This document shows positions 1-64,000 of a stretch of DNA of 64,000 bases, in pieces. Position 1 is the stretch's first letter. The number at the start of each line of letters is the position of its first letter. Source of the DNA: Eubacterium sp. (lineage in GTDB: Bacteria > Bacillota > Clostridia > Oscillospirales > Acutalibacteraceae); assembly GCA_017450645.1 (NCBI GenBank), contig JAFSTE010000032.1, forward strand, positions 1 to 64,000, given 5' to 3'. The notes beneath the pieces were generated by a model. That model was not told where the DNA came from. It made no database searches and saw only the letters and a list, made by a program, of their open reading frames with translations. Position numbers and translations under genes: made by a program.

Positions 1-1
1 C

Positions 2-37
2 GGTAAGCTCAAGAGCGTTAAAGTAACTGTAAAATAA
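2..37 (+). CDS. 3' end of a CDS entering from the left
   Basis: Only the last eleven codons and a TAA stop are inside the window; they read GKLKSVKVTVK. The Lys/Val-rich beta-like tail resembles the C-terminus of a secreted protein with Fn3- or Ig-like repeats, of which this window has others, but that is inference from a very short piece. A strong hairpin terminator follows 28 bases later, which supports a real gene end. Confidence 0.5.
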   Translation, partial: GKLKSVKVTVK

Positions 38-310
38 TCAAATCCTTTTGGATTTTACACAGACTGCCCCGCAGAAATGCGGGGCGGTTTTCTTTCCGTA
101 ATCACACAGATAACGTTCCTGACAGCAGATAAACTTTGCGCTGTTGTTGTTTTGGGGTTTAACCCCGACCACAACAACATTTTTCTTTACCTCACGCATT
201 ACCGTACTTTTAGATCGTTCAATCTGTCTTGCTATCTCTGCATAATTCTTTCCGCAGTTCAGCAATCTTTCAATTATGCATCTTTCTGGGTAACTTAAAT
301 GCTGACTCAT
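38..310 (-). pseudogene. IS30-family transposase N-terminal remnant
   Basis: The 90-residue frame starts with a helix-turn-helix typical of IS30 transposases: LSYPERCIIERLL, then AEIARQIERSKSTVMREVKKN, where the second stretch is the recognition helix. IS30 transposases are normally about 300-350 aa with a C-terminal DDE integrase core. Here there is no core, and the last 20 or so codons read through the terminator of the neighbouring gene, so homology probably ends near residue 70. It is a dead fragment at the edge of the restriction island and marks an old insertion or deletion. Terminal inverted repeats were not recognised. Confidence 0.75.
66..95 (+). terminator. Rho-independent terminator of the left-edge gene
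   Basis: A 7-bp perfect stem (GCCCCGC / GCGGGGC) with a six-base loop is followed by a T-rich run. It lies just after the stop of the left-edge gene and inside the 3' half of the opposing transposase remnant, so that remnant's reading frame runs through the hairpin. Confidence 0.85.
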
Positions 311-441
311 CCCTTTTCCTTTATGTCAGACAGCATCAAAATTCTATATTTTTATAATTCTTATTGCAACTTTTACTCTTAATCTTACTCCTTAAAGTTG
401 CATTTACTTTTACAATTAACGTAAATAAAAAAATTTACTTA

Positions 442-457
442 GTACCAAAAATGGTAC
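442..457. promoter_or_regulatory. 16-bp palindrome upstream of hsdM, possible operator
   Basis: The inverted repeat GTACCA-AAAA-TGGTAC is 59 bases upstream of the hsdM -35 box in an AT-rich leader with no gene. Perfect short palindromes at this position are often bound by small HTH regulators of restriction systems, but no such regulator gene is present here. Function is inferred. Confidence 0.4.
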
Positions 458-515
458 ACTGTTGTCACAAAAACATAAATTTATTTATAATATTTCTATA
501 TTATAAACAATAACA

Positions 516-544
516 TTGTCAAAATAACAAGATTATGGTAAAAT
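516..544 (+). promoter_or_regulatory. Promoter of the type I restriction operon
   Basis: TTGTCA and TAAAAT are separated by 17 bases, 35 bases upstream of the hsdM start. No other good sigma-A match lies between the transposase remnant and hsdM. Confidence 0.65.
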
Positions 545-579
545 GTATTCGTATTATTTTATATTTTTGCAGGTGAATT

Positions 580-2301
580 ATGACTGATTTAGAATTAAAG
601 CAACTAAAAGATAATTTATGGCATGCTGCCGATGTGCTTCGTTCCGGTGCACACCTTGCCGCCAACAAGTATGGTCAACCTATTCTCGGATTGATTTTTT
701 TGCGCTATGCAGATATTCTGTATAAGCAGCACAAGGACGAAATTGAAAAAGAATATGAGTTCCTTAAAGGTACACGCAGAGAAAGGAACATTCGTGATAT
801 AGCTATTGAAAAATGCGGATTTTATCTCCCCGAGTGTGCGTATTATGATTACATAAACGATGCTCCCGATACCGCGGAAAAAGCAACTCTTGTTAAGAAC
901 GCGATGGAGGCAATTGAGCAGAACAACTCAAAAATGGACGGCGTTCTGCCTAAGGATGTTTATGGTCAGCTTGTTCCTGAAGAGGAGCCTGAGCTTCTTT
1001 CCCGTATCGTTCGTATTTTCAAGGATATCCCCGAGGATATCAGCATTGACCTTTTCGGTGAAATCTACGAATACTTCCTCGGTAATTTTGCGCTGTCCGA
1101 AGGCAAGGACGGCGGAACATTCTATACCCCTGCATCCGTAGTTCGCTATATGGTTGAGGTTATTCAGCCGCAGGCGGGCGCTGAAAAGAAAATCCTTGAC
1201 CCCGCGTGCGGTTCGGGCGGTATGTTTGTTCAGGCAGCACGCTATATGCACCGCCACAACGCAACGAATGACGAGATGATGAAGTTCCGTTGCTACGGTG
1301 TGGAAAAAGAGCCCGACACCGTCAAGCTCGCCAAAATGAATCTGTTCCTTAACGATGTCCGCGGTGAAATCACAGAGGCAAACTCGTTCTATTCCGACCC
1401 ATACGACGCAGTGGGCAAGTTTGACTATGTCATGGCAAATCCGCCTTTTAATGTAGACGAGGTTGTTTATGACAAGGTTAAGGATGACGCGCGTTTTAAC
1501 GAATACGGTATTCCCAAAAACAAAACCAAGTCCGCTAAAAAAGGCGGCGACAAAAAAGAAACCGTACCGAACGCGAACTATCTTTGGATTAACTATTTTG
1601 CGACCTCGCTGAACGACACAGGCAGAGCCGCCCTTGTTATGGCGAACTCTGCTTCAGACGCGGGCAAGAGCGAGCTTGAAATAAGAAAGCAGCTGATTGA
1701 AGCGGGAATCATTAAGCAGATGGTAACCCTGCCGTCAAATATGTTTACCTCGGTTACGCTCCCCGCTACGCTCTGGTTCTTTGATAAGGAAAAAGCGGGT
1801 ACGGAAAAGAAGGACGAAATCCTCTTTATTGACGCGCGCAATGTCTTTACTCAGGTTGACAGAGCACACCGCAAATTCAGCGATGAGCAGATTAAAAACC
1901 TCGGTATTATCACCCGTCTTTATGAGGGCAAAACAGACGAGTTTGATGCGCTTATAAAAGAGTATGAGGACAACAAAGCAACCGCTCCCGATGAAGAAAA
2001 AGCATATTGGCAGGAGCAGATTGACTGGCTGACCGAGCGTTTCCCGAACGGTACATATAACGATGTTATCGGTCTTTGCAAGGTTGCAAAGTTAGATGGT
2101 GAGGACGGAATCATTGACCAGGATTATTCCCTCAACGCAGGTCGCTATGTCGGCGTTGTTATTGAAGATGACGGTATGACAGAAGAAGAGTTCAAGCAAA
2201 CAATGCTCGACCTAAACGCCGAGCTTTCAACCCTCAACGCGCAGGCACAGGAATTAGAAAAACAGATTGAAGAAAATTTAAAGAGTTTATTTGGAGAGTA
2301 A
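580..2301 (+). CDS. hsdM: Type I restriction-modification N6-adenine methyltransferase subunit (HsdM)
   Basis: This 573-residue protein has the full architecture of HsdM. An N-terminal helical domain (about 1-170) is followed by a SAM-dependent methyltransferase domain with motif I DPACGSGGMF at 207-216 and the catalytic NPPF tetrad at 287-290. The C-terminal part (470-573) ends in a helical segment like those that contact HsdS. It transfers a methyl group to adenine N6 in the HsdS-determined site and with HsdS forms the modification enzyme; HsdR adds cleavage. The start has AGGTG upstream. The stop codon directly abuts the hsdS start, indicating translational coupling. Length is at the upper end of the usual 500-570 aa. 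The coding sequence is less AT-rich than hsdS and the KAP gene, suggesting mixed ancestry of the operon. Confidence 0.96.
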   Translation: MTDLELKQLKDNLWHAADVLRSGAHLAANKYGQPILGLIFLRYADILYKQHKDEIEKEYEFLKGTRRERNIRDIAIEKCGFYLPECAYYDYINDAPDTAEKATLVKNAMEAIEQNNSKMDGVLPKDVYGQLVPEEEPELLSRIVRIFKDIPEDISIDLFGEIYEYFLGNFALSEGKDGGTFYTPASVVRYMVEVIQPQAGAEKKILDPACGSGGMFVQAARYMHRHNATNDEMMKFRCYGVEKEPDTVKLAKMNLFLNDVRGEITEANSFYSDPYDAVGKFDYVMANPPFNVDEVVYDKVKDDARFNEYGIPKNKTKSAKKGGDKKETVPNANYLWINYFATSLNDTGRAALVMANSASDAGKSELEIRKQLIEAGIIKQMVTLPSNMFTSVTLPATLWFFDKEKAGTEKKDEILFIDARNVFTQVDRAHRKFSDEQIKNLGIITRLYEGKTDEFDALIKEYEDNKATAPDEEKAYWQEQIDWLTERFPNGTYNDVIGLCKVAKLDGEDGIIDQDYSLNAGRYVGVVIEDDGMTEEEFKQTMLDLNAELSTLNAQAQELEKQIEENLKSLFGE

Positions 2302-3429
2302 ATGGAACGATTTGGTGACAAGGTTATTTGTAACCCAAAAGTTAAACTGAATAAGGGCGAATCGTATCCCTTGATTGATATTGATAAAATCAATCCGCAG
2401 TACAGATATGTAATAAACCAAGAAAACACTGTATATACAGGGCAAAGCTGTTCTAAGTTTGAAGACCATGATGTGCTTTTTGCACGTATTACGCCGTGTC
2501 TTGAAAACGGAAAAATGGCTATTGCAAGCACAGGCGGAAAATCGGGAGTTGGCTCAACAGAATTATTTGTGTTTCGCGGTATAAAAGGTATATCTAACAC
2601 AGATTATATTTATTATCTGCTTTGTATGCCTTATATGAGAAAACTCGCTGCAAACAGTATGACAGGAGCAAGCGGCAGGCAACGCGCCGATTTAAACTTT
2701 ATAAAAAAGATTCCTTGGAATTATCCCGATATTTCAACTCAAGAAAGAATTGCAAGTATTCTCTCAAAATATGATGAGTTGATTGAACTGAACAATAAGC
2801 GGATTAAGCTGCTTGAAAAGGCAGCAGAAGAACTGTATAAAGAATGGTTTGTTCGCTTCCGTTTTCCGAATTATCAAAACACCGAATTTGAAAATGGTAT
2901 TCCTAAAGGCTGGAAGGTTAAACGTTATAAAAGCGAGCTTAATATTGTTTACGGTAAAGGGCTTGCTACAACAGAATTATTATCCTCAGGATATCCAGTA
3001 TTTGGAAGTAACGGTATTATTGGTTATTACCACAACTATACTTACAAAGAAGCACAAATACTCATATCTTGTAGAGGTGCATCATCAGGAAAAATCAATA
3101 TTTCTTTACCTTGTTCATATATTACAAGCAATTCGCTTGTATGTGAATTGACAGATAGTACGGAATCAACGTTTGAGTATTTAGAATATTGGTTTAAAAA
3201 CACAAACCTTATGCAGTTTCAAACGGGTTCAGCACAGCCCCAAATTACAATTGCGAGCATTAGTAATCATAAAATTCTGATCCCCAATGATATTATCCAA
3301 AAAAGTTTTAGTGATCAAATCAAGCCCATTAATGTGCAAATATATAGATTAAAAAAAAATAATGAAAATTTAATCAGTCAACGAGATTTGTTACTGCCCC
3401 GCCTCATGAGCGGCAAACTGGAGGTGTAA
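2302..3429 (+). CDS. hsdS: Type I restriction-modification specificity subunit (HsdS)
   Basis: A 375-residue protein with two target-recognition domains separated by the conserved helical spacer typical of HsdS. The first domain spans about 1-155. The central spacer (about 156-195) carries the family signature QERIASILSKYDELIELNNKR. The second domain (about 200-335) is followed by a terminal spacer ending LISQRDLLLPRLMSGKLEV. HsdS sets the bipartite DNA target for both methylation and cleavage. The gene starts on the base after the hsdM stop and ends one base before the next gene. Its base composition is distinctly AT-rich compared with hsdM and hsdR, which fits the frequent replacement of specificity domains. 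No second truncated hsdS or recombinase is next to it, so phase-variable shuffling is not evident here. Confidence 0.94.
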   Translation: MERFGDKVICNPKVKLNKGESYPLIDIDKINPQYRYVINQENTVYTGQSCSKFEDHDVLFARITPCLENGKMAIASTGGKSGVGSTELFVFRGIKGISNTDYIYYLLCMPYMRKLAANSMTGASGRQRADLNFIKKIPWNYPDISTQERIASILSKYDELIELNNKRIKLLEKAAEELYKEWFVRFRFPNYQNTEFENGIPKGWKVKRYKSELNIVYGKGLATTELLSSGYPVFGSNGIIGYYHNYTYKEAQILISCRGASSGKINISLPCSYITSNSLVCELTDSTESTFEYLEYWFKNTNLMQFQTGSAQPQITIASISNHKILIPNDIIQKSFSDQIKPINVQIYRLKKNNENLISQRDLLLPRLMSGKLEV

Positions 3430-3430
3430 A

Positions 3431-3766
3431 ATGAAAGAGTATTTACCATATTTAGTGTCAATACTTACCGCTGTTATTTCAGCCGTTGTTAGTATTACCG
3501 TTTGCAAAAAGCAGACAAAAACAGAAATTGAAAAAATAAAAGAACAGTCAAAAGCTAACATTGAACTTGAGCGAGAGAAACTCCAACTTGAAAAAGAAAA
3601 AATAGAATTAGAGCATAAACTTGAATTAGAAAAAATACACGCTCAAAATGATGATGCATTTGCAAGCGGGTTGACAAATCAATTGTTTGAAATGGTAATG
3701 CAAATGCCCGAAGTTAAACAAAAGATTACTCAAGGCGTAAAAGAAGGTTTAAACGGCAAAAAGTAA
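3431..3766 (+). CDS. Small membrane-anchored coiled-coil protein in the hsd operon
   Basis: A 111-residue protein of unknown function. Residues about 5-25 form one hydrophobic membrane segment, followed by a basic turn (KKQTK). Residues about 30-75 are a charged Glu/Lys/Leu heptad pattern predicting a long coiled coil. The last 35 residues (NQLFEMVMQMPEVKQKITQGVKEGLNGKK) are amphipathic. It lies one base after hsdS and eight bases before the KAP NTPase, so it is co-translated with both. The KAP family commonly works at the membrane, so an anchor or assembly role for the NTPase is a reasonable inference, not something the sequence proves. Confidence 0.75.
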   Translation: MKEYLPYLVSILTAVISAVVSITVCKKQTKTEIEKIKEQSKANIELEREKLQLEKEKIELEHKLELEKIHAQNDDAFASGLTNQLFEMVMQMPEVKQKITQGVKEGLNGKK

Positions 3767-3774
3767 GAGGAAAT

Positions 3775-5133
3775 ATGGACAATAACAGAATTGATATTTT
3801 AAACAGAGATAAATTTATTGAAGATGTTTTTAATGTGATTGAAACGATATCTAATAATCACCAATCACGCACATTTGCTATAAATGGTGAATGGGGTAGT
3901 GGTAAGTCTTTTGTGCTCGATATGCTTGAAGAAAAGCTTTCGTCATGGCAAAACGAAGAAACTGCAGACGATAAGTATTTAGTGTTTCATTATAATTGTT
4001 GGCAATATGATTATTATTCAGAACCATTATTTGCAATTGTAACTGCTATGTATGATTGGATAAAATCCAATGACAGAAATTTTGAAACGCATGCAAAAAA
4101 TATACTAATATATATTTTAATTGCTTTTGGTTTAACTACAAAAGAATTTGCAGTTAATACAGTTGAAGATTTTACCAATATCAACTTTGAAAAAATTGGC
4201 AGAGGAGCAAAAAGAATAGTTGAAACAATCAACAATAAAGGTAAACTTGACGACGAATTAAGTACTGTAAAAGAATCAGTTGATTTTACAAAAGAACTTC
4301 TTTCTGCTCTTGCGAAAGAGAAAACTGTAGTAGTTGTTGTAGACGAACTCGACCGTTGCCTTCCTGAATACGCAATCAAGGTGCTTGAGAGACTGCATCA
4401 TTTGTTTGATGGCATTGACAATTTAATTGTTATTTTAGCAGTAGACAAGAGCCATCTTAATAATACTGTTAGTCAAATATTTGGATTTGATAAAACGAAC
4501 ATCACCAAAGATATCAACTCTTATTTAGCAAAATTCATTGATTTTGAAATACAACTGGATAAAGGTATAGTTGATGATAGATATGGTATGAAATATAATG
4601 AGTATGTTTCAAAGTTTGTTTTTTCACTCACAAATAACCTGAGTGATGAATTTGTTTCTAAACTTTTAAGTGCTTTTAGCGGGAGAGAACGCAGTGTGAT
4701 TTTTGAAAAAGCATATTTAATTCACAATATGGTATTTGATGATAACGATAATAATACCGATGTGGATGAAGCTGTAATGTGTGTTGAATTATTGTGGGTA
4801 GTGTTTGCTAACCTATATAATGGTAAGTTTCCGTTTGATATTACAACTTTTTTACCTAGAGGAATTAACAACACATTAAGCGATTTTAGTGAGTTTTTTA
4901 AAGCACAAATAAAAAAGAAGGTAACAATGTCACAACTCGTTCATCCTATTTCAGGCGCAACAGTTGAATATATAATAAATTCAAACAATAATCTAACATG
5001 CGAAAAAATAATGTATCTATGCTCGTTCCATCCGTTTTTTAATGCTAAAGTGTCACTTAAAAGTGGTGAGAGTTTTGATTGTATTGTTAAGAAATTGAAA
5101 AAATTTGCTGAACTAATCACGATTATAAAATAG
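3775..5133 (+). CDS. KAP-family P-loop NTPase inside the hsd operon
   Basis: This 452-residue protein has a Walker A motif GEWGSGKS at 38-45 and an extended Walker B VVVVVDELDRC with the acidic pair at Asp190-Glu191. The DELDRC form and the spacing are diagnostic of KAP NTPases of the STAND-like group. A moderately hydrophobic stretch at about 105-122 could be a membrane segment. KAP proteins occur in many anti-phage systems, usually as the ATP-driven sensor or effector. Here the gene separates hsdS from hsdR, and RM operons are often broken by such accessory genes. The coding sequence is very AT-rich. It ends in TAG, which matters because it shows TAG is used as a normal stop. No effector domain could be identified in the C-terminal 200 residues. 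Confidence 0.9.
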   Translation: MDNNRIDILNRDKFIEDVFNVIETISNNHQSRTFAINGEWGSGKSFVLDMLEEKLSSWQNEETADDKYLVFHYNCWQYDYYSEPLFAIVTAMYDWIKSNDRNFETHAKNILIYILIAFGLTTKEFAVNTVEDFTNINFEKIGRGAKRIVETINNKGKLDDELSTVKESVDFTKELLSALAKEKTVVVVVDELDRCLPEYAIKVLERLHHLFDGIDNLIVILAVDKSHLNNTVSQIFGFDKTNITKDINSYLAKFIDFEIQLDKGIVDDRYGMKYNEYVSKFVFSLTNNLSDEFVSKLLSAFSGRERSVIFEKAYLIHNMVFDDNDNNTDVDEAVMCVELLWVVFANLYNGKFPFDITTFLPRGINNTLSDFSEFFKAQIKKKVTMSQLVHPISGATVEYIINSNNNLTCEKIMYLCSFHPFFNAKVSLKSGESFDCIVKKLKKFAELITIIK

Positions 5134-5166
5134 TTTTAAAGTATCAAAAATAGCAAGGAGATTTCT

Positions 5167-8100
5167 ATGCCGAACTATATCACAGAAGACGATATTGAAC
5201 TGGCTATACTGCAAAAGCTGAAAGCTAAGCCGTTTTGCTATGATGTTATCATTTGCGACGCTGACACCGCAAAGCGTGACGACCTGAACGACGGCACGGG
5301 CAGAAGCTCTAAAAAGCAGTGCGTTTTGCCCGAGGTTCTCTTGCGCTCTATTTTAAGAATAAATCCCGATATTGACAGGGGTATTCTTGAAAATATCGCA
5401 AAGGATTTGTCGCGTGATTTCACAAGCAGCGATATGACGGATGTCAACTACCGCAACTACAAGAAAATAAGAGATAAAATTCAGGTTAAGGTCCGCCGTA
5501 ACGGTAAAGAGGACTTTGACTTTGTTCAGCTTGTCGATTTTGAGCATCCCGAAAACAATACTTTTACCGCTGTTTCGCAAATGTGGATTCAGGGGCATTA
5601 CAGATATCGTCGCCCCGATGTGCTTATTTTTGTTAACGGTTTGCCGTTTGTTTTTATCGAACTGAAAAACAGCATTGTTAAAATTGAAGAGGCGTATAAT
5701 AAAAATCTGCTTAACTATAAAAAGGATGTTCCGAACCTTTTTGCGTTCAATCAGATTTGTGTGCTTTCAAACGGACTTGAAACAAGGCTCGGTGCGTTTA
5801 ACGCCAGTTATGATTTCTTCTTTGAATGGCTGAAAGTCGAGAGCGAAAAAGAGAGCATTAACCGTGATGAGATTAAAAATGACGGTGTGTCCGCAGAGCG
5901 TTTTGTTGACGGTCTGCTGAATAAGGAACGCCTGATTGATTATATCGAAAACTTCATTGTTTTTGATAACCAGCGCACCAAAATTATTGCTAAAAACCAC
6001 CAGTTCTTTGGCGTTAACAACCTGATTGAGTCTGTGCATAACAGAAAAGAGCTTGCGGGTAAGCTCGGCGTATTCTGGCATACCCAGGGCAGTGGTAAGT
6101 CATATTCAATGGTAATGTTTGCCCGCAAGGTGCGCCGCAAGATAGAGGGAAATTTCACATTCCTTGTTATCACAGACCGTGAAGACCTTGATGCACAAAT
6201 ACATAAAAATTTTGTGCGCACCGAGGTTATCGGCGACAAAGAGGAATGTCAGCCGAAAAACGGAAAGCAGCTGCGTGAATATTTGCAGTCAAACAAGGGC
6301 TTTATCTTTACGCTGATACATAAATTCCGTTACGATAAGGACAAAAAATATCCCGTTCTTTCCGAGCGAGATGACATTATCGTTATGGTTGACGAGGCGC
6401 ACAGAACGCAGTACAAAGACCTTGCAGAAAATATGAGAACGGCTATCCCAAACGCAAATTTTATTGCATTTACGGGAACGCCTTTGCTTGGCTCAAAGCG
6501 ACTGACAAATCAATGGTTCGGCGATTATGTATCCGAATACAACTTTGCGCAGTCGGTTGAGGACGGCTCGACTGTTCCGCTGTTTTACAGTAGGCGCGTG
6601 CCTGAAGTAGGACTGAAAAACAACTTCCTTGACGATGATATTGTTGAGGTTATCGAGGATGAAAATCTCAATGACGAGGAAGTCAAGAAACTCGAAAACT
6701 CGGGCTCCCGTATTCTTGAGGTTATCAAGCGCGAGGACAGGCTCGATAAAATTGCACAGGATATTGCTCATCATTTCCCAAGACGCGGCTTCTTGGGAAA
6801 AGGTCTTGTTGTGTCCGTTGATAAGTATACAGCGGTCAAAATGTACGACAAGGTGCAGCACTACTGGCAGGAAGAAATAAAAGCCCTAATGCAAGAGCGA
6901 AATGAAGCAACAACGCCCGAAGAAATAGTGCGCCTTAGCAATATAATTGAATATATGCAGACAACCGAAATGGCGGTTGTTATATCCGAAGAAAACGGTG
7001 AGGATGAAAAGTTCAGCAAACTTGGTCTGGATATTGCCAAACATAGGGATAAGATGAAAGAAATCACTCCCGAAGGATTGGATATAGAAGATAGATTCAA
7101 GACTCCTTATGATAGTTTGAGACTTGTTTTTGTATGTGCTATGTGGCTGACGGGATTTGATGTGAAAAATCTTTCGACAGTCTACCTTGATAAGCCGATG
7201 AAGAGCCATACGCTGATGCAGGCAATAGCAAGGGCAAACCGCGTATTTCCCGGCAAGCCGTGTGGAATTATTGTTGACTACGTAAATGTGTTCAAATGGA
7301 TGCGACAGGCTTTAAGCGATTATGCAACAAGCGACGGTACAGACGATTACCCTGCAAAGAATATTGATATGCTTGTTGATCTGCTCAATCAGTCTATCGA
7401 TGAGGGTGATAATTTCCTTAAGGGTATTGGATATGACCTTGAGGCGTTAAATGCAAGCGGTACATTTGACAGGATTAGAGTTTTTAATGATATCATTGCA
7501 AGGGACGACACCAAAGAGAAGTTCAAGGTAATCACAAACACGATGGTCAATCTTTATGAAGCGTCAAAACCTGAAATTTTTGAAATGGGTTGGAGCAATG
7601 ACAAATTCGGACCGTTAAAATATCTGCATGACTTATTCAAAAATAATGTTGATGACGACAAAATCAACAGGGCAAAAGCCCGAATGGCAGATATTCTTGA
7701 TTACAGCGTTATTTCCGAAAAGACCGAAGATAATGACAACCCCGAATATGTTATTCACGGAACAAAGGTTATTGATCTTTCAAAGATTGATACCGATGAA
7801 CTGCGAAAAGAAATCAAGAAGGCTACGTATAAAGCGATTGAAATTGACGACTTAAAAGCGTATCTCGAAAAAGCTTTGGAGCAGATGATTAACAAGAATA
7901 CTACCAGAGTGAAATTCTCAGAGCGCTTTAAGGGAATTATTGATCGTTATAATGCCGGTGGTTCTGAAAATGAAGATTACTATGAACAACTGTTACAGCT
8001 TATTGAAGACTTGAAAAATGAATCTTCACGAGCGAATTTTGAAGGACTTAACGAGGAAGAACTTGAGCTTTATGATCTTTTGATTAAAGGAAAGAAACTT

Positions 8101-8361
8101 ACAAAAGCTCAGGAGCAAGCGGTTAAACTTGCAGCAAAAGAATTGTTCAAAAAGCTCACTTCAGAAAAAACAGATTTGCTTGTGGTAGATTGGTATAAAG
8201 ATGAGCGACCTAAGGCAAGGGTTAGAAATGCTATCGCTGACTCTCTTGATAGTTTTCTTCCTGATTGCTATGATAAAGACTCGTTTGACGCAAAGACAAA
8301 TCTTTTATTGAATCATTTCATTGATATGTCAATTCAAGGTTACGGTTGGATAGTAGCATAA
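5167..8361 (+). CDS. hsdR: Type I restriction endonuclease motor/nuclease subunit (HsdR)
   Basis: A 1064-residue protein of the usual HsdR length. The N-terminal nuclease domain has the PD-(D/E)xK pattern at Asp151 ... Glu165-Leu-Lys167. Superfamily 2 helicase motifs follow: Walker A HTQGSGKS around 305-312 and the DEAH box at 409-412. Motif VI-like residues lie near MQAIARANRVFPG (about 684-696). The C-terminal 250 residues are helical and mediate assembly with HsdM/HsdS. It translocates DNA using ATP and cuts at a distance when the target is unmethylated. All catalytic residues checked are present, so the enzyme looks intact. The start is preceded by AAGGAG; the stop overlaps the start of the next gene (TAATG). 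Confidence 0.96.
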   Translation: MPNYITEDDIELAILQKLKAKPFCYDVIICDADTAKRDDLNDGTGRSSKKQCVLPEVLLRSILRINPDIDRGILENIAKDLSRDFTSSDMTDVNYRNYKKIRDKIQVKVRRNGKEDFDFVQLVDFEHPENNTFTAVSQMWIQGHYRYRRPDVLIFVNGLPFVFIELKNSIVKIEEAYNKNLLNYKKDVPNLFAFNQICVLSNGLETRLGAFNASYDFFFEWLKVESEKESINRDEIKNDGVSAERFVDGLLNKERLIDYIENFIVFDNQRTKIIAKNHQFFGVNNLIESVHNRKELAGKLGVFWHTQGSGKSYSMVMFARKVRRKIEGNFTFLVITDREDLDAQIHKNFVRTEVIGDKEECQPKNGKQLREYLQSNKGFIFTLIHKFRYDKDKKYPVLSERDDIIVMVDEAHRTQYKDLAENMRTAIPNANFIAFTGTPLLGSKRLTNQWFGDYVSEYNFAQSVEDGSTVPLFYSRRVPEVGLKNNFLDDDIVEVIEDENLNDEEVKKLENSGSRILEVIKREDRLDKIAQDIAHHFPRRGFLGKGLVVSVDKYTAVKMYDKVQHYWQEEIKALMQERNEATTPEEIVRLSNIIEYMQTTEMAVVISEENGEDEKFSKLGLDIAKHRDKMKEITPEGLDIEDRFKTPYDSLRLVFVCAMWLTGFDVKNLSTVYLDKPMKSHTLMQAIARANRVFPGKPCGIIVDYVNVFKWMRQALSDYATSDGTDDYPAKNIDMLVDLLNQSIDEGDNFLKGIGYDLEALNASGTFDRIRVFNDIIARDDTKEKFKVITNTMVNLYEASKPEIFEMGWSNDKFGPLKYLHDLFKNNVDDDKINRAKARMADILDYSVISEKTEDNDNPEYVIHGTKVIDLSKIDTDELRKEIKKATYKAIEIDDLKAYLEKALEQMINKNTTRVKFSERFKGIIDRYNAGGSENEDYYEQLLQLIEDLKNESSRANFEGLNEEELELYDLLIKGKKLTKAQEQAVKLAAKELFKKLTSEKTDLLVVDWYKDERPKARVRNAIADSLDSFLPDCYDKDSFDAKTNLLLNHFIDMSIQGYGWIVA

Positions 8362-8915
8362 TGGTTTACAATATTGAAATAATCAGAAGCAAGCGGAAAA
8401 CGTTGGGGCTGGAGATTAAGCCGGATGGGCGTGTTATTGCTCGTGCACCGATGCGAATGAAGCAAAGCGAGATTGATAAGTTTATCAATGAGAAATCCGC
8501 TTGGATTGAGAAGCATTTGCAAAAACTGCAAGCTGCACAGGAACAGCAAGGTGCCGAAAAACTGACTGACGCGGACATTCAGGAGCTTGCTGATAAAGCG
8601 TTGAAATATATTCCACCACGCGTTGAGTATTATGCCAAGATTATCAGTGTTGATTATGGGCGTATTACTATCCGTAATCAAAAAACCAAGTGGGGAAGTT
8701 GTAGTGCAAAAGGTAATCTGAATTTTAACTGCCTGCTTATGCTGACTCCACCCGAGGTGATTGACAGCGTTGTGGTACACGAACTTTGCCATCGCAAAGA
8801 GATGAACCACTCAAAGTGTTTTTACGATGAAGTGCTGAAAGTGTATCCTGAATACAAACGCTGGAACAAGTGGCTTAAAGATAACGGAAATGCCATCATG
8901 GCAAGGTGTTTTTGA
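8361..8915 (+). CDS. YgjP/DUF45-type zinc metallopeptidase
   Basis: This 184-residue protein has the HELCH zinc motif (His140, Glu141, His144) and the upstream WGSCSAKGNLNFN signature typical of the YgjP family, which is related to SprT/WLM metallopeptidases. The start was chosen as the ATG that overlaps the hsdR stop by one base; a TTG 15 bases upstream is possible but has no advantage. Such peptidases are often encoded directly behind type I hsdR genes, so a role tied to the restriction system, for example processing HsdR or a stress-linked function, is suspected but unproven. It is the last gene of the operon. Confidence 0.9.
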   Translation: MVYNIEIIRSKRKTLGLEIKPDGRVIARAPMRMKQSEIDKFINEKSAWIEKHLQKLQAAQEQQGAEKLTDADIQELADKALKYIPPRVEYYAKIISVDYGRITIRNQKTKWGSCSAKGNLNFNCLLMLTPPEVIDSVVVHELCHRKEMNHSKCFYDEVLKVYPEYKRWNKWLKDNGNAIMARCF

Positions 8916-9469
8916 TTCGGTTAAAAGAGATGCTTTTTTGGGTAAGAAAGTCGATGATTCTGTGCCCTCCTGTGCCCTAAGTGCCCGAAATCGAGGGATT
9001 ACAAAATCGAATTATAACGCTTCAAAAACCCCGAAAGCTAGTGATAGAGCGGGTTTCAGGGATTTTAGCAAATGTTTGAAAATACCGAGTTATGTTTGGG
9101 TAACAATCCTATGGTTGGAGCCACTGTAGCATGCGCAGTTGCAGAAGCAAGCAAATAAGCCACTTTTGAAGGCTTAACGCAATCCAATAGGCGAATTTTA
9201 AGTTAGACACATCATTTTTGGGATTTCCCATATGATGTGTCTAATATTTTTTTTGGAGGATTGCATGAAAAAGCTAGCAATGTTGAAACAAGTATAGCTA
9301 TTGTAAAAAAGTTATCAGAATTGATTTCCCGTCTTGACCAGCCTATCGCCATAGACTCGAAATGATGTGTTAGGTACCCACTGAACAGAAAATGAGAAAG
9401 CTTTAATTAAATTATTATTTTATCTTACGAACTATTGGTTTAATTTTTGTAAAAATACTGTGCTCGTCA
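8916..9469. other. Gene-poor stretch with degenerate fragments
   Basis: No convincing gene lies here. Visible pieces are an AAACCC ... GGGTTT inverted pair around 9029-9056, a 15-codon end-like frame ending in VACAVAEASK and TAA near 9158, and a 34-codon frame (9261-9365) ending LISRLDQPIAIDSK with TTG as its only start candidate. The last two look like ends of lost genes. The stretch separates the restriction island from conserved chromosome and probably marks the island's right boundary. Confidence 0.5.
9203..9254 (+). terminator. Strong inverted repeat / terminator behind the restriction island
   Basis: TTAGACACATCAT and ATGATGTGTCTAA form a perfect 13-bp stem. The loop itself contains GGGATTTCCC, and a run of nine bases rich in T follows. 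It would end transcription from the hsd operon. Confidence 0.75.
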
Positions 9470-9498
9470 TTGATTATAGCTGCGGTTTGTGTTATAAT
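9470..9498 (+). promoter_or_regulatory. Promoter of the 9.5-kb winged-helix-like gene
   Basis: TTGATT and a perfect TATAAT are 17 bases apart, 46 bases before the start codon. Confidence 0.7.
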
Positions 9499-9544
9499 TA
9501 ACGGTGATTGAATAGGTTAATAAACTATTGAAGGAATGATTTGT

Positions 9545-9964
9545 ATGGATTATACCGAGCTTGCTAAATTGCTGCTTGGCACACTCATTAGAAAGGACAA
9601 CTACAAAAATATTATCGAGGCTACTTCGCAGTTGTCGGACAGCGCGCTACTCTGTGAGTATTTACAGGAAAACGGAAGCGCTACGATTAAAGAGATTATA
9701 GATAGTACTAATATCCAGTACGAAAAGGTATTTGAAGTTCTTCATATACTTATCGACAAAGAGATTGTTTCGTACAGCGGATATCTTTCATTAAACGAAA
9801 ACTCAAAGATTTCGCTTACAAGTAAGGGAGCGGAGGAGCTAGTGCGTATTAACGCGCAGGCTGTGGCTTTTGTATCCCGCCAGCTCAAAAAGCTTTCGAC
9901 AGAGGAGGCTGAGCAGTTTGTCGAGTATTCGCTTAAAATTATAAACACCGACAGCAAGAAATAA
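9545..9964 (+). CDS. Small winged-helix-like protein
   Basis: A 139-residue protein not assigned to a named family. Residues about 35-95 (LCEYLQENGSATIKEIIDS ... VLHILIDKEIVSYSGYLSL ... ISLTSKGAEELVRIN) follow the helix-helix-helix-wing pattern of MarR/ArsR-type DNA-binding domains. The ends are amphipathic helices that could dimerise. The start was placed at the second ATG because AAGGA lies nine bases before it; the first ATG, nine bases upstream, would overlap that ribosome binding site. It stands alone before the secreted CapA gene. A regulatory role is inferred from the fold pattern only. Confidence 0.7.
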   Translation: MDYTELAKLLLGTLIRKDNYKNIIEATSQLSDSALLCEYLQENGSATIKEIIDSTNIQYEKVFEVLHILIDKEIVSYSGYLSLNENSKISLTSKGAEELVRINAQAVAFVSRQLKKLSTEEAEQFVEYSLKIINTDSKK

Positions 9965-10017
9965 TTACTATTGTCGTAATTGTCAGTAAAATATTTGACT
10001 GTTATAGGAGTATTAAA

Positions 10018-11433
10018 ATGAAGAGATTATTTGCATGTTTGCTGTGCGTAATTATGGTTTACGCCGCGGCTGCAGCACCTGTAAGCACCGAGGCTGCAAG
10101 CGTCGGCAAGGTGTATTCCGTATCCGTAGTCAGCCGAACCAAAAAGTCGGTTAAGCTTAAATGGAAGAGTGTTAAAAGAGCTACGGGATATCAGATTTAT
10201 TGCAGTACAAAAAAGACTAAGAATTTTAAAAAGGCAAAGACCATAAAAAGCGGAAGCACCACTAAAGCGACTGTTACTAAGCTTACGCCGGACAAGTCCT
10301 ACTACTTTAAGATAAGGGCTGTGCGCGGCTCAAAAAAGGGTAAGTTCTCAAAGGTTGTATGGACAAGAACGGGTAAGATTAACGAGGTCGATTTTGTCGC
10401 TGTAGGCGATAATCTTATTCACATTGAGCTTATAGAATCGGGCGAAAAATCCGACGGTACAAGGGATTATCACCATTTTTACAAAAAGACAAAGAAGTAT
10501 ATTCAGGCTGCGGATATAGCTTCTATTAATCAGGAAACTGTTCTCGGCGGCGAGAAGGTTGCGCCGTTATCCGGCTTCCCGAGATTTAATTCACCTCAGG
10601 AGATTGGCGACGCTATAGCGGACACGGGCTTTGATGTCGTGACGCTTGCTACTAATCACTGTATGGATGTCGGCACAAAAGGCGTTGACTCCGAGCTGAA
10701 CTATTTTAAAACCAAGCACCCCGAATTAAAAATACTCGGTCTTTATCAGTCTAAAAAAGAGAATCAAACTATAACTTATATTAAAAAGAATAACATTAAA
10801 ATAGCCCTTCTTAACTACACCTACAGGCCCGAAACAAGCCAGAATTTCCCGAGACCTGAGGACAGACCGTATCTGTTTACAAACCTTAACGAAAAGGACA
10901 GAATCAGGCGCGATGTTAAGATTGCTAAGAAAAACGCGGATATTGTAATCGCTTATCCTCATTGGGGTCAGGAGTATAACAATACCGTTACGGGTTATAT
11001 GCAAAAGTGCTGTAAAATGTTCTCGGATTTAGGTGTGGATATCGTTATCGGCACGCACCCGCATGTTATCTGTCCCGTTGAATGGGTTAAGAATAAGAGG
11101 ACGGGCAAAAAGATGCTTGTTTACTATTCGCTGGGTAACTATGTAAGCTTCCAGGATACCTCAACGCCTAAAATGCTTGAGGGTATGGCGACCTTTACGC
11201 TTAAAAAGAAAAACGGCAAGGTTACTATCCATAATCCTAAGCTTATGCCGATGGTAAACTATATTACCCGTAAAAAAGAAAATCCGCATAGATTTAACAT
11301 AGAAGCAGTTGCGCTTAAAGAATACACCGACGAAATGGCGAAAAATCATCTGCAACCCGAGCTTGGCAAGAGGGAAAAACTTGTTAAGCTCTATAAGCAG
11401 GTTGTTGATAAGGAATTCAGAACAAGCTATTAA
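10018..11433 (+). CDS. Secreted Fn3-CapA (poly-gamma-glutamate-type) protein
   Basis: A 471-residue protein with an N-terminal signal peptide (about 1-27). A fibronectin type III-like domain follows (about 28-118; KLKWKSVKRATGYQIYCST, then SYYFKIRAV). The C-terminal CapA/PGA-synthesis domain (about 122-460) carries the family marks VAVGDNLIH, VVTLATNHCMDVG, YPHWGQEYNN, GTHPHVICPVEW and YSLGNYVSF. CapA proteins have a metallophosphatase-like fold and take part in making or anchoring poly-gamma-glutamate or related capsule polymers. Here no capB/capC synthase lies nearby, so the exact substrate is unknown. A second CapA without a signal peptide sits in the polymer cluster at 24.9 kb, so the two probably act on opposite sides of the membrane. 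Confidence 0.9.
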   Translation: MKRLFACLLCVIMVYAAAAAPVSTEAASVGKVYSVSVVSRTKKSVKLKWKSVKRATGYQIYCSTKKTKNFKKAKTIKSGSTTKATVTKLTPDKSYYFKIRAVRGSKKGKFSKVVWTRTGKINEVDFVAVGDNLIHIELIESGEKSDGTRDYHHFYKKTKKYIQAADIASINQETVLGGEKVAPLSGFPRFNSPQEIGDAIADTGFDVVTLATNHCMDVGTKGVDSELNYFKTKHPELKILGLYQSKKENQTITYIKKNNIKIALLNYTYRPETSQNFPRPEDRPYLFTNLNEKDRIRRDVKIAKKNADIVIAYPHWGQEYNNTVTGYMQKCCKMFSDLGVDIVIGTHPHVICPVEWVKNKRTGKKMLVYYSLGNYVSFQDTSTPKMLEGMATFTLKKKNGKVTIHNPKLMPMVNYITRKKENPHRFNIEAVALKEYTDEMAKNHLQPELGKREKLVKLYKQVVDKEFRTSY

Positions 11434-11447
11434 TCCCTGTAAATAAA

Positions 11448-11516
11448 GGCGAGGTACGATAACGAGGCGGAAATTTATCCTTCGTTATCGCACCTCGCCT
11501 AATAGTTTGGTTTTTT
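11448..11516 (+). terminator. Long-stem terminator after capA
   Basis: GGCGAGGTACGATAACGA pairs with TCGTTATCGCACCTCGCC, an 18-bp stem with one mismatch, followed by GGTTTTTT. Confidence 0.85.
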
Positions 11517-11521
11517 GCATA

Positions 11522-11550
11522 TTGAAGCCTTGAACACAAAGTGCTATAAT
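11522..11550 (+). promoter_or_regulatory. Promoter of the cystatin-like lipoprotein gene
   Basis: TTGAAG, a 17-base spacer and a perfect TATAAT. The start codon is 74 bases further on. Confidence 0.65.
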
Positions 11551-11624
11551 TAAATTGAAAAATATTTATTTTTTCTGCAACACTTTTGACAATTTTTTAC
11601 ACTTAACAGTTGAGGTGATTAATT

Positions 11625-12326
11625 ATGAAGAAAATTTTGTCAATTCTAATCTGTATTTCACTGATTCTTGCGAGCGTTGCAGCTTTAGCAGCCTGCAGCA
11701 AGCAAACAAACGAAAAAGAACAAACAACAAAACAAACAACCGAAGGCACAAGCGAGGCAAACAACAACACCGCGGGCGGCTGGAGCAAAGCCGAATCGCC
11801 CGTTATAACCGACGATATAAAAAAGGTGTTTAAAAAGGCGACTGCCGAGCTTACGGGCGTTGAATACGAACCCGTAGCATATGTTGCAAGCCAGGTGGTA
11901 GCGGGGACTAATCACTGCGTTTTGTGTAAGGCGACAGCTACCGTTCCCAACGCGCCCACCACTTATGCGTTCGTTTATATTTACGAGGATTTAAAGGGCA
12001 ACGCCGAGGTTAGTAAAATTGTCAGCAGCGAAATCGCTGCGGTTTCGTCTACGGGCGACGGCGGATGGGTAGAAACCCAGACTCCCGAAATGACCGACAA
12101 GGCAAATAAAGCGCTCGAAAAAGCTTGTGAAACCCTTACAGGTGCCGAGTACACGCCGATAGCTCTGCTTGCGACGCAGCTTGTTGCGGGTACTAATTAC
12201 CGTATCCTTTGCGAATCCACACCGAGCGTGCCAAACGCTGAGAGCGGCTATGTAATCGTTACGGTTTATGCCGATTTGGAAGGCAACGCAGAGATTACCG
12301 ACACCGCGGAATTTTACGAAGAATAA
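11625..12326 (+). CDS. Lipoprotein with two cystatin-like repeats
   Basis: A 233-residue protein. The signal peptide ends in a lipobox (LAAC, lipidated Cys at about 24), followed by a Gln/Thr/Glu-rich linker. Two homologous units of about 75-80 residues follow (about 48-130 and 145-225). Each begins GGW, has an amphipathic helix (IKKVFKKATAELTGVEY / ANKALEKACETLTGAEY), and carries QVVAGTNH or QLVAGTNY, which matches the QxVxG inhibitory loop of cystatins. Each unit ends with a beta strand and LKGNAEV or LEGNAEI. The cystatin fold is one helix packed on a beta sheet with this loop, so the match in order and motif is good. Inhibition of cysteine proteases at the cell surface is a prediction. 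Monocistronic: own promoter and terminator. Confidence 0.8.
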   Translation: MKKILSILICISLILASVAALAACSKQTNEKEQTTKQTTEGTSEANNNTAGGWSKAESPVITDDIKKVFKKATAELTGVEYEPVAYVASQVVAGTNHCVLCKATATVPNAPTTYAFVYIYEDLKGNAEVSKIVSSEIAAVSSTGDGGWVETQTPEMTDKANKALEKACETLTGAEYTPIALLATQLVAGTNYRILCESTPSVPNAESGYVIVTVYADLEGNAEITDTAEFYEE

Positions 12327-12336
12327 AATAAAAAAT

Positions 12337-12358
12337 AGCTGTATCGTTTGATACAGCT
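12337..12358. terminator. Bidirectional terminator between the lipoprotein and larC
   Basis: AGCTGTATC-GTTT-GATACAGCT has A runs to the left and T runs to the right, so it can end transcription from the lipoprotein gene on the plus strand and from the lar operon on the minus strand. Confidence 0.85.
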
Positions 12359-13497
12359 TATTTTTTTAACCTTTTTTTCGCCTCAAAAATCGAGATGTCC
12401 TCTTTTAGCGCGAGCGCCTTAATGTCCTCGAATTCCGCCTTTTCCTTAATTGCTCCGTAGCCCTCGCTGCGCTTTACCGAAACGCCCGAATTTTCTGTAA
12501 ATTCGCGCTCTAAGGTGTAGCGCGACGGCATATATTTTCTTAGCCCTATTGTCGTTGTGTGCTTAAATATCAGCTTTGCAAATTTATCGCAGTCGTCGTT
12601 TTTGCAAAGCACGGTAAGCATATATGCGGGTCTGCCTTTTTTCATAATTATCGGCGTGATAAAGCAGTCGAGCGCACCGCTTTGCATAATTCTCTCTGCG
12701 GCGAACGCGGCTTCCTCGCCGGTTATGTCGTCTATATTGCACGAAAGCTCGGTTATACTTTCGTTCTCCTCGTACGCAAAAACGCGAAGGATATTAGCCC
12801 TTTTAAACTCCTTAGTGCCGTAACCGACACCGATTTTTTTAACGCTGTCGAGCTTCGGCTCATTTTCAAAGCTGTTAGTAAAATACTTTAGTATCGCTGC
12901 GCCCGTAGGGGTGCAAAGCTCGGTGTTAATATCGCTTTTGTAATACGGTACGCCCGTAAGGATATTAGCTGTTGCGGGCGCGGGCACCGGCATTTCGCCG
13001 TGTGCGCAGTGTACAGTGCCGTTGCCGACATTAACGGGGGAGGTGATTATCTTATTCACATTTAGTTTGTTAATAAGATAAGCGCTGACGGTGACATCCG
13101 CAATAGCGTCGAGCATACCGACCTCGTGAAAATGCACCTCGCCGACGGGAACGCCGTGCGCCTTGGACTCAGCCTGGGCGATAATGCTGTAAATCGCCTT
13201 TGCGTCCTCCTTAACCTTGTCGGGAGCGCTCGTATTGTCGATAATCGACAGCACCTCGTCAAGATGTCTGCCGTGATGGTGGTGATGGTGGTGCGAGTCG
13301 GGCGTTTCCTCCTCACCGTTTACCTTAACGTTAAATTTAACGCCGTCCTCTTTTTTAGTGCAGCTAAAAGAGGTGTTCGGAATATTAAGCGAATTAAGCT
13401 CGTTTATTACACCCTCTTTGTTATCAAACAAGGACAGCAGCGCGCCCGCTAGCATATCGCCCGAAGCGCCCATATTACATTCAAAATAGATGTTCAT
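12358..13497 (-). CDS. larC: Nickel insertion protein LarC for the nickel-pincer cofactor
   Basis: A 379-residue protein starting with the family signature YFECNMGASGDMLAGAL. A natural run of seven histidines at 69-75 plus His78 (HHGRH) probably binds nickel. Motifs EVGMLDAIADV and the conserved CTPTGAAIL follow. LarC uses CTP to insert nickel into the pyridinium-dithiocarboxylate ligand made by LarB and LarE. In Lactobacillus plantarum larC is two frames joined by programmed frameshifting; here it is one uninterrupted frame. It is the last gene of larE-larB-larC, three bases after larB. Confidence 0.95.
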   Translation of the reverse strand: MNIYFECNMGASGDMLAGALLSLFDNKEGVINELNSLNIPNTSFSCTKKEDGVKFNVKVNGEEETPDSHHHHHHHGRHLDEVLSIIDNTSAPDKVKEDAKAIYSIIAQAESKAHGVPVGEVHFHEVGMLDAIADVTVSAYLINKLNVNKIITSPVNVGNGTVHCAHGEMPVPAPATANILTGVPYYKSDINTELCTPTGAAILKYFTNSFENEPKLDSVKKIGVGYGTKEFKRANILRVFAYEENESITELSCNIDDITGEEAAFAAERIMQSGALDCFITPIIMKKGRPAYMLTVLCKNDDCDKFAKLIFKHTTTIGLRKYMPSRYTLEREFTENSGVSVKRSEGYGAIKEKAEFEDIKALALKEDISIFEAKKRLKK

Positions 13498-13500
13498 ACT

Positions 13501-14250
13501 TTACCCCATTTTGTTTATCATACTTGCCGTATAGCCCGCGCCGAAGCCGTTGTCGATATTAACGACCGTAACCCCGCTCGCGCAGGAATTAAGCATAGAC
13601 AGCAGGGCGGAAAGCCCTTTAAAGTTAGCGCCGTAGCCAACGCTTGTGGGGACTGCAATAACTGGGCAGTCAACCATACCGCCTACCACGCTTGCGAGCG
13701 CGCCCTCCATACCTGCAACGGCGATTACAACCCTCGCGTCTGCGAGAATGTGGGCGTTATCAAGCAGTCTGTGCACGCCCGATACGCCGACGTCGTACAG
13801 CCTTTTTACATTATTTCCGTAAAACTCGGCGGTCTGCGCTGCCTCCTCGGCAACGGGAATGTCGCTTGTGCCGCCCGTTGCGATAACGATGTTGCCTACT
13901 CTTTTCGCGGTGGGCATTTCGCCCGCAACTGCGATTTTCGACACCTCGTCGTAGGTCAGGCTGATGTGCTGTTTAAGGTAATCTGCGCTCTCTGCGCTGA
14001 GCCTTGTTACAAGCACCGACTTTTCGCCGCCATCAAGCATTTTCTGACAGATTTTTAGTATCTGCTCGCTCGTCTTACCTGCGCCGTAAATCACCTCGCC
14101 CGCGCCCTGACGAACGCCTCTGTGCGTGTCGATTTTTGCAAATCCGAGGTCCTCAAACGGCTCGATTTTTATTTTTAAAAGCGCGTCGTCGACGGATAAA
14201 CTTCCATCCTGCACTGCGCTTAAAAGCGATTTTAATTCGTCTTTATTCAT
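13501..14250 (-). CDS. larB: Pyridinium biscarboxylate synthase LarB
   Basis: A 249-residue protein. The N-terminal helical part is followed by DTHRGVRQGAGEVIYGAGKT and a C-terminal domain related to PurE-type AIR carboxylases (VIATGGTSDIPVAEEAAQTA, VAGMEGALASVVGG, VPTSVGYG). LarB carboxylates and hydrolyses nicotinic acid adenine dinucleotide to give pyridinium-3,5-biscarboxylic acid mononucleotide, the first step of nickel-pincer cofactor synthesis. The gene overlaps larE by eight bases and is followed at once by larC, so the three are co-translated. Confidence 0.95.
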   Translation of the reverse strand: MNKDELKSLLSAVQDGSLSVDDALLKIKIEPFEDLGFAKIDTHRGVRQGAGEVIYGAGKTSEQILKICQKMLDGGEKSVLVTRLSAESADYLKQHISLTYDEVSKIAVAGEMPTAKRVGNIVIATGGTSDIPVAEEAAQTAEFYGNNVKRLYDVGVSGVHRLLDNAHILADARVVIAVAGMEGALASVVGGMVDCPVIAVPTSVGYGANFKGLSALLSMLNSCASGVTVVNIDNGFGAGYTASMINKMG

Positions 14251-14998
14251 CGTCTTTCCTCTCGTTCAAATCAAGTAAAACGCTGTTGTAGTAAGGCTTA
14301 AGGGCGTCGAGTACCGCCTGCTTTTTTTGTGACAGCAGCTTCATATCAGCCCCCGACATTTCGAGCTTTGCAAAGGCAGGGGAGTACCTGACTCTGAAAT
14401 TCTTAAATCCTAATTTAAATAGCTCGTTCTCCGCCTTTTCGGTGGCGCTAAGCTTGGTAGCGGTGATTACCTCGCCGGTTGGAATTCTTGTAGCAAGGCA
14501 GGCGTAGGAGGGCTTGTTGTGCACCTCGAGCCCGTTTTCTCTTGCAAGCCTTCTGACTTCGCTTTTTGTTATGCCGCACAGCTTCAGCGGGGACAGTATT
14601 CCGAATTCATTAAGCGCTTTTGTGCCGGGTCTGTCGTCCGCGTTGTCCGAGGCGTTTGTGCCGTCGAGCAGCGTGTTAAATCCGTCTGCGTTCGCGGCGC
14701 TTTTTATTGCGCCGAGTATATCCCTTTTGCAGTAGTAGCAACGGTTTTCGGGGTTAGCGGTGACACTTTTGTTTTGCAGAATATCGTATTCAATAACCGT
14801 TAAATCTGCGCCGAGCTTTTGTGCCGTAGCCTTAGCGTCGTTCAGCTCGAATTCGGGCTGAAACTGCGATTTTACGAAATACGCCTTTACGCACTTTGCA
14901 TAGCGCTTTGCAAGCGCTAAAACCAGCGCCGAGTCAACCCCTCCCGAAAAGGCAAGGGCTACGCTGTCGTACTGTGCAAAGAATTCATTTATATCCAA
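14243..14998 (-). CDS. larE: ATP-dependent sulfur transferase LarE
   Basis: A 251-residue PP-loop enzyme with the ATP-pyrophosphatase motif SGGVDS at 18-23, the CYYC pair (Cys87, Cys90) and a conserved Cys167 in SYACLATRIP. LarE adenylates the LarB product and adds sulfur. Some LarE enzymes sacrifice a cysteine, while those with three conserved cysteines use an iron-sulfur cluster. This one has three candidate cysteines, which suggests the cluster type; that is inference. The start was placed at TTG (14998-14996) because AAGGTG lies six bases upstream and a good promoter overlaps the longer frame's extra codons. First gene of the operon. Confidence 0.92.
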   Translation of the reverse strand: MDINEFFAQYDSVALAFSGGVDSALVLALAKRYAKCVKAYFVKSQFQPEFELNDAKATAQKLGADLTVIEYDILQNKSVTANPENRCYYCKRDILGAIKSAANADGFNTLLDGTNASDNADDRPGTKALNEFGILSPLKLCGITKSEVRRLARENGLEVHNKPSYACLATRIPTGEVITATKLSATEKAENELFKLGFKNFRVRYSPAFAKLEMSGADMKLLSQKKQAVLDALKPYYNSVLLDLNERKDDE

Positions 14999-15014
14999 AT
15001 TAATCACCTTGTAT

Positions 15015-15043
15015 ATAATATCAAATTGTTTTGCGCTATGCAA
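15015..15043 (-). promoter_or_regulatory. Promoter of the larEBC operon
   Basis: On the minus strand TTGCAT and TATTAT are 17 bases apart, ending 17 bases before the chosen TTG start of larE. Its position supports the short start. Confidence 0.6.
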
Positions 15044-15050
15044 GTAAAAA

Positions 15051-15083
15051 AGCTGTCTTAAGGAATTAATCCCCAAGACAGCT
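15051..15083 (-). terminator. Terminator of the double ATP-grasp gene
   Basis: AGCTGTCTT / AAGACAGCT stem with a 15-base loop; on the minus strand it is followed by TTTTTT. It separates the ATP-grasp gene from larEBC. Confidence 0.85.
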
Positions 15084-15094
15084 GATTTTGTTTA

Positions 15095-17947
15095 TTAATC
15101 CTTTTGATTATCGATATATTCCGAAAGGTCGAGCAGCTGACCGAGTTTGTAATCCCACTCGTAAGTGGTAAACCTCATAAACATACCCGGTGTGAAGGTG
15201 AGCTCGCCGACATAAACCTTTTTGCCGATTTCGTAGAAGTCGATTCTTACAAATGGGAACGGCTCCGAAAGCTTCTTTGAAAGCTCTATCATCAAATCGA
15301 GGTTGCGCGGCTTCGGCGGATTGTCAGAAAATCTCTTGCCGCGTCTGCCTGTCGGAATGATGTTCCAGTCCATATCCACAAAGCTTCTGCTCTCTTTATT
15401 TGTAAGCCTTTCGCTTACAACAAGCGCGTATTTCGGCACGCCGTTGCAGCAGTAAATCTTGTAGTCGTTGAGCTGCGAGCCGGGATTGCTCCTGTCTTTG
15501 AGCAGCTTTTCGACAATAAGCGCAGGCTTTTCAAGTTTTTCGTCGGTAACGCAGAGATTTCTGTAATAGTAGTTGTTCCAGGGGTAGAGCCACGAGGTCA
15601 GCTCGGCTTTGAGCCGGTCGATATTTTCGCTCTCCTTATCTGTGATAACCTTAACGCTTGAAGCGCCCCAGCCGTCGTTGAGCTTAACTACAAACGAGTT
15701 TGGCAGTGCGTCAAAATCTATGTCAGACGCGTTTTCATAAACGCCGTAGCTCGGCACAGTGTATTCACGTCCGATAATCTTTGCGATATAATCCTTTGCG
15801 GTGGTCTTGTCCGCCGCTGTAGCAATATCGGGGTGCTTGAAGTTGAGCGCAAGCCAGAGGATTTTTTCGTTAATTGTCTTTGGGTTTCTGAGGTCGGGGA
15901 AGTACTTCATCTCCGCCATACCGCGCTCCTCAAGATAGTGGCGCTTGATGGCAGGCGAAATTTTGTCCTCCATTTCAAAGAACTCTCTTTCTTCGCCTCT
16001 TTCAAACTTGTAGTTGCCCTGTTCGTCCTCCTTGTCGGCTAAACGATCCTCTTTGTCAACATAAACCATTAACGCCTCGTCAAAGCCGATTTCCTCAAGG
16101 AACTCTCTCTTAACGCCTCTGCCGATGGTCGATTGCTGGCCGTAGAACTGCGTCAGGGCGTTGCCCTCAACAACAATCCACTTGCCCTCGTCTGTGTATG
16201 TAAAGTCCCAGCCGATAAATCTGGCATCCTTGATTTTAAGCGCAATTTCCTTAGCTCTCTCGAGCGCCTGCTCCCAGTCGGGAAGCTGAATGCCGATAAA
16301 ATCATAACCGTGGTCGGGGTGCTTTTCGTATCTGAGTCCGCGCTCGTCAATACCGGTGCTGTCAAATACGCCCGTATCCTTGTTGATGTGAACAAGAATA
16401 CCGCCCGCGCCGCCGTTATCTATAAACGAACCGGCTCTGCCGACCTTCATAAAGCAGTCAACCACATTAACCTTGTAGTGATTAACATAGGTGATAACTC
16501 TTACGGTGTTGACCGAGTCTGCGTTGAGCGCCTTAATCTCCTTGCCGGCGCTGATAAGCTCCTCAAGAATAATGAGCTTGCCGCCTTCCGTAAGGTCGTC
16601 AAACAGCGCGTCAAGGTCGGTATCAGGTGTTACATCTACCTTTTCTACGCCGCGTCCGAGTGCGTCGTAGTTGTTCTTTTTAACAAAGGTTGAGTGTCTC
16701 TTGCAGAAGTCCTTGAATAAATCCCTTGACTTCTCGCCGTCAATAAGCACCATTTCTCGGTCGTAGTATTCGCTGAGCATAGAGTATGCGGTGTACTTGC
16801 TGTTGAAAATATCCTTGATGTGCTGAGGGTTAAGCACGCGGATAATTCTCGCTCTGTAAGAACTTGAAATATACTCGATTTTTTCGAGTACATCCTTGCC
16901 GTAAAAGCTAAAGGACGCGTATTCGTCAGGCTCAAAGCGTAGCAGCATCTTAGTAACTGCCATATCAAGCACAACGTCGTGCCTGAGCTTTAAGTCGGTT
17001 TCGGTTTCGGGCATACTGTATTTGATTATGTCAAAATATATATCCCTTAAACCGTCAGATATAAGCTCGTCAATAAGCTCATAGTACTCCTCAATCTCTT
17101 CCTTAACCTCGTAGTAATCAAGCTTGCCCGCCTCAACCAAATTAAGCTTTTTTCTTATGCGGTTTGCAAGCTGGTTTTTCCATATGGTTTTTTGGATAAG
17201 CCTGTCAATTGTGAAGTTGTCTTTAACAATATCAAGCGCATAAACACCATAGTTAAAATACCAGTTAACACCTATAATAAAGAAGGGCTGCTTGGCGTTG
17301 ATTAGGCGTATTTCTTCCCTTGCCTGTTCTTTAGTTTTGCCGCAGAGCTCATAAATTCTCTCGTACAGAAAATCTCTGTCAGCCTGTTTTCTTTGCAGCC
17401 GCAGCGCAGCGGTAGCCATCTGCGTTTCGGTCATATTAAACAGCTTGTAGTTGCAGTACTGGAAGTAGGTGATGCCAAACAGCTTTTTGGCTCTTTTCAT
17501 ATCTTCAAGAGCCTGCTTGTAGGTAATGCCTGCCTCGTTTGCAACCTTTCTTGCCCACTTGTTTTTGCCGAAATTCCTGTCTTTTTCGCGCTCTTTTTCT
17601 ACCAAAAGCGCAAGCTCATAATCATTTTTAGTATATAAGCCGCGGTCAATATACTCCTCAAGCGACATCTTAAATTGTTTTTTGATATACTTAACATAAT
17701 CGTTGGCCTCGGCATAAGTGCAGTTTTTTGCCTGCATTATAAGGTCAATTTTTGCTCGGCGTTCTGCAATAGCAATAGCTCTTTTTTCAAGCTCTTCATC
17801 AGGTAGCTTGTATAGCTCTAACTTGCAAAACAGCGAGTAGCTTATTCCGTATTTTTCTCTTGTGTCATTCAGCTTACGAAGTGCCTTGGCGTCGGATATC
17901 CCGCACTCCTTGGCAACAAGCTTAACAAACCTGTTGTTTTTTTTCAT
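15095..17947 (-). CDS. Fused ATP-grasp protein (sugar-transfer type plus TupA type)
   Basis: A 950-residue protein with three parts. Residues 1 to about 370 are Lys/Glu-rich and helical, with repeated units resembling each other (ANEAGITYKQALEDMKRAKKLFG and similar). A sugar-transfer-associated ATP-grasp domain follows (about 400-640; AGSFIDNGGAGGILVHI, GWDFTYTDEGKWIVVEGNA). The C-terminal part (about 690-945) is a TupA-type ATP-grasp domain (NEKILWLALNF, FVVKLNDGWGASSVKV, FVRIDFYEIG). TupA-type proteins are linked to teichuronopeptide synthesis and the other type to polysaccharide loci. A role in linking amino acids or peptides to a surface polymer is inferred. The ATG start has GGAGG six bases upstream; a GTG two codons earlier is less likely. 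It is transcribed away from the polymer cluster at 20.9-26.2 kb, with a transglutaminase gene between. Confidence 0.85.
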   Translation of the reverse strand: MKKNNRFVKLVAKECGISDAKALRKLNDTREKYGISYSLFCKLELYKLPDEELEKRAIAIAERRAKIDLIMQAKNCTYAEANDYVKYIKKQFKMSLEEYIDRGLYTKNDYELALLVEKEREKDRNFGKNKWARKVANEAGITYKQALEDMKRAKKLFGITYFQYCNYKLFNMTETQMATAALRLQRKQADRDFLYERIYELCGKTKEQAREEIRLINAKQPFFIIGVNWYFNYGVYALDIVKDNFTIDRLIQKTIWKNQLANRIRKKLNLVEAGKLDYYEVKEEIEEYYELIDELISDGLRDIYFDIIKYSMPETETDLKLRHDVVLDMAVTKMLLRFEPDEYASFSFYGKDVLEKIEYISSSYRARIIRVLNPQHIKDIFNSKYTAYSMLSEYYDREMVLIDGEKSRDLFKDFCKRHSTFVKKNNYDALGRGVEKVDVTPDTDLDALFDDLTEGGKLIILEELISAGKEIKALNADSVNTVRVITYVNHYKVNVVDCFMKVGRAGSFIDNGGAGGILVHINKDTGVFDSTGIDERGLRYEKHPDHGYDFIGIQLPDWEQALERAKEIALKIKDARFIGWDFTYTDEGKWIVVEGNALTQFYGQQSTIGRGVKREFLEEIGFDEALMVYVDKEDRLADKEDEQGNYKFERGEEREFFEMEDKISPAIKRHYLEERGMAEMKYFPDLRNPKTINEKILWLALNFKHPDIATAADKTTAKDYIAKIIGREYTVPSYGVYENASDIDFDALPNSFVVKLNDGWGASSVKVITDKESENIDRLKAELTSWLYPWNNYYYRNLCVTDEKLEKPALIVEKLLKDRSNPGSQLNDYKIYCCNGVPKYALVVSERLTNKESRSFVDMDWNIIPTGRRGKRFSDNPPKPRNLDLMIELSKKLSEPFPFVRIDFYEIGKKVYVGELTFTPGMFMRFTTYEWDYKLGQLLDLSEYIDNQKD

Positions 17948-17979
17948 ATACACCCTCCTTGGAAACTATGCCACTTTTA

Positions 17980-18008
17980 TTTATACAGTTTTTGACCTGT
18001 TTTGTCAA
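17980..18008 (-). promoter_or_regulatory. Promoter of the fused ATP-grasp gene
   Basis: On the minus strand a perfect TTGACA, 17 bases, then TATAAA, ending 32 bases before the start codon. Confidence 0.75.
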
Positions 18009-18121
18009 TATGTTAACTAAATTATACATACATTACCGGCTAAAATTTACAATTTGCCGCATAAAACGCAGCACAACGCAAATTTTTTTTAATTTGCAAT
18101 CATATTTTGCATTTGATACTA

Positions 18122-18150
18122 TTGAAAAGCGCGTAAATTTATTGTATAAT
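18122..18150 (+). promoter_or_regulatory. Promoter of the secreted transglutaminase gene
   Basis: TTGAAA, a 17-base spacer and TATAAT, 44 bases before the start. It diverges from the ATP-grasp promoter 113 bases away, so the two genes share one control region. Confidence 0.75.
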
Positions 18151-18194
18151 AACTATGAATACAAATTTATAATATTATAAGAAAGAGGAAAACT

Positions 18195-20705
18195 ATGAAG
18201 ACATTACTTAAAAAAGCCACGGCTTTCTTGCTTTCATTAATTTTGATTATATCGGCTAACGCGTTGAGCGCAGGGGCTATTGATAACGGTTACACTGATG
18301 ACGATTTTTCGAGCTCAATCAGCTCGACTAATTCCTCTGCGCCCGAATATAATATTAACCGCGTTAAAATCGGCGTGTTAAAAAGCAATCGCAGTATGCT
18401 TTATATTAATTATTCTTCCGTAATCAGCGCTATTGAGTACAGATTGTCTTTAACAAAAATATCCTCAGTAGCATCTCAGCGCACGTTTTACGGTATTGAA
18501 TATTATGATGCCGAAATAACGGAGGATAATGACGCAAATCTTATTTACGGGTTTGAAACCGTTGTTGACATAACTGCTACCAAATACACCTCCGGCACTG
18601 TTTTTGAAAACGGATATTACTATCTGCAGATAACCAGGGCAAGGGACGAAAATCAGCTTGACCACCAGGGCTACGGCGACGGCGGTAATTGCTACAGAAA
18701 CGTGCCTGTTAAGCTAACAAATAATGAAATAGAAATACTTGATTATCCCGATGTTATTACAAACAACAATAAGTATAAGTCAAGCGCAGACAGTAACAAC
18801 CCCGACTATTATCTTGACACAACTATGGAGGATACCCCTACTTGCCTTTATAATCTTATAGACGAAAAGCTTGATTCCAGAACTCCGTCAAGCCTGCCTA
18901 ACGAAAAGCAGAGCCTTACCACAGCTCAGCGCAATAAAATTAAAGAGGTTGCCCAAAGGCTGACCTCGGGCGTTACGGACGATTACCAGAAGGTTATGAA
19001 GCTGTATAAATATGTCTGCACTAATGTGTTCTACGACACTTATTCGCACGAGCATGTTGATACCGTTAAAACAATTAACAACCCCTACGTTAATATTAAT
19101 AAAATTGAAAACGGCAAAAACGCGTACACCGCTTGTATCGGTTATGCCTCAATGATTACGGCGCTTGTCCGTTCGCTTGGCATCCCTGCGCGTGTAATCT
19201 ACGGCTACCATGTTCATGTTCCCGAGGAGTGTTGGGAAAGTATAGGCGACCTTACTAATCGCCGCGAGGATGAACATTACTGGGCGCAGTTTTATTACAA
19301 AAACAGATGGGTTACCGTTGACTGCAATATGGGTACCTCGAATAAGTGGTACAGAAACGACAGAAGTCTGGGCGACAACGGCTTTGTAGGCGGTAACGCA
19401 GGCGAAAAGTCAATTAATAACTACACCTTTTTTGACCCGACGGACAGCCAGCTTGCGACCTCGCACCGCGCGGTAGGCGTATATTCCAAGGCTGTTATTA
19501 AAAAGAGGAACGATGTTGAAAAGCTTGCCGCTTTCTTAAACACTAAGAATTCTTCGGGCAAGACAAATGCTGCGATTTTAGGCAGCAACAAGACCTTTGA
19601 CGCGACTAAGGCGATTTACTCGTGGGACCTTGAAAGACTCTACGGAAACAACTACACCGGCGAGCTTGAAAAGATTGATTTCGCGGACGCGAGCAGCACG
19701 CTAACAGGCGCTGCAGATTTCTCTAACTGCAAGGGATTAAGGCGTGTTTCGCTGTCGAGAAATACGGGCGTTACCTCGCTTGATGTGAGCGGCGACTCCG
19801 AGCTGATTTCGGTTTACGCGTCCTCGGCAGGCATTAAAAATGCAGTGGCTACGGGCTGTAAATCGCTTGAGGTGTTCAACCTCGGCTACAACCCGCTAAA
19901 GAGCGCTAAATACACATTTAACACCAGCAAAACCGCGAGCATCGAAGCTACGACGGGCGGCACCTTCTTTGTAAATTACGACGGCGCTAAGCACAGTATG
20001 AAGGCGTACGCAAACGACCATTATTATCTTTCGGGATGGTATAATTCCTCGGGAAAGAAGCTCGCTTCAAACGCTGAGTATTCGACCACAACCAAGAGCT
20101 CGTTTACCTATAAGGTTAAGTTCGTTAAGCTTAAGGCCCCGACTAATTTAAAGGTTAAGATTTTGTCCCCGACGGGCCATAAATTAACCTGGGATAAGGT
20201 TAGCGGTGCCGACGGATATTATGTGTATAAGGGCGAGTCTAAAAACGGACCGTTCGCGCTTGTAAATCTTGCGGGCGCAAACAACACATCCGTTGAAAAG
20301 ACAGGACTTACAACGGGTAAGAACTACTATTATTATGTAGTTTCGTACAAGAAAGTCAGTGGTGCAAGCTACACAACATATAGTGAGCCTACGGCTATCG
20401 TTACTAAAAAAGTTCTGCCCCCGACCCCATCGGTAACTCTCTCTACAGCCAAGAAAACCATTACCGTAAAATTCCCCAAGATTTTCAATGTAACGGGCTA
20501 CGAGATTTACAGGGCGACCTCCTCGGGCGGAACCTACAAAAAGATTAAAACTATCAACCAGCAGAGCGTATCGCCGATTAAGTTCGAGAACAAAAAGCTC
20601 AAGAAGGGCAAGAAGTATTACTACAAGGTAAGAGCGTTCAGAACAGTCGGTTCAAAAAAGGTATATTCTGCTTACTCAAAGGTTAAGTCGATAACCTGCA
20701 AATAA
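18195..20705 (+). CDS. Secreted transglutaminase-like protein with Fn3 repeats
   Basis: An 836-residue protein. The signal peptide spans about 1-28. A beta-rich N-terminal region is followed by a transglutaminase/protease core with the Cys-His-Asp triad at Cys314 (TACIGYAS), His361 (DEHYWAQF) and Asp376 (VTVDCNMG). Residues about 480-590 have short leucine-rich-like units (FADASSTLTGAADFSNCKG, SLDVSGDSELISVYA). Next comes a repeat resembling InlB B-repeats (GGTFFVNYDGAKHS ... YLSGWYNSSGKKL). Two Fn3-like domains end the protein (about 650-740 and 745-836). It has no LPXTG signal. The complete triad suggests an active hydrolase or cross-linking enzyme in the cell wall. A second secreted transglutaminase is at 45.6 kb. 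Own promoter and terminator. Confidence 0.88.
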   Translation: MKTLLKKATAFLLSLILIISANALSAGAIDNGYTDDDFSSSISSTNSSAPEYNINRVKIGVLKSNRSMLYINYSSVISAIEYRLSLTKISSVASQRTFYGIEYYDAEITEDNDANLIYGFETVVDITATKYTSGTVFENGYYYLQITRARDENQLDHQGYGDGGNCYRNVPVKLTNNEIEILDYPDVITNNNKYKSSADSNNPDYYLDTTMEDTPTCLYNLIDEKLDSRTPSSLPNEKQSLTTAQRNKIKEVAQRLTSGVTDDYQKVMKLYKYVCTNVFYDTYSHEHVDTVKTINNPYVNINKIENGKNAYTACIGYASMITALVRSLGIPARVIYGYHVHVPEECWESIGDLTNRREDEHYWAQFYYKNRWVTVDCNMGTSNKWYRNDRSLGDNGFVGGNAGEKSINNYTFFDPTDSQLATSHRAVGVYSKAVIKKRNDVEKLAAFLNTKNSSGKTNAAILGSNKTFDATKAIYSWDLERLYGNNYTGELEKIDFADASSTLTGAADFSNCKGLRRVSLSRNTGVTSLDVSGDSELISVYASSAGIKNAVATGCKSLEVFNLGYNPLKSAKYTFNTSKTASIEATTGGTFFVNYDGAKHSMKAYANDHYYLSGWYNSSGKKLASNAEYSTTTKSSFTYKVKFVKLKAPTNLKVKILSPTGHKLTWDKVSGADGYYVYKGESKNGPFALVNLAGANNTSVEKTGLTTGKNYYYYVVSYKKVSGASYTTYSEPTAIVTKKVLPPTPSVTLSTAKKTITVKFPKIFNVTGYEIYRATSSGGTYKKIKTINQQSVSPIKFENKKLKKGKKYYYKVRAFRTVGSKKVYSAYSKVKSITCK

Positions 20706-20720
20706 TCAAAAATCTATTAA

Positions 20721-20766
20721 AAGCGCTGCTTTTCGTCTAATCGACGGAAAACAGTGCTTTTTTTAT
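20721..20766 (+). terminator. Terminator after the secreted transglutaminase
   Basis: AAGCGCTGCTTTTCGTC and CGACGGAAAACAGTGCTTT pair around a four-base loop (one bulge), followed by a T run. Confidence 0.85.
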
Positions 20767-20799
20767 TGTAACTTTATGTAAAAAAATATATATTCTTTA

Positions 20800-20829
20800 T
20801 TGACATAAGTATTTAGTATGTGGTAAAAT
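20800..20829 (+). promoter_or_regulatory. Promoter of the surface-polymer operon
   Basis: Perfect TTGACA, an 18-base spacer and TAAAAT, 51 bases before the GTG start. No further terminator is seen until 26.17 kb, so the five following genes are likely one transcript. Confidence 0.7.
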
Positions 20830-20880
20830 TTTAGGGTATAAGTATATCTATACCTTACAGTATAGTGAAAGGGAACACTT

Positions 20881-21990
20881 GTGAAAATTTTATTCTTAAA
20901 CTTCCTTCGGCTGTGGATGATTGTTATCTACGCGCCGTTGAAGCTCTTACCGATACAAAAGAATAAGGTAGTATTCATAAGCCGTCAGACTAACGGAGTA
21001 AATCTTGACTACAGACTTCTTCAGGGCTATGTGAAAAAGCAGAATCCCGATGTCAGGTATGTCAATATCTGCAGGCGTTACGAAAAGGGCTTCGGCGAAT
21101 ATGCGGCATTCGTCGGAAATATCTTAAAGAGCCTTTACCACCTTGCTACCACGAGCGTGTGCGTAATCGACGGTTACTGGCCTGCGGTGTCTATGCTTAA
21201 CCATAAAAAGGCGCTTACCGTTGTTCAGATTTGGCACGCTATGGGCAAGATTAAAAAGTCGGGCTATCAGTCGCTTAACAAAAAGAGCGGCAGAAACCCG
21301 AAGGTTGCCAAGGCTATGGCTATGCACAAAAACTACGATGTGATTATCGCAAGCGGCAAGGCGTGGAATAAGTTCTACTGCGAGTCGTTCGGCGTAAGCG
21401 AGGATGTGCTGCTTAACTGCGGACTGCCGAGGATTGACGCTATGCTCGAAGCTGACGAGGCTAACCGCACAAAGATATTACAGACTTATCCCGAGCTCGA
21501 GGGTAAAACCGTTTTACTTTACGCTCCGACCTTCAGAAAAGGCTGGAACGCCGACTGGGACAAGCTCTCTAACTCGCTTGACTACGATAAATTTGCGCTT
21601 ATAGTTAAGAACCATCCTAACCAAAAGCTCAAAATCAGCGACAAGTGCTACACCTGCGACGAGTTTACCTCTGACGAGCTGCTCAGCGTTTCGGATTATC
21701 TGATTACCGACTATTCGGCTATCGCGGTCGAGGGTGCTATCCTTGATGTTAAAACATATTACTATGTTTACGACTACGAAAAGTATATCGAAAATAACGG
21801 TCTTAATATCGACCTGTTTGAAGAGATGCCCGGCTGTGTATTTAAAAAGGCTGAGGACTTGATTGACGCGCTCAATAAGCCTTATCCGCAGCAGTCGCTC
21901 GATAACTATAAGGCAAAGTTCTTGCCCGAAAATTTAGGAACATCAACCCAGACAGTAGGTAACTACATTTTAAAATCAATAAAAAAATAA
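20881..21990 (+). CDS. TagB/TagF-like CDP-glycerol phosphotransferase family protein
   Basis: A 369-residue protein of the teichoic-acid glycerophosphotransferase family. Conserved marks are QIWHAMGKIKKSGYQ near 115-130, GLPRIDAML near 181, LLYAPTFRKGWNADW near 218 and DYLITDYSAIAVEG near 271. Family members move glycerol-phosphate or ribitol-phosphate from a CDP donor onto a membrane-linked acceptor at the inner face of the membrane. Members that are not TagF itself have varied substrates, so the polymer is not fixed. The start is GTG with GAAAGGGA upstream. It leads an operon with two ATP-grasp genes, a nucleotidyltransferase and capA. Confidence 0.88.
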   Translation: MKILFLNFLRLWMIVIYAPLKLLPIQKNKVVFISRQTNGVNLDYRLLQGYVKKQNPDVRYVNICRRYEKGFGEYAAFVGNILKSLYHLATTSVCVIDGYWPAVSMLNHKKALTVVQIWHAMGKIKKSGYQSLNKKSGRNPKVAKAMAMHKNYDVIIASGKAWNKFYCESFGVSEDVLLNCGLPRIDAMLEADEANRTKILQTYPELEGKTVLLYAPTFRKGWNADWDKLSNSLDYDKFALIVKNHPNQKLKISDKCYTCDEFTSDELLSVSDYLITDYSAIAVEGAILDVKTYYYVYDYEKYIENNGLNIDLFEEMPGCVFKKAEDLIDALNKPYPQQSLDNYKAKFLPENLGTSTQTVGNYILKSIKK

Positions 21991-21999
21991 TTTAGCGAT

Positions 22000-23046
22000 A
22001 TGAATTTTATTAAACTCTGCATTAAAAAATTAAAGCTTTTTGTACTCTATTTTGTACGCATCGTGTTTGCAAAAAATCATTTTAAGGTGCCTTTTTACAA
22101 AAAGGTTAAGGCTAATCTGTTCGGCGGTTATCTCGCCGACCAGTATGCGCTTTATGATTTTGACCATAACGACAAAAACGAATACCTTTCCGAATTCGAC
22201 TGGTACAAATCAAGGTACATTAACGAGCCGTTTGATTTTATGATGAACAATAAGGTTGTGTGTAATCTTGTTCTCAGCCAGCATGTCAGAGTTGCCGAAA
22301 CATATGCTGTAAAAAATAAGGGAAGCATAACCTCTGAGGGCGACAAATATACCACTTATGAGGATATTGTTTCTCTTTTAAAAAATGTCAAAAAGCTGAT
22401 TATTAAGCCCTTTAACCGCGGTAAAGGTATCGGCGTTTATCTGCTCGGATACGACGGCGGTAAGTTTTATATCGGCGTTGACGAGTGCAGCGAAAAGGAT
22501 ATTATCGCGCTGTTAAAGAAAAACGATAACTGGATGCTTTGCGAGTTTATTAAGCAGCACAAGTATCTTTCGGATTTATACGATAAGACCACTAACACGA
22601 TTAGGCTGATTACCCTGCGCGACCCCGAAACACGCAAGATTAAGATTTTCTTTGCGGTACAGAGAATCGGCACTTCTAAAACAATTCCCGTTGACAACGG
22701 CAGCGAGGGCGCGCTGATTGCTAAAATTGATTTGGAAACGGGCGAGCTGTCCGAAGCTAAAACGCTTCACAATAACAATGTTTACGAACGCCATCCCGAC
22801 TCCGACGCACCTATTAAAGGCGCTAAGGTTGCAAACTGGGATATTATAAAAAGGGATATTCTTGAGCTTGCAAACAAGGTTTACTTTATGAACTTTGTTG
22901 CGTGGGATATTCTTGTAACCGACGAGGGTATGTGCATTATCGAGGCTAACACTTCGTCGGGCGTTAATATTATTCAGCTTTGGGGCGGTCAGAGACACGA
23001 CGAGCTCGGCGACTTCTACCGCTATCACAAGGTTATCGGAAAGTAG
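22000..23046 (+). CDS. Sugar-transfer-associated ATP-grasp protein 1
   Basis: A 348-residue ATP-grasp protein. The ATP-binding lysines are likely in LIIKPFNRGKGIGVYLL (about 130-146), and the C-terminal catalytic acidic cluster is in FVAWDILVTDEGMCIIEANTSSG (about 298-320). The segment AVQRIGTSKTIPVDNGSEGALIAKIDLETGE is typical of the polysaccharide-locus ATP-grasp family. Such enzymes form an acyl-phosphate and join it to an amine, so amino-acid or peptide decoration of a polymer is plausible. It begins ten bases after the TagB-like gene and has almost no ribosome binding site, suggesting coupling to upstream translation. Confidence 0.85.
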   Translation: MNFIKLCIKKLKLFVLYFVRIVFAKNHFKVPFYKKVKANLFGGYLADQYALYDFDHNDKNEYLSEFDWYKSRYINEPFDFMMNNKVVCNLVLSQHVRVAETYAVKNKGSITSEGDKYTTYEDIVSLLKNVKKLIIKPFNRGKGIGVYLLGYDGGKFYIGVDECSEKDIIALLKKNDNWMLCEFIKQHKYLSDLYDKTTNTIRLITLRDPETRKIKIFFAVQRIGTSKTIPVDNGSEGALIAKIDLETGELSEAKTLHNNNVYERHPDSDAPIKGAKVANWDIIKRDILELANKVYFMNFVAWDILVTDEGMCIIEANTSSGVNIIQLWGGQRHDELGDFYRYHKVIGK

Positions 23047-23052
23047 AACAGT

Positions 23053-23646
23053 ATGAAATATATTATTATGGCAGACGGGCAGGGAACACGCTGGCACAAT
23101 TTCGGCGGCGTGCCTAAGCATCTTGTCGAGATAAACGGCAAAACGCTCCTTGCTAATGTAACCTCGCTTGTCAGAAAATACGACAGCGACGCCGAGGTTA
23201 TAATTACCACCCACAACGAAAAATACGAAACCGAGGGCGCAACCCTATATGCGCCTTTGAATAATGAGCTCGAAATTGACAGGTTTACGAGAGAGCTTAT
23301 CGGCGACAACACCTGCTTTTTGTACGGCGACACCTATTATTCGGACGAAGCTGTTAAACAGATTGTTGAAGCTGAGGTTGACGACCTTCTCTTTTTCGGA
23401 GCTAAAACCTCGATTGTCGGAATTAAAATTCACGACGGCGATGTGTTCAGGGCGCATTTTGAAAGAGTGCGTCAGCTTTATGTAGAGGGCAAAATTAAAC
23501 AGTGTATCGGCTGGCAGGTTTATCTTTCGTTTATGAACCTTCCGCTTGACGAAAAACAGATTAAAGATAAATTTGTACTGTTTGACGACTTGACCCAAAA
23601 CTTTAACACACCCGAGGATATAGAAAAATTTACAGCAAATATCTAA
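23053..23646 (+). CDS. Short sugar-nucleotidyltransferase-like protein
   Basis: A 197-residue protein starting YIIMADGQGTRWHNFGGVPKHLVEINGKTLL, which is the nucleotide-binding signature of NTP transferases (GxGTR then PKxL). A FLYGDTYY motif at about 96-103 supplies a likely metal-binding Asp. Full sugar-nucleotidyltransferases are usually 230-300 aa, so this is a compact form. It may make an activated sugar or alditol for the TagB-like transferase, in the way TagD or TarI-type enzymes do, though it is not TagD itself. Six bases after the ATP-grasp gene and followed by another. Confidence 0.8.
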   Translation: MKYIIMADGQGTRWHNFGGVPKHLVEINGKTLLANVTSLVRKYDSDAEVIITTHNEKYETEGATLYAPLNNELEIDRFTRELIGDNTCFLYGDTYYSDEAVKQIVEAEVDDLLFFGAKTSIVGIKIHDGDVFRAHFERVRQLYVEGKIKQCIGWQVYLSFMNLPLDEKQIKDKFVLFDDLTQNFNTPEDIEKFTANI

Positions 23647-23670
23647 ATCACAGTTACAAGGAGAGCCCGT

Positions 23671-24909
23671 ATGAGCTTTAAAAAATTTCTAAAACCCTAT
23701 GCAAAAAAATTCAGAGGCTGGTGCAAGAAAAAGGAATTCCATTCGCCGTTATTTGTATGGTTTATCGCTAATTCGTACCGCTTTGCACTGTTCTTGTTCG
23801 GCAAGGGCAAAAAGCGTTTTGACTCGTCGTATGTAATTATGCAGGACTACCTCAGCGAGGAGGAGCTTGCTTCAAAAAGAACTGTACGCAGGATTTATAA
23901 CGACATCCTGTTTTGCAGATTTATCTACGGTACGGTTACAAGAGAGTATTTCTCCTTTGACTTCAGATTTCTCTCCCACGAGGCGCGTAAGACCTATGTA
24001 ACCCGTAACAATAAGTACCCGTTTTACCGTAAGTTTAATAACGGTAACTATGTAGGCTATCTTAATAAAAAGACCGAAACCTACGCTAAGTTTAAAGAAT
24101 TTTATAAGCGTGAGGTGCTTTGCATTTACGGCGAGGAGGATTTTGACGCCTTCGTTGAGTTTACAAAGCGTCACGAGCGCTTTATCTACAAGCCTGCCGA
24201 CGATTACGGCGGACACGGCGTAGAGATTTACGACTCGTCAAAGTATCCTGATAAGAGGGATTTGTTCGATATTATTCTGTTCAACGGCTTTTGCGTTGTT
24301 GAGGAGCTTATTGTTCAGGCTGACCCGATTAAGGCGCTTCACCCAAGCTCGGTTAACACGATGCGTGTTGTTGCTTTCCTTTCACCCTCGGGCGAAACTA
24401 AGATTCAGTGGTGCTTTTTGCGTATGGGTATGGGCGGAAGCCATACCGATAATATGAGCTCGGGCGGTCTTGCAATTATCGTTGACCCGAAGACGGGTAT
24501 CGCTTACCTTCCGGGCCGCGACTGGCTCGGTGCGGAGCATCTGTTCCACCCCGATACGGGCGAAAAGCTTATCGGCTTCCAGATTCCCGACTGGGACGAG
24601 CTTCTTGAGCTTGTTAATAAGCTCTCGCATGTTATTCCGCAAATCAGGCTTGTTGGCTGGGATTTGGCTTATACTGACAAGGGCTGGATTTTTGTTGAGG
24701 GTAACGCAACCCCGCAGTGCGTATCCGCACAGCTTACTAACTTTAACGGCAAGCTTCATGTTTACCGTAATATGAACGCAGAGTTTAACGCTTACCGCGA
24801 TTACGAGGCGGGCGTTATAGATAAAGAAGAATTTGACCGCCAGATGGCGCTCGTTAACGCAGACCATACCACAGGCGATATAGAGGAGGAAAAGAGCGAT
24901 GACGAATAA
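23671..24909 (+). CDS. Sugar-transfer-associated ATP-grasp protein 2
   Basis: A 412-residue relative of the 22.0-kb ATP-grasp protein and of the middle domain of the 15.1-kb fusion. Visible marks are FIYKPADDYGGHGVEIYD (about 171-188), SSVNTMRVVAFLS, MGMGGSHTDNMSSGGLAIIVD, and LVGWDLAYTDKGWIFVEGNATPQ (about 327-349). The N-terminal 70 residues are very basic and aromatic, suggesting membrane association. A clear GGAG ribosome binding site precedes the start. The end overlaps capA by 11 bases. Different acceptor specificities within one pathway are likely but unproven. Confidence 0.87.
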   Translation: MSFKKFLKPYAKKFRGWCKKKEFHSPLFVWFIANSYRFALFLFGKGKKRFDSSYVIMQDYLSEEELASKRTVRRIYNDILFCRFIYGTVTREYFSFDFRFLSHEARKTYVTRNNKYPFYRKFNNGNYVGYLNKKTETYAKFKEFYKREVLCIYGEEDFDAFVEFTKRHERFIYKPADDYGGHGVEIYDSSKYPDKRDLFDIILFNGFCVVEELIVQADPIKALHPSSVNTMRVVAFLSPSGETKIQWCFLRMGMGGSHTDNMSSGGLAIIVDPKTGIAYLPGRDWLGAEHLFHPDTGEKLIGFQIPDWDELLELVNKLSHVIPQIRLVGWDLAYTDKGWIFVEGNATPQCVSAQLTNFNGKLHVYRNMNAEFNAYRDYEAGVIDKEEFDRQMALVNADHTTGDIEEEKSDDE

Positions 24910-26158
24910 AACAACTATCGGCTTTTCCGGTGATGTATCCTTTAGTGCGTTTTTTAAGGACGGATATAAGGACGAAAATCTGCTTGCACCCGAAATTCAC
25001 GAATTTTTCAAGGGCAACGACGCTAATATCATTAATCAGGAAAGCCCTATTACCGCTTGCAGAATTACAAAAAAGAAAAGGCTTTCTCACAGAAGCGATG
25101 TCGAGGTAATTGATTTTTACCAGGAAACTATCCCTAATGTTGTACTCAGCCTTGCTAATAACCATATGCTCGACTACGGCAGAATCGGCGTGCTCGACAG
25201 CTGCGATAATCTCGAAAAATACGGTTGCGAGTATATCGGTATCGGTAGAAACCGTGACGAAGCTTCGAGATATATTATTATCGGCGAGGATGTAAGGGTT
25301 GGCGTTATCGCTATCGAGTACAAAAAGTTTAAGCCCCACGCTAAGAAGTGGGCTGCTCCGTTTTGCGAGGTAAATCTCCCCGTATTGCAGGAAAAGATTG
25401 ACCTTATGAAAAACGAGGATAAGGTGGACTGGGTAGTCGTTGTTTACCACGGCGGCGAGGAATTCCTTAACTGTCCGCTTCCGTTTAATAAAAAGCTTCT
25501 CCATAAAATTGCGGATATGGGCGCGGACGCTATTGTCGCTCATCATCCCCACGTTGTGCAGGGCTATGAGTATTATAAAGGCAAGCCGATATTCTACTCG
25601 CTTGGTAACTTTATCTTTGATACAACATATCAGAGAGCGCAGGAGGGCACTACCGAGGGTATGCTCGTTAAGCTCACCTTTACTAAGAGCGAGATTACCT
25701 GGGACAACCTGCCGATACATATCGACAGAGAAAAGGTATGTGTTACAACGGGAGAGGATAATCCGTATTTTGTAGACCTTAAAAGCATTAACTATACTGC
25801 TAACTGGACCTATCAGTGCAAGAGGAAGAAGGAAGCGCTCGAAAGAGCTACCGAGCTTCGCGTTGCAGAAAAAGAGGAGATGGCTAATTTCAGGCAGTCC
25901 GAGCAGGAGCGTATAGATAAGATTAAAGAAAAATACGCCGACGAGGTTGGAATAGCAACCGACGAGGACGAAAGCGATTTAGTTGACTCCGACAGCAGCG
26001 GAGAGTCGCTTGAAAACGAGAGCGCACTCAGCAAAAAGAATGTTAAAAAGCTGATACGCAAGGGCGTTCGTTCTGTTTTTAATAAGAAAAAGAGGACATA
26101 CCGCCGCGGCAGATTTTTGTACGCAACTCTGTTCAGAGGTAAAGAGATTAAAGCATAA
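24899..26158 (+). CDS. CapA-family protein without signal peptide
   Basis: A 419-residue CapA/PGA-synthesis domain protein: IGFSGDVSFS at the start, INQESPIT, LSLANNHMLDYGRIG, VYHGGEEF, AHHPHVVQGYEYY and YSLGNFIFDTTY. Unlike the CapA at 10.0 kb it has neither signal peptide nor membrane helix. Instead it has an acidic linker followed by a strongly basic C-terminal tail (KKLIRKGVRSVFNKKKRTYRRGR), which may bind membrane phospholipids. It is the last gene of the polymer operon and overlaps the preceding ATP-grasp gene. A cytoplasmic or membrane-face role in polymer formation is inferred. Confidence 0.88.
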   Translation: MTNKTTIGFSGDVSFSAFFKDGYKDENLLAPEIHEFFKGNDANIINQESPITACRITKKKRLSHRSDVEVIDFYQETIPNVVLSLANNHMLDYGRIGVLDSCDNLEKYGCEYIGIGRNRDEASRYIIIGEDVRVGVIAIEYKKFKPHAKKWAAPFCEVNLPVLQEKIDLMKNEDKVDWVVVVYHGGEEFLNCPLPFNKKLLHKIADMGADAIVAHHPHVVQGYEYYKGKPIFYSLGNFIFDTTYQRAQEGTTEGMLVKLTFTKSEITWDNLPIHIDREKVCVTTGEDNPYFVDLKSINYTANWTYQCKRKKEALERATELRVAEKEEMANFRQSEQERIDKIKEKYADEVGIATDEDESDLVDSDSSGESLENESALSKKNVKKLIRKGVRSVFNKKKRTYRRGRFLYATLFRGKEIKA

Positions 26159-26165
26159 TAATATA

Positions 26166-26195
26166 GCCGCAGGTATTGTATCTGCGGCATTTTTT
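26166..26195 (+). terminator. Terminator of the surface-polymer operon
   Basis: GCCGCA-GGTATTGTATC-TGCGGC followed by a T run lies between capA and the next start codon. Confidence 0.8.
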
Positions 26196-26211
26196 GAAAA
26201 GAGAGTATATT

Positions 26212-27363
26212 ATGAAAGCAAAAATTGACAAGAGATTTATAGAAGCGTTGTTACTGATTTTGGTTTTCGGCGTGGTTTTGTTTATCTGCGTAAACACTAA
26301 AGAGGCTAAAAAATTAGTAAGCTATGCTATTACAGTACTAAATCCGTTTATCTACGGCTTTTGTATTGCGTATGTGCTGAATTTGTTTACAAATCAGTTC
26401 GACTTTATGCTCGGCAAGATTAAAACAAAAAACGGTAACGCAATGAGCCTTAAAACAACGCGTATTATTTCTATAATAGTTTCACTTGTGGTTGTTATTG
26501 CGGTTGCGGTGCTTACGGTCGTTATGATTATACCGAACCTAAAAAACACCTTCCAGAAGCTTTACGAGAGCGCACCTGCCCTGTGGCAGAGCTTCCTTGA
26601 TTTTCTTGACGAGCTCAAGGTTAAGCAGCCCAAGCTTGCAAGCCTTATCACAACTGTCGAAAATAGTCTTGACAGCCTGTTTGAAAAGCTTACAAATTCC
26701 GTTAAGAACAATCTTTCGGATATTCTCTCAAAAGCGCTTACGGGCATCAAGAGCGTTTCAAATGTTGTGGTTAACTTTGCAATCGGTCTTGTTATCGCGT
26801 TTCCGCTGCTTATTCATAAGGAGCTTTTGAAAAAGGAATTCAACACAATTTTAAGACGCTTCTTAAACCCCGTTGCTTACAAAAGGACTCGTTATGTGCT
26901 TGACTTAACAAATAAGAAGTTCCAGATTTTCTTAAAGTATAATGTAATCCAGGCGGTTATTACGGGCGCAGGCACGCTGCTGTTTATGCTCGTTACTAAT
27001 ATGCCGTATAAGATTTCTATTACTTTACTTATCACCGTATCTCAGCTTATCCCGATTGTCGGTGCAATCGCAGGTACGGTAGTTGCGGCGCTGCTTATCC
27101 TGCCCGTAAGCACATTTAAAGCGATACTGTTTGTTGTGCTTTGTATAATCGTTCAGCAGCTTGTTGAAAAGCTTATTAACCCGCATCTTATGGGTAAAGA
27201 GCTTGAGCTGCCGGGTATACTTACCTTCCTTGCGGTTATCCTCGGCGGTAAACAGTTCGGTCTTATCGGACTTCTTTGTGCCGTTCCCACACTTTCGGTT
27301 GTATATGACATCTATACTATTAAGCTCAGACCAAGGCTCTATAGTAAGGATAAAAATAAATAA
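26212..27363 (+). CDS. AI-2E-family (TqsA/PerM-like) membrane transporter
   Basis: A 383-residue polytopic protein with about seven or eight membrane segments. The N-terminal pair is LLLILVFGVVLFICV and ALSYAI/IYGFCIAYVLNLF. A long soluble middle (about 105-180) precedes the C-terminal bundle with PYKISITLLITVSQLIPIVGAIAGT and LEKLINPHLMGKELELPG, the family signature. Members export autoinducer-2, ions or other small molecules; substrate cannot be told. The start was placed at the ATG after AAGAGAG rather than at an in-frame ATG 36 bases upstream, which would fall inside the terminator hairpin. Confidence 0.9.
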   Translation: MKAKIDKRFIEALLLILVFGVVLFICVNTKEAKKLVSYAITVLNPFIYGFCIAYVLNLFTNQFDFMLGKIKTKNGNAMSLKTTRIISIIVSLVVVIAVAVLTVVMIIPNLKNTFQKLYESAPALWQSFLDFLDELKVKQPKLASLITTVENSLDSLFEKLTNSVKNNLSDILSKALTGIKSVSNVVVNFAIGLVIAFPLLIHKELLKKEFNTILRRFLNPVAYKRTRYVLDLTNKKFQIFLKYNVIQAVITGAGTLLFMLVTNMPYKISITLLITVSQLIPIVGAIAGTVVAALLILPVSTFKAILFVVLCIIVQQLVEKLINPHLMGKELELPGILTFLAVILGGKQFGLIGLLCAVPTLSVVYDIYTIKLRPRLYSKDKNK

Positions 27364-27371
27364 TTATAATA

Positions 27372-27402
27372 AAACGCCGGACTCAACGAGTCCGGCGTTT
27401 TG
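27372..27402. terminator. Bidirectional terminator between convergent genes
   Basis: CGCCGGACTC-AAC-GAGTCCGGCG, a 10-bp perfect stem, is flanked by AAAA and TTTT. It serves the transporter on the plus strand and the hydrolase-HD gene on the minus strand. Confidence 0.9.
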
Positions 27403-28734
27403 CTATTTCGTTTCTCTGTTATATTCGTCAAGAAATGCGAGCAAAAATTCGTGTCGCTCTTTTGATATTTCTTTTGCGCGTTCGGTGTTTAAGCCGTCGA
27501 AAAGTAATAGCAGCTTGTCGTAAAAATGCTGTATCGAGGAAGCAAGCGTCCTGCCGTTCTTGCCGCCGTAGGCAAAGGTGCGCGCTATGCCGATTGCACC
27601 CATCGCGTCAAGTCTGTCAGCGTCCTGCACAATCTTACCCTCGATTGTGTCGGGCGTTTTGTTTTTGTTTTTAGAAAACGAAACGCCGTCAATAACTTTA
27701 ATAATCGCTTCAGTCTTTTCGTCGTCAACGCCCTGACTTTCTAAAAATCTGCGCGCGTTTGCGTAGCCTTCGGTGTTAAAGAGCTTTCTGTCGTCCGCGT
27801 CGTGCAACAGCGCCGCAAGCAGCACAACCTCTCTGTCGCAGTCGTAGGCACAAATAAGCTTCTTTGCGTTTTGATATACACGAACTGAGTGGTCATAATC
27901 GTGACCGTCCGCGTTGCCGCTGAAAAGCTCGCCTATATACTCCTTTGCGCTTTCGGTTTTGTCCGCTCTGTTAAAGAAGTCCAGTATCCGCTCTTTGTAG
28001 TCGGGCGCGGTGTCGAACGCCGCGTGAGCAAATCCGTCGTAGCTGTAGGCTTCAAAGCCGTAACGCTCCGCGTCGGGAATATCAAATATTTTGTCGTCCT
28101 TTGAGCTGATAACCAAAACGGGGCAGGTGATGTTACCGAGTTCGTCAGTCATATCAAAGCCGCGTGTGCCGTCGCAAAGGGTTGCAAACCTGTCAAGGTC
28201 GCTGTCGGTAACGCTCTTTGCCATATCGGCAAAAACATCGCGGTATTGCAGGAACATCTCGCCCGGATAAATAGCTTCTGTAAAATCGAGGCATAGCTCT
28301 TTTACTTTTCTATCCCTTGCAAGCGCGCTCCATCGCGTTATATTTTCGTTTTCGCTTACCTTAAAAGCAGTCGAGCCGAGCACCGCCGCGCGTACAAGAT
28401 TCGGGCTTTCAGCCGCTATTACCTGCGCGAGCATACCGCCCTGCGAAGCGCCGAAAAGGTAAATGTCCTTTAGCCCGAGCGCTTCAATAGCCTTGATAGT
28501 GTCGCGCGCCATATCATATATAGAATATGTCTGTTCAAGTTCCGTTCGTCTGTCGAAAACATAGGTAGTAAATTCGTCTTTAAAAACGCTGTACGAGCTT
28601 TCGACAGCCTGCGCCGCGTCCATAACGCTTGTAACGCTAAGCCCGGGCAGTATTACAAAAGCCTTTTTGCCGCTCCCGAATTTAAAATATTTCATCTCAA
28701 ACTCGGGAGTAATAACTTTTTCGATATTAATCAT
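27403..28734 (-). CDS. Alpha/beta-hydrolase fused to an HD-domain hydrolase
   Basis: A 443-residue two-domain protein. Residues 1 to about 258 are an alpha/beta hydrolase with the nucleophile elbow GASQGG (Ser97), likely acid Asp214 and base His237. Residues about 265-443 are an HD domain with His278/His282 and the HD pair His311-Asp312 (ALLHDADD), plus [18 protein letters not shown] enzymes of this type hydrolyse phosphates of nucleotides or related compounds. The natural fusion suggests that one substrate needs both an ester and a phosphate removed, but neither is known. It follows the ferredoxin-nitroreductase gene by seven bases and is probably co-transcribed. Confidence 0.85.
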
Positions 28735-28741
28735 ATTATCC

Positions 28742-29512
28742 TCATAGATATTTTACATCAAGCGGCTTTCTCGGCGGTATCCTGCGATACTCCACATCGG
28801 GATAGCCGATAATCATACAGGTTATTACCCTGTGACCGCGCGGCAGGCGCAGCTTATTTTTAATAAGGGGATTTATTATCGTGCATGCAACGAAAAATCC
28901 GCTGTACAAAACGCCGAGTCCCATACTGTTAGCGCAAAGCTCCATATACGCGCTTGCAAGCGAAGCGCTAACGCCGTCCTTGCCCGATACTACGATAACG
29001 AGAGGCGCCTTTTTAAAGAAAAAGTTGTCGTCAATCTCGTTGTTTCTCAGCGTTTGCGAAAACAGCTTGCCTACTTCAACGCCGCCTCTGAATAGCTTTA
29101 CGCAGTCCTTTTCAATATCGTCCTGCATTGAGCCGAGTACGGTAAAGGCGGTCGTCTGCGCGTTCTTACCCGTAGGTGCGTATCTGCCCGCTTCAAGAAT
29201 TTTGTCAATCTTTTCCTGCTCAACGGGGATGTCCTTGTACTGCCTTATCGTGCGCCTGCTCTTCATAGCGTTAAGAAGGGTAGCGGTGTCAATCTCCTCC
29301 ATCGAGGTTACCTCGCCGCAGTCCGAGTCGTCGTAGCCGCACATACCGATAGCTTCCTTAGGGCATACCGCATAGCAGTGGCCGCACTCGATACATCCGC
29401 CGTAAAAAACTGCTTTTCCGCCGACAACCTTTATTGCCGACGCGGGACAGTCCTTTGCACAAAGTCCGCAACCTATACATTTTTCTCTGCTGATTTCAAT
29501 AATCTTTTCCAT
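28742..29512 (-). CDS. Ferredoxin-nitroreductase fusion
   Basis: A 256-residue protein with two 4Fe-4S motifs at the N-terminus (Cys12/15/18/22 and Cys40/43/46/50) followed by a nitroreductase domain (about 78-250: [61 protein letters not shown]). The clusters pass electrons to bound FMN, which reduces an unknown substrate. This domain order is common in anaerobic Clostridia and Bacteroides. AGGAG precedes the ATG. First gene of a two-gene minus-strand unit. Confidence 0.92.
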
Positions 29513-29600
29513 ACTTTTCTCCTTTAATTAATGCTTTTTAGCAAATTTCAGTGAAAAGATACTGTGCAGGGTCTTTTTTTGTACTCATTTCACAATTTTT

Positions 29601-29627
29601 ACCTATTGTACCACATTTGTAATAGGT
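29601..29627. promoter_or_regulatory. ACCTATT/AATAGGT inverted repeat, operator-like
   Basis: A perfect 7-bp inverted repeat with a 13-base spacer lies between the divergent nitroreductase and metY units. A related pattern (AACCTA ... TAGGTT) brackets the metY promoter 22 bases downstream. Rrf2-family regulators of cysteine and iron-sulfur metabolism bind similar dyads, so regulation by cysteine supply is likely; no regulator gene is in the window. Confidence 0.5.
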
Positions 29628-29648
29628 AAATCAATACAAATTTTACAA

Positions 29649-29683
29649 AACCTATTGACTTACTAGGCAAACTAGGTTATAAT
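29649..29683 (+). promoter_or_regulatory. metY-cysK promoter overlapped by an operator-like dyad
   Basis: TTGACT (29655-29660), a 17-base spacer and TATAAT (29678-29683). The spacer contains ACTAGGCAAACTAGG, so TAGG half-sites overlap RNA polymerase contacts. That is the expected place for a repressor. Confidence 0.75.
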
Positions 29684-29712
29684 GAGCTCAACAACTTAAG
29701 GAGATGAGCGCA

Positions 29713-29778
29713 ATGAAAAAAAGCACTATCTTTGCAGCACTCTTTGAAATGCGAATGTGTATGCGATGTTGCAGTTGA
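29713..29778 (+). CDS. 21-codon Cys-rich leader peptide upstream of metY
   Basis: AAGGAG lies nine bases before an ATG that opens a 21-codon frame starting MKKSTIFAALFE and ending RMCMRCCS with a TGA stop. Three of the last six residues are cysteine and three of the last nine residues are Met or Cys pairs. It starts 29 bases after the promoter -10 box and ends 41 bases before metY. A translated, Cys/Met-ended leader ahead of sulfur-amino-acid genes is the pattern of ribosome-mediated attenuation or translational coupling. No clear T-run terminator follows, so the mechanism is open. Confidence 0.6.
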   Translation: MKKSTIFAALFEMRMCMRCCS

Positions 29779-29819
29779 CAATCACATAAAAAACATTTAC
29801 ATTATTAAGGAGAATTATT

Positions 29820-31100
29820 ATGAGCTATAAATTTGAAACATTACAAATACATACAGGACAGGAAACCCCGGACCCTGCTACCGACGCAAGAGCGGTCCCG
29901 ATTTATCAGACGACATCTTATGTTTTTCGTGACTCGCAGCACGCTGCTGACCGCTTCGGTCTTGCGGACGCGGGCAATATTTACGGCAGACTCACTAACT
30001 CGACCCAGGAAGTGCTGGAAAAAAGAGTTGCTGCACTCGAGGGCGGCAGCGCGGCGCTTGCACTCGCTTCGGGCGCGGCTGCGATTACCTATACTATTGA
30101 AGCGCTTGCCGCAAACGGCGGACATATCGTAGCGCAAAAGACTATCTACGGCGGCAGCTACAATCTGCTTTCGCACACGCTTCCGCAGTACGGAATTACC
30201 ACTACCTTTGTTGACGCGCATAATCTTGACGAGATTAAGGGCGCAATTCAGGATAACACAAGAGCTATTTATCTTGAAACTCTCGGCAACCCGAACAGCG
30301 ATATTCCGGATATCGAAGCTATCGCAGAGCTTGCTCACAGCTTCGGACTACCCGTTGTTGTAGATAACACCTTCGGTACTCCGTATCTTATAAGACCTAT
30401 CGAATACGGCGCGGACATAGTAGTTCATTCGGCTACTAAATTCCTCGGCGGTCACGGCACAACGCTCGGCGGCGTTATCGTCGAGTCGGGCAAGTTCGAC
30501 TGGAAGTCAAGCGGTAAGTACCCGAATATCGCAGACGCAAACCCGAGCTATCACGGCGTTTCGTTCTACGACGCGGTAGGCCCCGCAGCGTTTGTAACAT
30601 ATATCAGGGCTATCCTGCTTCGCGATACGGGCGCGTCGATTTCACCGTTTAACGCATTTCTGCTCCTGCAGGGCGTTGAAACGCTGTCGCTCCGCCTTGA
30701 AAGACACGCGGAGAATACAAAAAAGGTGGTTGAGTATTTAAATAATCACCCGCAGGTTAAAAAGGTTAACCATCCGTCGCTACCCGACCATCCCGACCAC
30801 GCGCTTTATGAAAAGTATTTTAAAAACGGCGGCGCGTCAATCTTTACATTTGAGATTGAGGGCGGTCAGGCTGAGGCTTGGAAGTTTATTGATAATCTTA
30901 AGATTTTCTCGCTTCTTGCTAATGTTGCGGATGTTAAGAGCCTTGTAATTCACCCCGCTTCGACAACTCACTCGCAGCTTTCTGCCGAGGAGCTTAACGA
31001 GCAGGGAATATACGATAACACAATCCGTCTTTCTATCGGTACGGAGCATATTGACGACATAATTGAAGATTTAGATAACGCGTTTAAGGAGGCAAAATAA
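29820..31100 (+). CDS. metY: O-acetylhomoserine aminocarboxypropyltransferase (sulfhydrylase) MetY
   Basis: A 426-residue PLP enzyme of the Cys/Met metabolism family. It opens KFETLQIHTGQETPDPATDARAVPI, has IYGRLTNST, and the PLP lysine is Lys207 in HSATKFLGGHG. The insertions and length match MetY rather than MetB/MetC (about 380-400 aa). It makes homocysteine from O-acetylhomoserine and sulfide. Paired one base from cysK, it lets the cell assimilate sulfide into both methionine and cysteine precursors. AAGGAG seven bases before the ATG. Confidence 0.94.
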   Translation: MSYKFETLQIHTGQETPDPATDARAVPIYQTTSYVFRDSQHAADRFGLADAGNIYGRLTNSTQEVLEKRVAALEGGSAALALASGAAAITYTIEALAANGGHIVAQKTIYGGSYNLLSHTLPQYGITTTFVDAHNLDEIKGAIQDNTRAIYLETLGNPNSDIPDIEAIAELAHSFGLPVVVDNTFGTPYLIRPIEYGADIVVHSATKFLGGHGTTLGGVIVESGKFDWKSSGKYPNIADANPSYHGVSFYDAVGPAAFVTYIRAILLRDTGASISPFNAFLLLQGVETLSLRLERHAENTKKVVEYLNNHPQVKKVNHPSLPDHPDHALYEKYFKNGGASIFTFEIEGGQAEAWKFIDNLKIFSLLANVADVKSLVIHPASTTHSQLSAEELNEQGIYDNTIRLSIGTEHIDDIIEDLDNAFKEAK

Positions 31101-31101
31101 T

Positions 31102-32034
31102 ATGTCAAAGGTATTTAAAAGTGCGGCTGAGCTTATCGGTAACACGCCGCTTGTAGAGGTAACTAATATTGAAAAAGAGCTTGGATTAAAGGCTAAGGTG
31201 CTTGTAAAGCTCGAATACTTCAACCCCGCAGGTTCCGTTAAGGACAGAATCGCTAAGGCTATGATTGAGGACGCGGAGGCATCGGGCGCATTAAAAGCGG
31301 GCTCGGTTATTATTGAGCCGACCTCGGGTAATACGGGTATCGGACTTGCTGCAATCGCTGCGGCAAAGGGTTATCACATTATCCTTACGATGCCCGAAAC
31401 TATGAGCGTGGAGCGCAGAAACATACTTAAGGCTTACGGTGCAGAGATTGTACTCACCGAGGGCGCAAAGGGTATGAAGGGCGCTATTGCAAAGGCTCAG
31501 GAGCTTCACGAGCAAATTGAAAACAGCTTCATTCCCGGTCAGTTTGTAAACCCTGCAAACCCGGCGGTACACCGTGCTACAACGGGTCCCGAAATCTTTG
31601 CGGATACTGACGGCGAGGTTGACATCTTTGTTGCAGGCGTAGGTACGGGCGGCACCGTTACGGGTGTCGGCGAATACCTCAAAGAGCAGAAGCCAAGTGT
31701 AAAGGTAGTTGCCGTTGAGCCCGAAACCTCTCCCGTACTTTCAAAGGGTACGCCCGGCGCGCACAAAATTCAGGGTATCGGCGCAGGCTTTGTGCCCGAT
31801 GTACTCAACACCAAGGTTTACGACGAGGTAATTACCTCCTCAAACGAGGCGGCGTTTGAAGTGTCAAAACTCCTCGCAAAGAAAGAGGGCATCTCGGTCG
31901 GTATTTCCTCGGGCGCAGCGCTCGGCGTTGCAATTGAGCTTGCCAAAAAGGACGAAAACGCGGGTAAGACAATAGTCGCTCTCCTCCCCGACAGCGGCGA
32001 CAGATATTACTCAACACCGCTATTTTCAGAATAA
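31102..32034 (+). CDS. cysK: Cysteine synthase (O-acetylserine sulfhydrylase)
   Basis: A 310-residue beta-family PLP enzyme. The catalytic Lys47 is in NPAGSVKDR, the substrate loop is TSGNTGIGLA, the phosphate-binding loop GVGTGGTVTGVG and the C-terminal LPDSGDRYYST motif is complete. It converts O-acetylserine and sulfide to cysteine. It starts one base after metY, with GGAGG inside the metY end, and closes the operon. Confidence 0.95.
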   Translation: MSKVFKSAAELIGNTPLVEVTNIEKELGLKAKVLVKLEYFNPAGSVKDRIAKAMIEDAEASGALKAGSVIIEPTSGNTGIGLAAIAAAKGYHIILTMPETMSVERRNILKAYGAEIVLTEGAKGMKGAIAKAQELHEQIENSFIPGQFVNPANPAVHRATTGPEIFADTDGEVDIFVAGVGTGGTVTGVGEYLKEQKPSVKVVAVEPETSPVLSKGTPGAHKIQGIGAGFVPDVLNTKVYDEVITSSNEAAFEVSKLLAKKEGISVGISSGAALGVAIELAKKDENAGKTIVALLPDSGDRYYSTPLFSE

Positions 32035-32035
32035 A

Positions 32036-32080
32036 AAATGTCCATCGGTGCGTTTGCACTGATGGACATTTTCATTTTTG
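32036..32080 (+). terminator. Terminator of metY-cysK
   Basis: AATGTCCATCGGTGC-GTTT-GCACTGATGGACATT, a 15-bp stem with one mismatch, followed by TTCATTTTTG. Confidence 0.88.
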
Positions 32081-32087
32081 ATATCTC

Positions 32088-32735
32088 TTAGATAATTCCA
32101 AGCGGAATAAGTACTGCAAGCAGTATTGCAACCGTTGCCCAAAGGCAGATAAGAAACTTTTTCTGCGTTTTTCTCGGCTTGTCATAAATGATATTTGCTG
32201 CAAGGAAAAACGGGATGTAGGTTGTGATGAATACGGGAATTGCGCCCCACCATTTGTAAACCCATATAAATGCGGGAGTGGAAGCGAGGAAAATCTCGAA
32301 TACCGAGAAAAACAGCGCGTTACCGATTGCAAAGGCGATACGGTTATTAATGCCGAGAATCTTTTTGTTTTTATCCTCGGGCAAAAGCTCGACGCTCATA
32401 AATCCCGCAACCGAGAACATCATCGAAAGCTCCCACGATACGCCGACAAGCAGGATAAAGCTTGTGCTTTCGGGTGATACGTGCCACAGCGCGTAACCCG
32501 TAAAATGACAAATCACAGCGTTTGCGATTTCATAAAGCCAGTGAACACCGTAAAGCGCAAGCGCGGCGGCAATGCCGTTGTAGTTTTTCTTTTTCCACTG
32601 CGGAATCCATATTCCGACGATTACCACAGCCAAAAGCGCAATAAAGGTCCAGTTAAAGTTTGCAGTGCTTCTTACTGCCGCTTTAGCCGCGTCGGCAGCC
32701 GCCATTGCAGCAGAAGAGCCGTCTCCGAACAACAT
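32088..32735 (-). CDS. Six-helix membrane protein of unknown function
   Basis: A 215-residue integral membrane protein that I do not recognise. After an Ala-rich N-terminus it has about six hydrophobic segments (near 30-48, 58-75, 88-112, 128-150, 155-178 and 192-215), separated by short charged loops. The third pair contains the conserved-looking WELSMMFSVAGFMSVELLPEDK. It is monocistronic and lies between cysK, which converges on it, and an oxidoreductase gene transcribed in the same direction. Transport or sensing are both possible. Confidence 0.8.
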   Translation of the reverse strand: MLFGDGSSAAMAAADAAKAAVRSTANFNWTFIALLAVVIVGIWIPQWKKKNYNGIAAALALYGVHWLYEIANAVICHFTGYALWHVSPESTSFILLVGVSWELSMMFSVAGFMSVELLPEDKNKKILGINNRIAFAIGNALFFSVFEIFLASTPAFIWVYKWWGAIPVFITTYIPFFLAANIIYDKPRKTQKKFLICLWATVAILLAVLIPLGII

Positions 32736-32791
32736 AATGTAACACTCCTTTTAAGTTTAATTTTATTTAAACAGTCGCCATAACAACTGTG

Positions 32792-33745
32792 TTATTCAAA
32801 CGGGTAAACGAGTCCCATTTGTTTTCTGCATTCGTCCATAATCCGCATACAATCGCGTGTTGCAAGGTGGGGGATGTAGTCGGACTCGGTTTTGCCCGCC
32901 CTTATTTCCTCGGCGGCTCTTGTAAACTCGATAAGATAATTTGTCTTACCGCGAAAGCTCTCTTTTTTGCCGTCGGCTTTAAGCTCGGCAAGCCTTGCCA
33001 TATGGAATATCGGCACATTTATTTCGCCCTTTGTGCCGACTATTTTGCAACCCTCTTTGAGCTTTGAGAGCGACATTTCGAGAACGCAGTCAAAGTCGCC
33101 GTAACCGAGCGTTACCGTTTCGGCAACGTCAATTCCGCCCTTAATAACGCCGTCGCACTTGATAGTTACGGGATAGCCGAAAAGGTTGTAGCAGTAGGTT
33201 ATCGGGTAAATTCCGATGTCGAGCAGCGCGCCGCCCGCGGTTTCGGGCGTCAGTACGCGCGAGTCCTTGCTCATCATAAGTCCCGGGAACGCGTAGTCGA
33301 TATGTACGCTTTTTATTTCGCCTATGCGCTTGTCGTCTATCCACTCTTTTACCTTAAGCGCAACATCCGAGAACCAGGTCCACATCGCCTCGCAGAAATA
33401 CACTCCGTTTTCTTTTGAGGCGCTTAGCATTTTATCCACCTCGTCAACGCTTACGCCGACGGGCTTTTCGCAAAGAACGGGCTTTTTCGCCTGCATAGCC
33501 TTAATTGAGTAGTCAAGGTGCGAGGTGTGCGGCGTTGCAATATAAACGCCGTCGAATTCGCCCTCGCTTAACAGTTCGTCAAAGGTATTGTACACCTTTG
33601 CGCCGTGCTTTTTTGCAAAGCTGTTAGCCTTGCTTTGATTTCTCGAATAAACGGCAGAGATAGCGTGCTCGCCGCCTGTGATATTTCTTGCGGTACTCTT
33701 AGCTATATTACCGCTGCCGATATATGCCCACCTGAATTTTTCCAT
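32792..33745 (-). CDS. Gfo/Idh/MocA-family oxidoreductase
   Basis: A 317-residue NAD(P)-dependent oxidoreductase. The N-terminal Rossmann motif is YIGSGNIAKSTARNI, CEKPVGVSVDEV carries the catalytic-type EKP lysine at about 94, and a C-terminal alpha/beta domain contains GGALLDIGIYPI. Family members oxidise or reduce hydroxyl groups of sugars, inositols or dihydrodiols. Nothing around it fixes the substrate. The next gene upstream on the same strand is a cation efflux gene 21 bases away. Confidence 0.9.
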   Translation of the reverse strand: MEKFRWAYIGSGNIAKSTARNITGGEHAISAVYSRNQSKANSFAKKHGAKVYNTFDELLSEGEFDGVYIATPHTSHLDYSIKAMQAKKPVLCEKPVGVSVDEVDKMLSASKENGVYFCEAMWTWFSDVALKVKEWIDDKRIGEIKSVHIDYAFPGLMMSKDSRVLTPETAGGALLDIGIYPITYCYNLFGYPVTIKCDGVIKGGIDVAETVTLGYGDFDCVLEMSLSKLKEGCKIVGTKGEINVPIFHMARLAELKADGKKESFRGKTNYLIEFTRAAEEIRAGKTESDYIPHLATRDCMRIMDECRKQMGLVYPFE

Positions 33746-33766
33746 AATTGACTCCTGTAAAATTTT

Positions 33767-34894
33767 TTACGCGTCTATGTCTGGTATTATCTGTAATGTA
33801 TAATCGGGGTAGAGTGCCTGTACTTCTTCTGTAAGTGTTTTAATTGCGTCAGCGCTGTCTATATCAAAGCTCAGCACCACATCGAAATGCATTTCTTTTT
33901 TATCAACATCGGCGTAAAAGCCGTGCAGCTGAAGCGCCCAGTCGTGCGCCATAACGGTTTTCTGGATAGTGTTGCGTATCTGCGCCACTCCCTCGTTAGA
34001 GGTGTTATACGAGTAAACTCCGACTCCGGTCAGTATAACGCCGGTTTCGATATAAACTCTTGCCTGCACGCTGCGGGTAAGCTTGTCAACCTCGTCAACC
34101 GTCATAGTGTCGGGCAGCTCAACATGTACGCTCGCGTAGTTCTTGTTAGGTCCGTAGTTGTACATTATAAGGTCGTACGCGCCGCGCACCTCGGGCTCCT
34201 CGCAGATAAGCTTTTTAATGCGTTTAACCTCGTCTCTGTCGCTGCGTTTGCCGAGTATGTCGTTAAGCGTTTCAATCATCATCTCAACGCCCGCCTTAAT
34301 AATAATTGCGGCGATTACTACGCCGACATATGCTTCAAGCGAGATGTGCCATACAAGGTAAATTATCGCGGACGCAAGCACCGACGCCGAAAGAATTGCG
34401 TCGAACAGCGCGTCCGAGCCCGAAGCGACAAGCGCGCCCGAATTATGCTTTTTACCCTGCTTTTTAACATACTGACCGAGTATCAGTTTTACCACTATCG
34501 CTACCGCAATAATAATCAGCGAAACGGTGCTGTAGTCAGCCTTTTCGGGTGATATAATCTTTTTTACCGACTCCACAAGCGAGGTCACGCCCGCGTAGAG
34601 CACAATCGCCGCAACGAGCATGGAGCTTAGGTATTCAATCCTGCCGTAGCCGAGCGGGTGCTTTTTATTAGGTTGTTTTGCGCCGAGCTTTGCCCCGACG
34701 ATGGTAATAACGGACGAGAGCGCGTCCGAAAGATTGTTAACCGCGTCAAGCGTAACCGCGATAGAGTGCGAAATCATACCTACCGCCGCCTTGAAAATTG
34801 CGAGCATTACATTAGTAACTACGCCTATAACACTGGTTTTAACAATAGCTTTTTCTCTTTGCTGTGTAAGGACTTCAATGTTATTGTCTTCCAT
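33767..34894 (-). CDS. Cation diffusion facilitator (CDF) metal efflux transporter
   Basis: A 375-residue CDF protein with six membrane helices. HSIAVTLDAVNNLSDALSS (about 40-58) contains the metal-binding Asp pair of helix II and ASGSDALFDAILS (about 158-170) that of helix V. The C-terminal cytoplasmic domain is larger than usual, running to residue 375 with a second ferredoxin-like stretch (FYADVDKKEMHFDVVLSFDI). It expels Zn, Mn, Fe or Co in exchange for protons. The start was placed at the ATG after AGGAGG, not at an in-frame ATG 60 bases upstream. Confidence 0.92.
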   Translation of the reverse strand: MEDNNIEVLTQQREKAIVKTSVIGVVTNVMLAIFKAAVGMISHSIAVTLDAVNNLSDALSSVITIVGAKLGAKQPNKKHPLGYGRIEYLSSMLVAAIVLYAGVTSLVESVKKIISPEKADYSTVSLIIIAVAIVVKLILGQYVKKQGKKHNSGALVASGSDALFDAILSASVLASAIIYLVWHISLEAYVGVVIAAIIIKAGVEMMIETLNDILGKRSDRDEVKRIKKLICEEPEVRGAYDLIMYNYGPNKNYASVHVELPDTMTVDEVDKLTRSVQARVYIETGVILTGVGVYSYNTSNEGVAQIRNTIQKTVMAHDWALQLHGFYADVDKKEMHFDVVLSFDIDSADAIKTLTEEVQALYPDYTLQIIPDIDA

Positions 34895-34925
34895 AATTCC
34901 TCCTAAACGGTTTATTTGTAAAACT

Positions 34926-34954
34926 ATTATATCATACATTGATTTTAAGTACAA
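34926..34954 (-). promoter_or_regulatory. Promoter of the CDF transporter gene
   Basis: On the minus strand TTGTAC, a 17-base spacer and TATAAT, ending 31 bases before the start. Confidence 0.7.
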
Positions 34955-34987
34955 TATTAAATCAATTCGTTTTAGGCTATGTATTTC

Positions 34988-35016
34988 TTGACATTTAATA
35001 AAAAAGAGTATAAAAT
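34988..35016 (+). promoter_or_regulatory. Promoter of the anti-sigma/STAS pair
   Basis: TTGACA, a 17-base spacer and TAAAAT, 31 bases before the start, divergent from the CDF promoter. Confidence 0.7.
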
Positions 35017-35047
35017 ACTATTTAGCAATGTAAAAGGAGTAGTATTT

Positions 35048-35659
35048 ATGAAATCGGACGTTATTCATATCGCAAGTGACGGCTCTGGTATTAACGAGGC
35101 TTTAGCCCAGACCGAAGCGGTTGCTGTATTTAAATCCCTTTCAAAGCAGGACTCCATTCACCTCCTTCTTTTAGCTGAAGAAATGACAGGTATGATGAAG
35201 GCGCTTACCGGTGAGCAGGAAGCTGACTTTTGGATTGAGGACGACGACAAAGCCTTTTGCCTTCACCTTAAGGCAAAGACTAAAATGAATACGGAATTAA
35301 GAAATAAGCTTTTGGCTGCTTCAACGACCGGTGAAAATGTTGCGGCTAAGGGTATGATGGGCAAGATTAAGGACTTGTTCAACCGTCTGCTTGAGCCGAC
35401 GGAGGCGCCTATTCCGAGCGAGTACACAGTTGGCTTTGAAAGCGCTAATCTCCCTACGGCGGAGGCTGCTGCCGTTGCAAGAGGTATGTCCGCTGCGGCT
35501 GCTAATGTATGGTCACTCAACAGATATAAGGCTGCTCTTAACGCTTCGGGCGAAGCATGGGACGAGCTTGAGCAGTCAGTAGTTGCTAATATTGCCGACG
35601 AAATCGAAATCGGTATCAGCGACAATTACGCAGAAATGATAATTTATAAAAAATTTTAA
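35048..35659 (+). CDS. Divergent HATPase-type anti-sigma-factor-like protein
   Basis: A 203-residue protein immediately before a STAS gene, the usual RsbW/SpoIIAB-type pairing but in reverse order. LLLLAEEMTGMMKALTGEQ (about 38-56) resembles the N-box helix of GHKL ATPases. The G-box glycines are not obvious, and the middle (100-150) is an Ala/Gly-rich insert, so ATP binding is uncertain. With its partner it may control an alternative sigma factor or another STAS-regulated target. The start after AAAGGAG was preferred to an ATG 69 bases upstream that would precede the -10 box. Confidence 0.7.
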   Translation: MKSDVIHIASDGSGINEALAQTEAVAVFKSLSKQDSIHLLLLAEEMTGMMKALTGEQEADFWIEDDDKAFCLHLKAKTKMNTELRNKLLAASTTGENVAAKGMMGKIKDLFNRLLEPTEAPIPSEYTVGFESANLPTAEAAAVARGMSAAAANVWSLNRYKAALNASGEAWDELEQSVVANIADEIEIGISDNYAEMIIYKKF

Positions 35660-35677
35660 AAAAGGAAGATAAATATT

Positions 35678-35974
35678 ATGGTTATTAACAGAACTAAAAA
35701 CGGAAATGAACTTACGCTTGCCGTAGAAGGCAGACTTGAAACAACAACAGCTCCTGAGCTTGAGACAGTTATAAAGAACGAACTTGACGGCGTAACAGAG
35801 CTTACATTTGATTTAACTAAGCTTGATTACATCTCATCAGCAGGTTTAAGAGTAATCCTTTCTGCACAGAAGATTATGAACGCTCAGGGCTCTATGAAGG
35901 TTACGGGAGCTAACGAAATCGTTATGGAAATCTTTGATGTAACAGGATTTTCGGATATTCTTAACATAGTATAA
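35678..35974 (+). CDS. STAS-domain anti-sigma-factor antagonist
   Basis: A 98-residue single STAS domain: beta-rich start, then LTFDLTKLDYISSAGLRVILSAQKIM with Ser53/Ser54 at the phosphorylation position, and a C-terminal GFSDILNI. Members of the SpoIIAA/RsbV family bind the anti-sigma kinase when unphosphorylated. It lies 18 bases after the HATPase-like gene with an AAGGAAG site. Confidence 0.93.
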   Translation: MVINRTKNGNELTLAVEGRLETTTAPELETVIKNELDGVTELTFDLTKLDYISSAGLRVILSAQKIMNAQGSMKVTGANEIVMEIFDVTGFSDILNIV

Positions 35975-35992
35975 TATATTTAAAAATACTTA

Positions 35993-36030
35993 AAACCCGA
36001 AGTGACCGAACGCACTTCGGGTTTAGTTTT
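35993..36030 (+). terminator. Terminator after the STAS gene
   Basis: AACCCGAAGTG-ACCGAACG-CACTTCGGGTT, an 11-bp perfect stem, followed by TAGTTTT. Confidence 0.88.
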
Positions 36031-36041
36031 AGGAGAAAAAT

Positions 36042-36593
36042 ATGGTATTAAAAACGAAGCGGCTGATACTTCGCCCCTGGGAAGAAACGGACGCCGAAAG
36101 CCTTTATGAATATGCAAAGGACGAGCGTATAGGCCCTGTTACGGGCTGGCAGGTGCATACCGATGTGGAAAACAGCCGCGAGATTATTAAAACAATTTTA
36201 TCTGCGCCCGAGACATATGCCGTGTGTCTTAAAGAGGATAACAAAGCGATAGGCAGTATCGGCTTAATGGTCGGCGACGCGAGTGATATCGGCCTGCCCG
36301 ATACAGAGGGTGAGCTCGGCTACTGGATAGGCGTACCGTTTTGGGGACAGGGACTAATTCCCGAAGCCGCACGCGAAATTATACGCCGCGCTTTCGAGGA
36401 TTTAAAGCTGAAAACGCTGTGGTGCGGCTATTTTGACGGTAATGAAAAGTCAAAACGCGTACAGGAAAAATGCGGTTTTACCTATCAGTACACTAATCGC
36501 GACATCCTGTGGAAGCCGATGAACGATATCCGCACCGAGCATATATCCCGCCTTACTAAAGAGGAGTGGGAGAAGAATAAGAGGGCAGATTAA
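36042..36593 (+). CDS. RimJ/RimL-like GNAT acetyltransferase
   Basis: A 183-residue GNAT protein: LILRPWEETDAESLYEYAKD at the start, then the acetyl-CoA loop region GELGYWIGVPFWGQGLIPEAAREII (about 92-116) and GNEKSKRVQEKCGF (about 140-153). These are the marks of the RimJ/RimL subgroup that acetylates N-termini or small molecules. It begins 12 bases after the STAS terminator with AGGAG. Confidence 0.92.
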   Translation: MVLKTKRLILRPWEETDAESLYEYAKDERIGPVTGWQVHTDVENSREIIKTILSAPETYAVCLKEDNKAIGSIGLMVGDASDIGLPDTEGELGYWIGVPFWGQGLIPEAAREIIRRAFEDLKLKTLWCGYFDGNEKSKRVQEKCGFTYQYTNRDILWKPMNDIRTEHISRLTKEEWEKNKRAD

Positions 36594-36615
36594 TTCTGCA
36601 CGATGGAATGTGAAG

Positions 36616-36722
36616 CGCCGGAAGGGACTCTCTTCTTGCGGACAGAAGCCCCACCGGGGCTTCTTCCTGTTTTTACTCAGCAGCAAGCTGCACAGTAAAA
36701 ACAGAAGCTCGTTTCGAGTCCC
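36616..36722. repeat. Palindromic element starting with a copy of the tRNA-Arg 3' end
   Basis: CGCCGGAAGGGACTC at 36616-36630 is an exact 15-bp direct repeat of the tRNA-Arg 3' end (36783-36797). Between GGGACTC (36624-36630) and GAGTCCC (36716-36722), which pair as an outer inverted repeat, lie two perfect hairpins: GAAGCCCC-ACC-GGGGCTTC and CTGTTTTTACT ... AGTAAAAACAG. No gene fits here. It looks like a remnant of an element that used the tRNA 3' end as attachment site, or a small non-autonomous palindromic repeat. Confidence 0.65.
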
Positions 36723-36740
36723 TACATCCCGAATCATAAT

Positions 36741-36778
36741 AAAAACCCAGCAGACACAAATGTGTCCACTGGGTTTTT
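36741..36778. terminator. Terminator downstream of tRNA-Arg
   Basis: ACCCAG(C/T)(G/A)GACACA around AATG, about 13 bp, flanked by AAAAA and TTTTT. It ends the tRNA transcript on the minus strand and could work both ways. Confidence 0.8.
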
Positions 36779-36780
36779 GG

Positions 36781-36854
36781 TACGCCGGAAGGGACTCGAA
36801 CCCCCGACCTTCTGGTTCGTAGCCAGACACTCTATCCAGCTGAGCTACCGGCGC
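36781..36854 (-). tRNA. tRNA-Arg (anticodon ACG)
   Basis: 74 bases fold as a tRNA. The acceptor stem is GCGCCGG/CCGGCGT, with D-arm GCTC...GAGT and anticodon stem TCTGG/CCAGA around the loop CTACGAA giving anticodon ACG (read as ICG after editing). The T-arm is GGGGG-TTCGAGT-CCCTT and the discriminator is A. CCA is not encoded. TadA-type editing of A34 is expected. Confidence 0.96.
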
Positions 36855-36885
36855 GTATAATTGAGAGTATCTCAATTGCTCAAAT

Positions 36886-36914
36886 ACTATAACACACTTC
36901 ATTAAAAAATGCAA
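36886..36914 (-). promoter_or_regulatory. tRNA-Arg promoter
   Basis: On the minus strand TTGCAT, 17 bases and TATAGT, 31 bases before the mature tRNA 5' end. The -35 box lies in the right arm of the preceding gene's terminator hairpin. Confidence 0.65.
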
Positions 36915-36942
36915 GAAAAAATTAATTTTTCCTTGCATTTTT
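36905..36942 (-). terminator. Terminator of the zinc-ribbon membrane protein gene
   Basis: AAAAATGCAAGGAAAAATT and its near-perfect complement form a long stem ending in a T run on the minus strand, 16 bases after the stop. Confidence 0.8.
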
Positions 36943-36957
36943 AAGTTGATTTAATTT

Positions 36958-37716
36958 TTAGTCGTCCTCGCCTTCAAGGATTTCGGAATCGCCGCTGCCC
37001 GAATCCGAGTCAGCATTTCCGCCGCCTTCATCCTCTACAGGCTCAAAGATTGCGGTAAGATATGTATCGCCCGTAACCTTGAACGAATAAGCGGTTTTAG
37101 ACGAAACCTTCTTGCTTCCCATATACCATCCGGCGAACTGATAACCGTCGTCAGGTCTTGCGATAACGGTAATCTTTTTGCCCTGTTCGTACTTGCCGTC
37201 GCCTTCTACCTCGCCGCCGGTATCGCCCGATACAGAAAGGTTAACAGTGTACTTGGTAACCTGAGTCGTAGTGGTCGTGGTAGTGGTTGTGGTAGTAGTC
37301 GTAGTGGTTGTGGGCTCGGTAGTGGTCGTGGTGTCGTCCTCGTCCTCATCCACTTCGGTCGTAGCTTCCTCGGTAGTGGAAGTAACGGTAGAAAGAGTAG
37401 TGTCCTCTTTATTCTTTGCGTGATTAACCGCAAGCACGGTGCCGACGATAATCGCAACAAGTACCACACAAAGCACAACTATAATAGCAATAGTCTGCTT
37501 CTTTTTCTTTTCTTCCGCTTCCTTCTGGCGAAGCGCGTCCATATGAGGAGTGCGAAGCGGTGGCTCTTCCACAGCGCCGAACACCTGCGTACCTCCGTTA
37601 CTTTCCGGACTGTCCGCAGCGTTTATATCCTCGTCCTCGTCGTAGAGAGGGGAGCCGCAGTTTTGGCATATGTATAAGTTGTCGTCATTTTCGCAACCGC
37701 AGTTTTTACATCTCAT
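36958..37716 (-). CDS. Zinc-ribbon membrane protein with extracellular InlB-like repeat
   Basis: A 252-residue protein with four regions. A CxxC...CxxC zinc ribbon lies at 3-20 (CKNCGCENDDNLYICQNCG). One membrane helix spans about 75-99 (IAIIVVLCVVLVAIIVGTVLA). A Thr/Glu-rich linker contains a run of Thr repeats (about 120-152). An extracellular B-repeat domain spans about 155-228 (GGEVEGDGKYEQGKKITVIA, FAGWYMGSKKV). The acidic Ser/Gly tail has no sorting signal. The ribbon is predicted to be cytoplasmic and the repeat outside. Function unknown; cell-surface sensing or adhesion is a guess. Confidence 0.8.
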   Translation of the reverse strand: MRCKNCGCENDDNLYICQNCGSPLYDEDEDINAADSPESNGGTQVFGAVEEPPLRTPHMDALRQKEAEEKKKKQTIAIIVVLCVVLVAIIVGTVLAVNHAKNKEDTTLSTVTSTTEEATTEVDEDEDDTTTTTEPTTTTTTTTTTTTTTTTQVTKYTVNLSVSGDTGGEVEGDGKYEQGKKITVIARPDDGYQFAGWYMGSKKVSSKTAYSFKVTGDTYLTAIFEPVEDEGGGNADSDSGSGDSEILEGEDD

Positions 37717-37921
37717 AATGCTATACCTCCTATTTATTATTAAATAATTATATCATAAAACAGCGTTTCAGACAATAAAAAATGTATTAATTTTGTATTA
37801 ATTTTTATTGTTTTACAAAAAATTTAACTTTTCTATTGACTTTTTAGTGATTTTATAATAAATTTATTATGTAATGTTTTCTGTAAATGAAATACATATT
37901 ATGTGAAAGGGGACTCCCACA

Positions 37922-38902
37922 ATGAAGAAAACGATTAAAAGCTTAGCTTGTATAGCACTTGTTATTGCGCTTATCGCGTCACTTGCAGGCTGTGCAAAAA
38001 TCAACTATGTTACTAACGGCGCTATTAAAGCCATCAACGAAGTTAAGTCGGGCGACTGGCTTAATCAGGGCGAAGAAGGCGAAGAAGGCGGCGACTCAGA
38101 AGAAGATAAGATTGTTATCGACGAGCTTACCCCCGGTACATACGGCGGCGTAGAGTTTAAGACAGTTGACGATGTTGCTAAGTATTATAAGGAAGCTTAT
38201 GATTATACTAAGTCACTCACCGCTGAGTACAAAACCGAGGACGGTTCAACAGCTACTTACTATAAGCTCCTCGGCGACGAGAATATGGAAATCGGCGATG
38301 TTATGATTGACGGTTCTGCTAACGCAGTTGTTAATAAGCTTGTTCCTTCTATCGTAAGCGGTATGTTTAAGCCAAGCACCTACGGTCTTGTACCTTGCTA
38401 CAACAGAGACCCGAACCTCGACAACAACGGCGAGGATGAGCACAAGAAGGCTGACCACGACTTCAAGACTACTGAGTTCTCGGGCGAGGATATTCTTGCT
38501 GCTAATGTTACAGATAACGGCGACGGCACAATCACATTAGTTATTCAGCCTAAGGCTGCAGAGATGAGTACCCGTGGCGACGACTCACAGGGTCGCTTCT
38601 TCGAGGTTCTCGGCGATATCAGCGGCGTTGTTGCTGACATCAAGCAGGTATCATTTACTCAGGGCACACCTGAGGAGAACATCCGCGTTATCTACAAGGG
38701 CGGTACAGGTACAATTAAGATTGATACTAAGACTAAGGAAGTTGTTGAAGCTGACTATGTTATGGAAACCACAGTTAAGGTTACCCACGCTTCAATCGCA
38801 GTTATTAAGGATAAGAGCGCTGAGCTCACAATTAAGTACATTAACCACTATCCGGCAACTGACGAATACCTTAAGTCAAGCAAGGGTATCACAAGAAAAT
38901 AA
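37922..38902 (+). CDS. Lipoprotein of unknown function
   Basis: A 326-residue protein with a signal peptide and lipobox (SLAGC, Cys24). The mature part has an acidic Gly/Glu linker (EEGEEGGDSEEDK) and two predicted beta-rich halves (about 60-180 and 180-320); no catalytic motif is apparent. It is monocistronic with a downstream terminator and highly host-like codon use, suggesting good expression. I do not recognise the family. Confidence 0.8.
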   Translation: MKKTIKSLACIALVIALIASLAGCAKINYVTNGAIKAINEVKSGDWLNQGEEGEEGGDSEEDKIVIDELTPGTYGGVEFKTVDDVAKYYKEAYDYTKSLTAEYKTEDGSTATYYKLLGDENMEIGDVMIDGSANAVVNKLVPSIVSGMFKPSTYGLVPCYNRDPNLDNNGEDEHKKADHDFKTTEFSGEDILAANVTDNGDGTITLVIQPKAAEMSTRGDDSQGRFFEVLGDISGVVADIKQVSFTQGTPEENIRVIYKGGTGTIKIDTKTKEVVEADYVMETTVKVTHASIAVIKDKSAELTIKYINHYPATDEYLKSSKGITRK

Positions 38903-38914
38903 TCAGTAACTAAG

Positions 38915-38941
38915 GGGCGTTCGTATGAACGCCCTTTTTTG
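38915..38941 (+). terminator. Terminator after the lipoprotein gene
   Basis: GGGCGTTC-GTAT-GAACGCCC followed by seven T. Confidence 0.9.
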
Positions 38942-39002
38942 TTGCAAGTCAAGCGGGGGATTGTGCCCGTAATTCATAATTATATTCGGTATTGAAAATG
39001 TA

Positions 39003-39031
39003 TTGCCAAATATATTATAATATAGTATAAT
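39003..39031 (+). promoter_or_regulatory. Promoter of the 615-aa membrane protein gene
   Basis: TTGCCA, a 17-base spacer and TATAAT, 31 bases before the start. Confidence 0.65.
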
Positions 39032-39062
39032 TAGAATACTAATTTAGAAATGGAGAAACATT

Positions 39063-40910
39063 ATGGCAGACCAGATTCCTAATATGGACTATGATGCAGA
39101 CGAGGTTATCGAAAACTTTAAGTCGAAATTCAAATGGCCCTCTAAGGACGAGGTGGAGGTTGTTGTTAAGCCGCCTAAACTCGGGGCTAAGATTTTGCTT
39201 TCTGCTTTAATAACCCTTGTTATCACTGCGATTGCATACTATGTTATGTTCCCTGCAATGAACCCGAAAACCTCGGAGTTCTACACATTTATTATCGGCA
39301 TTATCGTTGTTTTCTGCGGTTCGTTTTTCGTTTTAATCGGCGCGAGAACTAAGATTGAGCGTAAGGAATACGCTAAAAAACAGTCGAAAATTCCGTTAAT
39401 AATTGTTGGCGTAATTATTTTGGTAATGCTTGTAGGTTACCTTACGGGCGCTACGATTTTCCGCGCGCAGTCGTACAGTAAGCTTATGGATGTCCAGAAA
39501 AGCGACTTTAGCGAGGACTTTAAGGATATAAACTACGACGAGGTACCGAGACTTGATTCCGCGACCGCTAAGGTGCTTGCCGACCAGCAGCTCGGTTATC
39601 TTGACGAGTACAAGAGCCAGTATGTTGTAACTAATAACTCAACCCAGATTAACTATAAGGGCAAGCCGATGCGCGTAGCGTACCTTGAGTATGCGGATAT
39701 CTTTAAGTGGTTTAATAACACTAAAGAGGGACTTCCCGCGTATATGCTTATCGACCTTGTGTCGCAGAATGTACAGGTAGTTGACTGCGTAGAAAAGTTC
39801 GGCGAAGGCATTAAGTATTCGCCTACGGAGCTGTTTAACGAAAAGCTGCTTCGCCACCTGCGTTTTCAGTATCCTACCGCTATTATGGATACCCCTAACT
39901 TTGAGATTGACGACAACGCGCACCCGTACTGGATTACGCCTGCGCTCGATAAAAAAATCGGACTGTTCGGCGGTACTGATGTTAAGGGCGTAATTATTAC
40001 CGACGCGCTTACGGGCGAGAGCGAGTATTACAGCATCGACACTATTAAAACCGATAAAAAGTTTAACTGGATTGATGTTGTTTATAACGAGAATCTGCTT
40101 ATCCAGCAGTACAATTTCTACGGTAAGCTGTCGGGCGGTTTCTGGAACTCGATTATTTTCCAGAACGATGTTAATATCGCATCTAACGGTAGCGGTAACA
40201 TCGCGCTTAACGACGACGTATGGGTTTATACGGGTGTTACCTCGACAAAGGCTGACAGCTCTAACTTCGGCTTCATCCTCTGTAACCAGCGTACTAAGGA
40301 AACAAGGTATTACAAGAACGGCGGTGCTACCGAGTATTCGGCAGTTGAGTCCGCTAAGGACGCCGTACAGAACTACGGCTACGACGCAACCTTCCCGATT
40401 TTGCTCGATATCGAAGGTCAGCCGACCTACTTTATGTCGCTTTACGGTGACGGCTATACAATCAAGGGCTACGCGCTTGTAAACCTTGAGGATAAGACGA
40501 TTGTGGGCTCGGGTCTTGTTGATGTCGTAAAGACCGATGTCAAGGCGCTCAACGCCGCTGTAGAGAACTATATCGACGCTCTTAAGGATAAGGGACTTGT
40601 TGATAAGACCGCGGACGCCGAGGACTACAAGGCGGACGAAAGCGCCGAGGAAAGCGCTGACACCGCTGAGGATAAGAAGGACGACGAAACTCAGACCGCT
40701 GACAAGAAGACAGTAAAGGGTAAGATTACCGATATTAAGACCACCGTTAACGACGGCAATACGGTATATTACCTGCAGGTTAAGGGCAAGTATTATTACA
40801 TTAAAGCTGTTGATTCGATGAACGTAATCCTCCTCAAAGAAGGCGATATGGTTACAATAACCTACGAAAAAGACGCAGACGACTTTGTTGAAGCCGTATC
40901 AGTAGAATAA
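39063..40910 (+). CDS. Three-helix membrane protein with large soluble domain
   Basis: A 615-residue protein of a family I cannot name. Three hydrophobic segments near the N-terminus (about 43-66, 78-100 and 110-132) are followed by a 400-residue soluble region rich in beta strands. After an acidic Asp/Glu/Ala linker (about 520-556) comes a C-terminal 60-residue beta domain (VKGKITDIKTTVNDGNTVYYL ... GDMVTITYEKD) resembling an OB fold. The odd number of helices places the large domain outside if the N-terminus is inside. It is monocistronic. Confidence 0.78.
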   Translation: MADQIPNMDYDADEVIENFKSKFKWPSKDEVEVVVKPPKLGAKILLSALITLVITAIAYYVMFPAMNPKTSEFYTFIIGIIVVFCGSFFVLIGARTKIERKEYAKKQSKIPLIIVGVIILVMLVGYLTGATIFRAQSYSKLMDVQKSDFSEDFKDINYDEVPRLDSATAKVLADQQLGYLDEYKSQYVVTNNSTQINYKGKPMRVAYLEYADIFKWFNNTKEGLPAYMLIDLVSQNVQVVDCVEKFGEGIKYSPTELFNEKLLRHLRFQYPTAIMDTPNFEIDDNAHPYWITPALDKKIGLFGGTDVKGVIITDALTGESEYYSIDTIKTDKKFNWIDVVYNENLLIQQYNFYGKLSGGFWNSIIFQNDVNIASNGSGNIALNDDVWVYTGVTSTKADSSNFGFILCNQRTKETRYYKNGGATEYSAVESAKDAVQNYGYDATFPILLDIEGQPTYFMSLYGDGYTIKGYALVNLEDKTIVGSGLVDVVKTDVKALNAAVENYIDALKDKGLVDKTADAEDYKADESAEESADTAEDKKDDETQTADKKTVKGKITDIKTTVNDGNTVYYLQVKGKYYYIKAVDSMNVILLKEGDMVTITYEKDADDFVEAVSVE

Positions 40911-40916
40911 AAAATA

Positions 40917-40942
40917 AACCCACCGAAGTGGGTTTGTTTTTT
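40917..40942 (+). terminator. Terminator after the 615-aa membrane protein gene
   Basis: AAACCCAC-CGAA-GTGGGTTT followed by GTTTTTT. Confidence 0.88.
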
Positions 40943-41066
40943 AGCTTAGAGTTTTAAGCTGTGAGCTTAGAGCTTGTGGTTACTCGCTTTGCTCGGACAA
41001 TAAAAACGGGTGCGGGCAAGCCCGCCTTCAAGCTCATGGCCCATAGCTCAAGGCTCATAGCCACAA
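40943..41066. repeat. AGCTTAG/AGCTCA heptamer-like repeat cluster
   Basis: Several variants of AGCTTAGAG, AAGCTGTGAGCTTAGAGCTT and AAGCTCATGGCCCATAGCTCAAGGCTCATAG flank a GCGGGC-AA-GCCCGC hairpin and CGCTTTGCTCG. No reading frame of note. It is a local intergenic repeat array between two convergent genes. Confidence 0.55.
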
Positions 41067-41068
41067 AA

Positions 41069-41092
41069 AAGAGGTTGCCGATGCAACCTCTT
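41069..41092 (-). terminator. Terminator of rodA
   Basis: AAGAGGTTGC-CGAT-GCAACCTCTT; on the minus strand it runs into TTTTTTG. It overlaps the rodA stop codon. Confidence 0.85.
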
Positions 41093-42254
41093 ATTTTGTA
41101 TAAAACAGTGTGTCCTGCGGAGCGCGGGAGAACCGGTAGACCGAAAAGGCTATGCCGAGCGCTAAATAAATACATAGCGACGACGAGCCGCCCGCCGAAA
41201 ACAGCGGAAGCGTAATGCCGATACACGGCAGAAGCGACAGCTCCATACCGATATTTACAAGCATTTGTGCAAACAGCATTACCGATATGCCGCTGCACAT
41301 CAAGAAGCCTACATTATCCCTTGCGTTCATAGCGGTTTTGATTACCCTCAGGATTAAAAATCCGAGAAGTAATACTACGCACATCGCGCCTACAAAGCCG
41401 AATTCCTCGCCCGCAACGGAGAGTATCATATCGTTTTCGTTCTCGGGTACGGCACCGCTTTGGGTCATATCGCCCTGAAGATAACCCTGACCGAACAGTC
41501 CGCCCGAACCGAGCGCGATTTTGCCGTGAGTCTGCTGATACATAACATCCTCGTACTGGTCGGGGTAGAAAAGCGCTACTATACGCTGGCGCTGAATTCC
41601 GCCGATAATACCCGCTTTCCACGCTACCACAAAGCCTACGATTATCGCGCAAATACCTGCCACGAAGTAGCCGATATTTACCTTAGCGAAAAACAGCATA
41701 CCGATAAACATTATCATAAAGATAAGCGCCGAGCCCGCGTCACCCGTAAGAAGCACAAGCCCGATGGGTACTGCGCCGTGGATTACGAGCGGAATAATCG
41801 TTTTGAGCTTATTAATCCTATCCCTTACCAAATCAAGATGGTAAGAAAACGAGATAATAAATCCAACCTTTAAAAGCTCTGACGGCTGGAAGTAAAAGAT
41901 TTTTAAATCAAGCCACGATTTCGCATCCTGCCGCGCGGAGGGCGCAACGCCGAAGAAGAAGGTAAACACCATCAGCCCCGCGCAGCCTGCCGCTATAACG
42001 GGCCAGAGCTTAGAGATAATCTCGTAGTCGATGTTCGACACAAGAATTGCAATAGCCAGTCCCATAAGCACGGAGGCGAGCATACTCCTGACATCGGAGG
42101 TAATGATTTTACCGTTTGTCAGCTGAGAATATGTAGCGCTGTAAACGAGCATGAGCCCGTAAACAGAAGCCAGCACCGCCGAAAGGAGAGTAAGAAAATC
42201 AGTGCTCTTGATTAAATCCAAAACAGATTTTTTCTTTGATATTGAGTTTTTCAT
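41091..42254 (-). CDS. rodA: RodA/FtsW/SpoVE-family peptidoglycan glycosyltransferase
   Basis: A 387-residue SEDS protein with about ten membrane helices. Signatures visible are SARQDAKSWLDLKIFYFQPSELLKVGFI (about 110-137), LLTGDAGSALIFMIMFIGML, and LPENENDMILSVAGEEFGFVGA (about 270-290, here VPENEND). It polymerises lipid II with a partner class B PBP. Length and loop sequences fit RodA (elongation) slightly better than FtsW or SpoVE, but no PBP2 or mre gene is adjacent, so the assignment within the family is tentative. Confidence 0.9.
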   Translation of the reverse strand: MKNSISKKKSVLDLIKSTDFLTLLSAVLASVYGLMLVYSATYSQLTNGKIITSDVRSMLASVLMGLAIAILVSNIDYEIISKLWPVIAAGCAGLMVFTFFFGVAPSARQDAKSWLDLKIFYFQPSELLKVGFIISFSYHLDLVRDRINKLKTIIPLVIHGAVPIGLVLLTGDAGSALIFMIMFIGMLFFAKVNIGYFVAGICAIIVGFVVAWKAGIIGGIQRQRIVALFYPDQYEDVMYQQTHGKIALGSGGLFGQGYLQGDMTQSGAVPENENDMILSVAGEEFGFVGAMCVVLLLGFLILRVIKTAMNARDNVGFLMCSGISVMLFAQMLVNIGMELSLLPCIGITLPLFSAGGSSSLCIYLALGIAFSVYRFSRAPQDTLFYTK

Positions 42255-42350
42255 TATATCTCCTTTCGATGAATTTTCGGTTTTTGCCGAATTTGTACAT
42301 CTATTATATTATTTTATTTCGCGTTTTTCAATATATTATTTAATTTATTC

Positions 42351-42379
42351 TTGGATTATTTTTTAAATTATGCTATAAT
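42351..42379 (+). promoter_or_regulatory. Promoter of fhs
   Basis: TTGGAT, a 17-base spacer and TATAAT, 32 bases before the ATG. Confidence 0.7.
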
Positions 42380-42411
42380 ATAGCGCGACAAAATGATTGG
42401 GAGAACTAAAT

Positions 42412-44079
42412 ATGCTCAGTGATATTGAAATTGCCCAGAGGGCGAATATGAAAAATGTTTTTGAAATCGGCAGAAAAATGGGTATTGCCGACCGGGACCT
42501 TGAGCCTTACGGTCACTATAAGGCTAAGATAGGCGAGGGCGTTTTTGAAAAGCTTAAGGATAAAGAGGACGGTAAGCTTATTCTCGTTACCGCCGTTAAC
42601 CCGACCCCCGCAGGCGAGGGTAAAACTACTATTTCAATCGGTCTCGGTCAGGCTATGAATAAAATAGGTAAGAACACTATTGTTGCTCTGCGCGAGCCGT
42701 CGCTCGGTCCGGTGTTTGGTATTAAGGGCGGCGCTGCAGGCGGCGGATACTCTCAGGTTGTGCCTATGGAGGATATTAACCTTCACTTTACGGGCGATAT
42801 GCACGCTATTACAGCGGCTAATAACCTTATGTGCGCTATGCTCGATAACCACATTCAGCAGGGTAATGTAGAGAATATTGACCAAAGGCAGATTCTTGTT
42901 AAGCGCTGCCTTGATATGAACGACAGAGCGCTTAGAAATATTGTGTGCTCGCTCGGCGGCCGCCTTAACGGTATTCCGCGAGAGGACCATTTTTGCATTA
43001 CCGTTGCAAGCGAGGTTATGGCTATCCTTTGTCTTGCGGACGACATCTTTGACCTTAAGCGCAGACTCGGTAATATTCTTGTGGCTTACCGCTATGACGG
43101 CTCGCCCGTTTACTGCCGCGATATTAAGGCTGAGGGTGCTATGACCGTTCTTTTAAAGGACGCTATTAAGCCTAACCTTGTTCAGACGCTCGAGAACACG
43201 CCCGTTATCGTACACGGCGGTCCGTTTGCTAATATCGCGCACGGCTGTAACTCCGTACGCGCTACTAAAATTGCGCTTAAGCTCGGCGACTATGCTGTTA
43301 CCGAGGCGGGCTTCGGCTCTGATTTGGGCGCGGAAAAATTCTTTGATATCAAGTGCAGATATGCAGGTCTTAAACCGTCCTGTGTTGTGCTTGTTGCTAC
43401 AGCGCGCTCGCTTAAATATAACGGTGGCGTGCCTAAGGACGAGCTTACTAAAGAAAATCTTGAAGCTGTTAAAGAGGGTAGCGCAAACCTCGGCGCACAT
43501 ATTGATAACCTTAAAAAGTTCGGCGTGCCGGTTGTTGTTGCCGTTAACCACTTTAAGAAGGATACTGACAGCGAGATTGAGATTATTAAGAACTTCTGCG
43601 CTGAAAAGGGCGTAGAATGCTCGGTTGCAAAGTGCTTTGCCGAAGGCGGCGAAGGCGGTCGCGACCTTGCAGAAAAGGTTGTAGCTGCCTGCGAAAAGGA
43701 GAATAATTTCCACTTCCTCTACGACCTTGATATGGATGTTTACGAAAAAATCAGGCTTATCGCAAGGGAGATTTACGGCGCTGACGGCTGCCACTTCCCA
43801 AAAGAAACGAGAAAGGCGATTGACGGTTTCGTTAAGCTCGGCGCTGACAAGCTTCCCGTTTGTATGGCTAAGACGCAGTACAGCCTGTCGGATAACCCTG
43901 CACTCCTCGGCAGACCTAAGGGCTTTAAGATTGCGATTAACGCCGCTAACCTCTCTAACGGCGCGGGCTTCCTTGTACTTCAGACGGGTAATATTATGAC
44001 CCTGCCCGGACTTCCTAAAACTCCTGCCGCTTACAATATTGATATTGACGAAGACGGCAACACCGTAGGTCTTTTCTGA
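42412..44079 (+). CDS. fhs: Formate-tetrahydrofolate ligase
   Basis: A 555-residue enzyme of typical length. The ATP-binding loop [10 protein letters not shown] is at about 63-72, followed by [23 protein letters not shown] (about 90-112) and the folate-site region [12 protein letters not shown]. It joins formate to tetrahydrofolate using ATP, feeding purine synthesis or the methyl branch of acetogenesis. The ATG with GGGAG upstream was preferred over an in-frame TTG 15 bases earlier. tsaE starts on its last base overlap (ATGA), so the two are coupled. Confidence 0.97.
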
Positions 44080-44513
44080 TGAAAGAGTATATAACCAGGA
44101 GCGCCGACGAGACCGAGGCGCTTGCCGCACAGCTTGCAAAAGAGCTTGCTCAGGGCTGCGTTATCGGATTTTTAGGCGACCTCGGCGCGGGCAAAACCGC
44201 GTTTACAAGGGGCTTTGTTAAAGGACTCGGCATTGACGCCGAAGTGTCTTCGCCGACCTTTGCAATCTGTAACGATTACCGTTCTGACGATAAGCGCGTG
44301 CTGCACTACGATATGTACCGCATAGACGGGTGGGACGATTTGTACTCCGTCGGCTTCTTCGACGCGGTCGAAAGCGGAGCGTACATCCTCTGCGAGTGGA
44401 GCGAAAATATTTTCGGTGCTCTTCCCGACGACGCGGTGATTATAAAAATCGAAAAGCTCGGCGAGAACGAAAGAAAATTCCAAATTCTTAAAAAATCGGA
44501 TTTTAAAATATGA
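44079..44513 (+). CDS. tsaE: tRNA t6A modification ATPase TsaE
   Basis: A 144-residue P-loop protein: GDLGAGKTAFTRGFVKGLG (Walker A) at about 32-50, SPTFAICNDY and HYDMYRID. With TsaB and TsaD it makes threonylcarbamoyl-adenosine at A37 of ANN-decoding tRNAs. It overlaps fhs by one base and tsaB by four. Confidence 0.95.
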   Translation: MKEYITRSADETEALAAQLAKELAQGCVIGFLGDLGAGKTAFTRGFVKGLGIDAEVSSPTFAICNDYRSDDKRVLHYDMYRIDGWDDLYSVGFFDAVESGAYILCEWSENIFGALPDDAVIIKIEKLGENERKFQILKKSDFKI

Positions 44514-45184
44514 TTTTATCTATTGATTCCTCGGCGGTTACCGCTTCCGCGGCGCTGACCGAGGGCGACAAGGTTATCAAAAGTGAATTTAAAAATACGG
44601 GGCTTACGCATAGCGAAACCCTGCTTCCTATGATTAAAAGCGTTATGGGCGACACGCCGTATTCTGCGCTTGAAGCTATTGCGATTACTGCAGGTCCGGG
44701 CTCTTTTACGGGCGTAAGGATAGGTGTTGCAACGGCTAAAGGGCTTGCGTTTAATTGCGGTATTCCCTGTATCAGCGTGTCCACGCTTGAAGCAATCGCG
44801 TATAATTTTGTCGGCAAAAGCTGCGTTGTATGCGCGGTTATGGACGCAAGGCGTATGCAGTTTTATAACGCTCTTTTTAGGGTCGAGGGCGATAAAGTTG
44901 AGCGCCTGACACCCGACAGAGCTATCGCTATCGAGGATTTAAGAGAAGAGCTTAAAACCTTTGACAAAGTTATTATTGCAGGCGACGGCGCAAGGCTTTG
45001 CAAGGAGAATATAGCTCTTGAAAACACCGAGCTTGCAGCGGATGACCTTATTTATCAAAACGCGGTGGCGGTTGCACGCGCCGCACAGAATAAACAAAAA
45101 ATCTCCCACTTTGCGCTTATGCCGATTTATCTTAGACAGTCGCAGGCGGAAAGGGAGCTTAAGCTTAAGTTAAAAGAGGAGTAA
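44510..45184 (+). CDS. tsaB: tRNA t6A modification protein TsaB
   Basis: A 224-residue ASKHA-fold protein: ILSIDSSAVTASAALTE at the start, THSETLLPMI, and AITAGPGSFTGVRIGVATAKGLA (about 61-83). TsaB is the inactive partner that dimerises with TsaD. The order tsaE-tsaB is common in Clostridia; tsaD is not in the window. Confidence 0.95.
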   Translation: MILSIDSSAVTASAALTEGDKVIKSEFKNTGLTHSETLLPMIKSVMGDTPYSALEAIAITAGPGSFTGVRIGVATAKGLAFNCGIPCISVSTLEAIAYNFVGKSCVVCAVMDARRMQFYNALFRVEGDKVERLTPDRAIAIEDLREELKTFDKVIIAGDGARLCKENIALENTELAADDLIYQNAVAVARAAQNKQKISHFALMPIYLRQSQAERELKLKLKEE

Positions 45185-45188
45185 AATT

Positions 45189-45638
45189 ATGATTGCTATC
45201 GGTTCTGACCACGCGGGATTTCCGCTTAAGGAGGAAATCAAAAAGTATCTTGACGAAAATAAAATCGGGTATAACGACGTCGGATGCTACAACACCGACT
45301 CGTTTGACTATGCTATTTCGGCACAGAAGGCTTGCGATTTAGTGGTAAGCGGCGAGTGCGATAAAGCAATCCTTTGCTGCGGTACGGGTATCGGTATCTC
45401 GATGGCTGCTAACAAGGTCGACGGCATCCGCGCCGCTGCCTGCAGCGAATATTTCAGCGCTAAGTATACCCGCTTGCATAACGACGCAAACTGTCTTTGT
45501 ATGGGCGCGCGCGTTATCGGCGTCGGCGAAGCGCTCGAGATTGTTGATGTGTTCCTTAACACCGGCTTTGAGGGCGGTCGTCACCAGCGCCGCATAGACC
45601 AGATTATGGATATCCAAAACGGCAAAAAGCTGTACTGA
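45189..45638 (+). CDS. rpiB: Ribose-5-phosphate isomerase B
   Basis: A 149-residue protein with IAIGSDHAGFPLKEEI, DVGCYNTDSFDYA, and the catalytic region AILCCGTGIGISMAANKVDGIRAA (about 59-82). It interconverts ribose-5-phosphate and ribulose-5-phosphate in the pentose phosphate pathway. Four bases after tsaB, so the last gene of the fhs-tsaE-tsaB-rpiB run. Confidence 0.96.
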   Translation: MIAIGSDHAGFPLKEEIKKYLDENKIGYNDVGCYNTDSFDYAISAQKACDLVVSGECDKAILCCGTGIGISMAANKVDGIRAAACSEYFSAKYTRLHNDANCLCMGARVIGVGEALEIVDVFLNTGFEGGRHQRRIDQIMDIQNGKKLY

Positions 45639-45649
45639 GAGGGCATAAA

Positions 45650-47167
45650 ATGAAAAAGACATTAAGCATTCTTTTAGCCGTTATAATCGCGCTTCTTCCG
45701 CTTAGTCAGGGCGTTTTTGCCTTTGCCAAGTACGATATGGAAGCGCCGCAAAACCCCGTACTTAAAAAGTCTAAGGGCGAGTATTCCTTTTATGTTAAGT
45801 ATGACGGAAGCGATAAAGATTTCGGCTACGAAGAAAACACGCAAATTCAGTATCGTAATCCGAACGGCAAGTTTAAAGCGTTCGACGGCGAATCGTTCGC
45901 GCCGAAAATCGGCGTTAAGTATGCGCTCAGAATCCGCTTTGCCCAAACAGAGTATGACGAAAATTACAACCCGGTCAAAAAGGGCAAAAGCGACTGGACT
46001 TATTTTGACTATGATTTAACCAAAAAAGCGCCTAAGATAAAGAGCTTTGAACCTACTAAAAGCGGCTTTTATCTTCATATTAACACCGTTTACTATTCGA
46101 GTAAGATAAGGGTTTACAGGTATAATAAAAGCATTAAAGAATATAAGGCTGTTAAAACCGTTAAGTCCTACGGCACCGAGCCCGATGTTTTTATTAAAAC
46201 AAGTAAGTCGCACAAATACTGCGTTAAAGCTATAAGTACCGTTAACGGCAAGAATTATTATTCTAAAAAATCTGCTTCCTTTACAGCCTCGAATATCAAA
46301 AAGACTAAGGTTAAGATTAAATCCCTTAAGTCAAATAAAATTGCAAAATTTACACTAAAGTGGGAAAAATGCAAGGCAAAGGGCTGTACCGGTTACCAGA
46401 TTTCATATAATACGGAAGGTCCTTACACGGGCTTTACAACCTCGGTTAAGGGCGTGAAAAAGACAAGCAGAACGGTTAGCAAAAACTGTATCGAAGGGCT
46501 TACCTACTGGGTTAAGATTCGCCCCGCTTTTAAAAAGAAATACGGCACCGTTTACGGCAAGTGGTCCAAATATCAAAAGGTTTCGCTGAAAAGCGGCATA
46601 CCCTCTGATATCGACACGAAAAAGCTTATTAATAAGCAAACACTTACCCCCGTTAAACCGAGCAACAAAAGGCTTAACAAAATCGTAAATAAGATTATCA
46701 AAAAGAATATTAAATCCGATATGACTAATTACGAAAAGCTTTTTGCAGTTTATAAATATGTAAGTAACGAAAAGTTCTCTAACTACGGCATAACCGGAAG
46801 CAACGATTATACCTGGGACGAAGAGGGAAGAGCGCTCGAACTTCTTGATAATAAAAAGGGCGACTGCACTAAGTACAACTCGCTTTTCTGTATCCTTGCA
46901 AGGCGTATAGGATTTCAGGATGTAAGATACACCGGCGGTCTTGTACACAGCGGCAGCGGCGGATATGTTAATCACTACTGGTCTATGTTTAAAATGAACG
47001 GCCATTTTTACCTCTTTGACCCGCGCCTTGATATGTACCAAATTAAAGATTGGGGCGCAGATAAAGACAGCGACAGATACTTTTGTATCCCGTTCAGACC
47101 CGATAACGATGTTTTAAAATCATACAGATATGGTTATTATTCAGTTATGTATGATTTTTACGATTAA
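45650..47167 (+). CDS. Secreted transglutaminase-like protein
   Basis: A 505-residue protein with a signal peptide (about 1-25) and a long Lys/Tyr-rich region with two or three Fn3-like modules (about 100-320; for example FTLKWEKCKAKGCTGYQISY). The C-terminal transglutaminase core has a Cys406-His442-Asp457 triad (KGDCTKYN, YVNHYWSM, FDPRLD). It is a domain-order reversal of the 18.2-kb protein, whose Fn3 modules follow the enzyme. No sorting signal is present. Eleven bases after rpiB; it may be read from the upstream operon or from an unseen promoter. Confidence 0.87.
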   Translation: MKKTLSILLAVIIALLPLSQGVFAFAKYDMEAPQNPVLKKSKGEYSFYVKYDGSDKDFGYEENTQIQYRNPNGKFKAFDGESFAPKIGVKYALRIRFAQTEYDENYNPVKKGKSDWTYFDYDLTKKAPKIKSFEPTKSGFYLHINTVYYSSKIRVYRYNKSIKEYKAVKTVKSYGTEPDVFIKTSKSHKYCVKAISTVNGKNYYSKKSASFTASNIKKTKVKIKSLKSNKIAKFTLKWEKCKAKGCTGYQISYNTEGPYTGFTTSVKGVKKTSRTVSKNCIEGLTYWVKIRPAFKKKYGTVYGKWSKYQKVSLKSGIPSDIDTKKLINKQTLTPVKPSNKRLNKIVNKIIKKNIKSDMTNYEKLFAVYKYVSNEKFSNYGITGSNDYTWDEEGRALELLDNKKGDCTKYNSLFCILARRIGFQDVRYTGGLVHSGSGGYVNHYWSMFKMNGHFYLFDPRLDMYQIKDWGADKDSDRYFCIPFRPDNDVLKSYRYGYYSVMYDFYD

Positions 47168-47187
47168 AATAAATCAATAAAACTAAG

Positions 47188-47220
47188 CACCTCGCTAATA
47201 ATAATAGCGAGGTGTTTTTT
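47188..47220 (+). terminator. Terminator before spoVAD
   Basis: CACCTCGCTA-ATAATAA-TAGCGAGGTG followed by six T. Confidence 0.9.
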
Positions 47221-47270
47221 AAATTTATTGCCCGCCGAGTAAATCGCGGGAAGAAAGGCTATGAATTATT

Positions 47271-47924
47271 ATGTTTTTTAACGGCAAAACCGTATTTTTT
47301 AACTCGCAGCCCGTTATAACCGGCAGCGCGGGAGTTGTTGGTAAAAAAGAGGGCGAAGGTCCTCTCGGAAGCGAGTTTGACGCTATTTTTGAAGATACAA
47401 CTATGGGACAGGATTCGTTCGAGCTTGCGGAGTCCGCTATGCTCCACGCTGCGATTATCCGCGCGCTCAGTAACGCAGGCAAAAGCCCGAGCGATGTAAG
47501 CTTTGTTATGACGGGCGACCTGCTTGACCAGTGCGTAGGCTCGTGCTTTGCGCTAAAGGATTTACAGATACCGTTTATCGGAATGTACGGCGCGTGCTCA
47601 ACAATGGCGCTGACGCTCGCAAACTGCGCTATAACCGTTGACGGCGGCGCAAAATGCTGCGTAGCAGGCGCATCAAGCCACTTTTGCTCAAGCGAAAGAC
47701 AGTTTCGCTTCCCGCTTGAATACGGCGGTCAGCGCCCGCCTACGGCGCAATGGACGGTAACAGGCGCGGGCAGCGCGGTTGTGGAGCAGTTAACCGACCA
47801 AAATGCAGAAAATTCAATCAAAATCAAAGCCGTTCAGATTGGCACAATCACCGACCTCGGCATCAAAGACGCCAATAACATGGGCGCCGCCATGGCACCT
47901 GTAAGTGGTAGAATTAGACCATAA
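47271..47924 (+). pseudogene. spoVAD: spoVAD truncated by mobile-element insertion
   Basis: 217 codons beginning FFNGKTVFFNSQPVITGSAGVVGKKEGEGPLG and continuing through MTGDLLDQCVGSCFAL and YGACSTMAL, the marks of SpoVAD, which helps load dipicolinic acid into spores. Intact SpoVAD is about 335-345 aa. Here homology stops after NNMGAAMAP at about residue 210, and the last seven codons (VSGRIRP) belong to foreign AT-rich DNA. The remaining third is not in the window. If the element is stably integrated, spore core maturation would be impaired unless another copy exists. Confidence 0.85.
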
Positions 47925-48000
47925 GGTGGTGCAAAACTAATCTACAAAATACTGCAAGAAAGGAGGAAAACCGACAATATAATCTACATATTGTACCACC
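47925..48000. other. Element left-end region with inverted motif
   Basis: GGTGGTGCAA (47925-47934) and TTGTACCACC (47991-48000) form a 9-of-10 inverted pair, and TAATCTACA occurs twice between them. Placed just inside the insertion boundary, they are candidate recombinase arm sites. Confidence 0.45.
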
Positions 48001-48014
48001 TGAAAGGAGGTCAA

Positions 48015-48521
48015 ATGTTAGTCAGAAATAATCTTACATACACAGAAATTGACGGGATTAACTACCCCGATTTAAAGGAAGGCAAGACCCCTCCCAAGCC
48101 AATAGGTCAATGGGGACGCAGGCACGCTTTCTATCTCAAAGAGTTTAACTATCCCAAATATTTTAAACTTCTCTGTACATCGGATATGTACGATTATCTT
48201 GAACTCGTAAATGAGGAAGCAATCGAGCTGTACGACAGACTAATTGAGCAGTACAAGAAAAAGCAAGGCGTGACCGAAAAACTTAAAGCCAAAGATATGA
48301 TGGAGTGGGTAAGCAGGATGAACAACATCCACAACCAAGTAACCGATGTTGTCTATGACCAAATCATCTTTGTTGACGAGGCTATAAAGCAAGAACACTT
48401 TGAATGTTACCAACGCTACAAAGGTGCCCTCAAACCCGGCGAAGAACCCGATTTCAAAGCCTTCACCCGTTTTGAGAAGAAAGAGGAAAGAAAACGACAG
48501 AAAGTGAAAAATAACGATTAA
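48015..48521 (+). CDS. tnpV: TnpV-family transposon protein
   Basis: A 168-residue protein matching the TnpV family of Clostridial mobilisable transposons: YTEIDGINYPDLK, PIGQWGRRHAFYLKEF (about 30-45) and MMEWVSRMNNIHNQVTDVVYDQII (about 96-119). TnpV is carried by Tn4451-like and related elements; its biochemical role is unknown. The ATG after GAAAGGAGG was preferred to one 24 bases upstream. Confidence 0.88.
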   Translation: MLVRNNLTYTEIDGINYPDLKEGKTPPKPIGQWGRRHAFYLKEFNYPKYFKLLCTSDMYDYLELVNEEAIELYDRLIEQYKKKQGVTEKLKAKDMMEWVSRMNNIHNQVTDVVYDQIIFVDEAIKQEHFECYQRYKGALKPGEEPDFKAFTRFEKKEERKRQKVKNND

Positions 48522-48570
48522 GAGAAAAAGCAGTTGATGACATCAGTCACCAACTGCTTTTTCTCGTTTT
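48522..48570 (+). terminator. Terminator after tnpV
   Basis: GAGAAAAAGCAGTTG and CAACTGCTTTTTCTC form a perfect 15-bp stem with an inner GATGACATCAGTC hairpin, followed by GTTTTT. Confidence 0.88.
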
Positions 48571-48573
48571 TAT

Positions 48574-48619
48574 GCTTTTTTCGTCAAATTTTTGTCTTTT
48601 TTTGCAAAACCCCTTGACA
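48574..48619 (+). promoter_or_regulatory. Promoter-like segment, copy 1
   Basis: 46 bases from GCTTTTTTCGTC through GTCTTTTTTTGC to TTGACA are nearly the same as 50619-50663. TTGACA can serve as a -35 box for the methyltransferase-DUF1848 pair; the best -10 (TATAAT at five bases or later TATT boxes) is not at ideal spacing, so the true start is uncertain. Confidence 0.55.
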
Positions 48620-48703
48620 TTTTTTATAATATATTTTAGTTGTATTATAAGGTTGAAATCTCCTTTAATAAAATATATAATAATTTAATAAAGAGAAAAT
48701 AAA

Positions 48704-49627
48704 ATGTTAATTGATGATGTTTTAGATTTTGCTGACGAAGAATACAATTCTTTTGAGATTAATTGTGGAGGAACTTGTAATCATCCAAGTATTTGCCCAA
48801 ATTATAATCAAGCTGATTGTTTAAACTGTGAAACATGTTTAGAACAAATACATTTTCCAAAGAGATATAGGGGTAGTACTGTTTGGACAGACTATGATTG
48901 TGAGAAGATGATAAACTATTATATCTGCAAATATCTTCTTAAATACTCTTCTGAAATATTATATGCATTAGAAAATAATAGGTTTATAGATTATCTTGAA
49001 AACTACGATATTTTGTCAATTGGTTGCGGGGCTTGTCCGGATTTGATGGCATTCGAAACATATATTTGCAATCACCGTTTGGATAGCACAATCAATTATA
49101 TAGGAATTGATAAAAATGAATTGTGGAAAGAAGTACAAAATCAGATTATTCAGTACTCTGAAGATGTTCCAGATATTAGTGTTAGCCCGTTTATATATGA
49201 TGATGCTATTAGTTGGCTAAGACATCATATAGTTCGCAATATAGATGTTATTGTACTTCAATACTTTATTTCTCATCTTAATAATACGCGACAGAATAAT
49301 CAGTTTAATGATTTTTGTGACTCTTTAATTGATAATGTGGTAGCTTATAAAAAAGATAATATGCCAATGTTTATCATAATAAATGATGCAAATAGTTGTT
49401 ACAGAGGCAGGGATAGATTTGAAGTATTATTTGATAAGATAAGAGAACACGGTTATAATTGTGATTATAGAAGACGTTATTTTAATTATAGAATTCAACA
49501 TGACGAGCAAAGATATGGTAGAATGTATCCAAACATAAACATTAAATATCCTGTTCCAAGGTTTATATATCAATATAATCCTTGGGAAGTATGTTCAAGT
49601 GCTCAAATGATAATAAAAATTGATTGA
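48704..49627 (+). CDS. Cys-rich SAM-methyltransferase-like protein
   Basis: A 307-residue protein I do not recognise as a named family. The N-terminus has six cysteines (21, 25, 31, 39, 42, 45) in a CGGTC...CPNY...CLNCETC pattern, likely a zinc or iron-sulfur site. The middle (about 100-200) fits a Rossmann methyltransferase: DILSIGCGACPDLMAFE, then YIGIDKNELW, and VIVLQYFISHLNN. Target unknown. AT-rich, directly followed by the DUF1848 gene nine bases on. Together they may modify a macromolecule or nucleotide. Confidence 0.7.
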   Translation: MLIDDVLDFADEEYNSFEINCGGTCNHPSICPNYNQADCLNCETCLEQIHFPKRYRGSTVWTDYDCEKMINYYICKYLLKYSSEILYALENNRFIDYLENYDILSIGCGACPDLMAFETYICNHRLDSTINYIGIDKNELWKEVQNQIIQYSEDVPDISVSPFIYDDAISWLRHHIVRNIDVIVLQYFISHLNNTRQNNQFNDFCDSLIDNVVAYKKDNMPMFIIINDANSCYRGRDRFEVLFDKIREHGYNCDYRRRYFNYRIQHDEQRYGRMYPNINIKYPVPRFIYQYNPWEVCSSAQMIIKID

Positions 49628-49635
49628 GGTATAAA

Positions 49636-50571
49636 ATGATATTAAGTGTAAGTAGAAGAACCGATATACCATCATATTATTCTGAATGGTTTTTTAATAG
49701 ATTAAAAGAAGGATATGTTTGTGTAAGAAATCCTATGAATATTCATAGAATAAGTCGAGTTCCTTTAAATAAAGATATTATAGATGGTATCGTGTTTTGG
49801 ACAAAAAACCCAAAACCGATGTTACAACATCTTGATAAATTAGATGATTATCCTTTTTATTTCCAGTTTACTCTTAACCCCTACAGTACAGATATAGAAA
49901 CAAATTTAGCATCAAAAAAAGACCATATTATACCAACTTTTATAGAATTATCAAAATCTGTAGGAAGAGAAAAAATTGTATGGAGATATGACCCAATAAT
50001 TATTAATGAAAAGTATTCGTTAGAATATCACTATAAATATTTTTCGTCTCTTTGCGATAAATTATCTCCGTATACTGAAAAATGCACAATAAGTTTCATT
50101 GACATATATAGAAATATAGCTAAAAAGCTTATGGTTTTGGGAGTAAAAGAGATATCTCAAGAGTTGCAAATTGAGATTGCAATTAGATTTAGTGAAATTG
50201 CGAAAGGTTATGGATTGTTAATTGATACGTGCTGTGAGAAAATTGATTTATCTCAATATGGGATTAAGCACGCTGCATGCATTGATGGTAGTCGTTTGGA
50301 ACGAATAGGTAACTATAAGCTTAAACTTTCAAAGGACAAAAACCAACGTCAAGAATGTGGATGTTTTGAAAGCATTGATATAGGTGCTTACAATACATGT
50401 AAAAATGGTTGTGTATACTGTTATGCAAATTTTAGCGATACAACTGTAAATAAGAACTTTAACGCACATAATGTTAATTCGCCACTTTTATTTGGCGAAA
50501 TAAAAGAAGACGATGTTATTACTGATAGGATAGTTGAATCAAACAAGATATCACAAATTTCATGGTTGTGA
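49636..50571 (+). CDS. DUF1848-family protein
   Basis: A 311-residue protein starting SVSRRTDIPSYYSEWF, with IVFWTKNPKPML, IVWRYDPII and a Cys-rich C-terminus (CGCFESIDIG, CKNGCVYCYANF). This fits DUF1848, an uncharacterised family with radical-SAM-like features, although the cysteines sit at the C-terminus. The start follows GAGG and overlaps nothing; an upstream TTG would fall in the previous stop. Paired with the Cys-rich methyltransferase. Confidence 0.82.
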   Translation: MILSVSRRTDIPSYYSEWFFNRLKEGYVCVRNPMNIHRISRVPLNKDIIDGIVFWTKNPKPMLQHLDKLDDYPFYFQFTLNPYSTDIETNLASKKDHIIPTFIELSKSVGREKIVWRYDPIIINEKYSLEYHYKYFSSLCDKLSPYTEKCTISFIDIYRNIAKKLMVLGVKEISQELQIEIAIRFSEIAKGYGLLIDTCCEKIDLSQYGIKHAACIDGSRLERIGNYKLKLSKDKNQRQECGCFESIDIGAYNTCKNGCVYCYANFSDTTVNKNFNAHNVNSPLLFGEIKEDDVITDRIVESNKISQISWL

Positions 50572-50618
50572 TGTAATAAAAATAGCTCTTATCAATGATT
50601 GTATAAGGACTATTTTTT

Positions 50619-50663
50619 GCTTTTTTGTCGAATTTTTGTCTTTTTTTGCAAAAAACCTTGACA
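50619..50663 (+). promoter_or_regulatory. Promoter-like segment, copy 2
   Basis: 45 bases nearly identical to 48574-48619 (about nine in ten bases), ending in TTGACA. It lies 120 bases before the small first gene of the HerA-NurA island, so both cargo modules appear to start from copies of one control segment. Confidence 0.55.
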
Positions 50664-50783
50664 AGAAAAAACATTTTATTATCGTGTTATTGTGGTCTCT
50701 TATTTTAATATATACTAAATATTGTATTTTTTCTTTTTTTATGTTATTATGGATTATTAATAAATGATTTATGGTGGGATATT

Positions 50784-51080
50784 ATGTCAAACGAACAAGA
50801 GATTTTGAAAACTCAAAAAGATATAGCTGAACGAGAGCGAATTAGCAACAAGTTTAAGCTAAAGGGTTATTTCTCCAAAGAAGAAAAAGATGAAGCTATA
50901 GAAAAAGTGCTGGATTTAAGATATTCAGATATGAACGTTATGGCAATTGCTGTTGCAGATAACATTAACGGATATACGACGCCTGAAGCCGCAACGGATG
51001 ATATGGTGTTTAATGAAATCAATAAACAGATTGAGTTCTTAAAAGCAAAACTCGTAAATGAAATTGAAGAAAATCAATAA
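50784..51080 (+). CDS. Small charged helical protein
   Basis: A 98-residue all-helical, highly charged protein of unknown family (TQKDIAERERISNKFKLKGYF, then MVFNEINKQIEFLKAKL). It has a weak GGTGGG ribosome site and is the first gene after promoter-like copy 2. The 210 bases between it and the protease gene hold only short broken frames, so it may be separate from, or a regulator of, the following operon. Confidence 0.65.
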   Translation: MSNEQEILKTQKDIAERERISNKFKLKGYFSKEEKDEAIEKVLDLRYSDMNVMAIAVADNINGYTTPEAATDDMVFNEINKQIEFLKAKLVNEIEENQ

Positions 51081-51290
51081 TTAAACAAAATGAGATTTTT
51101 AAGAATTGCGGGTACGTTTATTCCTTGTTTTCAAGTGAAACAATAGATCTTGTTGAAAACGCTGTTTATGGGTGTTCATAAAAAGTTATTCCTTAATTGT
51201 TTGAAATAAAGTGGCTTGAATGGAAAAGAATGCGCGATCATAGTGTTTATGAACTGTTAAAAAACAATTATACTGAAAAGAGGTTATTCT

Positions 51291-51920
51291 ATGAATACTG
51301 AAATGAGTTTGTCTGAAATGATTACATATTCTACTGTAAAAATAAGCTGTGAGTACGCAGATGGCTCAAAAGGTTCGGGTACAGGTTTTATTATAAATTT
51401 ATGTAATAATGAAGAAGAACAGAAATGTGTTCCTGTAATAATCACTAATAATCATGTCGTTGAAAATGCAAAATCTACTCTTTTTTCGTTCTGCAGAAAA
51501 AATGAAGATGGTAGTCCGAATGACCAAGAAGTTATTAATTTTCAATTAATCGGAGAACATTGGATTAATCACCCTGATTCTTCTGTTGACTTGAGGTGCT
51601 TCCCGATAGGTAGAATCCTTAATGATTTGGATAAGAGAAAACAACCAATTTTCTATATTCCGTTAAACACAAGCATTATTCCAAATAAACAACAAATATC
51701 ATCGCTTGGGGCGTTAGAAGAGCTGGTTATGGTGGGATACCCGATTGGTCTTTCTGATGAATACAACCATAAACCTGTTTTAAGAAAAGGAACTACAGCA
51801 ACACATCTTAAAAACAACTATCAAGGTAAACAAGAATTCTTGATGGATATGGCTTGCTTTCCTGGCTCCAGTGGTTCGCCTGTTTTTATTTATAACGAAG
51901 GTACATACACAACAGGGTAA
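51291..51920 (+). CDS. Trypsin-like serine protease, N-terminal part up to an in-frame stop
   Basis: 209 codons with the chymotrypsin-fold triad: His55 (TNNHVVEN), Asp100 (SVDLRC) and Ser194 (FPGSSGSPVF). The TAA at 51918-51920 is in the same frame as the following 69-codon frame, whose sequence (LVGILYGGP, NLGIAIKAERIL) supplies the last beta strands of the same fold. A single AAA-to-TAA change would explain the break. Without those strands the substrate pocket is incomplete, so this fragment alone is unlikely to be active. No signal peptide: a cytoplasmic protease of the type that occurs in defence operons. Confidence 0.8.
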   Translation: MNTEMSLSEMITYSTVKISCEYADGSKGSGTGFIINLCNNEEEQKCVPVIITNNHVVENAKSTLFSFCRKNEDGSPNDQEVINFQLIGEHWINHPDSSVDLRCFPIGRILNDLDKRKQPIFYIPLNTSIIPNKQQISSLGALEELVMVGYPIGLSDEYNHKPVLRKGTTATHLKNNYQGKQEFLMDMACFPGSSGSPVFIYNEGTYTTG

Positions 51921-51932
51921 GGCGGAATAATA

Positions 51933-52139
51933 ATGGGAAATAGGCTTTATCTAGTTGGAATATTGTATGGCGGTCCTGAATATGCAGCAGATGGGGTGCT
52001 TCGTTTTTCAAATCTTCCTAATATACCAAGACCAGTAATCAGTATTCCGACAAATCTAGGTATTGCAATTAAAGCAGAAAGAATTTTGGAATTTGAAAAA
52101 TTGTTTTTAATACAATCGGAGGAAATCAATAATGAATAA
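51933..52139 (+). CDS. C-terminal part of the split trypsin-like protease
   Basis: 68 codons in frame with the 51.3-kb protease, separated by one TAA and four codons. It could be made by readthrough, or by restart at its ATG (weak GGCGGA upstream), giving a two-piece protease. It could equally be dead. It overlaps the next gene by eight bases. Confidence 0.65.
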   Translation: MGNRLYLVGILYGGPEYAADGVLRFSNLPNIPRPVISIPTNLGIAIKAERILEFEKLFLIQSEEINNE

Positions 52140-54552
52140 AGAACTAATTAAAAGGTATATTGATTCTCAACCTATAAAAGTAGTAACCAAATTGGATTTG
52201 GGTAATGAAAAAATTAAGTATGATAAAATAGTACAATGCCAAAAACGAACTGAAGCCAAGCCCGAAGAATTAAGCAGAGCATTTATTCTGACTAAGCTTG
52301 TAAATGAATTGGGCTATTCTCCTGAAAGAATTGAAATAGAGCATGAGTATACTGCAGGACGTCCTCATACTATAACAAGCAGAATTGATATTGTTGTTAG
52401 GGACTCGAATGGCGACGCTTTCTTATTTATTGAAGTTAAGAGTCCTGAAGAATATGCTAGTATTGATAAAGATAGTGTTATCGAGGAGCAATTGTTCAAG
52501 CTTGCAGGAATGGAACGCACCGAAGGACACGATGTTAGATACTTAGTCCTTTATACAACAAATGATTCATCAGGAACTATTTCAGATGACTGTATTATCA
52601 TAGATAATAAAAAGTTTTCTTCTTATTCCGATTGGGAAGCGTCAAGAGACTATACAAACACTATTCCAGCTCGTTATGGAAAAGCACAGAAAACGTCATA
52701 TGTTAAAGCTTCCGCAAATGACCTTGAAACTGATTTTAGTAATGACATGTTGAATCAGTTGCAATCTGATTTGCACAATGTGCTTTGGGGTGGTGGTGGC
52801 ACTGATGATAATGAAGTGTTTGCTTCCCTTACCAATCTTATTCTTGCTAAAATTCAAGATGAAGACGAGAAAGAAGATGGCGATACATACGATTTTCAGT
52901 CATTAGCATTTGAAAAAGATGGCGATGAAGAATTCGAAACTAACGAACAGCTCTTTGATAGAATCAATGAGCTTTATCGTCGCGCATTAAAATCTAAGCT
53001 GTATATTTTAGATGAAAATGAACTGAACAAATCATATGTAATAGATACTAAAAAATTTTCTTTGTCAAAATTGAAATATGCGGTTCAAAAGTTAGAGGGT
53101 TTGTCTTTTGTAGATGGGAAAAACAGCTTAAGTGGCAAAGACATTCTTGGAGACTTTTTTGAAGGCATTATCAGAAACGGTTTTAAACAGAGCAAAGGAC
53201 AGTTTTTTACACATATTAATATTGTTAAATTTATGCTTTATGCTCTTCAGGCTGATAAACTCGCAATAAAACGAATTAAAGAAGATAAAGAAATACCATA
53301 TATGATTGATCCGTCTGCTGGTAGCGGAACTTTCTTAATCGAATATATGAAATTCATTACAGAAAATATGAAATACCGCAACAGGAATTCTGACGGATAC
53401 AATGCCGATTTAGGAACAGCAAGAGCTGTAAAAGATAAAATATTGTCAGATTGGTTTTATCCAGACCATCGTGAAAACAAGTGGGCACAAACTTATATTT
53501 ACGGTTCAGAAATCAACTTTAATCTCGGAACGGCAACAAAAGTTAACATGATCCTCCATGGTGATGGTTCAACAAATATTTTTGTAAAAGATGGCTTACT
53601 TCCGTTTTCAAAATATGAAAAAGCTACTGGACCTAATGCACTTCAAGGATTTGAAACAGATGATCTATACAGGAATAAAGATAAGTCTTTAGATGTCAAT
53701 GGGCAATTTGATTTAATCTTGACCAATCCTCCGTTTAGTGTAGAACTTGATAACGATACAAAAAAGACATTAAAGAAGGATTTTGTATTTGGTGAAAAGA
53801 AAAATTCTGAAAACCTCTTTATTGAACGTTGGTATCAGCTTTTAAGAGAAAACGGAAGATTGGCAGCTGTACTACCCGAAAGCGTATTTGACACGACTGA
53901 AAATAAGTACATTCGTTTATTCTTATACAAATATTTCAAAATTAAAGCAGTTGTTTCTTTGCCACAATTAGCATTTGAACCATACACCACCACAAAGACG
54001 AGCATTCTATTTGCCCAGAAAAAAACGAAATCCGAAATTGAAGAATGGAATAATGTATGGGACGAAGCAAGCAAAGAATGGGTTTCGCTAAAAACACGAG
54101 TTGAAAACATTATCGCAGTATTTGATAATAAGAAGAACAAAGAAAAACTTCCGTCCATAAAGGATTTATCTGCCGAAGAAGAAAGCAAACTTATTAGAAG
54201 AATGTTAAAAACCTACATTACAGTTCGTGATGATCGCCTATTAACTAACGAACTCATTAGTAAATATCGTGCTGAACTTGAATTGCTTTGTGCCTATGAC
54301 AAAGACACAAAAGATTCATTTGGATATGTTAATACATGGTGGGTTTTTGGTGAAGTATCTGAAAAAATAAACTATGATGTATTTATGGCAGAAGCGGAAA
54401 ACATTGGATATAAAAGATATAAAAAGAATAAAACAGTTACTGATAAGCCAATGCCAAATGAACTGTTTAGAGTTAAAGACAATACTATTTTATTAGATGA
54501 TGGTACAGTTGAAACCATTTTAGATTACATGAGGAGTATTCCGTGGAACTGA
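52132..54552 (+). CDS. Nuclease-adenine methyltransferase fusion (HsdR-N plus HsdM-like)
   Basis: An 806-residue protein. Residues about 40-140 form a PD-(D/E)xK-type domain like the N-terminus of HsdR (Asp86 in SRIDIVVRD, Glu101-Val-Lys103 in FIEVKSPEEY). A helical region with an acidic loop follows. The methyltransferase domain has motif I DPSAGSGTFL from Asp393 and NPPF at 532-535, then a long C-terminal helical part. It keeps cleavage-type and methylation domains in one chain, as in type IIG enzymes, but relies on a separate specificity subunit downstream. ATG overlaps the protease end. Both active sites look intact. Confidence 0.88.
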   Translation: MNKELIKRYIDSQPIKVVTKLDLGNEKIKYDKIVQCQKRTEAKPEELSRAFILTKLVNELGYSPERIEIEHEYTAGRPHTITSRIDIVVRDSNGDAFLFIEVKSPEEYASIDKDSVIEEQLFKLAGMERTEGHDVRYLVLYTTNDSSGTISDDCIIIDNKKFSSYSDWEASRDYTNTIPARYGKAQKTSYVKASANDLETDFSNDMLNQLQSDLHNVLWGGGGTDDNEVFASLTNLILAKIQDEDEKEDGDTYDFQSLAFEKDGDEEFETNEQLFDRINELYRRALKSKLYILDENELNKSYVIDTKKFSLSKLKYAVQKLEGLSFVDGKNSLSGKDILGDFFEGIIRNGFKQSKGQFFTHINIVKFMLYALQADKLAIKRIKEDKEIPYMIDPSAGSGTFLIEYMKFITENMKYRNRNSDGYNADLGTARAVKDKILSDWFYPDHRENKWAQTYIYGSEINFNLGTATKVNMILHGDGSTNIFVKDGLLPFSKYEKATGPNALQGFETDDLYRNKDKSLDVNGQFDLILTNPPFSVELDNDTKKTLKKDFVFGEKKNSENLFIERWYQLLRENGRLAAVLPESVFDTTENKYIRLFLYKYFKIKAVVSLPQLAFEPYTTTKTSILFAQKKTKSEIEEWNNVWDEASKEWVSLKTRVENIIAVFDNKKNKEKLPSIKDLSAEEESKLIRRMLKTYITVRDDRLLTNELISKYRAELELLCAYDKDTKDSFGYVNTWWVFGEVSEKINYDVFMAEAENIGYKRYKKNKTVTDKPMPNELFRVKDNTILLDDGTVETILDYMRSIPWN

Positions 54553-54562
54553 GGTGATATAA

Positions 54563-55984
54563 GTGAAAATTCAAAATATTCAATTAAAATCAATTGGAGA
54601 AGAACGAACACTTCGCTACGATTTTGATTATCATTATTTTTACGGCATATCCTCAAATGAATACTATAAGTTTGAAGAACTATTTGAAATAGCAAAGGAT
54701 GATAACGTAGATTTTGACAACCTTTTTGAAGAGTTTCAATATTGCGAAATAGGAAACACAGACAAAAATGGCGAAATAACCCCAGTAACACTGGATTTTT
54801 CAAAGCGAAATCTATTAGACGAAAACTATTATAAAAAAATTGAGAAAGGGGATATTATTTCCGCTTCAAAAGATGATATATTAATTGCTAAAGTTCGTCC
54901 TAACTTAAAAAAATATATTCGAGTGACGCCTGATATTGAAAGTGTTTATTTTACTTCTGCCTTTCTGCATTTAAAAGCAAAAGCTATTCCTGAAATAATG
55001 TATTATTGTTTTAGAAATCTTTTTTATAATAATTTAATGGCAATTTCTCGTCAAGGTAAAGGATACCCAACATTAAGTGAAACAGATATACGTGAACTAA
55101 AATTTAGCAAAAGCATTATTGACACTCTTATAAATAAAAAAGAAACATTAACAAACCAGATAGTTTGTATTGAATCAGAAATCTCAAGCCTAAAACATCA
55201 GACTCGAACACAGCAAGATATAATAGATAGTTGTTTCGGAAATGAATTTGGATTTGATTATGATAGATTTGAAACACTAAAAGCGGTTAAGATATTCCAT
55301 TCTAATAATTCTGATTTTTCAAACAATCCTGATTTGCGTTTTAGTGCAAAATTCCATAGGGGTGCTGGCAAATTTGTAATGGAACAATTAAATATTGTAA
55401 CTGACAAAAAGATAAAACATTATTTATCTGAACCTATTGTGTTGGGTGCAAGCATTTCTCCCGATAATTATTCCGATGATGGAGACGGCTTTTATATATC
55501 TATGGCAACAATTAAAAGTTGGAGTTTTAATTCGGAAGAAGCAAACACAATATCGGACGAATATGCAGAAGCAAAAAGCGAAAAGACGGTAAGGAAAAAT
55601 GATATTATTTTAGCTCGTTCAGGTGAAGGTACAATAGGAAAAGTAGCATTAATAGATAACGATGATATTAATGGTGTATTTGCTGATTTTACAATGAGAA
55701 TTAGACTTAAAAACTACAATCCCGAATTTGCCTATTATTTTTTTAGAACAAGCTATTTTCAGTATCTTGTTGAGGTGTATAAAAAAGGTCTTGGTAATAA
55801 TACAAATATTTTTCCTGTTGTTATTCAAGAGTTTCCATTAATAGATATTTCGTTAGAAGAACAGCAACGAATTGTTGATGAAATACATTCCGAAATCAAA
55901 AAGCAGGATGAAATAAATGAAAAAATTGTTGAGTTGAGGTCGGAAATAGACAAGATTATTGAAAAAGCCATTGTTGAGGACTAA
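54563..55984 (+). CDS. HsdS-like DNA specificity subunit
   Basis: A 473-residue protein with two target-recognition-like halves. The first spans about 15-190 (KDDILIAKVRPNLKKYIRV, then ISRQGKGYPTLSETDIREL). A coiled-coil spacer follows at about 185-215. The second half (about 240-440) contains VRKNDIILARSGEGTIGKVALI and VEVYKKGLGNNTNIFPVV, ending in a second spacer helix. These are HsdS hallmarks. The start is GTG with GAGGTGAT upstream. It gives the adjacent methyltransferase fusion its target and is distinct in sequence from the 2.3-kb HsdS. Confidence 0.87.
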   Translation: MKIQNIQLKSIGEERTLRYDFDYHYFYGISSNEYYKFEELFEIAKDDNVDFDNLFEEFQYCEIGNTDKNGEITPVTLDFSKRNLLDENYYKKIEKGDIISASKDDILIAKVRPNLKKYIRVTPDIESVYFTSAFLHLKAKAIPEIMYYCFRNLFYNNLMAISRQGKGYPTLSETDIRELKFSKSIIDTLINKKETLTNQIVCIESEISSLKHQTRTQQDIIDSCFGNEFGFDYDRFETLKAVKIFHSNNSDFSNNPDLRFSAKFHRGAGKFVMEQLNIVTDKKIKHYLSEPIVLGASISPDNYSDDGDGFYISMATIKSWSFNSEEANTISDEYAEAKSEKTVRKNDIILARSGEGTIGKVALIDNDDINGVFADFTMRIRLKNYNPEFAYYFFRTSYFQYLVEVYKKGLGNNTNIFPVVIQEFPLIDISLEEQQRIVDEIHSEIKKQDEINEKIVELRSEIDKIIEKAIVED

Positions 55985-55988
55985 AGAT

Positions 55989-57068
55989 ATGAACAAAGCA
56001 TTATTAGAAAAAGCAATAACCGAGTTTTTAAAAAAGAAAAAGACAAATTCGGCTTATTATGAAGATAATTGGGCTGAACGTAAAGAGCGCAAAACTTTCT
56101 ATCAATCTTTCACAAAAGAAAAACTACTTGCAATGACTGAAGATGAGTTCTTTGAGTACATAAGCAATCTTTGGTCTATGCTCATTTGGGGAAACAAAAA
56201 ATATGTGGTTGACAAGTTAATCGCAGATAACGGGTTCATTAATATCAAAAAGCAATTAGCAGAATTGTTGTTTAGTCATGCTGATATTGAAAAACGCTGG
56301 GATTCTTTCCTGAAAACAGTAAAAGGAGTAGGTCCGGCAACTATTAGTGAACTTCTTACATATGTAAATCCGAATGAATATGTAATATTTAACAAAACAA
56401 CGATTCTTTGCTTTGGATATCTCGGTATCTCTGATATGCCAAAATATAATTATCAGTACACTGGTAAGAAGTACAAGGAAGTTTGCAGTATTGCAAAAGA
56501 GATTGCTTTAGAATTGAAGAATGTCGGTGCAGATGATTACGATTTGCTTGCAGTTGATTATTTCCTTTGGGATGAAATACTTCCCATTACAGAGAAAAAT
56601 CCCAGCGGTAACACTGAACCCGCTGCTGAAAAAGCAGTTGTATCAAATAAAGATTCAAAATCATTGCACGATGAGATTAAAGAAAAACTTGTTGCAATCG
56701 GCGAGCTTCTCGGTTTCGATAGCCGTTCTGAAGTCAAAATTGCAACTGGCGCTATTGTTGATGCAATTTGGGAAGCAAAAATCGGCAATATGGGTAAAGC
56801 AATTTATGTTTTTGAAGTGCAGTCAAAAGGCTCAATAGACAGCTTGATTCTTAACTTGAAGAAAGCACAAAGCAACGCAGCTGTACAAGCTGTTGTTGCG
56901 GTTGCGGATGAAGAGCAATTAGCAAAAATCATCAGAGAAAGCGAAGGTGTTATTGATTCCAAAACCTTACGCACTTGGGATTCAGATGATGTTTTGGCAG
57001 TATATGATTCGCTTGCACGAGCTCACGAATCAATCAACAAGCTTGCTTTAGTTCCTGATAGTTTTTGA
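55989..57068 (+). CDS. Helix-hairpin-helix protein with nuclease-like C-terminus
   Basis: A 359-residue protein not assigned to a known family. The N-terminal half is helical with an HhH DNA-binding motif VKGVGPATISELL (about 111-123) followed by VNPNEYVIFNKTT, a pattern seen in proteins that handle branched or nicked DNA. The C-terminal third (about 232-359) reads FDSRSEVKIATGAIVDAIWEAK ... IYVFEVQSKG, which resembles a PD-(D/E)xK fold with Gln in place of Lys. The ATG follows GAGGA; a longer frame overlapping the specificity gene is less likely. Confidence 0.7.
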   Translation: MNKALLEKAITEFLKKKKTNSAYYEDNWAERKERKTFYQSFTKEKLLAMTEDEFFEYISNLWSMLIWGNKKYVVDKLIADNGFINIKKQLAELLFSHADIEKRWDSFLKTVKGVGPATISELLTYVNPNEYVIFNKTTILCFGYLGISDMPKYNYQYTGKKYKEVCSIAKEIALELKNVGADDYDLLAVDYFLWDEILPITEKNPSGNTEPAAEKAVVSNKDSKSLHDEIKEKLVAIGELLGFDSRSEVKIATGAIVDAIWEAKIGNMGKAIYVFEVQSKGSIDSLILNLKKAQSNAAVQAVVAVADEEQLAKIIRESEGVIDSKTLRTWDSDDVLAVYDSLARAHESINKLALVPDSF

Positions 57069-57081
57069 TACGGAGACACAT

Positions 57082-58002
57082 ATGAATTCTGATATTATTA
57101 AAGGCTTATTAGCAAAACAAGAAAATGAAATCATTGATATAAAAGAAAAGTATTATTCAAAAGATAAAAAATATGATCTTATTAAGGACATTGTATCGTT
57201 TGCTAATAATGTAAAGCCTATTGATAAATTCATTGTATTTGGTGTTAAGGATACTACTTGGAACGTTTGCGGTATAGACATTACAACTCTTCCTGATATA
57301 TCTGAAATAAACGATTTACTTCGTAAATATGTTGAGCCATTTATAAATGTTGAAATAGGTAGCCTAGAGTATGAAAATGTTACAATTGGTTATATTAGAA
57401 TACCATTTAAAGAATTAGATAGACCGTATCTTATTTGTAAAGAATATAATAAGAATAACAAAGCTTTATTGCGCGAGGGCGATATATATATTAGAAAAAG
57501 CGGAACTAATTTTATTGCTGATAGAAAAGACCTAGATGATATTTATAACAATAAAGGTTTGTTAGAAATTATCCCTTATAAAAATATTGTCAATGTTTAT
57601 AATGCAAGCTTTAATAATTGTAGATGCTTGACCGGAAGTATAAGGAGTACCATTAGCAACACTATGCCAATTACTGCTAACATTGACAGCATAAAAATTA
57701 TAATTAATAGTGGAAATAATGCAATTGCTCCAGAAGTTCTATTTATCGATGATGAAAAAAGAGTATTTGGAAACAAACCAGAATCAATCTCACAGAAACC
57801 AATAGAATTAAGCACGGGAAGTAGTATCCAAAGGACTTTGTATTTTTCATTATCTGAAAATGCAGTAAAGAATTTATTAATTAAGAAACAAGCAAAGCAA
57901 AATTTCACGATTTCATACAAATATACAGATGTGAACAAAAAAGAATATGAGAGCGAAGTTTTTAATGTCGTTCTTGAATTTTCAGATGATATTTTGAAAT
58001 AA
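57082..58002 (+). CDS. AlbA_2/Schlafen-type domain protein
   Basis: A 306-residue protein. Residues 10-155 match the AlbA_2 (Schlafen AAA_4) domain: ENEIIDIKEKYYSKDKKYDLIKDIVSFAN, IVFGVKD, FKELDRPYLICKEY and EGDIYIRKSGTNF. The domain binds nucleic acid and occurs in many defence-linked proteins. The C-terminal half is a beta-rich domain without known motifs. Preceded by GGAGA, 13 bases after the HhH gene. Confidence 0.82.
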   Translation: MNSDIIKGLLAKQENEIIDIKEKYYSKDKKYDLIKDIVSFANNVKPIDKFIVFGVKDTTWNVCGIDITTLPDISEINDLLRKYVEPFINVEIGSLEYENVTIGYIRIPFKELDRPYLICKEYNKNNKALLREGDIYIRKSGTNFIADRKDLDDIYNNKGLLEIIPYKNIVNVYNASFNNCRCLTGSIRSTISNTMPITANIDSIKIIINSGNNAIAPEVLFIDDEKRVFGNKPESISQKPIELSTGSSIQRTLYFSLSENAVKNLLIKKQAKQNFTISYKYTDVNKKEYESEVFNVVLEFSDDILK

Positions 58003-58029
58003 ACACTGTTTTTAAAGGAGAAACGGGAT

Positions 58030-58905
58030 ATGAATTATTCACCGTTAAGATATCCTGGAGGAAAAAGTAAAATTGCTCCATTTGTTTCACTTGTTATAAA
58101 AAAATCAAATATTGATAAATGCATTTACATTGAACCTTTTGCTGGTGGCGCAGGAGTGGCACTATCTCTTTTATTTGATGGCGTGGTTGATAATATCGTG
58201 ATAAACGATTATGACAAAGCCATTTACTCTATGTGGAGAGCGATATTAACTCAAACAAATGAATTTATTGAGCTCATTATTAATACCCCTTTGTCGATCG
58301 ATGAATGGAAAAAGCAAAAAAGCATTTATTTGAACGATAATAGTCATTATTCTTTGGAGTTGGGATTTGCGACATTTTATCTCAACAGAACAAATCGGTC
58401 GGGTATTCTTTCTGCCGGTCCTATTGGAGGCTATTCACAAGAAGGCAAGTATAAAATTGATGCAAGATTTAATCGTGATGTGTTAATTGAAAAAGTGCGA
58501 AAAATAGCAAAATATAAAACACATATAAAATTATATAATAAAGAGATTGAGAGCTTTATTATTCACTATTTACCAAAATACCAAAACAGTGCTTTTATAT
58601 ATTTTGATCCACCATATTATAATAAAGGGAAAGAGTTGTATAAGAATTTTTTAGTTCATGATGATCATGTGCGTATTTCTAACCTTATAAAGAATATTGA
58701 GTGTTCATGGATGGTTACATATGATGATGTTAATGAAATACGAGAATTATACAATGAATATATATGTAAACGATTTGACTTAGCATATAGTTTGGCAAAT
58801 TCAGGAAAGAAAACGGAAATTATGCTTTTATGCAAGGACAAATTGTGGCCTAATGATGAAGAATTAAAAACTAACAAAATAAGAATCAATATTAGAGAGG
58901 TATAG
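58030..58905 (+). CDS. Dam-type N6-adenine DNA methyltransferase
   Basis: A 291-residue D12-class methyltransferase: PLRYPGGKSKIAPFV at the start, motif I EPFAGGAGVA at about 35-44, FYLNRTNRSG, and the catalytic DPPYY from Asp193. Such enzymes methylate GATC or another short site without a partner. In this island it would mark self DNA independently of the HsdS-guided enzyme, a second layer of modification. Good ribosome site AAAGGAG. Confidence 0.92.
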   Translation: MNYSPLRYPGGKSKIAPFVSLVIKKSNIDKCIYIEPFAGGAGVALSLLFDGVVDNIVINDYDKAIYSMWRAILTQTNEFIELIINTPLSIDEWKKQKSIYLNDNSHYSLELGFATFYLNRTNRSGILSAGPIGGYSQEGKYKIDARFNRDVLIEKVRKIAKYKTHIKLYNKEIESFIIHYLPKYQNSAFIYFDPPYYNKGKELYKNFLVHDDHVRISNLIKNIECSWMVTYDDVNEIRELYNEYICKRFDLAYSLANSGKKTEIMLLCKDKLWPNDEELKTNKIRINIREV

Positions 58906-58906
58906 T

Positions 58907-59359
58907 ATGTCTAATTCAATAGATAATCTGCTTAGTAATGATCCGCTTTTAAAACTTATTCAAGAAGAAAATTTTATAGGTTGGATTTATTCCATTGACT
59001 ATGATTCCGCTTTAGTAGTAACTAATGATTTGTGGAAATCGAAAGTTAATGGTGTTCCTCACAATAGTTTTTTAGTTGCGTCTTCAATTAATCCAAATAA
59101 CTATAGCAGTGCTACACAAATGGATAAAGAGGTTATATTATTGAGAGTAGTTGGAACTTGCAAACTACCCCAAGACGATGATATGATTCGCACTAAGATT
59201 GATAATTATCAAAATCAAACAGGTATTTATTTAAGCGATGAATCAAAAGACTTTGACCCAATTACTAAAAACAGACTTCAATTTGGCGGATTGAAGTGCC
59301 GAGTTTTAGGTACTTTCTTTATGAAGAATAATGAACTAAATATGGGTAGTGATATTTAG
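58907..59359 (+). CDS. HerA N-terminal HAS-barrel part, ending at an in-frame TAG
   Basis: 150 codons that form a beta-rich domain like the HAS barrel found at the N-terminus of HerA ATPases (FIGWIYSIDYDSALVVTND, PHNSFLVASSI, RLQFGGLKCRVLGTFF). The TAG stop at 59357 is in the same frame as the HerA motor frame starting 15 bases later, so the two are one interrupted gene. Other genes in the window end in TAG normally, so reassignment is unlikely. Confidence 0.78.
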   Translation: MSNSIDNLLSNDPLLKLIQEENFIGWIYSIDYDSALVVTNDLWKSKVNGVPHNSFLVASSINPNNYSSATQMDKEVILLRVVGTCKLPQDDDMIRTKIDNYQNQTGIYLSDESKDFDPITKNRLQFGGLKCRVLGTFFMKNNELNMGSDI

Positions 59360-59374
59360 TCATTTTCAGTATCA

Positions 59375-60934
59375 ATGCGTATGGGGGTTTACATGCCAAA
59401 AGGAGAAGCTCTGTCAGAAATTGTTAATTATGTTGATCCCATAAGAAAAACTAGATTTAAAGAAGAGCTAAATGCTTTAGGTATTAAAAAGGAAATTAAA
59501 CCGTTTGAAATAGGAACGGTAAGATATACATCAACAGATAGATTGCACCGCGCTAATGAAAATGACAAGATTTCTTTTTATATACAACCATCTGATTTTT
59601 TAGCAAGAAGAACAGCGGTATTGGGTATGACTAGAACTGGCAAATCCAATATGATTAAACAGACCATTTCCGTAGTAAAAGATATAGCTGATTCTTGTGA
59701 TTTGCCTATAGGACAACTGGTTTTTGATATTAATGGAGAATATGCTAATGCAAATAAGCAAGACAATGGCTCAATATCTGATATTTATGCTGATGGCTGT
59801 GAAAGGTATAGGATGATAAAAACAGATGGTTTTAATCATTTGTTAAACAATTTTTATACGGAGATTAACGAAGGACTAGCTATATTAGGTGACTTAATAA
59901 GAGAAAACAAAAAGGATGGTTCAGCTGATGTTGACACATTTCTTGGTATGTCATTAGATAAGCCTGATGCAAGCGAAGAACCAGGAGAATACAAACGTTG
60001 GCAAGTAAAAACTGCTATTTATAAGACATTATTGAAACGTGCAGGCTATGAATATAGTGGGAAGTTTTCAGTTAAGTTTGAGGCAAACAAAAAAGTTCGA
60101 GATGCTGTTGATAAATTATTAATACAAGAGGATAGTGGTTATGTATCTATGGATCCGAAGAACTCTTTTGATTACAATCAAGCATTAAAATGGTTTGATG
60201 CTGCTAGAAAAGCTAATAAAAACAAATCAGATACAGGCAAACTGAAATCTAGTAGTGGTTCAAACTGGCTCGACGAAGAGTGTGTTGCAATGTTAAACTT
60301 GCTGGTAGGTAGAAACAATAATGATTCATATATAAGGGGATTCAGAACGATTGAGTGTGGTAGACCTTATCATACGCCCGCCCGAAGTCAAGATGTTTAT
60401 AAAGAGATATATAAGCATTTGACTGATGGCAAAATAGTAATTTTAGATTTGTCTGTTGGACAAGCTCAGCTGAGAGAACGAATTGGCAAAAAAATAGCAA
60501 AATATGTTTTTGATTCTTCAATGAACTGTTTCACACAAGGTAATAATCCCAATAATATAGTTATATATATAGAAGAAGCGCATAATCTTATTGGAAAAGG
60601 CATGGATTTATCAGATACTTGGCCAAGACTAGCAAAAGAAGGAGCAAAGTATAAAATAGCTCTTGTATATGCTACTCAGGAAGTATCATCTGTTCATCCC
60701 AACATTCTCGCAAATACAGAAAACTGGTTTATTTCACATTTGAATAGTGAAAAAGAAATTTCAGAGCTTGCTAAATTTTATGATTTTGCCGATTTTAAGC
60801 AATCGCTATTGCGTTCACAGGATGTTGGTTTTGCTAGGGTGAAAACATTGTCGAGTCCATTTGTGGTCCCAATACAGATTAATAAATTCGATCCTGAAGC
60901 TATACTATCAAAGAAAGGGGTTAATAATGTCTGA
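59375..60934 (+). CDS. herA: HerA-like hexameric DNA-translocating ATPase, motor part
   Basis: 519 codons with the HerA/FtsK-type P-loop GMTRTGKS at 84-91, the strand LVFDINGEY after it, Walker B IYIEEAHN (Glu400-Glu401), and a C-terminal sensor region KIALVYATQEVSS. HerA pumps DNA and activates NurA. This frame lacks the barrel that normally docks NurA, which is in the separate frame upstream. The first ATG has no ribosome site; the ATG at 59393 has GGGGG five bases before it. It overlaps nurA by eight bases. Confidence 0.88.
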   Translation: MRMGVYMPKGEALSEIVNYVDPIRKTRFKEELNALGIKKEIKPFEIGTVRYTSTDRLHRANENDKISFYIQPSDFLARRTAVLGMTRTGKSNMIKQTISVVKDIADSCDLPIGQLVFDINGEYANANKQDNGSISDIYADGCERYRMIKTDGFNHLLNNFYTEINEGLAILGDLIRENKKDGSADVDTFLGMSLDKPDASEEPGEYKRWQVKTAIYKTLLKRAGYEYSGKFSVKFEANKKVRDAVDKLLIQEDSGYVSMDPKNSFDYNQALKWFDAARKANKNKSDTGKLKSSSGSNWLDEECVAMLNLLVGRNNNDSYIRGFRTIECGRPYHTPARSQDVYKEIYKHLTDGKIVILDLSVGQAQLRERIGKKIAKYVFDSSMNCFTQGNNPNNIVIYIEEAHNLIGKGMDLSDTWPRLAKEGAKYKIALVYATQEVSSVHPNILANTENWFISHLNSEKEISELAKFYDFADFKQSLLRSQDVGFARVKTLSSPFVVPIQINKFDPEAILSKKGVNNV

Positions 60935-62303
60935 TATATTTGTGGACAGAACATCACACATAGATATTGTTGACAATCCAGATGTAAAATCTTTTTTAGA
61001 AAAATGTGAATATATAAGAGAGCCTAGCGAAGACGAACTCAATTCTATATTGAATTATTTTATATCTGTTCCAAAGCCAGAATACGAATTGCCACAAAAC
61101 ATTATTTCTATTGATGGGAGCAATTACGAAGCAAGTGTTAGAGAAGAACTACCATTCACAAGAATTGGCTTTGTTAAAATTAGTAACTTGTTGATGAATC
61201 GAAAGAATTTTAATAAGTTATCTAACCACCATTTTGTGGATCCTTTTGCTGTTGCGAAAATGAGCCAAAGTAACGATTCGTTAACATTTGCTTTTCCAAG
61301 CACAAATATTTGTTTTGAGGGCGAAAAAAATGTTCGTGACAGTTTTAGAAAAGCGTTAGATGACTCTTTGTATAAAAAGAGGTTTAGAGAAGATGATGCA
61401 TCCACTAGTTTGAGAACAACATTATTTCATTTGGCCGCATTAAAAACAGATAATTCGGACAAAAGCATTGATAAATTTATTTTATATAAGTGCCCTTCGT
61501 GCGAACAAAAGGATATCGAAATTTGGGATGTCCCGGAAACTCAGTATTGTCCACACTGTGGCGAAAAGGTCTATCCGTCAGATTGTTTGAGGATTTGGGA
61601 AGATGTAGGAGATTGGCATTCTAATCAAGCTGCATTAACAAGATTCACAAATGCTATAACTAATTTGTTAGTAGTACACTATATAAGATACATTAAAGAA
61701 AATAATACAGACTCATATTTAAATACATTAGATGATTTGTGTTTTGTATTAAATGGACCTTTAGCTATATTTGGAAATCCAGCGTGGCTGCATGGTTGTA
61801 TATTGAAATATCTATACGATATTAACAAAGAGTTGATTAGCCATAATAAGAAACCAATTATAGTAATGGGTATTATTAAATCCGGTGCGATTTGTGATTA
61901 TTTTAAAATGATAGAAAATAGCGTGCCGAAGAATTCTATCTTTTCGGTTTCAGATGATTTCAGAGACAAGTACATATATTTTGACAGAGAACCGTCATCA
62001 ACAACATTTGGAGCTGAAACATATTATGGACAGGATTTTTTATTAAAGACAAACGATAAAGTATTTGTGTTTAATGCCTTACTTCCATTTAGGGATAAAC
62101 ATAACACAACTGTTTTTAAAAAAGAAAAATCGAATATTCTTAACTATAATAATATAGGTACTTATGTAAAATTAATAGAAGAATTTGAATGTGATTTACA
62201 TAGTTCAACAATAGTTCCTATTGCTTTAGCAGAGAAGTATTCCGCTATTAGTTTGGAACCTGGTGGTAGAGTACTTGATTTATTAGCAAAAAGCTCCGTA
62301 TGA
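60927..62303 (+). CDS. nurA: NurA-type nuclease with zinc ribbon
   Basis: A 458-residue protein with the NurA motif IISIDGSNYEA (catalytic Asp63) and a C-terminal second acidic region near GIIKSGAICDYF. Between them is an insertion holding a four-Cys zinc ribbon (Cys189, 192, 208, 211: CPSC and CPHC), not part of standard NurA. NurA degrades DNA 5' to 3' when driven by HerA. The ATG overlaps the herA end, the usual coupling. A terminator follows after 36 bases. Confidence 0.85.
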   Translation: MSDIFVDRTSHIDIVDNPDVKSFLEKCEYIREPSEDELNSILNYFISVPKPEYELPQNIISIDGSNYEASVREELPFTRIGFVKISNLLMNRKNFNKLSNHHFVDPFAVAKMSQSNDSLTFAFPSTNICFEGEKNVRDSFRKALDDSLYKKRFREDDASTSLRTTLFHLAALKTDNSDKSIDKFILYKCPSCEQKDIEIWDVPETQYCPHCGEKVYPSDCLRIWEDVGDWHSNQAALTRFTNAITNLLVVHYIRYIKENNTDSYLNTLDDLCFVLNGPLAIFGNPAWLHGCILKYLYDINKELISHNKKPIIVMGIIKSGAICDYFKMIENSVPKNSIFSVSDDFRDKYIYFDREPSSTTFGAETYYGQDFLLKTNDKVFVFNALLPFRDKHNTTVFKKEKSNILNYNNIGTYVKLIEEFECDLHSSTIVPIALAEKYSAISLEPGGRVLDLLAKSSV

Positions 62304-62339
62304 CCACAATATACGCTCATTTATGATGTCAAAGAGATC

Positions 62340-62385
62340 AAATCCAGCACAATGCCATTTTTGACACTATGCTGGATTTCTTTGT
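62340..62385 (+). terminator. Terminator of the HerA-NurA operon
   Basis: AAATCCAGCA and TGCTGGATTT form a 10-bp perfect stem with a long loop, followed by CTTTGTTTT. Confidence 0.85.
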
Positions 62386-62394
62386 TTTATACTT

Positions 62395-62423
62395 TTGAAA
62401 AGTGAAATAGTGCATGGTATAAT
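62395..62423 (+). promoter_or_regulatory. Promoter driving the right-hand backbone region
   Basis: TTGAAA, a 17-base spacer and TATAAT. The next gene starts 410 bases on, so the transcript has a long leader that includes the left inverted-repeat arm. Confidence 0.65.
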
Positions 62424-62503
62424 GAATCTGAAATATTTTTTTGAATTTTTAGGAACAATTTTGCAATACTAACGCCTCAAACTGTAATATTGTTAAACAG
62501 GTA

Positions 62504-62579
62504 TTAGGGTGTCCCTAACGAGTACCATTTTCGCCGAGAGGAGTAAAAATGGTCTGCTCGCTACGACAATGCAGGGCAT
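62504..62579. repeat. Left arm of a long imperfect inverted repeat
   Basis: TTAGGGTGTCCCTAACGA, then GAGGAGTAAAAATGGTCTGC through GACAATGCAGGGCAT, is matched in reverse complement at 63556-63638. The GAGGAG...GCAT core is about nine-tenths identical over 42 bases. The rest of the stretch 62424-62832 holds no gene. Confidence 0.75.
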
Positions 62580-62832
62580 AATTGTTGCTGATTTTACAGT
62601 ATAAAATATAACTAAATACTATTAAAATGAAGGACGATTTTTGTAAAAAAGTTGTCCTTTATTTGCTTTTTTCAACATATTTCACGCTTTTTGCTTGCTA
62701 TAATCCCTTGTAGAAACAAAGTAAAAAACTAGGCATAAATAAATATATATTTATCTATATAGATATTTATATAAATACTAACCGAAAAAGAGTAATAGTA
62801 TTTAATATACGTATAGTAGGAGGAATGAAAAG

Positions 62833-63195
62833 ATGATGAATAAAATCTATTCAAGAGCCGAAATGAGAGAACATGGCATTGACACAAGTGATTATGTGTT
62901 TATTGACAAGGCGGGGGACGTCAAGGGAACATTCCTTTTGAAGGCAGACGCAAGAAACAAGATGATTCGACTGTTTTTTCACTTGGATGATGGGCGAAAA
63001 ATCATAACACCTGTCTTTTGGTGGCAAATTGAAAAGAAGGTGGGAAATATTGATGTTGGAAGTCGTGTTTTGCTGCACTACAAACAAAATGGCACCGGCG
63101 GTATTCATCTTGAAGCAGCAGAAATAATTGAAGCAGCGAAAACAATTGAGAATGATGATTTTAGCGATCTTTTTGATTCTTTTAGTAATAAATAA
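62833..63195 (+). CDS. Small mobile-element protein of unknown function
   Basis: A 120-residue protein with a clear AGGAGG site. It starts IYSRAEMREHGIDTSDYVFID, has a beta-rich middle (FFHLDDGRKIITPVFWWQI, GSRVLLHYKQNG) and an acidic tail (NDDFSDLFDSF). The middle could be an OB-like or SH3-like domain, as in single-strand-binding or plasmid accessory proteins. It lies between the two arms of the inverted repeat, which suggests a role in element replication or transfer. Confidence 0.75.
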   Translation: MMNKIYSRAEMREHGIDTSDYVFIDKAGDVKGTFLLKADARNKMIRLFFHLDDGRKIITPVFWWQIEKKVGNIDVGSRVLLHYKQNGTGGIHLEAAEIIEAAKTIENDDFSDLFDSFSNK

Positions 63196-63663
63196 CGACA
63201 CTCATTTGGTAATCAAAAAGTCCAAATTTCTTTTCTTTTTTGAGAATAATCGGGCTTCATAGAGCCGTATTCAGCCTAGAAAAGTGTAAATTTCGGGGTG
63301 ATTTTTAATTTGAATCTTTCTTTTTTCGGGTAGTATTAAGGATTTGTTGGGGAAATAAAAGGACTAAAAATGAAAGAATTCAAGGGAAATTATTCTTTGT
63401 TTTGGTAAGTATTTCGATTTGTTAGGGAGAAAAATGCGCTAAAAAATAACCGTAACCACCCGAAAAAGAGATGTTGAACAAGCGTTTTGGGTTAAAAATG
63501 TTTGTTTTTCGCTCAGCAATAACAGTTAATTTTTGGGTTGTCAAAGGGCGTAAAAATGACATGCATTGTCGGAGCGAGCAGACCGTTTTTACTCCTCATA
63601 TTGAGCAAAAACAGTTTTTTCGTTAGGGGCAGCCCTAAAACCCGAATTGAAAGGACATAAAAA
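63196..63663. other. Non-coding backbone with the right inverted-repeat arm
   Basis: No gene is seen apart from a 12-codon frame (MKEFKGNYSLFW, from 63370) behind AAAGGA. The right arm (63556-63638) is the reverse complement of 62504-62579. AT-rich with several T-rich stretches. A transfer origin or transcription control region is possible. Confidence 0.6.
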
Positions 63664-64000
63664 ATGGGAAAAATAATAAATCTTTTAGTTTATCGTATAG
63701 ATCCGCATTTAAAGCCAAAAATAACCAATAGAGGTGTTGGCTTAATGCTTAATAAAGAGCAGCTTGAAAAACTCAGTAAAGCGGACATTGAAACGATTGA
63801 CAAGAGCAATCTTTACGATGTCACTGTACTTGATATGGATATCTCCGAATCGATTCTGAGACGCTCGGAACAGTTCTTTGATTTGGTAAAGAACCCGTAC
63901 ACGCTCAAGGTTGGCGATGTGGGAGTAAAAGTAAACTTCGGTAACGGTAAAAGCTTTTCGGACAGCATTATGGATGTCGTAATGAATCCGAATTGTCACT
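63664..64000 (+). CDS. Partial CDS running off the right edge
   Basis: 112 codons without a stop. It starts MGKIINLLVYRIDPHLKPK behind GAAAGGA, continues GVGLMLNKEQLEKLSKADIETID and ends at SDSIMDVVMNPNCH at the window edge. Charged and mixed alpha/beta with no membrane segment. Family not recognised; the context makes it a mobile-element backbone gene. Confidence 0.75.
   Translation, partial: MGKIINLLVYRIDPHLKPKITNRGVGLMLNKEQLEKLSKADIETIDKSNLYDVTVLDMDISESILRRSEQFFDLVKNPYTLKVGDVGVKVNFGNGKSFSDSIMDVVMNPNCH

Follow-up and report, generated by a model that had tools for sequence, protein, structure and literature searches.

In the 64,000-nucleotide stretch of a Eubacterium sp. contig analysed here (the window), a dense run of defence-like genes raises the question of whether such genes form one system or several stacked side by side, and of what a HerA-NurA pair does next to a DNA methylase. 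The initial annotation read all nine genes as one composite system in which HsdS-guided and Dam-type methylation would mark self DNA, the HhH and AlbA_2 proteins would sense DNA, a protease would regulate and HerA-NurA would degrade.

Gene content and state of the island

The genes from the protease to NurA are all co-directional and closely packed (Table 1), with overlaps at the protease-tail/MTase, HsdS/HhH and HerA/NurA borders (the NurA start being set at 60927) and remaining gaps of 1–27 bases; base composition per kb is 29–36% GC at 50–62 kb versus 38–52% at 12–48 kb. The tight, AT-rich run that had been described thus stands in its genes, families and spacing, with amendments: the 98-aa ORF lies apart, ending 210 bases upstream of the protease, a 150-aa ORF before HerA is a piece of HerA, and the protease is interrupted. 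Promoter-like sites show no excess over shuffled sequence (84 versus 78.7 in the shuffles), and terminator-like sites number 10 versus 4.9; two 18-pair hairpins lie 3′ of NurA at 62340–62379 and 62625–62664. The proposed placement on a mobile element is supported: spoVAD is split, a 10-base word is common to both junctions, and a serine-recombinase-like ORF lies beyond the window.

Table 1 Features of the island, with positions in the window
Module	Feature	Coordinates	Strand	Family match and remarks
	98-aa ORF	50784..51080	+	No convincing family; set membership doubtful
1	Trypsin-like protease (PADLOC PDC-S45)	51291..52139	+	ORFs 51291-51920 and 51933-52139, one in-frame stop between
2	HSDR_N nuclease-like domain + N6 adenine methylase, 806 aa	52132..54552	+	PF13588, PF02384
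2	HsdS-like specificity subunit	54563..55984	+	PF01420 (Methylase_S) 4e-10
2	HhH protein	55959..57068	+	Conserved C-terminal domain, 79-81% relatives
3	AlbA_2/Schlafen-domain protein	57082..58002	+	PF04326 (SLFN_AlbA_2) 6e-14
3	D12-class (Dam-type) adenine methylase	58030..58905	+	PF02086 (MethyltransfD12) 1e-20
3	HerA translocase	58907..60934	+	DUF87/HerA 1e-8; N-terminal domain 58907-59359, ATPase part 59375-60934
3	NurA-family nuclease	60927..62303	+	PF09376 6e-6; zinc-ribbon-like four conserved cysteines

The module 3 proteins carry the motifs of their families: FAGG and DPPY in the D12 methylase, Walker A GMTRTGKS and EEAH in HerA, and DGS in NurA, the last present in 42 of the 50 NurA proteins compared. 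With 26.4 bits, the NurA match to PF09376 passes that family's cut-off of 21. We rejected the 150-aa ORF as a gene of its own, since in relatives it is continuous with HerA; it corresponds to the HerA N-terminal domain, and a single in-frame stop splits HerA in the window. A flagged stop in the HerA of another locus (L043) proved to be its natural end, and that copy was not counted as broken. The protease belongs to the Trypsin_2 family (2e-9), and its first piece matches the PADLOC PDC-S45 model at 2.2e-81; its frame is broken by a stop ahead of the last ~70 residues, the family match covers both pieces, and the four family members that match next best all lack a stop. The window's copy of module 3 is probably impaired; because HerA and the protease are both interrupted, restriction is probably off in this genome, with the methylase gene open.

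Separate cassettes in one tight run

A scan that covered about 85,000 species genomes gave 468 HerA relatives confirmed by tblastn, and we examined the best 80. The sequence upstream of HerA reaches 7.6 kb or more in 57 of these, enough to reveal both the protease and HhH, and 3 kb or more in 65. By tblastn, the protease, HhH and HsdS of the window are absent from every one of the 80, and only three have a distant methylase match (22–25%). No locus outside the window was found with the whole set. Since the protease and HhH are missing from all 80, the nine genes do not appear to be one system, and we now regard the composite reading as very improbable, even though the tight co-directional spacing runs across the module borders. 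Type I/III RM-like genes also adjoin HerA-NurA elsewhere. We set aside 15 Verrucomicrobia-type loci, which lack both NurA and a D12 methylase and form one clade of the HerA tree; of the 65 loci left, 12 have one or more such genes, called RM-like where phmmer found them similar to one of a small number of query proteins. Sets resembling M, S and R genes together lie beside HerA-NurA in three loci, L016, L022 and L040, and the 15 Verrucomicrobia loci have none of these genes. Every module of the window, on the other hand, is found without the others. Close packing and a shared direction can evidently make a defence island of several modules look like a single system. The account we favour, held jointly with the reading of module 3 given below and reasonably likely as a whole, is that one integrated element carries a defence island here, made up of three or more cassettes that each occur separately.

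Judged by its neighbourhoods, the protease is a lone cassette that occurs apart from the rest of the island: no other island gene was found around its four strong relatives, which adjoin integrases or other genes instead. In module 2, HSDR_N_2 and N6_Mtase domains are joined in one protein (a catalytic ExK was recognised by eye only), with Methylase_S in the neighbouring HsdS; the fusion protein has a 79% relative in another genome. No ORF for a separate HsdR translocase lies beside the MTase-HsdS pair in the window. A 49% methylase relative from Aerococcus, sharing the same N-terminal stretch, sits beside S genes and an 891-aa HsdR-like ORF (HsdR by eye), and for this reason module 2 is likely derived from a type I RM system. 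A type IIG/IIB identity, for which one would expect a joint nuclease-methylase protein and a separate S subunit, may be considered, but the Aerococcus relative speaks for a type I origin. The HhH label is tentative, an OGG-like match in a homologue reaching 1.6e-4, under that family's cut-off; the protein's best match among solved structures is 0.017, and its C-terminal domain has a D...ExQ pattern by eye and is possibly PD-(D/E)XK-like. Relatives of HhH at 31–34% occur on archaeal plasmids, and relatives of both HhH and the HSDR_N-methylase have neighbours other than those in the window. Queries with HhH and with the methylase against viral contigs gave pattern matches, none of which was confirmed.

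Linkage of methylase, HerA and NurA

The picture is different within module 3. Counting with HMMs built from the window proteins and their matches in the same loci, we found that 60 of the 65 loci have a D12 methylase no further than 4 kb from HerA. NurA lies no further than 2.5 kb away in 63 (the other two stop at a contig end), and 58 loci have both. Upstream methylases on the same strand overlap the HerA ORF or end no more than 100 bases from HerA in 47 of 52 cases. By comparison, the 540 kb of these loci lying more than 4 kb from HerA hold one D12 match, or 0.015 per 8 kb. Loci sampled by NurA and carrying HerA have an adjacent DNA methylase in 9/9 cases; four of these methylases are of the D12 class (one locus duplicating a record already met in the HerA scan, L016) and five of the N6_N4 class (one of these loci with short HerA and methylase ORFs), which suggests that the marking enzyme is swappable. 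The cassette of methylase, HerA and NurA is found in many unrelated bacteria and also in archaea.

Among the five HerA loci without a D12 methylase, one has an N6_N4 methylase ~2.7 kb away, one adjoins a type III set, L040 adjoins a type I set, one begins at a contig end, and L036 has no methylase. Adjacent methylases were also absent from the HerA-NurA of two cyanobacterial plasmid loci (L009, L153), and none was found in the 9.4 kb upstream of HerA-NurA on one IMG/VR contig, where NurA runs off the contig. We take the linkage of methylase and nuclease to be constant on these counts, with L009, L153 and L036 as the exceptions. Distance matrices for 50 loci correlate at r = 0.88 for HerA-NurA, 0.51 for Dam-HerA and 0.46 for Dam-NurA; 0/2000 permutations reached these values for each pair, the permutations ignoring species relatedness.

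Other companions are less regular. AlbA_2 adjoins the HerA-NurA core in 11/65 loci and is an additional gene that one branch of the family carries. The AlbA_2 loci fall within one 17-tip clade of the HerA tree that includes four loci lacking it. UvrD and PD-(D/E)XK genes follow NurA on its 3′ side in 7 loci, and the UvrD loci do not form one clade.

A predicted methylation-marked restriction system

One explanation for these results is that module 3 is a methylation-marked restriction system, apparently undescribed, in which HerA-NurA destroys unmarked DNA; we consider this fairly probable. It is built on the protein families and their intact motifs, on the linkage of the genes and the agreement between their distance matrices, and on the observations that the methylase class is swapped and that phages and plasmids carry the cassette. 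Archaeal HerA-NurA degrades both strands of double-stranded DNA, and an antiviral role has been suggested for it (PMC12977600). The DNA methylase (D12 here, N6_N4 elsewhere) would mark self DNA, and a HerA hexamer with NurA would thread along double-stranded DNA and degrade whatever lacks the mark, which probably blocks HerA loading or translocation, by analogy with phosphorothioate and TdpA; AlbA_2 may act as a regulator that senses DNA or nucleotides. That the cassette restricts DNA, that methylation protects against it and that AlbA_2 has this role are thus predictions. This part of the initial annotation, self marking by the Dam-type methylase and destruction by HerA-NurA, fits both the near-obligate methylase linkage and the kinship of the window's HerA to TdpA.

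That kinship is the closest we found among solved structures (7e-31 by profile, 1.8e-21 by single sequence). Tdp (TdpABC; reportedly An et al. 2025, Nat Chem Biol) is said to be a phosphorothioate-based system of a HerA-type translocase, a nuclease and a DNA-modifying enzyme, in which phosphorothioate reportedly blocks TdpA loading or translocation. Module 3 shares the HerA-type translocase with a nuclease beside a DNA-modifying enzyme, but it has a D12/N6_N4 methylase in place of phosphorothioate modification and a NurA-family nuclease. By gene label, none in the window is a TdpC, and the modification gene there is a methylase. NurA found no convincing match among solved structures and no TdpB-named chain at E ≤ 10, in a set that may not include TdpB; its best match there was a designed TIM barrel, which we take as chance.

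The other solved HerA proteins matched (8j4u, 9c1m, 8wiv, 8xau, 8ziq), several of which come from systems like SIR2-HerA or DUF4297-HerA, do so at 1.5e-16 or weaker. Such systems likewise pair a defence HerA with a partner enzyme; in the window, HerA is paired with NurA and accompanied by a DNA methylase. One may postulate that on infection a phage signal assembles or activates the HerA complex in an abortive response, NurA attacking all DNA with the methylase as a safety brake and AlbA_2 as a possible sensor. We consider this distinctly improbable, given that TdpA is by far the better HerA match and AlbA_2 is confined to the minority of loci noted above. An alternative scenario, unlikely though less so, makes HerA-NurA an end-directed shredder that completes the destruction of DNA once an RM system next to it has made the cut. 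The methylase would then guard against another enzyme or regulate expression and not gate HerA-NurA. Archaeal HerA-NurA acts exonucleolytically (PMC12977600), and the RM-like genes at 12 loci and the UvrD and PD-(D/E)XK genes at 7 would suit such a role. Yet 53/65 loci have no RM-like gene in flanks of up to 10 kb (some contigs being shorter), and the methylase is the usual companion, its class swapped while HerA-NurA stays.

Module 3 and the other window genes also differ from the named systems compared. The archaeal/Deinococcus HerA-NurA nuclease has both protein families, but the available portion of PMC12977600 has no word that starts with methyl, and the module 3 pair lies on mobile elements with methylases. 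The D12 methylase matches PADLOC PD-Lambda-5_B at 1.3e-115 (Vassallo et al. 2022, PMC9519451, available in part), whereas the PD-Lambda-5_A partner is not among the matches listed. The window's methylase, HsdS and HerA resemble mad2, mad5 and mad8 of MADS (Maestri et al. 2024); we rejected membership because the HSDR_N-methylase matches MAD2 at 4.8e-48 but with 163.9 bits against an NCBIfam cut-off of 720, and the mad1–mad8 set is incomplete, with no mad1, 3, 4, 6 or 7 among the matches listed. BREX and DISARM were rejected likewise: as first noted, PglZ, BrxC, BrxL, DrmA and DrmB are absent among the PADLOC matches listed. For two proteins with 35 and 49 matching families, these listings give the best 25. 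Two NurA proteins of the module 3 family matched no PADLOC model, and no named system of methylase, HerA and NurA appears in PADLOC, NCBIfam or the mainly open-access literature available, though one may exist in print.

More broadly, we give even chances to a wide, unnamed bacterial and archaeal RM class in which a processive HerA-NurA pump-nuclease reads methylation and one and the same motor works with unrelated methylases (D12/N6_N4). Such a class would be to methylation what Tdp is to phosphorothioate, and would be carried by temperate phages, plasmids and integrative elements. If so, the restriction arm of a large self/non-self class would be a motor so far associated chiefly with DNA repair in archaea; this would account for the scatter of HerA-NurA over phages and plasmids, and would raise the question of how a methyl mark stops a translocating nuclease and how marks from unrelated methylases are tolerated. 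The HerA-NurA DNA of Vibrio phages had no match in E. coli genomes. Two Vibrio temperate phages carry integrase, HerA, NurA and Dam together, and Dam-HerA-NurA is present on 2/3 IMG/VR contigs.

Gene content and setting of the island

The window lies on a contig of 70,266 bases (C25) in a genome of 2.08 Mb, 32 contigs and 87% completeness. Long ORFs between 50.8 and 62.3 kb are all on the forward strand, and their Pfam families are Trypsin_2, HSDR_N_2 with N6_Mtase, Methylase_S, SLFN_AlbA_2, MethyltransfD12, DUF87 (HerA) and NurA. Together with the PADLOC matches, these assignments bear out the gene list of the initial annotation apart from two details: a 150-aa ORF 5′ of HerA belongs to HerA, and the protease frame is interrupted. 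This ORF and HerA are one ORF in relatives L005 (676 aa), L006 (653 aa) and L007 (713 aa); in the window, one stop parts them in the same frame within an 82%-identical alignment. Another stop lies ahead of the C-terminal part of the protease, whose frame is uninterrupted in all four next-best family matches. Either stop may be real or an assembly error; intact copies of both genes were found in relatives, and the methylase, HsdS, HhH, AlbA_2, D12 and NurA frames are open in the window. Of the 72 relatives checked, four have a broken HerA (L011, L037, L067 and L079); L043, also a candidate, was cleared on re-examination. An insertion element splits the gene on a Deferribacter plasmid. Vibrio phages L011 and L012 share one layout, integrase-HerA-NurA-Dam; a frameshift breaks HerA in one phage, and the frame is open in the second.

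The initial annotation also placed the island on a mobile element, and here our analysis agrees: spoVAD is split by the element, both junctions share the ten bases ATGGCACCTG, and a serine-recombinase-like ORF was recognised by eye. The element is possibly a candidate for excision during sporulation. Further defence-associated genes lie on both sides of the island.

Features of the island, its flanks and homologous loci (L numbers)
Feature	Location	Detail
Protease		PADLOC PDC-S45, 2e-81
AlbA_2 protein		PADLOC PDC-S50, 3e-20
D12 methylase		PADLOC PD-Lambda-5_B, 1e-115
HerA		PADLOC HerA match
spoVAD, first part	window 47271-47924	family positions 3-204 at C25:47286-47903
spoVAD, second part	G000 (source genome):C21:3701-4105	family positions 196-329
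C3a159-like methyltransferase + RTasDUF1848 (PADLOC label DRT)	window 48704-50571	overlapping pair just upstream of island
Serine-recombinase-like ORF	C25:64102-65784	
AbiEi/AbiEii pair + PDC-S31 protein	L149 1903-3412 and 4586-5488 (C25 beyond window)	adjoin serine-recombinase-like ORF
IS200/IS605 insertion with TnpB in HerA	L154 5141-8939	Deferribacter plasmid
HhH C-terminal remnants	L103 855-1232; L104 428-739; L106 4184-4432	
Ribonuclease III-like genes near HhH gene	L101 6748-7950; L102 2087-3202	Pfam confirmation for L101 only
Verrucomicrobia-type HerA	L044-L056, L059, L089	
D12 methylase beside NurA-found HerA-NurA	L164, L165, L166, L169	
N6_N4_Mtase beside NurA-found HerA-NurA	L107, L108, L167, L168, L170	

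One system or several cassettes

A HerA-alignment scan of 84,980 species genomes gave 468 relatives, the best 80 of which were examined with flanks up to 10 kb; the sequence upstream of HerA extends for 3 kb or more in 65 of these loci and for 7.6 kb or more, the distance where the protease would be expected, in 57. Within such flanks, tblastn found the window's protease, HsdS and HhH in none of the best 80 of 468, and a distant methylase match (22-25%), farther downstream, in three. No other island genes surround the strong protease relatives (G315, G390, G297 and G321), one of which lies by a TnpV-like stretch. Genome G384 carries an HSDR_N-methylase relative at 79% and then an HsdS-like ORF (by eye); no protease lies ahead, and the contig ends there. 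In G397 (L102), a different HSDR_N-methylase (Pfam) and an HsdS-like ORF (by eye) precede the HhH gene, while HhH relatives on a Monoglobus plasmid and two archaeal plasmids have other neighbours, including an N-6 methylase ~2.5 kb away on one archaeal plasmid. These separate surroundings, and the absence of the protease, HsdS and HhH from the 80 HerA loci examined, argue against the single composite nine-gene HerA-NurA system first proposed; the island is accordingly a stack of at least three cassettes.

At three loci nothing of the HhH protein is left but its final ~85-125 residues (85-91% identity); these remnants have other genes next to them, in L104 ORFs that look SIR2-like and HerA-like by eye, and resemble a recombination scar. 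Ribonuclease III-like genes occur near the HhH gene at two loci.

The methylase-HerA-NurA cassette

Fifteen of the 80 HerA loci form a Verrucomicrobia-type clade whose HerA, possibly domesticated, lacks both NurA and a D12 methylase; linkage was counted in the 65 that remain. Of these, 60 have a D12 methylase no more than 4 kb from HerA and 63 have NurA no more than 2.5 kb away, the two exceptions being due to contig ends; 58 have both, and 11 have AlbA_2. Most of the methylases (52) share the strand of HerA and precede it; four follow it on that strand, and four are reversed. Background D12 matches more than 4 kb from HerA in the same loci number one in 540 kb, or 0.015 per 8 kb. Going by record titles, HerA relatives occur in Clostridia, Bacilli, Chloroflexi, cyanobacteria, Bacteroidota, Spirochaetes, Proteobacteria and archaea. 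At L016, L023, L028, L031, L035, L038 and L043, a UvrD-like helicase and a PD-(D/E)XK gene follow NurA (Pfam for L031 only), a possible extended version of the cassette; type I- or III-like RM genes come next at several.

To guard against a bias of the HerA scan towards one subtype, NurA was taken as bait for a second sample of 148 relatives and 398 genomes of the phylum, which yielded ten loci beyond the window. A DNA methylase adjoins in all nine that have HerA, eight of them new, since one record, L164, had already come up in the HerA scan as L016. The HerA and methylase ORFs of L167 are short, and in the tenth locus (L171), which lacks HerA, a transposase-like ORF lies inside a broken NurA. 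Plasmid relatives of HerA and of NurA fall in the same five records; among the four examined, an N6_N4 methylase adjoins HerA-NurA on the Halorarius and Deferribacter plasmids, and no methylase is next to it on those of Calothrix and Tolypothrix. The two Vibrio phage records in which HerA occurs also encode NurA and, in reverse orientation, a D12 methylase, next to an integrase.

Known systems and putative function

Pfam names the cassette parts. No NCBIfam model scored above cut-off for the 10 window proteins scanned, and no PADLOC model was matched at 0.01 by two of three NurA proteins of the cassette family, the third having a weak match (0.0013). The accessible text on HerA/FtsK capture systems and BRC systems (Rakesh and colleagues; PMC10853773, PMC12839542) contains no word beginning NurA. 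We met no name for a methylase, HerA and NurA system in the literature searched, which included few subscription papers.

Across 50 loci, distance agreement was 0.88 for HerA-NurA, 0.51 for Dam-HerA and 0.46 for Dam-NurA (0 of 2000 permutations each), and the methylase is the looser partner of the three. That a methylase is nearly always close, yet comes from either of two families, is expected if a methyl mark matters to HerA-NurA. The methylase would supply this mark, and HerA-NurA would act as a pump-nuclease; the simplest reading is restriction by that pump-nuclease under putative gating by methylation. HerA's closest solved relative by sequence is TdpA, the HerA-type translocase of the phosphorothioate-based Tdp system, in which a HerA-like motor and a nuclease are reportedly held back by phosphorothioate on self DNA. 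Thermococcus HerA-NurA degrades both strands of dsDNA, and an antiviral role was suggested by the authors (PMC12977600).
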